Of a DNA stretch of 37,709 nt, positions 1 through 37,709 are shown in pieces (the stretch's first letter is position 1; each line of letters starts with the position of its first letter). A model generated the notes under the pieces. That model searched no databases, was not told the origin of the DNA, and saw nothing but the letters and a program-made list of their open reading frames with translations. Source of the stretch: Dehalococcoidia bacterium (GTDB lineage Bacteria; Chloroflexota; Dehalococcoidia; SM23-28-2; HRBIN24); assembly GCA_032249735.1 (NCBI GenBank), contig JAVVHA010000017.1, positions 1 through 37,709 on the forward strand. The letters run 5' to 3'. Position numbers and translations under genes: made by a program.

Positions 1-68
1 CGGAGGCCCAGGTCCAGCAGATGCTGGTGGAGAACCCGCGGCGCTTCTTCGAGGGGGGCGCTAGTTAG
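1..68 (+). CDS. C-terminal fragment, probable phosphotriesterase-like metal-dependent hydrolase (partial at left edge)
   Basis: An open frame (codons from base 3) enters from the left edge and ends at TAG 66-68. The visible tail contains MLVENPRRFF followed by EGGAS. A closing (I/M)LVxNPRRxF motif is typical of the last helix of phosphotriesterase-family amidohydrolases (TIM barrel, binuclear metal site), where the enzyme usually ends a few residues later. Only about 21 residues are visible and no catalytic residue is present, so the family call rests on this single motif. The next gene begins about 40 bases downstream. Confidence 0.42.
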   Translation, partial: EAQVQQMLVENPRRFFEGGAS

Positions 69-110
69 AGGTCTCGTCCTCGGCAGCCTCTGTGCACATG
101 ATGGTATGAG

Positions 111-779
111 ATGGCCCAGGGGAGGCCTCTGCTCCTGACCATATATGAGAGGCTCCTGCATGCCTATGGGCCTCAGGGTTGGTGGCCGGGAGATGGGCCG
201 CTGCAGGTGATGGTAGGCGCCGTCCTCACCCAGGCTACTAACTGGCGTAACGTGGAGAGAGCCATCGCCCGCCTGGCGGAGACGGGCATGCTCTCGGCCG
301 AGGCCCTGGCCCTCGCCCCCAGGGAGGTCCTAGAGGAACTGGTGCGTCCCACAGGCTACTATCGGGCCAAGGCCGAGAGGCTCCAGTCCCTGGCCGGCAT
401 GCTCTTGGAGAGCTGCCAAGGGGACATAGAACGGCTGAAGGGGCTCCCCCCAAAGGCCCTGCGGGAGATGCTTCTGCGAGTGCGGGGCATCGGGCCGGAG
501 ACGGCCGATTCCATCCTCCTCTATGCCCTGGACTACCCATATTTCGTGGTGGACGCCTATACTAGACGTCTCTTCCGCCGTCTGGGATGCGGCCCGGGGG
601 GGAACTCCTACCATGAGTGGCAGCGGTTCTTCATGGAGGCCCTACCGCCAGATGCCACCCTCTTCAACGAATATCACGCCCTCATCGTGCGCCACGGCAA
701 AGAGCGGTGTCGGGCGCGGCCCCGCTGCCCTGGTTGCCCTCTCCTGGACCTGTGCCCTACGGGGAGGGGCTGGACTTGA
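111..779 (+). CDS. Endonuclease III-like HhH-GPD DNA glycosylase with Fe-S cluster, predicted monofunctional
   Basis: This is a 222-aa base-excision-repair glycosylase. The helix-hairpin-helix lies at about residues 117-133 (VRGIGPETAD). It is followed by the catalytic Asp148 in VVDAYTRR and a C-terminal iron-sulfur loop with Cys200, 206, 209 and 215 (spacing C-x5-C-x2-C-x5-C). In Nth the hairpin reads GVGRKTA and the Lys forms the lyase Schiff base. Here that position is Glu130, so base removal without strand cleavage is expected, as in MagIII-type alkylbase glycosylases. Which damaged base it removes cannot be read from sequence. The ATG at 111 has only a weak ribosome site. The SCP2 gene follows 58 bases later. 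Confidence 0.85.
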   Translation: MAQGRPLLLTIYERLLHAYGPQGWWPGDGPLQVMVGAVLTQATNWRNVERAIARLAETGMLSAEALALAPREVLEELVRPTGYYRAKAERLQSLAGMLLESCQGDIERLKGLPPKALREMLLRVRGIGPETADSILLYALDYPYFVVDAYTRRLFRRLGCGPGGNSYHEWQRFFMEALPPDATLFNEYHALIVRHGKERCRARPRCPGCPLLDLCPTGRGWT

Positions 780-837
780 TAGGGAGCTCGTGTTATCCTG
801 ATGGCGCGTTTCCAAGCCATATGCAGGGAGGTCGGCC

Positions 838-1176
838 ATGACGCAGCAGCAGATGCCCAGCTCCATACGTGAGCTTATGGAACTCATGCCTAGGGCCTTC
901 CGCCCGGAGCGGGCGCAGGGGGTGAAGGCCGTGGTCCAGTTCAACTTCACGGGGCCTGAACCTGGCAGCTGGGTCTTGAAGGTGGAGGAAGGGAAGTGTG
1001 AGGTGCAAGAGGGCAAGGCCGACAACCCCAACGTCACCATCAACTCCCCATCTGATGTGTGGCTGAAGATCGTGCGCCGAGAGCTGGACGGGGCGGCCGC
1101 CTTTATGAGTGGCCAGTTCACCTTCAGCGGCGACATGGGTGTCCTGCTGCAGATGCAGAACTGGTTCCAGATGTAG
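838..1176 (+). CDS. SCP2 sterol-binding domain protein
   Basis: A 112-aa single-domain protein of the SCP2 family. The pattern is visible as VVQFNFTGPEPGSWVLKVE, then a strand ending in PNVTINSPSDVWLKIVRRE, and a final helix with MSGQFTFSGDMGVLLQMQNWF. SCP2 domains form a hydrophobic tunnel that binds lipids or acyl chains. Bacterial stand-alone copies are usually cytosolic and of unknown ligand. There is no signal peptide or membrane segment. The ATG is preceded by GGGAGG about nine bases upstream. It faces the convergent LCP gene three bases away, with no hairpin terminator seen between them. Confidence 0.85.
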   Translation: MTQQQMPSSIRELMELMPRAFRPERAQGVKAVVQFNFTGPEPGSWVLKVEEGKCEVQEGKADNPNVTINSPSDVWLKIVRRELDGAAAFMSGQFTFSGDMGVLLQMQNWFQM

Positions 1177-1179
1177 GTC

Positions 1180-2511
1180 TCAGGGGTTACGGGCCAGCAA
1201 GCGCACGTCGGTGGCTGCCACCACGATGATATCCGCCTCGCCGGGGGGGATGAGGGCGGGGTCCACCACCACCTGACCAGGGCTCAGGCCCAACCATTCC
1301 GCCAGCTTGCGGGCGCTGTACTCCTTCTCCCTGACGCTGTAGATGAGGGTGTAGCGGTGCCCGGGCGCTGGCTCGGGGTCGATGGATACCCACTCCTCGG
1401 GTAGCCCTTGGTCCACCAAGAAGGTGGCCACTCGGGTCGCCAGGCCGGGCACATCAGTGCCGTTGCGCACCTCAATGCTGGGGGCCTCCTGCTCCAGTCG
1501 TCCGTCCAGGAAGAAGCGGCGCACCATCCGCTGCACGTCCTCCTGCTCCCATATGAGGACAGACCACCCCTCAGGTGTGATGTAGTCCCTCATGGCTGGG
1601 GCAAGGGACATGGTCTTGATGCGCTCCTCTGGAATCTGGCGCACCTTCAGGGCCAGGCCTAGGGCCCTGGGCAAGGAGACGTCTGTGTCTACCGAGCTGC
1701 GGAATTGGCTATAGAGGGACTTGAGGCGGCCTGGGTCCATCAGCAGGCCCAAGTCCATGGCCTTGCGAAAGGTAGCCCGCATCACCTGCTGCTGCCGCTC
1801 GATGCGCTCGAAGTCGTTAGAGCCGTAGCGGATGCGGGCGTAGGCCAGGGCCAAATGGCCGTCCATATGCTGGCGCCCTGGCCGGAAGGTCACAGCCATC
1901 GCAGGGCAGGTATAGCACTCTTGGTAGGCGGGGTCGTAGACATACTCGGGGACGTCTATCTCGATGCCCCCCAGGGTGTCGATGACCCGTATGAAGTCTA
2001 CGAAGTCCAGGACCACGTAATGGTCGATGGGGATGCCGAAGTTGTGGAGGATGGTCTCCTTCACCAGGCCAGGGGGGCCTTCGCGATGGAAGACCACCCC
2101 GGTTTGGGCCAGGGTATAGGCGGCGTTGATGCGCTCTTCTAGGAAGCCGCCACGGCCATCGGGTATCTCCACCCAGGTGTCACGGGGGATGCTCAGGACG
2201 CCGGCAGTGTTGCTATAAGGGTCGATGCTGAGGATGGCGATGGTGTCCGTGCGGATGGGGGAGCCGGGCGGCTCATCGGGGCGGCGGTCCAGGCCCAGCA
2301 GGAGGATGTTGATGCGCTGTTGGATGGAGGCCGCCTCCGGCACATCGCCCTTATCCACCCCTGGCAGCTGGGCTAGGATGCCCACGTTCACTTCGTTGCC
2401 AGGAAGGAGGTAATCATCTAGATGGGTGGCCACAGCCACCAGCCCGTAGAAGGAGAGGAGGAAGGCGAGGACGATGCTCACGATGAGGGGGAAGTGGAAC
2501 CTGCTCCCCAT
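1180..2511 (-). CDS. LytR-CpsA-Psr (LCP) family cell-wall glycopolymer ligase
   Basis: A 444-aa protein from the ATG at 2511. One membrane helix (about residues 8-28, PLIVSIVLAFLLSFYGLVAV) is followed by an outward-facing LCP domain at about 65-240. Hallmarks are INILLLGLD (67-75), RTDTI, the IPRDTWVEI arginine motif (108-116) and the RYGSNDFERIERQQ segment. A C-terminal LytR_C domain (IEVRNGTDVPGLA onward) completes it. LCP enzymes move lipid-linked polymers onto peptidoglycan. A longer frame reaches 2661, but that would overlap alr by about 150 bases. The chosen ATG sits two bases after the alr stop, with AGGAGG upstream. It is co-transcribed with alr, which fits a cell-wall role. Confidence 0.92.
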   Translation of the reverse strand: MGSRFHFPLIVSIVLAFLLSFYGLVAVATHLDDYLLPGNEVNVGILAQLPGVDKGDVPEAASIQQRINILLLGLDRRPDEPPGSPIRTDTIAILSIDPYSNTAGVLSIPRDTWVEIPDGRGGFLEERINAAYTLAQTGVVFHREGPPGLVKETILHNFGIPIDHYVVLDFVDFIRVIDTLGGIEIDVPEYVYDPAYQECYTCPAMAVTFRPGRQHMDGHLALAYARIRYGSNDFERIERQQQVMRATFRKAMDLGLLMDPGRLKSLYSQFRSSVDTDVSLPRALGLALKVRQIPEERIKTMSLAPAMRDYITPEGWSVLIWEQEDVQRMVRRFFLDGRLEQEAPSIEVRNGTDVPGLATRVATFLVDQGLPEEWVSIDPEPAPGHRYTLIYSVREKEYSARKLAEWLGLSPGQVVVDPALIPPGEADIIVVAATDVRLLARNP

Positions 2512-2513
2512 AG

Positions 2514-3707
2514 CTAGCGCCTGGCCTCCTGTCGAGGGGTGGGGGCTTCCTCCCACCTGTCCTTCAGCACCTGCACCCCTCTCACCGCCCCTGCTTGTAG
2601 GAATACCCTGGGGACGCGTGGGCCGATGCCGCATAGGATCTCGTAGCTGATGGTATAGCACAGGGAGGCTATCTCGTCAGCCGTCACCTCCTCGTCCCCC
2701 TGGCGGCCGATGATGACCACCTCATCGCCCACCTGGGCCTCGGGGACGGTGGTGAGGTCCACCATGGTCATGTCCATGCATACCCGCCCCACGATGGGTA
2801 CACGACGCCCCCGCACCAGCACCCAGCCACGGTTGGATAGGGCGCGAGGGAGGCCATCGGCATACCCGCAGGGGATGAGGCCGATGCGGCTGGGGCGGTG
2901 GGCCCGCCAGGTGCGCCCGTAGCTCACCGTCTGTCCCGGGGCTAGCTCCATGACCCGCATAAGGCGGGCCTTGAGGGAGAGGACGGGGCGCAAAGGTAGG
3001 GACCGCTCCATGCCTGGGGGGTGGCAGCCGTAGAGGCCTAGGCCCGGGCGCGCCATCTCCAAGGCCAGCTCGGGCATGTCCAAGATGGTGGCTGTGTTGG
3101 CCACGTGGCGCAGGGGGACCCAGGGGACCTGGCGGGCCACGGCCATGAACTCCCGGAACTGGGCTAAGGTGAAGTCCTTATCTCCGTCCTCGGCGGCGGC
3201 GAAGTGAGTGAAGAGCCCCTCCACTCGCAAAGAGGGGACGTGGCGCAGGGCCTGGGCCAGGAGTAGGGCCTCCCGGGGAGGGAGGCCGAAGCGGTTAAGG
3301 CCAGTATCCACCTTTATATGCACGGGATGGACTCGTCCCCTTTGGGCAGCGGCCTGGGCGAGGGCCTGAGCCATCTCCCAGGACGCCACAGCGGTCGCTA
3401 CCTCCAGCTCCACGAGGAGGGGGGCGTCCTCGGGGGGTGTGGGGCCCATGACCAGGATGGGCGCCATCACCCCGGCCTGCCGCAGCTCTTGGGCCTCCTC
3501 GGTGCAGACCACGGCCAGGGCCTCAGCCCCCGCCTCCACCAGGGCGCGAGCCACCCCCACCGCCCCGTGGCCATAAGCGTTGGCCTTCACCACGGCCATG
3601 ATCTGGGCCCCGGCGACCCTCTCTTTGAGGGTCTGCAGATTGTGGGCCAGGGCGTCCAGGTCCACCTCCGCCCAGAGGGGACGTCCGGCAGGCGCGTGGT
3701 ATACCAT
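2514..3707 (-). CDS. alr: Alanine racemase
   Basis: A 397-aa PLP enzyme interconverting L- and D-alanine for peptidoglycan. The N-terminal barrel carries the PLP lysine Lys41 in VVKANAYGHG. The second catalytic base is Tyr282 in PCGYADGLPR, in the C-terminal beta domain, which also contains VGRVCMDMTMVDLT. The order PLP-Lys motif, HFA(A), ARPGLGLYG, CGYADG matches the family throughout. The protein is slightly longer than usual, with a basic C-terminal tail. It lies 17 bases after the unknown 160-aa gene and two bases before the LCP gene, so the three are probably one transcript. Confidence 0.97.
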   Translation of the reverse strand: MVYHAPAGRPLWAEVDLDALAHNLQTLKERVAGAQIMAVVKANAYGHGAVGVARALVEAGAEALAVVCTEEAQELRQAGVMAPILVMGPTPPEDAPLLVELEVATAVASWEMAQALAQAAAQRGRVHPVHIKVDTGLNRFGLPPREALLLAQALRHVPSLRVEGLFTHFAAAEDGDKDFTLAQFREFMAVARQVPWVPLRHVANTATILDMPELALEMARPGLGLYGCHPPGMERSLPLRPVLSLKARLMRVMELAPGQTVSYGRTWRAHRPSRIGLIPCGYADGLPRALSNRGWVLVRGRRVPIVGRVCMDMTMVDLTTVPEAQVGDEVVIIGRQGDEEVTADEIASLCYTISYEILCGIGPRVPRVFLQAGAVRGVQVLKDRWEEAPTPRQEARR

Positions 3708-3726
3708 GGCCCTACCTGACCAAGGC

Positions 3727-4209
3727 TCAGGGCACTAGGGCCCATTCCTCTGGCAACCGGTAGCGGAAGACGCGGCTTGTGAACCCCTGCCCGTCGAATA
3801 CGCGGGCGTAGCCGCTGCGCTTTATCTCCCGATAGGTATTAACGATCTGGATAATGCGCTTGGCCCGCAGGTTGAAGACCACCGCCCCCGCCTTTACCGG
3901 CTGCAGGCTCGCCTCCCTGGTGATGTCGTCCACCACGCGGAAGACGGGGTGCTGATGGGGCGGGAGCCTGGAGAGGTCCTCGCGGATAGCCCGCGTGTCC
4001 TCAGGGGTATTGTGCTCATCGAAGATGGCCAGGCCTGAGAGGACGTAGTCGCGCAGGTTGCGGTAATAGGGCTCGGCCCTCTCTAGCAGCTCCTCCAGGG
4101 TTACGGGATTGGTTGCGCAGGCGGCCACCAGGGCAGGGAGGGCATCGGGATGGGCAATGAAGCTCACAGCTCCCCGCTGGTCGATAACCGTGCAGCGGAT
4201 GACGTTCAT
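3727..4209 (-). CDS. Conserved-looking hypothetical protein upstream of alr
   Basis: A 160-aa soluble protein that I do not recognise. It has no signal peptide, membrane segment or obvious metal motif. The sequence starts MNVIRCTVIDQRGAVSFIAH and has a helical middle (LEELLERAEPYYRNLRDYVL). Its C-terminal part, VVFNLRAKRIIQIVNTYREI followed by an aromatic and basic tail, could be a small nucleic-acid or ligand-binding fold; that is a guess. Base composition and codon use look like the neighbours. It is the first gene of the operon with alr and the LCP gene, 17 bases before alr, with a promoter-like sequence immediately upstream. Confidence 0.75.
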   Translation of the reverse strand: MNVIRCTVIDQRGAVSFIAHPDALPALVAACATNPVTLEELLERAEPYYRNLRDYVLSGLAIFDEHNTPEDTRAIREDLSRLPPHQHPVFRVVDDITREASLQPVKAGAVVFNLRAKRIIQIVNTYREIKRSGYARVFDGQGFTSRVFRYRLPEEWALVP

Positions 4210-4224
4210 GCCCCTCTGCCGTCC

Positions 4225-4253
4225 AGCCTAGCAACACCCCTGCGCCCTGTCAA
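4225..4253 (-). promoter_or_regulatory. Sigma-70-type promoter for the hypothetical-alr-LCP operon
   Basis: On the minus strand a perfect TTGACA -35 box (4253-4248) is followed after 17 bases by TAGGCT (4230-4225), which matches three of six -10 positions. The first gene's ATG at 4209 would then have a short leader of roughly nine bases containing GAGGGG. It points away from the rpmH promoter, and the two -35 boxes are ten bases apart. Confidence 0.45.
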
Positions 4254-4263
4254 CGAAGGAGAT

Positions 4264-4292
4264 TTGACTCTCCGGGAGGGCCATTCTATAAT
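4264..4292 (+). promoter_or_regulatory. Near-perfect sigma-70 promoter for rpmH-rnpA-yidC operon
   Basis: TTGACT (4264-4269), a 17-base spacer and TATAAT (4287-4292) match the sigma-70 consensus at eleven of twelve positions. The start of transcription would be near 4299, leaving a leader of about 38 bases before the rpmH start. A strong promoter suits a ribosomal-protein gene. Confidence 0.85.
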
Positions 4293-4336
4293 GGGCGTCG
4301 GCCCTAAGGCAGAGCTCCGGGAAGTGGAGATAAGCG

Positions 4337-4474
4337 TTGCCCAAGAGGACATATCAGCCCAAGAACCTGCGCCGCAAGCGGAAGCACGGTTTCCTGGCCC
4401 GCATGGCCACTAAAGGGGGTAGGGCGGTGCTGAAGCGGCGACGTCAAAAAGGGAGGTGGCGCCTGACGGTGTGA
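4337..4474 (+). CDS. rpmH: 50S ribosomal protein L34
   Basis: A 45-aa protein starting at TTG 4337, read [20 protein letters not shown] and ending KGRWRLTV before TGA 4472-4474. The PKRTYQP start, HGFLARMxTKGGR core and VLKRRRxKGR end are diagnostic of L34. A GGAG at 4326-4329, seven bases upstream, supports the TTG start; no ATG or GTG is available in frame near it. L34 is a small basic protein of the large subunit. The gene lies directly behind a consensus promoter and six bases ahead of rnpA, the classical rpmH-rnpA pair. The Trp near the C-terminus is unusual. Confidence 0.96.
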
Positions 4475-4480
4475 GGGGCC

Positions 4481-4822
4481 GTGAGCAAGCTTGTGCCGCT
4501 GCGGGGACGACGGGCCTTCGATGCCGTCTTCCAGCGGGGCCGTGTCTATAGCGATCAGCTCCTCAGCATGCGCGTCCTCCCTAATGGGCTTCCCTACGTC
4601 CGGTGTGGTCTGGTGGTGGGTCGCAAGGTGGGCAAGGCTACAGTGCGCAACAAGGTAAAACGCCGTCTACGGGAAGGCATGAGGCGGCTGGGCCTCAAGC
4701 CGGGGTGGGATGTGGTGGTGGTGGCCCGTCCCCCGGCTGCCCAGGCCAGTTATGGTGGCCTGATGGACTCCGTGTCCTCCCTGTTGCGGCGGGCGGGCCT
4801 CCTCCTGGAGGGGGAAGGATGA
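4481..4822 (+). CDS. rnpA: Ribonuclease P protein component
   Basis: A 113-aa basic protein starting at GTG 4481. It binds the RNase P RNA and helps remove 5' leaders from precursor tRNAs. The RNR signature is clear at residues 55-65 ([11 protein letters not shown]), preceded by [10 protein letters not shown] and by the N-terminal [11 protein letters not shown]. Length and fold order match the family. It follows rpmH by six bases, and its TGA stop overlaps the ATG of yidD (ATGA), implying translational coupling. The RNase P RNA gene is not in the window. Confidence 0.95.
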
Positions 4823-5028
4823 AGGCTCTGGCCCTGGCCATCATCCGGTTTTATCAGCGGCACATCTCGCCCGGCCGCCCCCCGGCCTGTCGCTTCCTGC
4901 CCACCTGTTCGCAGTACGCCTATGAGGCATTGGAGCGCCACGGCCTTGCGAAGGGGTCGGCCCTGACCTTGGGTCGTCTTTTACGCTGTCATCCTTGGAA
5001 CCCCGGTGGCTACGATCCCGTCCCCTAG
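4819..5028 (+). CDS. yidD: Membrane protein insertion efficiency factor YidD
   Basis: A 69-aa protein from ATG 4819, overlapping the rnpA stop. It begins with an amphipathic helix ([15 protein letters not shown]) and has the family's cysteine-rich core: [19 protein letters not shown], then [17 protein letters not shown]. YidD is a small peripheral inner-membrane protein that aids YidC-dependent insertion. The frame extends further upstream, but only this start matches the family. The GTG start of the next gene lies inside its last 23 bases, and yidC follows after that gene, as in many genomes. Confidence 0.94.
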
Positions 5029-6124
5029 GACCCTCGCTTCCTTCAGGAGTCCCCTTGGGCTGGGGGGGCTCTTATCCCTCTTGGCCGTGACGGCGATGAT
5101 GGTGGCCTGCGCTCGGGTGGGTTCCCCCAGGGGCTGGATGCCACCCACACCCGTGGACGGCATGCTCCTTCTGGGGCTGAAGGCGGGGCAGATAGCGGCC
5201 GTGGACCCCCAAGGGTGGCAGGTGCGTTGGCGCTTCCCTGAGAAGGAGAAGGACATCCGCCTGGGCGCCTTCTATGGGGCACCAGCGGTGGGCGATGAGC
5301 TCATATACGTGGGTAGCTATGACGGCTCCGTCTATGCCCTGGAGCGAGGGGGTCGCCTCCGGTGGCGGTTCAAGACCGATGGCCCGGTCATCGGTGGCTT
5401 GGTCTGGGATGCCCGCTTAGGCCTCCTCCTGGTGCCCTCCGACGACGGCCGCCTCTACGCTTTGAACGCCCAGGACGGGACGCTTCTGCCTGGCTGGCCT
5501 TTCCGCACTGGCAAGGGCATATGGTCGCGCCCTGCCTTGGCCGACGACACGGCCTACGTGGGCTCCCTAGACGGAAAGGTGTATGCCCTGGCCCTCCCTT
5601 CGGGCCAGGAGCGGTGGCGTCTGGACCTGGGGGCGGGCATCGTCTCCGACCCCGTCTTGGCCGGTCACCTCCTACTGGTGGGAGGGGTCGACCGCCGACT
5701 ACACGCTATTGATGTGCGCGATGGCCGTCGGGTATGGCAGACCCCCTTTCGGGCCGACAACTGGTTCTGGGCCCAGCCAGTGGTGATGGGCGATGTGGTG
5801 TATGCTGCCAATCTGGATGGTAACCTCTATGCCATATCCCTGGCTGATGGGTCCCTGAGGTGGCGCTTCCCCACCCAGGAGCCGGTGCGCTCGCGTCCCT
5901 TGCTTGTGGGCGATGTGCTGGTGGTGGCCGACCGCGGGGGCAATGTCTATGGCCTAGACCCTGCTAGCGGCCAGGCCCGCTGGGGCCCCCAGGCCCTGGG
6001 GGGGAAGGTGCTGGCCGACCTCCTCCTTTTGGGGGGTGAGGTGCTGGTGCTAACACAGGAGGGGCGCCTCTTCGTCCTGGACCCGGCCACGGGCCAGGCC
6101 CAGGGGGTGGACATAGGGCCATGA
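5006..6124 (+). CDS. PQQ-like beta-propeller lipoprotein, BamB-like
   Basis: A 372-aa protein starting at GTG 5006. A hydrophobic signal ([18 protein letters not shown]) ends in a lipobox-like MVAC, so it is probably exported and lipid-anchored at about Cys35. The rest is a run of propeller blades of the form [62 protein letters not shown] and [12 protein letters not shown]. Each blade is followed by a G-x-x-x-W repeat (RWRF, RWRL, VWQT). Such propellers act as protein-binding scaffolds, as BamB does. No catalytic Asp or quinone site is evident. It sits between yidD and yidC with overlaps on both sides, suggesting a role at the insertion site. The start codon is uncertain because no good ribosome site is visible. 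Confidence 0.82.
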
Positions 6125-7047
6125 GCAGCAGAACCCCTTCCCCCCAGGTGATGGGCCACCCTGGCCGTCGGGAGCGAATGCCGCTGTTGGTCTTGAGCAT
6201 GTTGGCGGCAGCCCTGGTGATGGTGGCGTCCACTGGCCGCAACCCATGGGACGCCCTCTTCGTAGACCCCATGATCAACGTGCTCCTGTTGTTCAATAAT
6301 GTCCTGTTGGGCCACTTCGGCGCGGCTATCATCGTCTTCACCCTGTTTATGAGGGCCGTTACCCTGCCCCTTACCATCAGGCAGTTCCAGTCCACCAAAG
6401 CCCTGACGGCCATCCAGCCCCGCCTGCAGGAGATCCAGAAGAAGTACAAGGACCCCAGGCGGCGTCAGGAGGAGACCCTCAAGCTATATCGGCAAGCTGG
6501 GGTCAACCCTCTGGGCTGCCTCTTGCCCATGTTGGTGCAGTTCCCAGTGTGGATCGCGCTGTACCGGGCCCTCATCATCATGGTGGGGGGGACGCCCGAT
6601 GGGATGTTGAGCCTGGCCCACCGCATCTATCCCTGGCCTTATCTGTATGAGGCGGTGCCCCTGCAGCAGGAGTTCCTGTGGCTCCACCTAGGACGTCCCG
6701 ATGCCACCTTCGTCCTGCCCATCTTGGTAGGGATCACCACCTATATCCAGCAGAAGGTGAGCACGGCGCCGGCGGCCACCCGCGAGCAACAGCAGATGAA
6801 TCAGACCCTCAACTGGATGATGCCCCTCATGTTTGTCTGGATCACCATGGCCGTCCCCAGCGGCCTGGGCTTATATTGGGTGGTGAGCAATGTGGCCTCT
6901 GTGTTCATCAGCTATTTCGTCTATGGCGCCCGCGGGGTAGACTGGCGGAGGGTCTTCTTACCGCTGCCCCAGCCAGCGGCGCCGGCCAAATCCAAGACCA
7001 GCAAGAGGGAGGGCCATGACAAAGGAAGGCGTGGAGGCAACAGGTAG
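6121..7047 (+). CDS. yidC: YidC/Oxa1-family membrane protein insertase
   Basis: A 308-aa membrane protein that inserts proteins into the cytoplasmic membrane. It shows an N-terminal hydrophobic segment (about 21-37) and the conserved first core helix with its key arginine (FTLFMRAVTLPLTIRQ). A charged cytosolic hairpin follows (LTAIQPRLQEIQKKYKD), then GVNPLGCLLPMLVQFPVWIALYR split over a second helix, and C-terminal helices ending in GLYWVVSNVASVFISYF. The large periplasmic domain of Gram-negative YidC is absent, which is the short form. The tail is strongly basic. Its ATG overlaps the preceding stop, and khpB starts 32 bases before its end. Confidence 0.96.
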   Translation: MSSRTPSPQVMGHPGRRERMPLLVLSMLAAALVMVASTGRNPWDALFVDPMINVLLLFNNVLLGHFGAAIIVFTLFMRAVTLPLTIRQFQSTKALTAIQPRLQEIQKKYKDPRRRQEETLKLYRQAGVNPLGCLLPMLVQFPVWIALYRALIIMVGGTPDGMLSLAHRIYPWPYLYEAVPLQQEFLWLHLGRPDATFVLPILVGITTYIQQKVSTAPAATREQQQMNQTLNWMMPLMFVWITMAVPSGLGLYWVVSNVASVFISYFVYGARGVDWRRVFLPLPQPAAPAKSKTSKREGHDKGRRGGNR

Positions 7048-7759
7048 GACCCTGGAGGAAGCCATCGACAACGCCCTGGCCCAGCTCGGGCTGAGCCGTG
7101 ACCAGGTTCACATCGAGGTGATAAGCCCGGGGCGTCCAGGCATCCTGGGCATCGGGGCGGAGGAGGCACGGGTGAGGGTGGTGCCCCTTGAGGCCTATAC
7201 GCCGCCGGGGGAGGAGGGCCCTGAGGAGGGGGTGGTGGTGAAGGACCCCACCGCCCCGGAGGTGGCCAAGGCCGTGGAGTACTTGCAGGAGATCTTGCGC
7301 TTGCTGGGGCTGCGGGCACGGGTGAGCGTGCGGGCCCCCGAGACGGCCGCCGACGGCCGGGGTCGCGCCAGCGCAGTACTAGATGTCGTCGGCGATGAAG
7401 GGGAGGACCTCGGCATCCTCATCGGCCGTCGTGGCTCTACCTTGGCCGCCCTTCAGCACATCATCAACGTCATGATCAACCGCCAGTTCGGCACAAGGGT
7501 CATCGTCACGGTGGACGTGGAGGGCTATAAGCGCCGACGGGAGGAGTCCCTGCGCAACCTGGCCCTGCGGATGGCCGAAAAGGCCAAGCAGACGGGGCGG
7601 CCGGTGACCCTGGAGCCCATGCCCCCGGCCGAGAGGCGCATCGTCCACCTGGCCTTGGTGAATGACCCGGACGTGGTGACCTCCAGCATCGGCAACGGGG
7701 AGGCGCGCAAGGTCATCATCTCCCCCAGGCGTCGGCCTCGCCCCTCCAGCCGCTCGTAG
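7016..7759 (+). CDS. khpB: RNA-binding protein KhpB (Jag): Jag-N, KH and R3H domains
   Basis: A 247-aa cytosolic RNA-binding protein. A Jag-N domain at about residues 4-55 (GRTLEEAIDNALAQLGL, then GRPGILGIGAEEARV) is followed by an acidic linker. A type-II KH domain comes next (DLGILIGRRGSTLAALQ, with the GRRG loop), then a C-terminal R3H domain (MPPAERRIVHLAL). KhpB pairs with KhpA in several Firmicutes and binds many transcripts. khpA is also in this window at 20361. It overlaps the end of yidC by 32 bases, the usual yidC-jag arrangement, and the kinase gene starts one base after its stop. Confidence 0.95.
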   Translation: MTKEGVEATGRTLEEAIDNALAQLGLSRDQVHIEVISPGRPGILGIGAEEARVRVVPLEAYTPPGEEGPEEGVVVKDPTAPEVAKAVEYLQEILRLLGLRARVSVRAPETAADGRGRASAVLDVVGDEGEDLGILIGRRGSTLAALQHIINVMINRQFGTRVIVTVDVEGYKRRREESLRNLALRMAEKAKQTGRPVTLEPMPPAERRIVHLALVNDPDVVTSSIGNGEARKVIISPRRRPRPSSRS

Positions 7760-7760
7760 G

Positions 7761-8606
7761 ATGCCCCGCTTCCTGGTGGTGGGGCACCTGGTGCAAGACC
7801 TGATGCCCGGGGGGTGGCGCCTCGGGGGGACGGCGGCCTATGCCAGCCTGACCGCTGCCCGCTTGGGCCTGGAGGCCCTGGTGGTGACTTCGGCTTCCTT
7901 CGTCCCCCAGGAGCTGGAGGGGGTCCAGATGCATGTGGTCCCGTCGCCCGTCACCACCCAGTTCCACAACATCTATGAGGGAGGCAGGAGGCGGCAGGTG
8001 GTGACGGCGCGGGCCCAACCCCTGGGCCTTCGCCACATCCCTCCTGCGTGGCGGGGAGCGGAGATCGTGCTCCTGGGGCCGGTGGTGGGGGAGGTGCCTG
8101 TGCGGCTGGCCGCCGCCTTCCCGAGGGCCTTGGTGGGTGCCTGCCTCCAGGGGTGGCTGCGCCACATCGGCCCTGGGGGAGAGGTGGGGCCGCGGCCGGC
8201 ACAGCGCTGGCGGGGGATCCAACACTTGAGGCCTTGCCAGGCCCTCTTCATCTCCGATGAAGACATCTCCTCCCAGGAGGCGGGTCCTGTCCTGGAACGT
8301 TGGGCGCAACAGGTGCCCATTGTGGCCTATACCCGTGGGGAGAGGGGGGCGGAGGTGGCCTACAAAGGCATCTGGCGCCACATCGATGCCTTCCCAGCGG
8401 TGACGGTGGACCCCACGGGAGCAGGAGACGTCTTCGCTGCTGCCTTCTTGGTAGCCCTATGGGAGGGAGCCGATGCCTTTGAGGCCGCCAGGTTTGCCTC
8501 AGCGGCCGCCTCCCTAGTGGTGGAGCGGGAGGGGCTCTTGGGGGTGCCTTGGCGGGAGCAGGTGGCCTCCCGCCTACAGTCCTACCCCGACATCGTCTGC
8601 CGCTGA
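7761..8606 (+). CDS. PfkB-family carbohydrate/nucleoside kinase, substrate unknown
   Basis: A 281-aa ribokinase-fold protein. The second PfkB signature is clear at residues 217-223 (DPTGAGD, then VFAAAFL), with Asp223 as the likely catalytic base. The N-terminus keeps a shortened sugar-binding region with LGGTAAYASLTAARLG. It is shorter than typical ribokinases (about 300 aa) and the first PfkB signature is weak, so the substrate cannot be assigned. It is the last gene of the rpmH-yidC-khpB run, beginning one base after khpB. Its 3' end overlaps the convergent speD gene by 25 bases. Confidence 0.85.
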   Translation: MPRFLVVGHLVQDLMPGGWRLGGTAAYASLTAARLGLEALVVTSASFVPQELEGVQMHVVPSPVTTQFHNIYEGGRRRQVVTARAQPLGLRHIPPAWRGAEIVLLGPVVGEVPVRLAAAFPRALVGACLQGWLRHIGPGGEVGPRPAQRWRGIQHLRPCQALFISDEDISSQEAGPVLERWAQQVPIVAYTRGERGAEVAYKGIWRHIDAFPAVTVDPTGAGDVFAAAFLVALWEGADAFEAARFASAAASLVVEREGLLGVPWREQVASRLQSYPDIVCR

Positions 8607-8980
8607 GGGGTGGCCGCCCTGGGCAGGTATTCCAGGCCCCGCGGCAGCTCCGTCACATTTATATCCTTTAGGCGGAAGCGGGCCCTCAGGTCCGTCAGCA
8701 CCGCCTGGGGATGGAAGGGGCGGCAGGAGAATACATCCACCCACACCATGCCCCGGGCGGGGAAGGTGTGGACGGCGATATGGCTCTCGGCGATCATGAC
8801 GAAGCCCGAGTAACCCCAGTCCTCAGGCACCGGGCCATTGTAGCGCACCACAGTCGGGGGATAGATGACGCTCATGCCCAGCAGAGAAGGGTAAAGCTCC
8901 AACATAGAGCGGACGACGGCCTCATCGGCCAGGAGCTCGGGGTCGCCACCATAGCCATCCACCACCAGGTGCATCTTCAC
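8582..8980 (-). CDS. speD: S-adenosylmethionine decarboxylase proenzyme (class 1B, SpeD/SpeH type)
   Basis: A 132-aa self-cleaving proenzyme making decarboxylated AdoMet for spermidine-type polyamines. Cleavage at Glu65-Ser66 within AESHIAVHTFP converts Ser66 to the pyruvoyl cofactor. His71 and Cys86 (DVFSCRPF) lie at the +5 and +20 spacing of the Thermotoga enzyme. A strong ribosome site, AGGAGGTGAAG, stands just before the ATG. It appears monocistronic. No spermidine synthase gene is in the window. Its stop lies inside the end of the convergent PfkB gene. Confidence 0.95.
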   Translation of the reverse strand: MKMHLVVDGYGGDPELLADEAVVRSMLELYPSLLGMSVIYPPTVVRYNGPVPEDWGYSGFVMIAESHIAVHTFPARGMVWVDVFSCRPFHPQAVLTDLRARFRLKDINVTELPRGLEYLPRAATPQRQTMSG

Positions 8981-9066
8981 CTCCTCCTAGCAGGGATGAA
9001 GGGCTCTGGGGGTATACCCAAGGGCCGTCCCATAGGTTAGCATGAGGCCTTCTGGGGGGCAATGCC

Positions 9067-10074
9067 TCAGGCTGCCATGTTCTGCTGCCACGGGGCCGCC
9101 AGCAGGAGGGCCTCCAGGGCCAGACGAGGGTTGACGTTGTCCTCCAAGTAGCTCAAGGTGCGGGATATGGCCTCCAAAAAGGGGGCCACCATGGCTGGGG
9201 GGACGCTAGAGGCCAGCGACTCTAGCTCATCCATCATGGTCACGTGGGAGACCAACTCCTGTGCCCCCGACTGCACTAACAGGACGTCCCGCCACCAACG
9301 TCGCCAGACCTCCAGCACCCAGGCCGGGCCCCAGGGGCCGGGCTCGGCGGCTATGGCCTGGGCCATCTCTAACCGCTGGCGCACTCCCAGCCGGGGTATG
9401 GAGGCAGCTCGATGCACCTCTTCCTGCCACCGCTGGGCCAGGGATGGGCCGGTGGCCAGGGCGATGGCCAGGCCAGGGCGGCCATGGGCTAGGCGCGCCA
9501 GGGCGTATGCTTCCGCCCGCGGGAGCCCCCGTTCCTCCAGGGCGGCGGCCAGTACGGCGGTGGGCACAGGGCACAGGGCCAGCCGATGGCAGCGAGAGCG
9601 GACTGTGGGCAACAGGCGCATCTCCCGCGCGGTGACCAGCACCAGGGTCACCTGATCTGGGGGCTCCTCCAACGTCTTCAGGAAGGCGTTCTGGGCCTCT
9701 AGGTTCATGGCATCGGCGGGGTCGACTATGGCCACCCGCATGCGCCCTTCGTAGGGCTTTAGATAGAGGGACCGCTCTAGCTCCCGCACCTGGGCTATTC
9801 GGATCTCCCTATGCCCACCTTCCACGCTCATCACCTGCACGTCGGGATGGATGCCCTGGGCGATGCGCCGACACTGGTGACAGTGGCCACAAGGCCGCTC
9901 CTTGGGGGGAGCAACGCAGTTGAGGGCCTGAGCCAGCCGCAGGGCCAGGGTCCCCTTGCCCACCTGGGGCGGCCCCACTATCAGAAATGCGTGGGGCAGG
10001 CGCCCCGCTGCCAGGTAGGCCTCGAGGGCTTGAAGGGGGCCATCATGGCCTATAAGGCCCCACCTGCCCATCAT
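9067..10074 (-). CDS. holB: DNA polymerase III subunit delta-prime
   Basis: A 335-aa clamp-loader subunit of the AAA+ family. It has a Walker A GPPQVGKGT (34-42), a zinc-binding quartet Cys53, Cys62, Cys65 and Cys68 in the delta-prime spacing, and LKTLEEPP. The SRC motif in TVRSRCHRL provides the arginine finger. Delta-prime helps open and load the sliding clamp. A longer start exists at 10089. I prefer the ATG at 10074 because it forms an ATGA overlap with the lysA stop and follows GAGGTG. It is the last gene of the lactamase-fold, lysA, holB transcript. Confidence 0.93.
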   Translation of the reverse strand: MMGRWGLIGHDGPLQALEAYLAAGRLPHAFLIVGPPQVGKGTLALRLAQALNCVAPPKERPCGHCHQCRRIAQGIHPDVQVMSVEGGHREIRIAQVRELERSLYLKPYEGRMRVAIVDPADAMNLEAQNAFLKTLEEPPDQVTLVLVTAREMRLLPTVRSRCHRLALCPVPTAVLAAALEERGLPRAEAYALARLAHGRPGLAIALATGPSLAQRWQEEVHRAASIPRLGVRQRLEMAQAIAAEPGPWGPAWVLEVWRRWWRDVLLVQSGAQELVSHVTMMDELESLASSVPPAMVAPFLEAISRTLSYLEDNVNPRLALEALLLAAPWQQNMAA

Positions 10075-11381
10075 GGCCACACCTCGCACCGCAAAAGGTC
10101 ATCATAGGTCTCGCGGCGACGCACCAGCCGTGCCTGGCCGTCCCGCACCATCACCACCGCCGGCCGAAGGGAGGCGTTGTAGTTGCTGGCCATGGCCAGG
10201 GCATAGGCCCCAGCGGCGGGCACCGCCAGGATGTCGCCAGGGCCCACCGCGGGCAGGGGGACATCCCACATGAGCACGTCTCCCGACTCGCAGAATTTGC
10301 CGGCCACGGTCACCGGGCCCGTGGGGGGGTCGAGGGGCCGGTTGGCCAGGAGGGCGCAATAGCGGGAGCCGTAAAGGGCGGGACGGATGTTGTCCCCCAT
10401 GCCCCCGTCCACGGCCACATAGCGGCGGATGCCGGGGACGTCCTTCCAGGAGCCCACCGTGTAGAGGGCCACCCCCGCCCTGGCCACTATGGCCCGCCCT
10501 GGCTCCACCACCAGGCGGGGCAAGGGGAGATGGCGGCGGTGGCAGGCATCCTGGAGGGAGCCCACGATGGCCTGGGCATAGACGGCCACCGAAGGTGGCT
10601 CGTCCTCTGGGAGGTACCGCACGGCAAAGCCACCCCCCACGCCAAGCTCCCGCAGGGATAGGCCAGGAGTGCGGGCAGCGAACTCCACCACCACCTCCAT
10701 CGCCTCTTGATAGGGCTCCACCTGGAAGATGGGGGACCCCAGGTGGAAGTGGAGCCCCACCAGGTCCAGGTAGGGGGAGGCAAGGGTGCGGGCCACCGCC
10801 TCCGCAGCTTGCCCGGTGACGATGGGGAAGCCGAACTTGCTATCTACGGTGCCGGTGGTGGTCTTGGCGTGGGTGTGAGGGTCGATGCCTGGTGACAGGC
10901 GGAGGAGGACAGGTTGGCGGCGCCCCATCTCTTGGGCCAGGCGGGACAAGAGCTCCAGCTCATAGAAGTTGTCCACCACCACCCTCCCCACCCCATACTC
11001 CAGGGCCTCCCGCAGCTCCTGGGGAGACTTGTTGTTGCCATGGAAATAGATCTTCTCCGGGGGGAAGCCCACGGCAGCCAGGAAGGCCAGCTCGCCCCCA
11101 CTGACCACGTCGGCCCCTAGGCCTTCTTGGTTTACCAGGGAGGCCAGGGCCAGGCCGATGTAGGCCTTGCAGGCGTAGATGACCAAGGTGTCCTGATGCC
11201 TGGCCTGGAACTCACGCCGGAAGGTGCGGCACATCTCCCGCAGGGTCAGCTCATCGAACACGTATAGGGGGGTGCCGAAACGGCCCACTAGCTCCACCGT
11301 GTCGCAGCCACCGATGCTCAGATGGCCGGCGTCGTTCACCTGGGCCGTAAGGGGCAGAAGGGGGAGCAGGCGCTCCAACAT
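10071..11381 (-). CDS. lysA: Diaminopimelate decarboxylase
   Basis: A 436-aa PLP enzyme (fold III barrel) that decarboxylates meso-diaminopimelate to lysine, the last step of lysine synthesis. Lys72 in YACKAYI binds PLP. Other family marks are the HGNNKS loop, SKFGFP, GLHFHLGSP, GVGGGFAVRY, VEPGRAIVA and the second active-site segment CESGDVL. The length is normal. It begins one base after the preceding lactamase-fold gene and its stop overlaps holB. It also shows that the meso-DAP branch exists in this organism. Confidence 0.97.
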   Translation of the reverse strand: MLERLLPLLPLTAQVNDAGHLSIGGCDTVELVGRFGTPLYVFDELTLREMCRTFRREFQARHQDTLVIYACKAYIGLALASLVNQEGLGADVVSGGELAFLAAVGFPPEKIYFHGNNKSPQELREALEYGVGRVVVDNFYELELLSRLAQEMGRRQPVLLRLSPGIDPHTHAKTTTGTVDSKFGFPIVTGQAAEAVARTLASPYLDLVGLHFHLGSPIFQVEPYQEAMEVVVEFAARTPGLSLRELGVGGGFAVRYLPEDEPPSVAVYAQAIVGSLQDACHRRHLPLPRLVVEPGRAIVARAGVALYTVGSWKDVPGIRRYVAVDGGMGDNIRPALYGSRYCALLANRPLDPPTGPVTVAGKFCESGDVLMWDVPLPAVGPGDILAVPAAGAYALAMASNYNASLRPAVVMVRDGQARLVRRRETYDDLLRCEVWP

Positions 11382-11382
11382 G

Positions 11383-12309
11383 TCAGGCCAGTACGAATCG
11401 GGGCTCCGCCCCGGGCAAGCGGCGGACCTTGCCCTCTTGCTCCAACTTGTGCAGGTGGGCCTCCACCTGCCTGCGGGCCATAGGGATGATGCGCCGGTCC
11501 AGCTCGGGGTATATAGCTCCCAACAGGGCGTTCACCGTGTCTTTGCCCTGGGCCAGAAGCCCCAGCACTTGCCTCTCCCGCTCGTGGCGATGGTCAATGA
11601 GCTCCTGGATCTTATGGGCCACATCTCGCACTGGGGGGCCATGGCCAGGCAGGAGGAGGGAGGCCCCAAGGCCCTTAAGCCGCTCCAGGGAGCGGAGGTA
11701 GAGGGCCATATCGCCATAAGGGGGAGGGGAGACGGCCACCGTCCCCAGGCCCAACACGGTGTCGCCTGTGAAGAGCACCCCCTCCTCCCGCAGAAGCAGG
11801 CAAAGGGAGCCCATGGTGTGCCCTGGGGTGTGAACGGCCTCTAGAGCGAGGCCCCCTATCCGCACCACCTGCTCATCTTGCAAAGGGCCTGCGCCCTGGG
11901 CGGCCTGGGCGGCGTCGCGACGGAAGCGCAGAGCGCGCTCTCGCAGCTCCCCTGCCTCCTCTGGCACATCTACATCCTGGGGTATGTCGTCCTGCCAACG
12001 CCGCAAGAAGGTCACCTCCTGGGGGTGGAGGAGGACCTGGGCCCCCGTGGCCTCGGCCAGACGGTGGGCGCCGCTGGCGTGGTCGAAGTGGTGGTGGGTC
12101 AGGACGATGTACCTGAGACGTAGGCCCGGGAATCGCTCCAGGTAGGCAAGCCTCTGCCTCACCGAATCATCGTCGCTGAAGCCGCTATCGATGAGGGCTC
12201 CCTCATCGCCGTCCCACACCAGGTAGACATTGGGGGCCAGGGGGCCGGTGTAGAAGGCCGGGCGGGCGGGCAGGGAATAAACGTGGTCGCTCACTTGCTG
12301 AGGTTCCAA
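11383..12309 (-). CDS. MBL-fold metallo-hydrolase, LACTB2-like, with C-terminal winged helix
   Basis: A 308-aa protein if started at TTG 12309. The metal motif HHHFDH (72-77) is followed by HTPGHTMGSLC, FTGDTVLG and PGHGPPV, the full metallo-beta-lactamase set. A C-terminal winged-helix region (HERERQVLGLLAQGKDTVNA, later ARRQVEAHLHKLEQEGKV) is as in LACTB2-type proteins, which can act as RNases or thioesterases; the substrate here is unknown. The frame continues to 12468, overlapping the divergent gene. TTG 12309 is preferred because AGGAGG lies nine bases upstream. It leads the operon with lysA and holB. Confidence 0.85.
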   Translation of the reverse strand: MEPQQVSDHVYSLPARPAFYTGPLAPNVYLVWDGDEGALIDSGFSDDDSVRQRLAYLERFPGLRLRYIVLTHHHFDHASGAHRLAEATGAQVLLHPQEVTFLRRWQDDIPQDVDVPEEAGELRERALRFRRDAAQAAQGAGPLQDEQVVRIGGLALEAVHTPGHTMGSLCLLLREEGVLFTGDTVLGLGTVAVSPPPYGDMALYLRSLERLKGLGASLLLPGHGPPVRDVAHKIQELIDHRHERERQVLGLLAQGKDTVNALLGAIYPELDRRIIPMARRQVEAHLHKLEQEGKVRRLPGAEPRFVLA

Positions 12310-12375
12310 GTCCCGGTTCCTCCTTTCCTCACCAAGTGGGAATGATATCATAGGGCTTAGAGCGGGGGAAACGTC

Positions 12376-13017
12376 GTGCGGATCTTGGAGGATGGCGCCC
12401 TGCGGCTTTTTTGGCTGGGCCCTCTGGGCCCCTTCGCCAACAACGCCTTCGTGATAGCCGATGCCCACTCCCGTGAGGCCCTGGTGGTGGACATGCCCGC
12501 TGGCTCAGAGGAGGTGGTGAAGGCCATCCAGGGCCTAACGGTGCGGGGCATCCTCATCACCCACACCCATCACGACCACTGGCTGGGCTACGAGGTGGTC
12601 AAGGGGGCCACCGGCGCTCCTGTCTATTGCCATCCTGCCGAGGAACGCATGCCCAGGGAGAGGGTGGACCTGCCGCTGGAGGACGGCCAGGAGCTAGCAG
12701 TGGGCACCATCAAGGTGAGGGTCATCCATACCCCGGGGCACACCCCGGGCAGCTGCTGCTTCCTGGTGGGGCGCTACCTCATCTCCGGCGATACCCTCTT
12801 CCCTGGCGGGCCGGGCCGCACCGAGACGCCCCAGGACCTACGGCAGATCATCGCCTCCATCACCCAAAAGCTGTACGTGCTGCCCGACGAGACACTAGTG
12901 CTGCCAGGCCATGGCGATGCCACCACCATCGGCAAGTCCAAGGCCGAGTATGCCGTGTTCGCCTCTCGCCCCCACCCCTCCGACCTGTGTGGCGACGTGC
13001 TGTGGGAGTCGTCCTGA
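12376..13017 (+). CDS. MBL-fold hydrolase, glyoxalase II-like
   Basis: A 213-aa single-domain metallo-beta-lactamase-fold protein starting at GTG 12376. It carries HTHHDH (63-68), HTPGHTPGSCC, ISGDTLFPGGPGR and LPGHGDATTI, a two-metal site typical of the glyoxalase II and related thioesterase/persulfide-dioxygenase group. The usual C-terminal helical domain of true glyoxalase II is missing, so the substrate is not assigned. It is divergent from the other MBL gene, whose preferred start is only 66 bases away. Its stop is one base before ribE, so it is probably co-transcribed with the riboflavin genes. Confidence 0.85.
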   Translation: MRILEDGALRLFWLGPLGPFANNAFVIADAHSREALVVDMPAGSEEVVKAIQGLTVRGILITHTHHDHWLGYEVVKGATGAPVYCHPAEERMPRERVDLPLEDGQELAVGTIKVRVIHTPGHTPGSCCFLVGRYLISGDTLFPGGPGRTETPQDLRQIIASITQKLYVLPDETLVLPGHGDATTIGKSKAEYAVFASRPHPSDLCGDVLWESS

Positions 13018-13018
13018 A

Positions 13019-13624
13019 ATGGGCATCTTTACCGGCATCATAGAGGAGGTGGGGCAGGTACTGGAGGCCGAGAAGGGGCGTCTGCGCATCCAGGCCCACA
13101 CGTGTCTGGAGGGGACACGGCTGGGCGACTCCATCGCTGTCAACGGCGTGGACCTAACGGTGGCCGAGATGGACTCCCGCTCCTTCACTTTCTGGGTCAT
13201 GCCCGAGACCTACCGTCGCACCAACCTCTCGGACCTCTCCCCTGGCGACCTGGTGAACCTGGAGCGGGCCCTCACCCCCACCTCCCGCCTCTCGGGCCAT
13301 CTGGTGCGAGGGGTGGTGGAGGCCACAGGGGTGCTCCTCTCCCTGCAGCCTGAGGAAGATGCCGTCATCGCCCGCTACGGGGCGCCGCCGGAGATCATGC
13401 GCTATGTGGTGGTCAAGGGCCCTATCGCTGTGGACGGCGTGAGCCTGACGGTCATCGACCGGGGCCGCGATTGGTTTGCCGTCTCCCTGGTGCGTTACAC
13501 TCAGGAGCACACCAACTTGGTGAAACGGCGCCCAGGGCAGCGGGTCAACCTGGAGACGGACATCTTGGCCCGCTACCTGGAGCAGCTGCTGATGGAGAGG
13601 GGTGACCGCGGGGAGTGCCCGTAA
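13019..13624 (+). CDS. ribE: Riboflavin synthase (alpha subunit)
   Basis: A 201-aa enzyme that dismutates two 6,7-dimethyl-8-ribityllumazine molecules to riboflavin. It has two tandem lumazine-binding barrels: residues 1 to about 95 (MGIFTGIIEEVGQV, then NGVDLTV) and about 96-190 (SGHLVRGVVEATG, then VDGVSLTV). The duplicated xxGVxLTV segments are diagnostic. The frame extends upstream to 12911, but the family start MGIFTGI fixes the ATG at 13019, one base after the MBL gene stop. No FMN riboswitch signature is visible upstream. Confidence 0.95.
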   Translation: MGIFTGIIEEVGQVLEAEKGRLRIQAHTCLEGTRLGDSIAVNGVDLTVAEMDSRSFTFWVMPETYRRTNLSDLSPGDLVNLERALTPTSRLSGHLVRGVVEATGVLLSLQPEEDAVIARYGAPPEIMRYVVVKGPIAVDGVSLTVIDRGRDWFAVSLVRYTQEHTNLVKRRPGQRVNLETDILARYLEQLLMERGDRGECP

Positions 13625-13654
13625 GGCGTATAATCGGAACCGACGGAGGGTAAG

Positions 13655-14908
13655 GTGCAGAGAGATGCAGAGGTGTCCCCGGGCGGAGGTGATGAGGGGT
13701 TGGGCCTAGCAACGGTAGAGGAGGCCATCAGCGAGTATAAGGAAGGCCGGTTCGTCATCATCCTGGACGACGAGGAGCGGGAGAACGAGGGCGATCTAAC
13801 CATCCCTGCCCAGTTTGTGACCCCTGAGCACATCGCCTTCATGCTGCAACATACCAGTGGCATCATCTGCGTGTCCATGACGGGGGAGAGGTTGGACCAG
13901 CTGGGCATCCCCATGATGGTCAGCAACAACACCTCCCGCCACGGCACGGCCTTCACGGTGTCCGTGGACGCCCGCTACGGTATCACCACCGGCGTCTCTG
14001 CCCACGACCGTGCGGAGACGGTGAGGGTGCTCATCGACCCCAAGACACGGCCCGATGACCTGGTCATGCCTGGGCACGTATACCCCCTGCGGGCGCGGGA
14101 GGGAGGGGTGCTGGTGCGGGCCGGACATACGGAGGCGGTGGTGGACCTGTGCCGCCTGGCCGGCCTCTACCCTGCTGGCGTCCTCAGCGAGCTGATGAAC
14201 CGGGACGGCACCATGATGCGTTGGCCCCGCATCGCGCGCTTCGCCCGCCGCCACGGCATCAAGGTCATCACCATCAACCAGCTTATTCGCTACCGTATGC
14301 AGCGGGAACGGCTGGTGGAGAGGGTGGCGGAAGCCCGTCTTCCCACCCCCTACGGCGAGTTTCGCCTCATCGCCTATCGCTCTTCGGTGGATGCCAACGA
14401 ACACGTGGCCCTGGTAATGGGGGAGATATCTCCCCATGAGCCGGTGCTGGTGCGGGTGCACAGCCAGTGCGTCACCGGGGACGTGTTCGGTAGCCTTCGG
14501 TGCGATTGCGGCCAGCAGGTGCAGTTGGCCCTGGAGCGCATCGCTCAGGAGGGCAAGGGGGTCTTCCTCTACATGCGCCAGGAAGGGAGAGGCATCGGCC
14601 TGTGCAACAAGGTGCGGGCCTATTCCCTGCAGGACAGCCACGGCCTGGACACGGTGGAGGCTAATCTCGCCCTGGGGTTCCCACCGGACCGGCGCGACTA
14701 TGGCATAGGCATGCAGATCCTGGTGGACCTGGGGGTGCGCAAGATGCGTCTGCTCACCAACAACCCCAGCAAGCGGGCAGGGCTGGAGGGCTACGGGCTA
14801 GAGATCGTGGAGCGGGTTCCCATCGTGGCCCCTCCCAATCCCCATAACCGCCGCTACCTGGAGACTAAGCGCGATAAGCTGGGCCACCTCATCGACATCC
14901 CGTTGTGA
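13655..14908 (+). CDS. ribBA: Bifunctional 3,4-dihydroxy-2-butanone 4-phosphate synthase / GTP cyclohydrolase II
   Basis: A 417-aa fusion supplying both precursors of riboflavin. The N-terminal DHBP synthase half has DDEERENEGDL (38-48), RHGTAFTVSVDA, TGVSAHDRAET and GHTEAVVDL. The C-terminal GTP cyclohydrolase II half has the zinc cysteines 272, 283 and 285 (C-x10-C-x-C), RQEGRGIG and LLTNNPSKRAGL. All key residues are present in both halves, so both activities are expected. GTG 13655 is preceded by GGAGGG a few bases upstream. A TATAAT at 13629 lies in the short gap after ribE but has no convincing -35 box. Confidence 0.97.
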   Translation: MQRDAEVSPGGGDEGLGLATVEEAISEYKEGRFVIILDDEERENEGDLTIPAQFVTPEHIAFMLQHTSGIICVSMTGERLDQLGIPMMVSNNTSRHGTAFTVSVDARYGITTGVSAHDRAETVRVLIDPKTRPDDLVMPGHVYPLRAREGGVLVRAGHTEAVVDLCRLAGLYPAGVLSELMNRDGTMMRWPRIARFARRHGIKVITINQLIRYRMQRERLVERVAEARLPTPYGEFRLIAYRSSVDANEHVALVMGEISPHEPVLVRVHSQCVTGDVFGSLRCDCGQQVQLALERIAQEGKGVFLYMRQEGRGIGLCNKVRAYSLQDSHGLDTVEANLALGFPPDRRDYGIGMQILVDLGVRKMRLLTNNPSKRAGLEGYGLEIVERVPIVAPPNPHNRRYLETKRDKLGHLIDIPL

Positions 14909-14918
14909 GGAGGGGGCT

Positions 14919-15413
14919 GTGAGGGCCGTCTGGCGGGGGCGTTGCGATGGCCGGGGCCTCTCCTTCGCCGTGGCAGTGGCCCGCTTCAACGAGGAGGTGA
15001 CCACCCGCCTGCTGGAGGGGGCCCTCCAAGCGTTTAAGGAACGCGGGGCGGAGACGGTGGACGTGGTCTGGGTGCCGGGTTCCCTGGAGCTGCCAGTGGC
15101 CGCCAAGTGGTTGGCAGCTAGCGGCCGCTATCACGCCATCGTGGCCTTGGGGTGTGTCATCCGACACGAGACCCGCCACTTCGACCTGGTCATAACAGGG
15201 GCCACCCATGGCTTAGTTCAAGTGGCGGTGGAGACGGGGGTGCCTGTGCTCCACGGGATCTTGGCCTGTTATACCAAAGAGCAGGCCCTGGACCGGGCCG
15301 GCGGCCCCAGGGGCAACAAAGGATATGAGGTAGCCCTTCAGGCCATGGAGATGGCCAGCCTTATGCGCTCCCTATCTGCTGCTACCCCCTCCTTGCCTCA
15401 GGAGGGTGGTTAG
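14919..15413 (+). CDS. ribH: 6,7-dimethyl-8-ribityllumazine synthase
   Basis: A 164-aa enzyme joining 5-amino-6-ribitylaminouracil and dihydroxybutanone phosphate. It shows ARFNEEVTTRLLEGA, WVPGSLELPVAA, the ALGCVIRHETRHFD segment with catalytic His87, and GVPVLHGILAC. The GTG start at 14919 lies ten bases after the ribBA stop, with GGAGGGGG as ribosome site. The usual closing region is followed by a slightly longer C-terminal tail. With ribE and ribBA it gives the late riboflavin pathway; ribD is not in the window. Confidence 0.96.
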   Translation: MRAVWRGRCDGRGLSFAVAVARFNEEVTTRLLEGALQAFKERGAETVDVVWVPGSLELPVAAKWLAASGRYHAIVALGCVIRHETRHFDLVITGATHGLVQVAVETGVPVLHGILACYTKEQALDRAGGPRGNKGYEVALQAMEMASLMRSLSAATPSLPQEGG

Positions 15414-15439
15414 GCTAGCCTTTTCCTTGCGAGCCGTCC

Positions 15440-16306
15440 ATGGAGCAGGAGAGGCATCAGCCCACATCCCATTACTACGTCTCGCAGCGGCTACGTCTCC
15501 ATTACGTGCGCTGGGGCGATGGTCACCGCCCTCCCCTATTCCTTATCCACGGCAGCCTAGACCACTGTCGGAGCTGGGACCTGGTGGCCCAGGCCCTCAT
15601 GGACCGCTACACCATCTATGCCCCCGACCTAAGGGGCCATGGCGATTCTGATTGGGCCATCGGCGGCACCTACAGCTTTCCCGAGTTCGTCCTGGACATC
15701 GCTGCCCTGGCGGACACCGTGGATCGCGACCCCATCGTCATCATCGGCCACTCCTTGGGAGGGGGCATAGCCCTACAGTATGCGGGGATCTTCCCCCAGC
15801 GGGTGGCCAAGGTGGTCTCCATCGAGGGGTGGGGACCGCCAGTCATCGATAACCCCCCAGCCCATGTGCGCATGCGTCAATGGATCGAGCAGATGAGGGA
15901 GCTGGAGCGGCGCCAGCCCCGGCGCTATCCTACCCTGGAGGACGCCGTGCGCCGCATGAAAGAGGCCAATCCCCACCTCACCGATGAGATGGCCCGCCAC
16001 CTGACTATCCACGGGGTGCGACGCAACGAGGACGGCACCTACTCCTGGAAGTTCGACAACTACATGCGCCAGCGCTCACCCTACGGCTTCAACCTGGCCG
16101 ATGCCCAGGACATCTGGGCCCAGATCACCGCACCCGTCCTCCTAGTCAAGGGGGCCGAGAGCTGGGCCCCCGACCCCGCCAAGGATGGCCGCACCAAGGT
16201 CATCCGCAACGCCCGTTCGGTCATCATCGAGGGGGCGGGCCACTGGGTCCATCACGACCAGCTCGAGCGCTTTTTGCAGGTGGTCAACGAATTCCTGGGG
16301 AGCTGA
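15440..16306 (+). CDS. Alpha/beta-fold hydrolase
   Basis: A 288-aa hydrolase. The core shows the oxyanion-hole segment FLIHGSLDHCRSW, the DLRGHGDSD strand-loop, the nucleophile elbow GHSLGG with Ser105, and the catalytic histidine in EGAGHWVHHDQ near the C-terminus. The middle cap region is rich in charged helices. The family covers esterases, lipases, epoxide hydrolases and C-C hydrolases, and nothing here decides the substrate. It follows ribH by 26 bases without a clear ribosome site, and its stop overlaps the probable CTG start of the DUF488 gene. Confidence 0.88.
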   Translation: MEQERHQPTSHYYVSQRLRLHYVRWGDGHRPPLFLIHGSLDHCRSWDLVAQALMDRYTIYAPDLRGHGDSDWAIGGTYSFPEFVLDIAALADTVDRDPIVIIGHSLGGGIALQYAGIFPQRVAKVVSIEGWGPPVIDNPPAHVRMRQWIEQMRELERRQPRRYPTLEDAVRRMKEANPHLTDEMARHLTIHGVRRNEDGTYSWKFDNYMRQRSPYGFNLADAQDIWAQITAPVLLVKGAESWAPDPAKDGRTKVIRNARSVIIEGAGHWVHHDQLERFLQVVNEFLGS

Positions 16307-16836
16307 GGCCCTTCATCTACACTGTTGGCCACTCCAATCGTGGGTGGGAGGAGTTCCTGGCGGCCTTGCTAGCCCACGGGGTGGGCCATCTGGTGGACAT
16401 ACGACGGTGGCCCACCTCTCGCCGTCATCCTCACTTCTGCCGGGGGCATTTGTCCTGGGCCCTGCCGGCTGCGGGCATTGGCTATTGGCACCTGCCCGAG
16501 TTGGGAGGGCGTAGGGGCCCGGCCCATCCCCACTCCCTTAACACGGGCTGGACGAGCCCCGGCTTCCGCGCCTACGCTGACCACATGCTCACCTCCGAAT
16601 TTCGGGCGGGGATGAGGGCCCTTCAGGCCTTGGCCCAGGCCCACCCCACGGCCATCATGTGCGCCGAGGCTACCTACCGCCGTTGCCACCGCATGCTGGT
16701 GGCCGATTATCTCGCCCTCCACGGCTGGGAGGTGCGACACATCCTGGACGCCCGCCGCTGGCAGCCCCACCGGCTCACCCCCTTCGCCCGGCGGGAGGGG
16801 GTGGACGTCCTATACCCGGCTCTTCTTCCAGGCTAG
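16303..16836 (+). CDS. DUF488 family protein with non-standard (CTG) start
   Basis: A protein of about 177 aa. The family hallmarks are IYTVGHSNRGWEEF at the N-terminus, DIRRWPTSRRHPHF, and CAEATYRRCHRMLVADYL with the two conserved Cys and the CHR segment. DUF488 proteins are small and of unproven function. The first ATG/GTG/TTG in frame is TTG 16366, which would delete the TVGHSN motif. The open frame upstream offers only CTG 16303, overlapping the preceding TGA stop (CTGA), so a coupled CTG start is the likeliest reading. Its TAG stop shares the palindrome CTAG with the convergent TPP-enzyme stop. Confidence 0.8.
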   Translation: MRPFIYTVGHSNRGWEEFLAALLAHGVGHLVDIRRWPTSRRHPHFCRGHLSWALPAAGIGYWHLPELGGRRGPAHPHSLNTGWTSPGFRAYADHMLTSEFRAGMRALQALAQAHPTAIMCAEATYRRCHRMLVADYLALHGWEVRHILDARRWQPHRLTPFARREGVDVLYPALLPG

Positions 16837-18575
16837 AGCTCCCGCTGCCCGTAGTAGGGTAGGGTGGTCTTGCCCTCCTGGGGAGCTTCTGTCTTGGGTG
16901 GTGCTGCTATCCCCATCATGGCCAGGGTGACGGGGGCGATGACCTCCCGGTCGATGAGGACGTTGACACAGGCCACCTGGCCGGTGGCCAAGGCCCTGTC
17001 CAGGGCGGGGCCTATCTCCTGGGGACGCTGCACCAACTCGGGATGGGCGCCGAACCCCGCCGCCGCCCGCTCATAGTGCACCAGCCCTAGCTCGGTGGCG
17101 ATGGTGCGCCCCCTGAACATGATCTGCTGGCCATGACGGGACATGCCCCAGGCCCCATCGTTGAAGATGACGCAGACGAAGGAGAGGCCGTGCCGCACAG
17201 CCGACTCGAACTCGGCGAAGTTGAGGCCCACCGAGCCATCGCCGGTGACCAGGAAAACGCGGCTCTGAGGATGGGCCAGCTTGGCGGCCATGGCAAAGGG
17301 CAGCCCTACCCCCAGACAACCCAGGTACCCGTGGGAGAGGAAGCGCCCTGGCCGGCGCATGACGGCGGCGTCGGCCATCCATGCAGCCGCCTCCCCACCG
17401 TCGGCCACCACTACGTCGTCTGGGCCCAAGCGTTGCGCCAACTCGTGGGCCAGGCGGAAGGGGTGGATGGGTATGACGTCCTTCTCCAGGGCCTCGCGGA
17501 AGGCCTCGCGGCGGGCTTGACGGGCGCGATGGAGAACCTCCAGCCAACGGGTGCGCGAGGGCCATCGCCTCTTCCTGGCCTCGGCCACCAAGAGACGCAA
17601 GGTCTCCCGGCAGTCGGCCACCACCCCGATCTGGACGTCCCTCAGCCGGCCGATCTCCTCCCCCTCGATGTCCACCTGTGCCAGCCGTGCCTGGGGTGGG
17701 ATAACCGAGGCCTGGCGGCCGCCGGTAAATAGGCCCAGCCTGGCCCCGAGGATGAGAACGGCATCGGCAGGGCCCGCCTCTTCCTGCACCTGGGATGAGG
17801 AGAAGATGGCGAAGTTGCCATATCCCAGAGGGGTGTCCTCAGGGACAGCGCCGCGGGCCTTGGCGTTCATGAAGACGGGCACCTGGGTGACCTCCGCCAG
17901 CTCCCGCAACAGCTCCGCCCCGCCCGAGAACCATACCCCTCCCCCAGCCATGATGACCGGGCGCTCCGCCTCCTGCAGCAGCTGAAGGATGGCCTCCACC
18001 GCCTCCGCCCGGGGCGCGGGAGGGTTCTGGGGACGTACCTGCTGCGGCCATATCACCTCTTCCTCCTCGGCGCGGGCGAAGAGGACGTCCACCGGCACCT
18101 CCAGGTATACGGGGCCGGGACGGCCCGTGATGGCGTGGCGGATGGCCATAGCCGTATATTCGGCGATGCGCTCCCGGTGGTAGACGCAGCGGGCCCATTT
18201 GGTGAAGGGGCGCACCATCTCTAGCTGGGGGAAGGCCTGTAGGGGTAAGGTATCCTCGTCCCGCAGGGGGCTGCGGCCCGCCAGCACCAGCATGGGCACG
18301 CAGTCCATGTAGGCGTTGGCGATGCCTGTGACGGCATCGGTGATGCCCGGCCCAGCCGTCACCAGGCAGACGGCCAGGCGGCCCGTGGTGCGGGCCCAGC
18401 CATCGGCCATGTGGGCAGCCGCCTGCTCATGACGGACATCGATGATGCGGAACCCGAGGCGGTCGCACGCCTCCAGGATGGGGTCGATGTGGCCCCCGTG
18501 GAGGGTGAACACCTCCTTTATCCCCTCCTGCTGCAGGACTCGGGCGATCATCTCGCCGCCGTGGATCTTGGCCAT
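16833..18575 (-). CDS. Thiamine-diphosphate-dependent enzyme, acetolactate synthase-like
   Basis: A 580-aa TPP enzyme of the three-domain decarboxylase/ligase family. The N-terminal Pyr domain contains the catalytic Glu50 (DVRHEQAAAHMADGWAR) and GPGITDAVTGIANAY. The central domain follows, and the C-terminal PP domain has GDGSVGLNFAEFESAVRHGL with NDGAWG. This resembles large subunits of acetolactate synthase, but also 2-hydroxyacyl-CoA lyase and oxalyl-CoA decarboxylase. No regulatory subunit gene is nearby, so biosynthetic acetolactate synthesis is doubtful and the substrate is left open. A strong site GAGGAGGTGAAG precedes the ATG. The gene stands alone on the minus strand. Confidence 0.85.
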   Translation of the reverse strand: MAKIHGGEMIARVLQQEGIKEVFTLHGGHIDPILEACDRLGFRIIDVRHEQAAAHMADGWARTTGRLAVCLVTAGPGITDAVTGIANAYMDCVPMLVLAGRSPLRDEDTLPLQAFPQLEMVRPFTKWARCVYHRERIAEYTAMAIRHAITGRPGPVYLEVPVDVLFARAEEEEVIWPQQVRPQNPPAPRAEAVEAILQLLQEAERPVIMAGGGVWFSGGAELLRELAEVTQVPVFMNAKARGAVPEDTPLGYGNFAIFSSSQVQEEAGPADAVLILGARLGLFTGGRQASVIPPQARLAQVDIEGEEIGRLRDVQIGVVADCRETLRLLVAEARKRRWPSRTRWLEVLHRARQARREAFREALEKDVIPIHPFRLAHELAQRLGPDDVVVADGGEAAAWMADAAVMRRPGRFLSHGYLGCLGVGLPFAMAAKLAHPQSRVFLVTGDGSVGLNFAEFESAVRHGLSFVCVIFNDGAWGMSRHGQQIMFRGRTIATELGLVHYERAAAGFGAHPELVQRPQEIGPALDRALATGQVACVNVLIDREVIAPVTLAMMGIAAPPKTEAPQEGKTTLPYYGQREL

Positions 18576-18688
18576 GCCTTCACCTCCTCACGATGGTGGC
18601 GACATAAGGTTGGGCCGCAGGGTGCCAGGTTGTCAACTGGCCCTTTCTTTCGCCTAGAGGGAGAGGTGGCCTAAAATGCTAAGGTGAG

Positions 18689-20017
18689 ATGTTCGAGGCC
18701 CTGACCGAGAGGCTGCACAAGGTCTTCCAGGGCCTGGCCCGCCGGGGCGTCGTCGGCGAGAGGGATCTGGAAGAGGCCCTTAAGGAGGTCCGCTTGGCCC
18801 TCCTGGAGGCCGATGTCCATGTTCAAGTGGTGCGCCAGTTCTTGGAGCGGGTGCGGGAGAGGGCGCAAGGGGCCCAGGTCCACCGCTCTCTCACCCCCGT
18901 GCAGCAGGTGATCGATATCGTCCACCAGGAGCTGACGTCCCTTCTGGGGGGAGGCCATGTGGGCCTCATCCTAGCGCCTTCACCTCCCACGGTGGTCATG
19001 CTGGTGGGGCTCAAAGGTGGAGGGAAGACGACCACCTGCGCCAAGCTGGCCCTCATGCTGCGCCGTCAGGGGCATAGGCCCCTTATGGTGGCCGCCGACC
19101 CCTTCCGCATGGCTGCCGCCGAGCAGCTACAGTCCCTCGGGCGGCAGTTGCAGGTGCCGGTGCTGGTAGGGCAAGGGGGGCCGCAAGAGGTTGCCCAGGC
19201 CCTTCACCAAGAGGCCCGGCGCCTGGGCGCTACCGTGGCCCTAGTGGACACCTTCGGCTGCCTGGCCCTGGACGGCCAGGAGCTGGAGGGCCTCACGGCC
19301 CTGCGGCAGGCCCTGCGCCCCCAGGAGATCATCCTGGTGGCCGATGCCATGACGGGTCAGGAGGCGGTGCGGGCGGCCCAGACCTTCCATGAGGCCCTGG
19401 GCCTCACTGGCGTGGTCCTCACCAAGGCCGATGGCGATGCCCGCGGTGGCGCTGCCCTCTCCATCCGGGCCGTCACTGGCGTGCCCATCAAGTGGGTGGG
19501 CACAGGCGAGAAGCCTAACGCCTTGGAGCCCTTCCACCCCGACCGCTTCGCCAGCCGCATCCTGGGCATGGGTGACATCCTCACCCTCATCGAGAAGGCC
19601 AAGGAGGAGGTCAGCCGACAGGAGGCGGAGGCCCTGGCGCAGCGGGCCCGCCGCGGCGAGATCACCCTGGAGGACCTGTTGGCCCAGCTCCAGAAGCTTC
19701 AGCGCATGGGGCCCATATCGCAGCTCCTGGGCCTCCTGCCGGGCGCTGCCTCCCTGCCTGCTCAGTCCCTGGACGCCGCCCTGGGCGAGCGTTACCTGAA
19801 GCGGGCAGAGGCCATCATCCTCTCCATGACCCCTGAAGAAAGGCGGCGCCCGGAGATCATCGACGGCAGCCGCAAGCGACGCATCGCCCGCGGCTCGGGC
19901 ACCAGCCCGGCAGAGGTGAACCAATTGCTGGACCAATACTGGCAGATGCGCCGGCTGCTACAGCACCTCTCCAAGACCCAGGGTCGTCAGCCCATGGGCC
20001 GCTGGCGCATACGTTAA
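18689..20017 (+). CDS. ffh: Signal recognition particle protein Ffh with a divergent G3 motif
   Basis: A 442-aa SRP54 GTPase that carries nascent membrane proteins to FtsY. The order is an N domain (about 1-95), a G domain with the P-loop GLKGGGKTTT (107-116) and ADPFRMAAAEQL (136-147), then VADAMTGQ, TKADGDARGGAAL and GTGEKPNALEPFHPDRFASR. The M domain ends with GSRKRRIARGSG, the SRP RNA-binding helix. The G3 motif, normally DTAGR, reads DTFGC (187-191), and P-loop and G4 positions also vary (GLKGGGKT, TKAD). The protein is otherwise complete. It is followed by rpsP with 13 bases between stop and start. Confidence 0.95.
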   Translation: MFEALTERLHKVFQGLARRGVVGERDLEEALKEVRLALLEADVHVQVVRQFLERVRERAQGAQVHRSLTPVQQVIDIVHQELTSLLGGGHVGLILAPSPPTVVMLVGLKGGGKTTTCAKLALMLRRQGHRPLMVAADPFRMAAAEQLQSLGRQLQVPVLVGQGGPQEVAQALHQEARRLGATVALVDTFGCLALDGQELEGLTALRQALRPQEIILVADAMTGQEAVRAAQTFHEALGLTGVVLTKADGDARGGAALSIRAVTGVPIKWVGTGEKPNALEPFHPDRFASRILGMGDILTLIEKAKEEVSRQEAEALAQRARRGEITLEDLLAQLQKLQRMGPISQLLGLLPGAASLPAQSLDAALGERYLKRAEAIILSMTPEERRRPEIIDGSRKRRIARGSGTSPAEVNQLLDQYWQMRRLLQHLSKTQGRQPMGRWRIR

Positions 20018-20030
20018 GGAGGTGTGAGCC

Positions 20031-20357
20031 TTGTTGAGGATCCGTTTGGCAAGACACGGGCGGCGCAACCGCCCCTTCTACCGCATCGTGGTGGCCGACG
20101 CCCGCGCCCCTAGGGACGGCAAGTTCGTGGACGTGGTGGGCTGGTACGATCCCCTGCCCGAGCCAGCCCAAATCCATGTGGAGGAGGAGCGGGCCATCCA
20201 TTGGCTTCGTCAGGGCGCCCAGCCCACGGAGGCGGTGGCCAAGCTCTTCACCAAGTTGGGCATCATGGAGAAGGCGGGCAAGGAGCCCTTCGTCTATACC
20301 AAGCACCTCGCCCGCATCGCGGCGGCCAAGACCCGCACCCCTGGCACGGAGGATTAG
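20031..20357 (+). CDS. rpsP: 30S ribosomal protein S16
   Basis: A 108-aa small-subunit protein. It begins MLRIRLARHGRRNRPFYRIV and continues with DARAPRDGKFVDVVGWYDPL, then QPTEAVAKLFTKLGI, all standard S16. The start is TTG 20031 (a second TTG follows at once), supported by a perfect AGGAGGTG at 20017-20024 six bases upstream. The C-terminal tail is a basic extension. The gene follows ffh and precedes khpA and rimM, a common rpsP neighbourhood. Confidence 0.96.
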   Translation: MLRIRLARHGRRNRPFYRIVVADARAPRDGKFVDVVGWYDPLPEPAQIHVEEERAIHWLRQGAQPTEAVAKLFTKLGIMEKAGKEPFVYTKHLARIAAAKTRTPGTED

Positions 20358-20360
20358 GAC

Positions 20361-20588
20361 ATGAAGGAGTTGGTGGAGCTAGTGGCCAAGGCCATCGTCG
20401 ACCACCCCGACCAGGTGGAGGTGACCCAGGAGGACCTGGGCGACCAGGTAGTCCTCCGCTTGCGGGTGGCGGAGGAGGACATGGGCAGGATCATCGGCAA
20501 GCAGGGACGCATCGCCAATGCCTTGCGCACCCTGCTGCGGGTGGCTGCTGCCCGTCAGGGCACCAAGGCCGTACTCGAGATCGGCTAG
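20361..20588 (+). CDS. khpA: RNA-binding KH-domain protein KhpA
   Basis: A 75-aa protein made of a single KH domain with the GxxG loop GKQG at residues 46-49 ([19 protein letters not shown]). KhpA is a small RNA-binding protein that dimerises and pairs with KhpB, also encoded here at 7016. The ATG lies three bases after the rpsP stop. It sits in the usual place between rpsP and rimM. The stop is followed immediately by a tandem 13-base duplication rich in stop codons. Confidence 0.95.
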
Positions 20589-20610
20589 TAGTGATAGCTA
20601 GTAGTGATAG
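20585..20610 (+). repeat. Perfect 13-bp tandem duplication at the khpA stop
   Basis: The 13-base unit CTAGTAGTGATAG occurs twice in direct succession (20585-20597 and 20598-20610). The first copy contains the khpA TAG stop. Each copy holds several stop triplets (TAG, TAG, TGA, TAG). It looks like a recent slippage duplication in the spacer before rimM. Confidence 0.9.
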
Positions 20611-20623
20611 GGAGATGGACGAC

Positions 20624-21139
20624 ATGGGGCCCCGGGATGTGCGCCCGGGCTTTGTGGTTGTTGGGGTGGTGGTGCGCCCTTTCGGCATCCGAGGTGAGGT
20701 GCTGGTGGACATCCTCACCCACGACCTTTCCCATCTCTCCCCTGGCCGGACGGTTTATGTGGGGGGCGAGCCCCGTGTCATCGAGGGGTGCCGCTTCCAC
20801 CGGGGACGGGCCATCATCCGCTTGGCCGGCATAGAGGGCCGCCATCAGGCGGAGGGTCTCCGCTCCTTCTACCTGGAGGTTCCCGAGGGGGAGCTGGCCC
20901 CCCTGGAGGAGGGGGAGTATTACTACTACCAGCTGGTGGGGCTGGAGGTGTGCACCACATCTGGCACCAAGTTGGGCCATGTGGTGGAGGTCATGGCCAC
21001 CGGTGGCGACCACCAGGTCCTGGTGGTGCGGGGGCCAAGAGGAGAGGTGCTGGTGCCAGCGGTGGACGAGTTCGTGCGCGAGGTGGACCTCCAAAGGGGC
21101 CTGTTGGTGGTGGAGGAGGTGCCAGGCCTCCTCACATAA
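20624..21139 (+). CDS. rimM: Ribosome maturation factor RimM
   Basis: A 171-aa 16S rRNA processing factor that binds S19 in the assembling 30S head. The N-terminal barrel shows VGVVVRPFGIRGEVLVDIL and the C-terminal PRC-barrel shows YYYQLVGLEVCT, then LGHVVEVMATGGDHQVLVV and LVPAVDEFVREVDL. The frame is open much further upstream. The family start and an AGGGAG nine bases ahead favour ATG 20624 over ATG 20615 or GTG 20591. The usual downstream partner trmD is missing; the next gene is the convergent rho. Confidence 0.94.
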   Translation: MGPRDVRPGFVVVGVVVRPFGIRGEVLVDILTHDLSHLSPGRTVYVGGEPRVIEGCRFHRGRAIIRLAGIEGRHQAEGLRSFYLEVPEGELAPLEEGEYYYYQLVGLEVCTTSGTKLGHVVEVMATGGDHQVLVVRGPRGEVLVPAVDEFVREVDLQRGLLVVEEVPGLLT

Positions 21140-21166
21140 ACCCTCACCTTTGCGCGACGGCGACCG

Positions 21167-22462
21167 TCAGGTCACCAGCTCTATCTGGCTGAGAAGCTGC
21201 TCGTTGGACTTGGTGCGACGTAGCTGCTCCAACACGCGCTCGGTGACCTTCAGGGCAGCGTCTTGAGCATAGGGCTGCTCCACAGCGAAGTCCTCGGCCA
21301 TGCGAGCCAGGGCGCGGCGAAAGAGGGCCAGGCGCTGCGCCGTCTTTTCGTCCAGCATCATCTCCTCCCGCCGCGTGCCGCTCTTGAAGATGTCCACGGC
21401 GGGGAAGATGCGCTTCTCGGCTAGGCGGCGGTCCAGCCATAGCTCCCAGTTGCCCGTCCCCTTGAACTCCTCGAAGATGACCTCGTCCATGCGGGAGCCG
21501 GTATCGATGAGGCAAGTGGCGATGATGGTGAGGGAGCCTCCTTCCTCGGTGTTGCGGGCGGTGCCGAAGAGCCGCTTGGGGGGGTGAAGGGCCACGGGGT
21601 CGATACCCCCCGAGAGGGTGCGGCCGCTGGGGGGTAGGGAGAGGTTGTAGGCCCTGGTCAGACGGGTGATGCCGTCCAGCAGCACCATAATGTGCTTGCC
21701 CATCTCCACCAGCCGTTTGGCCCGCTCGATGGCCAGCTCGGCCACCCGCGTCTGCACCTCCTCGGGGTCATCGAAGGTGGCGGCGATGACCTCGGCCCCG
21801 TCCTGCTCCACCGAGCGGCGCCAATCGGTCACCTCCTCCGGCCGTTCCCCTATCAGTAGGATCATCACCTGGATGTCGTCATAGCGATTGAGGACGGCAC
21901 GGGCGATGTGCTTAAGGAGCATGGTCTTTCCCCCCTTAGGGGGCGAGACCACCAGCCCTCGCTGCCCTCGTCCCAGGGGGGCTACCAAGTCGATGAGGCG
22001 GGTGGTGGGGTTGGGGTCCCCAGCCTCCAGCTGCAGGAACTTGGTGGGGAAGGTGGGGATGAGCTGTTCGAACACTGGGCGGCCCTTGGCCACCTCCGGG
22101 TCCAGGCCGTTGATGGCCTCCACCCGCAGTAGCCCGTAATACTTCTCCGTCTCCTTGGGGGGCCGCACCTGGCCCATGACGTAGTCGCCGGTGCGCAGGC
22201 CGAAGCGGCGGATCTGGGACTGGGACACGTAGACATCGCTGGGGCTGGGCTTGTAGCCGCTGGTGCGCAAAAACCCGTACCCCTCGCCGGTGATCTCCAG
22301 GATGCCGCCGGCGAAGTAGTTGCCCTCCCGCTCGGCCCTGGCCTGCAGGATACGGAGGATGAGCTCCTGCTTGCGTAAGGAGGATAGGCCAGTAAGGCCC
22401 AGGGAGCGGGCCTCCTCCAGGAGCTCTTCGCGCGTCTTGGCCTCTAGCTCGGCAATGCTCAT
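21167..22462 (-). CDS. rho: Transcription termination factor Rho
   Basis: A 431-aa RNA-dependent ATPase helicase. An N-terminal Rho_N helical segment (1-45) is followed by the cold-shock-like RNA-binding domain (about 48-115, [15 protein letters not shown]) and the RecA-type motor. The motor has Walker A PPKGGKT (174-180), ERPEEVTD, Walker [10 protein letters not shown], and [17 protein letters not shown] with [11 protein letters not shown]. Several usually constant positions differ: IGERPEEV for IDERPEEV, LTRAYN for [15 protein letters not shown] for LQRPKRFFG. The catalytic Glu and lysine are kept. It has its own promoter, back to back with that of hrcA. Confidence 0.96.
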
Positions 22463-22515
22463 GGACCCCGTCTACCTCGAGGGGGAGCCCCGTTGCGCTG
22501 AGGGGGGCATTTCCC

Positions 22516-22544
22516 AGTGTAAGGCGGGCTGTCGCCCCTGACAA
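22516..22544 (-). promoter_or_regulatory. Promoter of rho
   Basis: On the minus strand TTGTCA (22544-22539) and TACACT (22521-22516) are separated by exactly 17 bases, matching nine of twelve sigma-70 positions. Transcription would start near 22509, leaving a leader of about 47 bases before the rho ATG at 22462. Confidence 0.65.
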
Positions 22545-22552
22545 GGCCTTCC

Positions 22553-22581
22553 TTGACACCGCCCCGCCAGGCTGATAAAGT
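22553..22581 (+). promoter_or_regulatory. Promoter of the hrcA-grpE-dnaK operon
   Basis: A perfect TTGACA (22553-22558) is followed after 17 bases by TAAAGT (22576-22581), which matches four of six -10 positions. The predicted start of transcription, near 22588, lies directly at the CIRCE operator, as expected for HrcA-controlled vegetative promoters. The -35 box is only eight bases from that of the divergent rho promoter. Confidence 0.75.
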
Positions 22582-22590
22582 TTAAGTTGG

Positions 22591-22617
22591 TTAGCACTCT
22601 CAGTCCAAGAGTGCTAA
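22591..22617 (+). promoter_or_regulatory. CIRCE operator (HrcA binding site)
   Basis: The inverted repeat TTAGCACTC (22591-22599), nine bases, GAGTGCTAA (22609-22617) is an exact match to the CIRCE consensus with no mismatch in either arm. HrcA binds it and represses the operon, with relief on heat shock. It lies between the promoter and the hrcA start, so it controls the repressor's own gene together with grpE and dnaK. Confidence 0.97.
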
Positions 22618-22630
22618 CTAGGGTGATAAG

Positions 22631-23647
22631 GTGCTCACAGCTCGGCGGGCAGCCATCTTGCGGTACGTGGTGGATGAGTATGTGGACTCTGGGCAGCCGG
22701 TGGCCTCACGCACTGTGGCCCAGAAGTACCGGCTGCCCATCTCGCCGGCCACTATCCGCAACGAGATGATGCGGCTGGAGGAGGAGGGGTACCTTCATCA
22801 GCCCCACACTTCCGCTGGGCGGGTCCCCTCCGACAAGGGTTACCGGTACTACGTGGAGTGGCTGATGCGGGAGGAGACGCCGCCAGAGGCTGTTCGCCAG
22901 CGGATCCGGGAGGAGATGTGGCAAGCGGCCAGGCGGCTGGAGGAGTGGGCACGGGTGGCGGCTGCCGCCTTAGCGGCCTACGTGCACGGTATGGCCCTGG
23001 TGACCATGCCTCATGGCCCCCCTGCCCGCCTGCGCTGGCTGGAGGTGGTGAAGCTCCACGACCCCCTGGTGCTGGTGGTGGTGGTGCTCTATCAGGCCCG
23101 GGTGCGAGAGAAGGTCCTCCCCCTGGGGGAGGTGGGGCAGGAAGACCTCTCGGACGCTGCCCACCGTCTCAGCTATCGCTTCGCGGGCATGGCTGCGCAC
23201 CAACTGCGGCGGGTCATCCCATATCTCTCGGCACAGGAGAGGGAGATTATGAATGCTGCTGCCTCCCTTCTGGAGGAGGAGGACGCCGCCGCCCATCGTC
23301 CAGCGGCCCTGGAGGGGATCAAGGAGCTTTTGGGCTATCCGGAGTTTGCCGACCGCCGCCAGGTGTTGGCCATCCTCGACTATCTGGAGGGGGAGGGCAT
23401 AAGCCGCCTCCTCCCCTACCCCCTGCCTCCTCAGGGGGGCGTGAGGGTGGTCATCGGCAGCGAGCACCCGGAGGAGCCCCTTCGCCACCTGAGCATGGTG
23501 GTGGCCTCCTATCCCGCCCCCGGAGGGGGCCAAGGGGGGGTGGCGGTGGTGGGGCCCACCCGCTTCCGCTACGGCCGGGCCGTGGGCATGGTGCGCTACC
23601 TCGCCTCCCTTATGGAGCAGATCACCCAGGCTTGGTGGGGAGGGTAG
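22631..23647 (+). CDS. hrcA: Heat-inducible transcription repressor HrcA
   Basis: A 338-aa repressor that binds CIRCE. The N-terminal winged helix is clear: LTARRAAILRYVVDEYVDSG, SRTVAQKYRLPISPATIRNE and EEGYLHQPHTSAGRVPSDKG, all HrcA signatures. The C-terminal GAF-like and dimerisation parts follow (ALEGIKELLGYPEF, IGSEH and VVGPTRFRYGRAVGMVRYL). The GTG start is 14 bases after CIRCE. It leads hrcA-grpE-dnaK, with five bases to grpE. Confidence 0.96.
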   Translation: MLTARRAAILRYVVDEYVDSGQPVASRTVAQKYRLPISPATIRNEMMRLEEEGYLHQPHTSAGRVPSDKGYRYYVEWLMREETPPEAVRQRIREEMWQAARRLEEWARVAAAALAAYVHGMALVTMPHGPPARLRWLEVVKLHDPLVLVVVVLYQARVREKVLPLGEVGQEDLSDAAHRLSYRFAGMAAHQLRRVIPYLSAQEREIMNAAASLLEEEDAAAHRPAALEGIKELLGYPEFADRRQVLAILDYLEGEGISRLLPYPLPPQGGVRVVIGSEHPEEPLRHLSMVVASYPAPGGGQGGVAVVGPTRFRYGRAVGMVRYLASLMEQITQAWWGG

Positions 23648-23652
23648 AGAGC

Positions 23653-24192
23653 ATGGCTGAGGACCAGGAGGCCGTGACCCAGGAGTCCTTGGAGGACCTC
23701 AAGTCCCAACTGGACCAGGCCCGGGCAGAGGCTGAGCGCTACCTCAACAACTGGCGTCGGGCGGAGGCCGACTTTGCCAATTACAAAAAGCGCGTAGAGC
23801 AGGAGAGGGAGGAGGTTAGGCGGTTTGCCAACGCCTCCCTCATTATCAACATCCTACCCGTGCTGGACGACTTGGAGCGGGCCCTTTCCTCCTTGGACGC
23901 CCGCCTGGCAGGCCTCACCTGGTTCGACGGCATAAGGCTCATCTACCGCAAGCTGCAGAAGGTGCTGGAGCAGGCTGGCGTCCAGGAGATCCCCGCCGAG
24001 GGCTATCCCTTTGATCCTCGCGTGCATGAGGCCATACACTATGCCGAAGGGGAGGATGGAAAGGTCGTGGCTGTGGTCCAGAAGGGATACAAGCTGCACG
24101 AGCGCGTCCTGCGTCCCGCCCTGGTCATCGTGGGCAAGGCCGTCCCGAAGCCCCAGGGCCCAGACGAGGGCGAAGGCCAGGGCCAAGGATAA
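23653..24192 (+). CDS. grpE: Nucleotide exchange factor GrpE
   Basis: A 179-aa DnaK cochaperone. A long N-terminal coiled coil (about residues 10-60, EDLKSQLDQARAEAERYLNN, then RAEADFANYKKRVEQE) is followed by NILPVLDDLERAL. The C-terminal beta domain has DPRVHEAIHYAE and VVAVVQKGYKLHERVLRPA. The longer frame upstream is not GrpE-like; ATG 23653 begins the family sequence and lies five bases after the hrcA stop. It is followed 15 bases later by dnaK. Confidence 0.96.
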   Translation: MAEDQEAVTQESLEDLKSQLDQARAEAERYLNNWRRAEADFANYKKRVEQEREEVRRFANASLIINILPVLDDLERALSSLDARLAGLTWFDGIRLIYRKLQKVLEQAGVQEIPAEGYPFDPRVHEAIHYAEGEDGKVVAVVQKGYKLHERVLRPALVIVGKAVPKPQGPDEGEGQGQG

Positions 24193-24207
24193 AGGGAGGT
24201 GAAAGGG

Positions 24208-26091
24208 ATGGGCAGGGCTGTAGGCATCGACTTGGGTACCACCAACTCCTGTGTGGCGGTCATGGAAGGGGGCGAGCCCAAGGTCATCCCCAACGCCGAG
24301 GGCGAGCGCATCACCCCTTCCGTGGTGGCCGTCTCCAACACCGGTGAGCGGCTGGTGGGTCGCCCCGCCAAGCGGCAGGCCATCGTTAACCCCGAGAACA
24401 CCATCTTCTCCGTCAAGCGCCTCATGGGGCGTAAGTTCGACGACCCGGAGGTGCAGCGGGCCCTCAAGATCCTGCCCTACAAGGTGGACGCCGCCCCCAA
24501 CGGCGATGCCCGCGTGTGGATGGGGGGCCGCTCCTACGCTCCCCCCGAGATATCGGCCATGATCCTGCAGAAGCTGAAGATGGACGCCGAGGCCTACCTG
24601 GGGGAGCCGGTCACAGAGGCGGTCATCACCGTCCCCGCCTACTTCAACGATGCCCAGCGCCAGGCCACCAAGGCGGCTGGGGAGATCGCCGGCCTCAACG
24701 TGCTGCGCATCATCAACGAGCCCACGGCGGCTGCCCTGGCCTATGGCCTGGACAAGGAGGGAGAGAAGACCATCGCCGTCTTCGACCTGGGCGGGGGCAC
24801 CTTCGATATCTCCATTTTGGAGATCGGCGAGGGCACCTTCCAGGTGAAGGCCACCGCCGGCGACACCTTCCTGGGGGGCGATGACTTCGACAACCGCATC
24901 ATCGAGTGGCTGGTCCAGGAGTTCTTGAGAGAGACGGGCATCGACCTGCGGCAGGACCGGGTGGCCATGCAGCGGCTCAAGGAGGCGGCGGAGAAGGCTA
25001 AGATCGAGCTCTCCTCCCTCCAGCAGACGGAGATCAACCTCCCCTTCATAGCCGCTGATGCTTCCGGGCCCAAGCACCTCATCCGTACCCTCACCAGGGC
25101 CAAGCTGGAGCAGATGGTCCACGACCTGGTGGAGCGCACCCTGGGCCCCTGCCGCCAAGCCTTGGCCGACGCTGGCCTCCGCCCTGAGCAGATCGATGAG
25201 GTCATCCTGGTGGGGGGCATGACCAGGATGCCCCTGGTCATCGATACGGTGCGCAAGTTCTTCGGCAAGGAGCCCCACCGGGGTGTCAACCCCGACGAGG
25301 TGGTGGCCATCGGCGCCGCCATCCAGGCCGGCGTCCTCAAGGGGGAGGTGCGGGAGGTCCTCCTCCTGGATGTCACCCCCCTCAGCCTGGGCATCGAGAC
25401 CCTGGGGGGCCTTATGACGGTCATCATCCCCCGCAACACCACTATCCCCACCTCCAAGAGCCAGATCTTCACCACCGCTGCTGATAACCAGACCAGCGTG
25501 GAGATCCACGTGTTGCAGGGGGAGAGGCCCCTGGCCCGGGATAACAAGTCCCTGGGCCGCTTCATCCTGGACGGCATCATCCCCGCTCCCCGAGGAGTGC
25601 CCCAGATCGAGGTCACCTTCGATATCGACGCCAACGGTATCCTGCACGTCTCGGCCCGCGACAAGGCCACCGGCCGGGAGCAGAAGATGATCATCCAGCC
25701 CTCCACCGGCCTCACCAAAGAGGAGATCGAGCGGATGAAGCGGGAGGCGGAGCTATACGCTGAGGAGGACCGGCGGCGGCGGGAGGAGATCGAGCTGCGC
25801 AACCAGGCCGACAACCTGGCCTACACCGCTGAGAAGACCTTGCGCGAGGTGGGGGAGAAGATCCCCGCCGCCATCCGCTCAGAGGTGGAGGAGAAGGTGC
25901 AGCGGGTGCGCGAGGCCCTGGCTGGCCAGGACATCACCGCCGTGCGCCGGGCCATGGACGACCTCTCCTACTCGCTACAAAGGGCAGGGGCGGCTGTCTA
26001 CGGCGCCCAGGCCGGCGTGGGGGGCGAGGGCCAGCAGCCTCCGGGCGGGCCTGAGAGTGGGGCAGTAGAAGGCGAGTTCCGCGAGATCTAG
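24208..26091 (+). CDS. dnaK: Chaperone protein DnaK (Hsp70)
   Basis: A 627-aa ATP-driven chaperone. The ATPase half has [17 protein letters not shown] at the N-terminus, [12 protein letters not shown], the phosphate loop [12 protein letters not shown], and [10 protein letters not shown]. The substrate-binding half has [14 protein letters not shown] and [18 protein letters not shown], and ends in the helical lid and a Gly/Gln-rich tail with a VEGEFREI end. A GTG at 24199 is possible, but ATG 24208 fits the family start [10 protein letters not shown] and has GGGAGG eight bases upstream. It is the last gene of the CIRCE operon and dnaJ does not follow. Confidence 0.98.
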
Positions 26092-26104
26092 GCCAGAAGC
26101 CCAG

Positions 26105-26137
26105 GGAGGGGCCCAGATAAGGGGCCCCTCCTTCTTT
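26105..26137 (+). terminator. Intrinsic terminator after dnaK
   Basis: A perfect ten-base-pair GC stem, GGAGGGGCCC (26105-26114) with GGGCCCCTCC (26122-26131), closes a seven-base loop. It is followed by TTCTTT. It lies 13 bases after the dnaK stop and ends the hrcA-grpE-dnaK transcript. Confidence 0.88.
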
Positions 26138-26195
26138 CGCATCCCATGGCCTGTTAGGATCGGAGGAGAAAGCCCTCTGGCAGGGAGGATGGCCC

Positions 26196-27188
26196 ATGAC
26201 CACTGTAGCCCGACGTTGGTGGCGAGCTATCTACGCTGTTCCGCAGGTGGACCTGCGGCGTGTTGACCCTGTTACCCGCTGGCTAGTCCTCTCGCGTGCG
26301 GCGGTGGTGGTGATGACGGCCACCTCAGGAGCGTTGGGGGGCCTTCTAGCTGCCCTGGAGGGGCAGTTCGATGCCCTGCGCTTCTCTTTGGCCATGGCGG
26401 GGCTGCTGTTGGCTCATATGGGCTCCAACTTGTTCAACGATCTGGTCGATTACCTGCGGGGCACCGATCGGCCTGGTTCGCCGCGGGCCAGGTACGGGCC
26501 TCATGGGCTAGCCCACCAGGCGGTGTCTCTGCCCCGGTTTGCAGCGGCCACAGCCCTCGTCCTGGCGGGGGCGGCCGCCGCTGGGTTCGCCTTGGTGGCC
26601 CTTAGCGGGGTCTGGGTGGTGGCCTTTGCCTTGGGCGGGGCCTTGGTGCTCCTGGGCTATCCCTTCCTAAAGTCTGTGGGATTAGGAGAGCCCGCGGTGC
26701 TGGTGGTGTGGGGCCCCCTAATGGTGGGAGGAACCTATTACGCCGTAGCCAGAGAGGTACCTGCATGGGTATGGGTGGCCTCCATCCCCTATGGCCTGGC
26801 GGTGGCTGCCGTCCTCATGGGTAAGCACATCGACAAGCTGGAGTTCGACCGTCAGGAGGGGAACTGGACCCTGCCCGTCCTGTTGGGTGAGTCTCGGGCA
26901 CGGCGGCTGACGCAGGCCCTGATGGTGGGCTCCCATGTGCTGACGGTGGTGGTGGCCATCTGGCAGGGGTTGTGGGGAATGCTCCTGGCCCTTGCGGCCC
27001 TTCCCACCCTGCGACGGGTCCTGCCCGCCTTCGACCATCCCAAGCCTCCAGACCCGCCCCGCCCCATCCCAGGGTGGCCTCTTTGGTTCGTCAATTTCGC
27101 CTTCTTCCACACCCGTCAGGTGGGGGTGTATATGGTGCTGGGGTTGGCCCTCCACTGGGCGGTGGCTGCTGTGGTGGAGGCCTTCTAG
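26196..27188 (+). CDS. UbiA-family prenyltransferase (MenA/UbiA-like)
   Basis: A 330-aa integral membrane protein with about eight hydrophobic segments. The first Asp-rich motif is NLFNDLVDYLRGTD (78-91), the NDxxDxxxD that binds prenyl diphosphate through magnesium. The second is KHIDKLEFDRQEGNWTLPVL. The family attaches isoprenoid chains to aromatic rings (quinones, hemes, chlorophylls). The closest type looks MenA-like, but no quinone gene is adjacent. ATG 26196 has GGGAGG seven bases upstream. A TGT-TAGGAT sequence at 26152-26160 may be a weak extended -10 promoter. It is followed 46 bases later by tRNA-Arg. Confidence 0.88.
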   Translation: MTTVARRWWRAIYAVPQVDLRRVDPVTRWLVLSRAAVVVMTATSGALGGLLAALEGQFDALRFSLAMAGLLLAHMGSNLFNDLVDYLRGTDRPGSPRARYGPHGLAHQAVSLPRFAAATALVLAGAAAAGFALVALSGVWVVAFALGGALVLLGYPFLKSVGLGEPAVLVVWGPLMVGGTYYAVAREVPAWVWVASIPYGLAVAAVLMGKHIDKLEFDRQEGNWTLPVLLGESRARRLTQALMVGSHVLTVVVAIWQGLWGMLLALAALPTLRRVLPAFDHPKPPDPPRPIPGWPLWFVNFAFFHTRQVGVYMVLGLALHWAVAAVVEAF

Positions 27189-27195
27189 GCAAGGG

Positions 27196-27223
27196 TTGAG
27201 ACCTGGAGGCAAGGGTCTAAAAT
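27196..27223 (+). promoter_or_regulatory. Promoter of tRNA-Arg(CCT)
   Basis: TTGAGA (27196-27201) and TAAAAT (27218-27223) are separated by 16 bases, which puts the start of transcription near 27230, five bases before the mature tRNA 5' end. A nearby dedicated promoter is common for tRNA genes. Confidence 0.6.
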
Positions 27224-27234
27224 AAGATGCGGGC

Positions 27235-27310
27235 GCCCCAGTAGCTCAGCTGGAAGAGCGGCGGCGTCCTAAGCCGCGGGCCGGGGGTTCGAGTCCCTCC
27301 TGGGGCGCCA
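27235..27310 (+). tRNA. tRNA-Arg, anticodon CCT
   Basis: A 76-base cloverleaf with encoded CCA. The acceptor GCCCCAG (27235-27241) pairs with CTGGGGC (27300-27306), with discriminator G and CCA at 27308-27310. The D stem GCTC/GAGC encloses an eight-base loop. The anticodon stem GCGGC/GCCGC encloses the loop GTCCTAA, giving anticodon CCT, which reads AGG. The variable loop is five bases and the T loop is TTCGAGT. All stems pair, with one G-T in the T stem. Confidence 0.95.
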
Positions 27311-27342
27311 GAACCTCTCCTGTCGCTCCCTCTCGCCTTCGG

Positions 27343-27351
27343 TGGTACAAT
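27343..27351 (+). promoter_or_regulatory. Extended -10 promoter of tRNA-Arg(TCT)
   Basis: TGG followed directly by TACAAT (27346-27351) is an extended -10 element. No good -35 box is seen 16-18 bases upstream. The expected start near 27357 is six bases before the mature tRNA. Confidence 0.5.
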
Positions 27352-27362
27352 CCTTAGCAGGG

Positions 27363-27438
<76 letters not shown>

Positions 27439-27523
27439 CCGTCCCCTTGGCTCTTCGCTCGGCCTGTCCTTATCCCTCACGGCCCACCATATGCCCTAGC
27501 CACTGGCAGATAGTCCATGCGCC

Positions 27524-28708
27524 CTACAAAGATGCCGCCACTCGGCCAGCGCTGGCGCCAGGGCTGCGATGGGGCCGACGGCTAGGGAGACGACAGAGGT
27601 GTCGGGCCACGGCCTGAAGACTTGCCATGTCGTGGCCAGGTAGGAAGTCATCCACAAAGGGAAGGGCGGCCTGCATCCCCCTAGTAAGGGGTTGATACCC
27701 TGGCACCCCCAACAGAGGGTTGAGCCAGATAAGGCGGTGACACCGCTTCTGCAGCCGCTCCATCTCCTGGGCTAGCAGCTCTGGCTCCCCCTGGTCCCAG
27801 CCATCGCTGATGACGATCACCACCGCTCCCCTCCCTAAGACACGCCTGCCCCATAGGCGGTGGAACTGACGTAGACAGGCCCCGATGCGCGTCCCCCCGG
27901 CCCAATCGGTGACCCATCGTGCTACCTGCTCCAGGGCCAGGTCCGGCGAGGGGAGGCGCAGACAGGTGGTGATGCGCGTCAGCCGGCTCCCAAATAAGAA
28001 GGCCTCCACCGGCTTTGGCCATGTCTGGGCCAAGGCATAGATGAACAGGAGAACGGTGCGAGTGTATATCTCCATGGAGCCTGAGATATCTGCTAGCACC
28101 ACCAGGGGCCGGGGGCGGCGAGCCCGCTCTCGCCAGGCCAAGCCCACCAGCTCTCCGCCGTGCCGTAGGCTTTGGCGTAGCGTTCGGCGCAGGTCCGGAT
28201 GGCGCCGCCTCCGTGACCGCCGGAGGCGGTACGTACGGCGCATGGAGAGGGAGTGGCGCAGGGCCATGAGTAGCTGCCTCAAGACCTGCCCCTCCTCAGG
28301 TGTGCACCCCTCCCAACGCCTTCGCCTCATCACCTCCAGGGGACTGTAGGAGAAGAGGCGCGAGACGACTTCTCTCCTCCCCTCCTCGCCATCAGTGGAG
28401 GGGAGCAGGGTGTGCATATCCCCGACCCAAGAAAACCACGGCCGGGGCAGACGCCAGGCCTGAGGCTCATCTGGAGGCAGGCCTCCCTGCTCAGCCCTGA
28501 AGAAGCGGTCGAAGAGTTGGTCGAAGAGGGCCAGGTCCTGCTGGCGGCACACCAGGGTGCAGCGGGCGGCGTGGCGTAGGTTCTCCCTATCCAGGGACGG
28601 CAAGCAGAGGAGGGCCTCTACCAAGGTCGTCACCTGCTGGGTGGTGACCAAAGCCCCTGCCTGCCTGAGCGTCCTGGCGAAGAGGAGCAGATGGGCAATG
28701 AGGCTCAC
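27524..28708 (-). CDS. coxE: CoxE-like VWA-domain protein
   Basis: A 394-aa cytosolic protein with a helical, very basic first half and a C-terminal von Willebrand A domain. The MIDAS motif DISGS lies at 207-211 (VVLADISGSMEIY), with the later GGTRIG threonine and ISDGWDQGE. CoxE works with the CoxD ATPase in late insertion of the metal cofactor into Cox-type molybdenum hydroxylases. That function is known from carboxidotrophs and inferred here. The GTG start overlaps the coxD TGA stop (GTGA), implying coupling. It is the last gene of the cox operon and converges on the tRNA genes. Confidence 0.9.
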   Translation of the reverse strand: MSLIAHLLLFARTLRQAGALVTTQQVTTLVEALLCLPSLDRENLRHAARCTLVCRQQDLALFDQLFDRFFRAEQGGLPPDEPQAWRLPRPWFSWVGDMHTLLPSTDGEEGRREVVSRLFSYSPLEVMRRRRWEGCTPEEGQVLRQLLMALRHSLSMRRTYRLRRSRRRRHPDLRRTLRQSLRHGGELVGLAWRERARRPRPLVVLADISGSMEIYTRTVLLFIYALAQTWPKPVEAFLFGSRLTRITTCLRLPSPDLALEQVARWVTDWAGGTRIGACLRQFHRLWGRRVLGRGAVVIVISDGWDQGEPELLAQEMERLQKRCHRLIWLNPLLGVPGYQPLTRGMQAALPFVDDFLPGHDMASLQAVARHLCRLPSRRPHRSPGASAGRVAASL

Positions 28709-29631
28709 GGATCGCTCTTCCCTGCCTCCGGGCGGGCCAGGGCCTTGGCCAAGAGCCCTCGTGCCAGCTCCTCCCTGACCCGCTTCAGGTCGTCATGGTA
28801 CTTGACCAGGGCGCCCAGGGTCTCTTCCACTGTGCTCTCGTCCAGGCGGTGGCGCTCCAGGGCCAGGAGGGCGGCAGCCCAGTCCAACGTCTCGGCCACC
28901 CCAGGCGCCTTGTAAAGGTCCAAGGAGCGCACCTCCTGAGCAAAGGCCACCACCTGCCGCCTCAGCTCCTCCGGAGCGTGAGGGAGGCGGGCCCGCACGA
29001 TGGCCAGCTCCTTCTCGAACGATGGGTAATCGATCCAGTAGTAAAGGCAGCGCCGCTTGAGGGCATCGTGGACCTCCCTTGTGCGGTTAGAGGTGATGAC
29101 CACCACTGGCGGAGTCTGGGCGCGCAGGGTGCCCAGTTCGGGCACCGTCACCTGCCAGTCGCTCAAGAACTCCAGGAGGAAGGCCTCGAACTCCTCGTCC
29201 GCCCGGTCCAGCTCATCGATGAGGAGGACGGGGGCGCGGCCATCCTTGGACTCCAAGGCCTGTAGGAGGGGACGGCGTAAGAGGAACTCCGGGCTGAAGA
29301 TGTGACGGCGCAGACGTTCCTTCTCCCTCTCCCCCGCGGCCTCCATAAGCCTTATCTCCAGTAGCTGACGGGTGTAGTCCCATTCGTAGACAGCGCTCTG
29401 CAGGTCCAACCCCTCATAGCACTGAAGGCGTATAAGTGGCGCCTCCAAGGCGCGGGAGAGGGCCAGGGCTACCTCCGTCTTCCCTACCCCGGGCTGGCCC
29501 TCCAAGAACAGGGGGCGCTGCAGGCGCAGGGCCAGGAAGATGGCCACCGCAAGCCCCGGCTCGGCGATGTAGCTCACCCTCTCCAGGGCCTCGGCAGCCT
29601 GCTGGGGCGAAAGGAACTCCCTCTCCACCAT
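28705..29631 (-). CDS. coxD: CoxD-like MoxR-type AAA+ ATPase
   Basis: A 308-aa AAA+ protein of the MoxR group. Walker A is GQPGVGKT (45-52), Walker B is VLLIDELDRADEEFEAFLLE, sensor 1 is VVITSNRTREV, and the arginine segment is ALKRRCLYYWIDYP. In Oligotropha CoxD is a membrane-associated chaperone needed to complete the active-site cluster. MoxR ATPases typically act with a VWA partner, which is the overlapping coxE gene here. It follows coxM by 27 bases. Confidence 0.92.
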   Translation of the reverse strand: MVEREFLSPQQAAEALERVSYIAEPGLAVAIFLALRLQRPLFLEGQPGVGKTEVALALSRALEAPLIRLQCYEGLDLQSAVYEWDYTRQLLEIRLMEAAGEREKERLRRHIFSPEFLLRRPLLQALESKDGRAPVLLIDELDRADEEFEAFLLEFLSDWQVTVPELGTLRAQTPPVVVITSNRTREVHDALKRRCLYYWIDYPSFEKELAIVRARLPHAPEELRRQVVAFAQEVRSLDLYKAPGVAETLDWAAALLALERHRLDESTVEETLGALVKYHDDLKRVREELARGLLAKALARPEAGKSDP

Positions 29632-29658
29632 CCCTTAAAGCCATTATCCCACAAGGGG

Positions 29659-30507
29659 TCAGCGGCTGGCGCGCTCCCATGCCCTAAGGATGGCACGGCG
29701 GGCCAGCACCGCGCATAGATGGGCGCGGTAGCGGGCGGAAGCGAAGGGGTCCTCCCCCATGCGGTCGGGGCTGAAGGCCCCCTCCACAGCGGCGGTCACC
29801 GTCTGCGACGTCACCACCTTGCCTTGCAGGGCCTCTTCCACGGCCGTGGCCCGGAAGGGGGCATCGGCGGCCCCCGTGATCCCTACCAGCACCTGGCGGG
29901 CCACCCCGCCCTCGACCTGTACCACCGCTGCCACCCCCACCACGGCATAGCCGGAGGCGGGGTGGGGGAACTTCTCATAGGCCCAGCCCCACCCCGGGCC
30001 CAGCTCCCGCACCTCGATGCCAGTGATGAGCTCCCCTGGCATCAGGGAGGTGGTGAACATGCCCTGGAAGAACTCATGAGCGGGGATGGTCCTCTCGCCG
30101 TTAGCGCCTACGGCGCGGATGGTCGCCTCCAGGGCCAGGATGGCTGCCGGATAATCAGCTGCTGGGTCGGCGTGGGCCAGAGACCCGCCAATGGTACCCC
30201 GATTGCGCACCGCTGGGTCGGCGATGACGTGCGCCACCTCCGCCAGGAGGGGAGGCCCTGAGAACTCTATCTCGCGGTGGGTGGTCATGGCGCCTATGCG
30301 CCACCATCCGCCCTCACGGCTCATCCCCCTGAGGTCTTGAAGGCGGCCCAGGTCCACCAGGGCGGCGGGAGCCATCAGGCGCAGCTTCATGGCCGGTATC
30401 AGCGATTGGCCGCCAGCTAACGGGCGGGCCTCGGGCTCCTGCTGGAGGATGGAGAGGGCCTCCTGTAAGGTGGCGGGACGGTAGTAACGGAAACTGGCGG
30501 GATACAT
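29659..30507 (-). CDS. coxM: Cox-type molybdenum hydroxylase, FAD-binding medium subunit (CoxM)
   Basis: A 282-aa flavoprotein of the xanthine dehydrogenase / CO dehydrogenase medium-subunit family. The two FAD-binding segments are AGGQSLIPAMK (31-41) and TIGGSLAHADPAAD (105-118), followed by the C-terminal CO-dehydrogenase flavoprotein domain. It passes electrons from the Fe-S small subunit to an acceptor. It begins four bases after the coxL stop, in the S-L-M order typical of form II operons. Confidence 0.94.
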   Translation of the reverse strand: MYPASFRYYRPATLQEALSILQQEPEARPLAGGQSLIPAMKLRLMAPAALVDLGRLQDLRGMSREGGWWRIGAMTTHREIEFSGPPLLAEVAHVIADPAVRNRGTIGGSLAHADPAADYPAAILALEATIRAVGANGERTIPAHEFFQGMFTTSLMPGELITGIEVRELGPGWGWAYEKFPHPASGYAVVGVAAVVQVEGGVARQVLVGITGAADAPFRATAVEEALQGKVVTSQTVTAAVEGAFSPDRMGEDPFASARYRAHLCAVLARRAILRAWERASR

Positions 30508-30511
30508 GGCC

Positions 30512-32863
30512 TCACCTCCTGGCCTCGCTAATGGCTTGCCACACCCTCTCAGGGGTGAGGGGTATATCTATGTGCTTAATGCCCAGGGGGGAGAGGGCGT
30601 CCACCACGGCGTTGACCACCGCTGGGGTGGCAGCGATGGTTCCCGCCTCCCCGATCCCCTTCACCCCCAGGGGGTTGTGAGGGGATGGGGTGACGGTGTG
30701 ATCCGTCTCGTAAAGGGGGAGAAGGGAGGCCCTGGGCATGGCGTACTGCATGTAGGAGGCGGCGATGGGTTGGGCCTGCTGGTCGTAGCGGGCCCACTCC
30801 CAGAGGGCCTGCCCCACGCCGTGGGCGATGCCGCCATGTACCTGCCCCTCGAAGATGAGGGGGTTGATGATGACCCCCGCATCGTCCACTGCTATGTAGC
30901 GGAGGAGCTTCACCTGGCCTGTCTCGGCGTCCACCTCCACCACAGCCACGTGGGTCCCGAAGGGGAAGGTGAAGTTCTGAGGGTCGTAGAAGGCGGTGGC
31001 CTCCAGGCCGGGCTCCATCCCTGGCGGCAGGTTGTGGGCCAGATAGGCCTGCAGGGCCACCTCGGCCAGGCCCAGGGACCTGCCGGGAACGCCCCGCACC
31101 ACGAACCTGCCCTCTTGCAGCTCCACGTCGGCCTCTGCCGCCTCCAAGAGGTGGGCAGCTATCTTCCTAGCCTTCTCCTTAACCTTCCCTAGGGCCATCA
31201 CCAGGGCGCTGCCCCCCACCGCTGCGCTGCGGCTCCCATAGGTGCCCATGCCAAAGGGGATCTGTCCTGTATCGCCGTGGACCACCTCAACGTCTTCCAG
31301 AGAGACCCCTAGCTCGTCGGCTACGATCTGGGCGAAGGTGGTCTCATGGCCCTGGCCATGGGAGTGGCTGCCCGTGTATACCGTCACCTTGCCCGTGGGA
31401 TGCATGCGCACCAGGGCGCTCTCCCACAGGCCAGCTTGGGCCCCCAGTTGGCCCACCACCTGTGAGGGGGCGATGCCGCACGCCTCGATGTAGCAGGAGA
31501 GCCCGATGCCCAACAGGCGACCCTGGCGGCGGGCCTCCTCCTGCTGGCGCCGCAGCTCCCGGTAATTGGCCACCTCTAGCGCCTTGGCCAAGGCCGCCTC
31601 ATAGTTGCCGGAGTCGTATACCAAAGCCACCGGCGTCTGGTACGGGAAGGCGTTGCTGGGGATGAAGTTCTTGCGTCGGAACTCCGCCGGGTCCTCCCCT
31701 AGCTCGCGGGCCATGGTATCCATGAGCCTCTCCACCACATAGCAGGCCTCGGGCCTCCCCGCCCCCCGCACGGCGTCTACAGGCACCGTATGGGTATAAA
31801 CGCCTGTGACGTGGCAGTAGATGTGGGGGATGGCATATTGGCCTGACAGGAGGGTGCCGTATAGATAGGTGGGGATGGCTGGGGCAAAGGTGGAGAGATA
31901 AGCGCCCATGTTGGCCACCGTCTCCACCCGCAGGCCGATGACCTTGTGGCCCTCGTCCACCGCCAGCTCGGCCACCGTGTAGTGGTCCCGCCCCTGGGCA
32001 TCCGACACGAAGCTCTCGCTGCGCTTGGCCACCCACTTGACGGGCCTTCCCACCTTCTTGGCTGCCCAGGTGACGATGCATTCCTCGGCGTAGGTGAAGA
32101 TCTTGCTGCCAAAGCCACCTCCCACGTCCGGGGCGATGACCCGCAGCTTGTGTTCAGGTATGCCCAGGACGAAGGCGGCCATCAGGAGGCGGTGCACATG
32201 GGGGTTCTGGGAAGTGACCCACAGGGTGTATTCGTCCCGCACCGGGTCATAGTGGGCCACGGCCCCCCGTGGCTCGATGGCGTTAGGGGCGATGCGCTGG
32301 TTGACCAGCTCCAGCCGCACCGTCCGGTGAGCGCGGGCGAAGGCCTCATCGGTGGCTACCTTATCGCCGATGGCCCAGCGGAAGCAGATGTTGTCGGGGA
32401 TGTCGTCGTGCACGGCTGGGGCCCCGGGGCGCGTCGCTTCCCGGGCATCGGCCACCGCCGGCAACACTTCGTAGTCCACCACCACAGCTTCGGCGGCGTC
32501 CTCTGCCAGGTACCGGTCCTCGGCGATAACCACAGCCACTATGTCTCCCACGTGCCGCACCTTATCCCGGGCCATAGGGAAGTGAGGGGCGATCTTCATG
32601 TCTGGGAGGATCCAGCCACAGGGCAGGGAGCCTACTCCGTCCTGGGCCATGTCCTGGCCGGTGAACACGGCCACCACCCCAGGCATGTCCAGCGCCCGTG
32701 AAGCATCGATGTTCCGAATGCGGGCGTGGGGATAGGGACTGCGCACCATGGCCGCATGGAGCATGCCCGGAAGCTTCACATCGTCCACATATAGGCCGCG
32801 GCCGGTGAGGAAACGGGGGTCCTCCTTGCGCTTAATGGCCATACCTATATGGCGTTGGGCCAT
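30512..32863 (-). CDS. coxL: Form II Cox-type molybdenum hydroxylase large subunit
   Basis: A 783-aa molybdopterin-cytosine-dinucleotide enzyme subunit. The N-terminal region GMAIKRKEDPRFLTGRG and GGGFGSK (248-254) are family marks. The catalytic Glu is about residue 739 in GVKGIGEAG. The active-site loop reads AVRGAGR (364-370), close to the form II AYRGAGR, and lacks the Cys of AYRCSFR that binds copper in true CO dehydrogenase. High-affinity CO oxidation is therefore not supported and a purine, aldehyde or aromatic substrate is possible. The length is typical. It lies between coxS and coxM. Confidence 0.93.
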   Translation of the reverse strand: MAQRHIGMAIKRKEDPRFLTGRGLYVDDVKLPGMLHAAMVRSPYPHARIRNIDASRALDMPGVVAVFTGQDMAQDGVGSLPCGWILPDMKIAPHFPMARDKVRHVGDIVAVVIAEDRYLAEDAAEAVVVDYEVLPAVADAREATRPGAPAVHDDIPDNICFRWAIGDKVATDEAFARAHRTVRLELVNQRIAPNAIEPRGAVAHYDPVRDEYTLWVTSQNPHVHRLLMAAFVLGIPEHKLRVIAPDVGGGFGSKIFTYAEECIVTWAAKKVGRPVKWVAKRSESFVSDAQGRDHYTVAELAVDEGHKVIGLRVETVANMGAYLSTFAPAIPTYLYGTLLSGQYAIPHIYCHVTGVYTHTVPVDAVRGAGRPEACYVVERLMDTMARELGEDPAEFRRKNFIPSNAFPYQTPVALVYDSGNYEAALAKALEVANYRELRRQQEEARRQGRLLGIGLSCYIEACGIAPSQVVGQLGAQAGLWESALVRMHPTGKVTVYTGSHSHGQGHETTFAQIVADELGVSLEDVEVVHGDTGQIPFGMGTYGSRSAAVGGSALVMALGKVKEKARKIAAHLLEAAEADVELQEGRFVVRGVPGRSLGLAEVALQAYLAHNLPPGMEPGLEATAFYDPQNFTFPFGTHVAVVEVDAETGQVKLLRYIAVDDAGVIINPLIFEGQVHGGIAHGVGQALWEWARYDQQAQPIAASYMQYAMPRASLLPLYETDHTVTPSPHNPLGVKGIGEAGTIAATPAVVNAVVDALSPLGIKHIDIPLTPERVWQAISEARR

Positions 32864-32877
32864 CCTTTCACCTCCCT

Positions 32878-33357
32878 CTAGCGGGCCCTCATCTTCTCAG
32901 CTGCGTACTGAATGGCCCGTACGATGTTGGCATATCCCGTGCAGCGACAGTAGTTGCCATCCAGGGCGTGAGCTATCTCCTCATGACTAGGGTTGGGGTT
33001 CCGCTGCAGAAGGTCGTAGGCAGCCATGATCATGCCAGGGGTGCAGAAGCCGCATTGTAAGCCGTGCCTCTCCCAGAAGGCCTCCTGCAGGGGATGGAGC
33101 TGCCCACCCTGGGCCAATCCTTCGATGGTGAGGATCTGGGAGTCATCGGCCTGCACCGCCAGCACAGTGCAGGACTTGATGGCCCGGCCGTCCATGATGA
33201 CGGTGCAGGCCCCGCATTGGCTGGTGTCACATCCCACGTGGGTGCCGGTGAGACCTAGAGTCTCCCGCAGGTAGTGGACTAGGAGGAGGCGGGGCTCCAC
33301 CTCATGCCGGTACTCCACCCCGTTGACCACCACGGTGATAGGGACCTTGTCAGCCAT
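32878..33357 (-). CDS. coxS: Cox-type molybdenum hydroxylase, 2Fe-2S small subunit (CoxS)
   Basis: A 159-aa electron-transfer subunit with two [2Fe-2S] clusters. The plant-type N-terminal cluster uses Cys43, 48, 51 and 63 ([12 protein letters not shown]). The C-terminal cluster near the molybdenum cofactor uses Cys102, 105, 137 and 139 (QCGFCTPG and NYCRCTGY). All eight ligands are present. AAGGAGGG stands before the ATG. It follows coxG by 12 bases and precedes coxL by 14. Confidence 0.96.
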
Positions 33358-33369
33358 GGCCTTCCCTCC

Positions 33370-33813
33370 TTAAGGCTGCGTCTCCAGCTCCCGGGCCAGG
33401 TTGGCGAAGAACTGGCGGGCCAGGATTTGGCTCGCCCCATGCAGGACGCGGGCCCCGAGGGAGGCCAAAAGCCCCGTTAGGTGTACATCCCCGGTGTAGG
33501 ATACCTTGGTGGTATCGCCATCTCCCTCCAGCTCAATGACCCCCTCGCCCTGCAGGCCGCCGGCGCGCCCCTGCCCCTGCATTTGCAGGCGCAGGCGACG
33601 CGGAGGCTCCCGCTGGCAGATCCGCAGCCGACCCTGAAAGGTGCCCTTTATGGGCCCGATGCTCACCTCTACCAGCCCCATGAACTCGTCTTCGCCCAGG
33701 GGCTCTAAGCTCTTGACGCCAAGTATGCACCGGGCCATGAGCTGGGGGTCGTTCAGGGCCCGCCACACCTGCTCTAGCGGCGCCGCGATGGTCTCCTCCC
33801 CACGCAGCTCCAC
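33370..33813 (-). CDS. coxG: CoxG-like SRPBCC family protein
   Basis: A 147-aa carbon monoxide dehydrogenase subunit G-type protein (START/SRPBCC fold). It begins VELRGEETIAAPLEQVWRAL, and continues with LNDPQLMARCILGVKSLEPL and a series of beta strands. CoxG is linked to membrane recruitment of the enzyme in Oligotropha; this is inferred here. An ATG exists at 33846, but it overlaps the -10 box TAAAAT of the promoter, whereas GTG 33813 follows GGAAAGGGGGG and matches the usual family start. It is the first gene of the cox operon. Confidence 0.85.
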   Translation of the reverse strand: MELRGEETIAAPLEQVWRALNDPQLMARCILGVKSLEPLGEDEFMGLVEVSIGPIKGTFQGRLRICQREPPRRLRLQMQGQGRAGGLQGEGVIELEGDGDTTKVSYTGDVHLTGLLASLGARVLHGASQILARQFFANLARELETQP

Positions 33814-33844
33814 GCCAGGCCCCCCTTTCCCAAGAATCGCCGAC

Positions 33845-33873
33845 ATTTTAGCCGCCGCCCTATGGGGCGTCAA
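33845..33873 (-). promoter_or_regulatory. Promoter of the cox operon
   Basis: On the minus strand TTGACG (33873-33868), a 17-base spacer and TAAAAT (33850-33845) match ten of twelve sigma-70 positions. Transcription would start near 33838, giving a leader of about 25 bases before GTG 33813. The -10 box contains the first two bases of an upstream ATG, so that ATG cannot be the start on this transcript. Confidence 0.7.
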
Positions 33874-33964
33874 GGCTGTCCTCTCTAGCCCCTTGGCCTG
33901 GATGCTGGTAGCCTCATGGTGGACGGGGGTAACCGTGCCAGGGCCAGATGTGAAGGTCCCGCCC

Positions 33965-34801
33965 ATGGAGATCGGCGGTCGCCTCTTTCGGTGGGGCGAA
34001 CGCACTTACATCATGGGTATCATCAACGCCACCCCTGACTCCTTCTCTGGAGACGGCGTGGGATACGATGTGGCTGCAGCCGTACGCCTGGCCCTACGCA
34101 TGCGGGAGGAGGGGGCGGACATCATCGATGTGGGCGGAGAGTCCACCCGCCCGGGTTACACGCCGGTGTCGGTTGAGGAGGAGCTGCGAAGGGTCATCCC
34201 GGTGATAAAGGCCCTGCGCCGCGAGGTGGACATCCCCATTAGCATAGACACCACCAAGGCACGGGTGGCTGGGGAAGCCATAGAGGCGGGGGCCTGCCTG
34301 GTCAACGATACCTCAGGGCTCCTGGGCGACGGGGAGATGGCGCGGGTGGTGGCCGCCTACGGCGTGCCGGTGGTGGTGATGCACAACCAGCGGGGACGCC
34401 CCTTCTCGGGGGTGGAGGAGGACGTCCTGCGCGGATGGCAGGAGGGCATGACGCGAGCCCTGGCTGCGGGGATACCTAGGGAGCGCATCATCGTCGACCC
34501 TGGCTTCAACTTCGGCTGGGAGCCTCAACAGGCCCTAGAGATGCTCAGGCGGCTGGGGAGTTTGCGGGAGGCCATAGGCAGACCCCTCCTTCTGGGGCCC
34601 TCCCGCAAGTCGGTCATTGGCCTAGTGCTGGGAGGTCTGCCTGTGGAGGAGAGGCTCGAGGGGACAGGGGCAGTGGTGGCCCTGGCCATCGCTCAGGGGG
34701 TGGACATGGTGCGGGTGCACGACGTCAAGGCCATGGCCCGTGTGGCCCGCATGGCCGACGCCGTAGTCCGTGGCTGGCATCCCCAGGAGGTAGAATCATG
34801 A
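33965..34801 (+). CDS. folP: Dihydropteroate synthase
   Basis: A 278-aa TIM-barrel enzyme condensing p-aminobenzoate with the pterin diphosphate in folate synthesis, the target of sulfonamides. Family motifs are IMGIINATPDSFSGDG, GADIIDVGGESTRPGYTPV, ISIDTTKARVA, LVNDTSG, VVMHNQRG, IIVDPGFNFG, LLGPSRKSVIG and VRVHDVKA. The frame is open far upstream over the cox promoter; ATG 33965 begins the conserved sequence. The ribosome site is weak. It overlaps the hotdog gene by ATGA at 34798. Confidence 0.96.
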   Translation: MEIGGRLFRWGERTYIMGIINATPDSFSGDGVGYDVAAAVRLALRMREEGADIIDVGGESTRPGYTPVSVEEELRRVIPVIKALRREVDIPISIDTTKARVAGEAIEAGACLVNDTSGLLGDGEMARVVAAYGVPVVVMHNQRGRPFSGVEEDVLRGWQEGMTRALAAGIPRERIIVDPGFNFGWEPQQALEMLRRLGSLREAIGRPLLLGPSRKSVIGLVLGGLPVEERLEGTGAVVALAIAQGVDMVRVHDVKAMARVARMADAVVRGWHPQEVES

Positions 34802-35199
34802 TCCCAGTGAGCCCCTTCATGGACTGGGTGGGAGCCCAGGCCCAGTGGATAGGTAACGACGGTGTACGCATTTCTCTCTCCCTGGCCCCTCACCATACCA
34901 ACCCCACGGGGGTGATGCACGGGGGCGTAGTGGCCACCTTGCTGGACGAGGCCGCCGCCCTGGCCGTGCGGCGGCGCTTAGACGAGCAGCCAGGCCATCT
35001 CTCCCCCCTCCTGCTGGTGGAGATGAACGTAAGCTTCATAGCTGGCGCCCGCCCAGGCGACGTCTTGGAGGTGGAGGGCAGGGTCCTGCACCTGGGGCGG
35101 CGGGTGGTCTTCGCCGAAGCGGAGGCACGGCGAGGCCAGGCCCTGGTGGCCAAGGGGAGGTTCACCTTCGTCCGGCAGCCTTCCCAGCCCGAGCAGTAG
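34798..35199 (+). CDS. PaaI-like hotdog-fold thioesterase
   Basis: A 133-aa single hotdog domain. The characteristic segment is NPTGVMHGGVVATLLDEAAA, with the HGG loop and the catalytic acidic Asp/Glu pair. VEMNVSFIAGARPGD and a terminal beta strand follow. PaaI-type proteins hydrolyse acyl-CoA thioesters; the physiological acyl group is not visible from sequence. It is coupled to folP by an ATGA overlap, without an obvious functional link. No terminator hairpin is seen in the 57 bases before the convergent surface-protein gene. Confidence 0.88.
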   Translation: MIPVSPFMDWVGAQAQWIGNDGVRISLSLAPHHTNPTGVMHGGVVATLLDEAAALAVRRRLDEQPGHLSPLLLVEMNVSFIAGARPGDVLEVEGRVLHLGRRVVFAEAEARRGQALVAKGRFTFVRQPSQPEQ

Positions 35200-35256
35200 C
35201 CGCGGCCCCATGACGCCGGGCTATCCCTCGCGGTGGCCCAGCGCCTTCTAAGGGCC

Positions 35257-37449
35257 TTAGGGGTCGTCCTTCTTCATGGCCTGGCCCATGCGGCTGGCGG
35301 CCAGGGCCATCGCCACGACCGCCCCTATGAAAATGCCCACGAAAGGCCAGAGCGATGTGCTTCCTGTGGAGGGTGCACCGCCACCCCTGGGTAATGCCGC
35401 TGGCAGGGTGGGCGACCCCTGGGCGGAAGAGGTGCTTGCCCCAGGCGGAGGAGTGCTGGGGTCAGGGCTCCCTGGATCAGAGGACAGGCCCGACGATGCG
35501 GTGGACGTAGCCTCTGCGGTGGGGGTGGACGTGGGCAACCAAGTGGGCGTGGGTGTCGGGGTAGGCGTTGACGTGGGAGTGGGCGTTGGCGTGGGAGTAG
35601 ACGTTGGCGTGGGAGTAGGCGTCGCGGAGGGGATGGGAGTGGGCGAGGGGGTTAGTGTGGCGGGAGGCGTCCAGGGGATCTCGGGCGTCCTGAAGTCCGG
35701 TGGGATGGTGGGTATGGGGGTAGGCGTTGGCGTGGGGGTAGGCGTTGGCGTGGGAGTAGGCGTTGGCGTGGGGGTAGGCGTTGGCGTGGGAGTAGGCGTT
35801 GGCGTGGGAGTAGGCGTTGGCGTGGGGGTGGGCTCGGCCTCCTGCTGCGTCTCGTAGGCGCCCACATCGCACTGCGGGCCCTGAGGCCGAGTTTCCCACC
35901 TTTGGTCGCTGGACACCGGACTTCCCATCAAGTCAGTGCAGTCGGTGACGGCGTCGATGGCTGGGCTCCCCGTCAGGAGGGCATGGGTATAGGTGGGCCC
36001 GCCGTTGTTGGCCAGGGGCCCCAGTGAGGAGCCCAGGGTTGGGTACACCGAGATGGGCGGGCCGCTCGTGGGCGGGTTGCAGCTGTCGTCATCGGCATGA
36101 TTGTCGCCCGCCGTATGGAGCTCGGAACCTGCGTCCAGCATGCACTCTGAGGCATTACCCGCCAGGAGGGAGTTTTTCAAACTTATGACAGGGGCAAGCA
36201 GGATGGGGACTTTGTTGCCCGTTATAGGGACGGCCCTGATCCCCAAGGATGGTTCAAAGATGTTGAGGTTTGCTATGGTTACAAACACCAGTTCCATCTC
36301 CGCGTCGCCCATAAGGAAGATAGTGTTATCGGAGATGGTGGTGTTTAGGGCGGCGACCCGTGTGCATCTCGCCGGTGGACAGCCTGGTCCTTCGTCGACA
36401 GCTTGCGCCCAGATGCCGCTCCCTACCTTCGCCACGTTTCCGGCAATGGTAGAGTGGCGTACCTCCACCAAGCTCCGCTCCCCGCCTTTCCGGATGGCAT
36501 CAGCGAAGATACCACCGCCAGCACCGGCTTGGTTGCCAGCGATGGTGGAGTCTTCCACCGTCACCGTACCAACCAAGTTGTAGATGCCCCCACCGGACCG
36601 AGGGGCCGAATTCTCTGAGACGACGGACGAAATGACCTGCAGCGTCCCCGGGTAGTTGAAGATGCCACCCCCGTCCGTGCGGATAGCCTCATTCCGTCGG
36701 ATGGTGCTCTCCTCGATGGTCATGTCGCCTATGTTAGCGATGCCGCCCCCGGCACCCGCAAGATTGGAGTATATGTCGCTACGAAAAATTCTTGCCATAC
36801 CTCTGTTCTCAATGCCGCCACCAGGAGCATTAGATGCCTCGTTTTCAAAGATGGCGCTGTTCTTAATTTCGGCGGTGGCCCCGCGGCCTATGTAGATGCC
36901 GCCTCCGACGCTGGTGTTGGACCTATTCTTGTGAATGCGGCTGCTCTTCACATCGAGGCTCGCGTTGACAAAATCACTATTGAAGATGCCGCCTCCCGCT
37001 TGCCCGCTCGTGTTACGTGCGATATCGCTGCCTTGGACAACCAATCGGCCCGCGTTGAAGATTCCTCCCCCTTGCCCTGTAACGGCAGAGTTCTCCGTGA
37101 TGGAGGTGCGGGTGATGATAGCCCAGCCTTGGGCATAAACACCGCCGCCATGAACTTGGGCGCCATTAGATGCGATGGTGCTGTCCTCAACGTTGAGCCT
37201 GCCCAGGCTGGCGATGGCACCACCTGCATAGCCGGCTACGTTCCCGCTCAACGTACCCTCCCTGATGGTCACCGTGCCACCGGCGTCGAAGAGCCCGCCG
37301 CCGTCCATTTTCACTGTGTTCTCTAAGATCTGGACCCTTGTAATGACCAGCGTTGCCCCGAAACCGTTAAATATGCCGCCGCCGTCACCATTGTAGACCT
37401 TGTTCATCGATATCGTGCTGTCGGTGACGGTTAGCGTGCCCGCGTTCAA
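35257..37449 (-). CDS. Membrane-anchored beta-helix surface protein with PT-rich stalk (start uncertain)
   Basis: A protein of 730 aa from the first usable start, TTG 37449. The N-terminal two thirds are right-handed beta-helix repeats of the form DSTIxxNxAxxxGGGIxN (about 20 copies). Then comes a choice-of-anchor-Q-like segment: [20 protein letters not shown], then [20 protein letters not shown] long Pro-Thr stalk (about residues 540-650) leads to a Ser/Gly-rich stretch and one membrane helix ([20 protein letters not shown]) with a KKDD tail. It is probably displayed on the cell surface, for adhesion or polysaccharide binding; that is inference. No signal peptide is visible because the 5' end is lost or broken. 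The middle of the gene is visibly more AT-rich than its neighbours. Confidence 0.8.
35546..35617 (+). repeat. Degenerate 18-bp tandem array, four units
   Basis: Four consecutive 18-base units (35546, 35564, 35582, 35600) follow the pattern GGCGTTGGCGTGGGAGTA with one to several changes. On the minus strand they encode Thr-Pro repeats of the stalk. This array is more diverged than the one at 35723. Confidence 0.8.
35723..35830 (+). repeat. 18-bp tandem array, six near-identical units
   Basis: Six consecutive copies of GGCGTTGGCGTGGGRGTA fill exactly 108 bases. They differ only at unit position 15 (pattern G, A, G, A, A, G), plus a G for the last base of the final copy. On the minus strand they encode uninterrupted Thr-Pro repeats. 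The 18-base identity exceeds what the TP code needs, so the array arose by unit duplication. Confidence 0.9.
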
Positions 37450-37692
37450 GATCCCGGCACCGCCCAGCTCAGCGGTGTTACGCCTGATGGTGACCCGAGT
37501 GAGGGTCAGGCCGCCCTCGTTATAGATGCCACCTCCCCGGACTATGCCACCGGCGCTTTGATCCTCGATAGTGGTGTCCGTGATGTCGACAGTGCCGGAT
37601 GTCTCGTTATAGAGGCCAGCGCCTAGAATGGCGAAATTGCCCCGTATAACCGCCTGGGGGTCGTGTAAGGAATTATGTGTAGGAGTCTGTGT
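37450..37692 (-). other. Coding-like 5' extension of the surface-protein gene, ended by an in-frame TAA
   Basis: The reading frame of the beta-helix gene stays open from 37449 up to 37692 and still encodes beta-helix repeats ([45 protein letters not shown]). No ATG, GTG or TTG occurs in this stretch, and an in-frame TAA lies at 37695-37693 (minus strand). A run of seven G lies at 37698-37704, and the window ends at 37709. The true start is therefore missing: through a frameshift, a nonsense mutation, or sequence error near a contig edge. Confidence 0.6.
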
Positions 37693-37709
37693 TTAATGGG
37701 GGGGCACGA

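Follow-up and report, generated by a model that had tools for sequence, protein, structure and literature searches.

The ffh gene in the stretch of DNA analysed here (the window; 37,709 nucleotides from a Dehalococcoidia bacterium) encodes DTFGC where DTAGR would be expected in G3, and its product therefore has a cysteine at the place of Arg191. This raises the question of whether the change is an artefact or the mark of a divergent paralogue, whether FtsY carries a matching change, or whether the Ffh half of the composite Ffh:FtsY active site has itself been rebuilt.

The ffh gene of the window

The open reading frame, after which rpsP starts at 20031, scores 525.8 bits against the curated equivalog TIGR00959 (cut-off 473.2) and carries the Pfam domains SRP54_N (PF02881), SRP54 GTPase (PF00448) and SRP_SPB (PF02978). 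Its genome (1.73 Mb, 99% complete) holds one Ffh and one FtsY; a third, weak PF00448 match is an ArgK/MeaB-like protein. Active-site positions are numbered as in T. aquaticus throughout, such that window Lys109 equals Gln107, Met141 equals Pro139 and Cys191 equals Arg191. The features, all on the plus strand, are as follows.

18689..20017, plus strand: ffh, the sole Ffh/SRP54 gene, 442 aa (TIGR00959, Pfam domains, single copy)
19007..19030, plus strand: G1/P-loop GLKGGGKT, residues 107-114 (alignment, codons)
19013-19015, plus strand: Lys109 in the P-loop, equal to T. aquaticus Gln107 (alignment)
19097..19117, plus strand: G2/IBD loop DPFRMAA (alignment)
19109-19111, plus strand: Met141 in the IBD loop, equal to T. 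aquaticus Pro139 (alignment)
19247..19261, plus strand: G3 DTFGC in place of DTAGR, residues 187-191 (codons GAC ACC TTC GGC TGC)
19259-19261, plus strand: Cys191 in place of Arg191 (codons)
19283..19285, plus strand: Leu199 at the position of a conserved Met, which disappears together with Arg191 (column scan)
19361..19363, plus strand: Glu225 following DAMTGQ, mostly Asp outside the clade described below (column scan)
19421..19432, plus strand: G4 TKAD, residues 245-248, an ordinary variant with the guanine-binding Asp retained (alignment)
19661..19957, plus strand: M domain, residues 325-423, with the RNA-binding motif GSRKRRIARGSG intact (PF02978)

The TIGR00959 score, the N, GTPase and M domains and the co-occurrence of SRP RNA and FtsY in its genome identify the protein as an Ffh orthologue, and its predicted NG fold matches Ffh chain 1RJ9_B with a TM of 0.93 (1.5 A over 278 columns). 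The catalytic Asp137 (135) and Arg140 (138) are retained in the IBD loop, and a dN/dS of approximately 0.14-0.25 for ffh in the clade points to purifying selection. On these characters, the gene encodes the sole, working Ffh of the cell. Two residues of a canonical SRP GTPase site are nevertheless replaced, namely Arg191 (by Cys191) and P-loop Gln107, which makes the trans contact to the partner nucleotide (by Lys109).

The codons bear out the DTFGC reading of the first-pass annotation, which had correctly counted three base changes from the DTAGR codons and had described the GLKGGGKT P-loop, the TKAD G4 and an intact M domain as we find them, the last from the PF02978 match and the RNA-binding motif. 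It had also listed the P-loop and G4 as additional variation; here the P-loop lysine proved the more telling change, and TKAD proved ordinary, a specificity shift at G4 being rejected on the occurrence of TKAD in two DTAGR-bearing Ffhs. That the motif reflects a sequencing error, or belongs to a divergent paralogue in a genome that also has a canonical Ffh, can for practical purposes be discounted, because the independent genomes HRbin24 and Chloroflexota JZ-1 MAG carry the identical five codons (which upholds the earlier exclusion of an error), genus- and family-mates likewise have DTFGC instead of DTAGR, the second canonical ffh that had been suggested as a check is absent from the genome, and across the clade the arginine loss is widespread and genomes carry one Ffh each, with few exceptions. 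As a separate observation, the JZ-1 MAG (G001), a low-coverage assembly from the window's genus, has TKAE (GAG) at Ffh residues 245-248, such that the guanine-binding Asp is changed.

Extent and history of the arginine loss

The order, the class and the phylum were scanned with a DNA pattern that reads G3 through DAM.GQ; the general form of this pattern matched 274 of 393 class genomes. The arginine is missing in all 20 members of the order with a readable Ffh G3, which is DTFGC in the window's family and DTVGY, DTVGQ, DTVGH, DTTGY or DTSGY in the rest of the order. Motifs without arginine also occur in families f62 and f36 (both DTPGY), in f68 (DTPGH/Q/Y, DTAGQ/H and DTTGQ) and in the large family f6 (DTRGA, DTVGA and DTQGA/T). 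The remainder of the class retains Arg (DTAGR, DTGGR, DTQGR, DTSGR), and Arg191 was found in 32/32 class relatives and in 74/74 Ffhs from other phyla. Among approximately 350 genomes from the other classes of the phylum, the pattern DT.G...DAM.GQ, which is blind to Cys, Ser, Gly and Trp codons at 191, detected no R191-less Ffh, bar one chance match outside Ffh. DTFGC had been presented as a peculiarity of the window protein; the arginine loss is instead a trait of a large clade. One genome (G154) has two Ffh copies on separate contigs (C125, C143), and neither of them has the G3 arginine (DTPGQ and DTAGH).

In an Ffh tree built with the trait columns removed, the Ffhs that lack Arg191 and those that carry Lys107 form one clade of 49 (support 90-92). 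Lys107 has a single origin in this clade, so that no independent origins stand behind its link to the loss of Arg191. Nested within the 49 is f21 (seven genera), which combines Lys107 with Arg191 and Met199; a topology that placed the R-less Ffhs together, with f21 outside as an intermediate with both Lys107 and Arg191, was rejected (AU test, p 0.003). Because f21 nests inside the R-less clade, Lys107 is reconstructed as having come before the loss of Arg191, that is, before several such losses or before one loss and one regain in f21. Two species of one f6 genus (G265, G086) have Gln107 and DTRGA and no Arg191; taken together with f21, this genus indicates that Lys107 is neither sufficient for nor strictly needed by Arg191 loss. 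The Ffhs of the same two species also read RAAA, and the arginine in their DTRGA lies two residues upstream of the usual place; their Gln107 is taken as a reversion from Lys.

Coupled changes in Ffh and the state of its partners

An unbiased column scan that compared 42 R-less Ffhs with 32 class relatives found losses in the clade at no more than five of 153 conserved positions (window 109, 141, 191, 199 and 412), of which position 412 is without conservation in other phyla. In the alignment, position 107 is Lys in 41 of the 42 R191-less Ffhs and Gln, His or Asn in every R191-bearing Ffh outside f21; Pro139 is gone from all 42, with Val in 37, and Met199 is usually lost. Residue 191 varies within the clade (Y, A, Q, C, H, T) and Lys107 is kept, as expected if residue 191 is no longer needed. 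The scan yielded no other newly conserved basic residue in the clade, and Asp135, Arg138, Gln144, the P-loop Lys and Thr and the TKxD Asp are all intact. At the P-loop position itself, an FtsY-like Asn (GLNGSGKT) was seen in three R191-bearing Ffhs (L210, L211, L286) and His in three Ffhs (L084, L106, L205).

In the canonical complex, no side chains contact the nucleotide of the opposite partner except Q107 of Ffh and N111 of FtsY, and Arg191 is positioned, as a pending latch, where Ras has Gln61; mutation of the E. coli FtsY residues aligned with 107, 138, 140, 141 and 191 blocks reciprocal activation and leaves complex formation unaffected (Shan et al. 2004, PMC517823). Two of the five lost positions, 107 and 191, belong to the Class II residues of that study (hypergeometric p 0.008), and position 139 sits between two others. 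The E. coli FtsY Class II mutants R386 (191) and N302 (107), which lose reciprocal GTPase activation in the laboratory, are changed at the same two aligned positions; their mutations are in FtsY, whereas the changes in the clade are natural, lie in Ffh, occur together and turn position 107 into Lys, where the mutants have Ala or Trp (Shan et al. 2004, PMC517823). Compared with T. aquaticus Ffh (1RJ9, 1OKK) and E. coli Ffh (2XXA), the clade shares the N, G and M domains, the P-loop, Asp135/Arg138/Gln144, TKxD, the GSRRRRIA RNA-binding motif, FtsY and SRP RNA, and it differs in the change of Q107 to K and of P139 to V, M or another residue, in the loss of R191 and in the usual loss of M199. No prior report of natural DTAGR variants was found in the open-access literature.

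The partners of Ffh show no corresponding change. FtsY of the window's genome (C1:139451-140266) keeps DTAGR, and in 27 clade genomes, including this one, GVNGxGKT, DTFRAAA and DTAGR are all kept, N111, R142 and R195 are canonical in 27/27, and the conserved active-site positions are the same as in FtsY of relatives with a canonical Ffh. Compensation by FtsY through a corresponding substitution in its active site, rejected for the motif residues, is therefore very improbable. An SRP RNA was also identified in the window's genome (RF00169, 66.5 bits, C1:152157-152255), and SRP RNA scores above threshold and has the GGAA loop, such that loss or change of this RNA was likewise rejected as a compensation. 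The first-pass annotation had left the choice between a shifted GTPase mechanism and a compensating FtsY; the latter half has fallen, and the coupled set Q107, P139, R191 and M199 supports the former as a shift on the Ffh side, at the level of sequence.

Readings of the Ffh half-site and genomes without SRP

We consider a rewiring confined to the Ffh half of the composite Ffh:FtsY active site in this Chloroflexota clade the best explanation, with a probability of roughly 0.55, and Lys107 the probable substitute for Arg191. Position 107, which in canonical Ffh reaches the ribose of FtsY-bound GTP, changed from Gln to Lys and IBD-loop Pro139 to Val, Met or another residue, and the pending Arg191 as well as Met199 were lost afterwards in most lineages, with FtsY remaining canonical and SRP RNA normal. 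Lys107 is predicted to reach across the interface and to put a positive charge near the twinned nucleotides, and may thereby take over enough of the activating role to make the Ffh-side Arg191 dispensable; activation would then be borne asymmetrically by R195 and N111 of FtsY and K107 of Ffh.

The missing charge might instead come from elsewhere in Ffh or from the SRP RNA, for example the DTRGA arginine two residues upstream, with Lys107 as a bystander. DTRGA does occur in several f6 species, including both with Gln107, but in the order of the window residue 189 is V, F, T or S and never R, and the clade holds no further conserved new basic residue; we thus regard this source as quite unlikely.

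The strongest competing reading is relaxed constraint on SRP within the class, in which a lower dependence on SRP would have allowed slightly harmful active-site changes to be fixed in a decaying pathway. The high variability of residue 191 and the TKAE of G001 within the window's own genus would fit such decay, as would the absence of Ffh, FtsY and SRP RNA altogether from other families of the class. Decay is, however, hard to reconcile with losses confined to 5/153 conserved positions, an intact M domain and SRP RNA, a canonical FtsY, a low dN/dS and a trait that has lasted across many families, and relaxed constraint, although it survives better than another charge source, is in our judgement still rather unlikely.

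The genomes without SRP are an observation in their own right. In 23 near-complete genomes from 13 families of the same class, no Ffh, FtsY or SRP RNA was found by a PF00448 search for Ffh and FtsY, by TIGR00959 (applied to seven of the 23) and by RF00169 at E 0.1 or better. Eight of these genomes, all from family f18, are single contigs of 1.4-2.1 Mb and 99-100% complete. The protein search was positive in 14/14 control genomes, the RNA search did detect SRP RNA in five relatives, and rpsP is present in all 22 SRP-less genomes searched. The surroundings of rpsP in the SRP-less genomes showed no clean trace of a deleted ffh, since most members of the class do not have the two genes side by side. 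The whole SRP pathway has apparently been lost in concert in these genomes; the open-access literature yielded no earlier account of a loss of SRP in Dehalococcoides. To our knowledge, the textbook view is that bacteria always have an SRP; its apparent absence from related near-complete genomes would contradict that view and deserves a separate study.

Beyond the one-sided rewiring itself, we offer as a tentative possibility, short of an even chance, that a P-loop lysine acting in trans on FtsY-bound GTP took the place of the arginine latch that Ffh has in cis, that reciprocal activation thereby became chemically asymmetric and that other families of the class discarded the SRP pathway as a whole. 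Deviant Walker A ATPases (MinD, Get3, ParA) have a trans-acting signature lysine in GKGGxGKT. The window Ffh (GLKGGGKT) resembles them, as a lead only, in having a lysine at the P-loop start of a dimerising SIMIBI NTPase, and it weakly matches Pfam CbiA (27.8 bits, cut-off 25.4); unlike theirs, its lysine stands at the third position (GLK) rather than the second, and the dimer is a GTPase heterodimer. The kinship would be at most one of working alike, not of membership.

Arg191 and Gln107 (rarely His or Asn) are kept in every Ffh examined outside the clade, and both lie in the network by which SRP and its receptor activate one another. If the rewiring of the Ffh half-site is correct, the order of steps would be a P-loop lysine first, followed by loss of Arg191 in several lineages, or by a single loss and a regain in f21. 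A clade that lacks the arginine on one side only constitutes a natural experiment on how much symmetry this switch requires, from which a role for Lys107 that can be tested is predicted.
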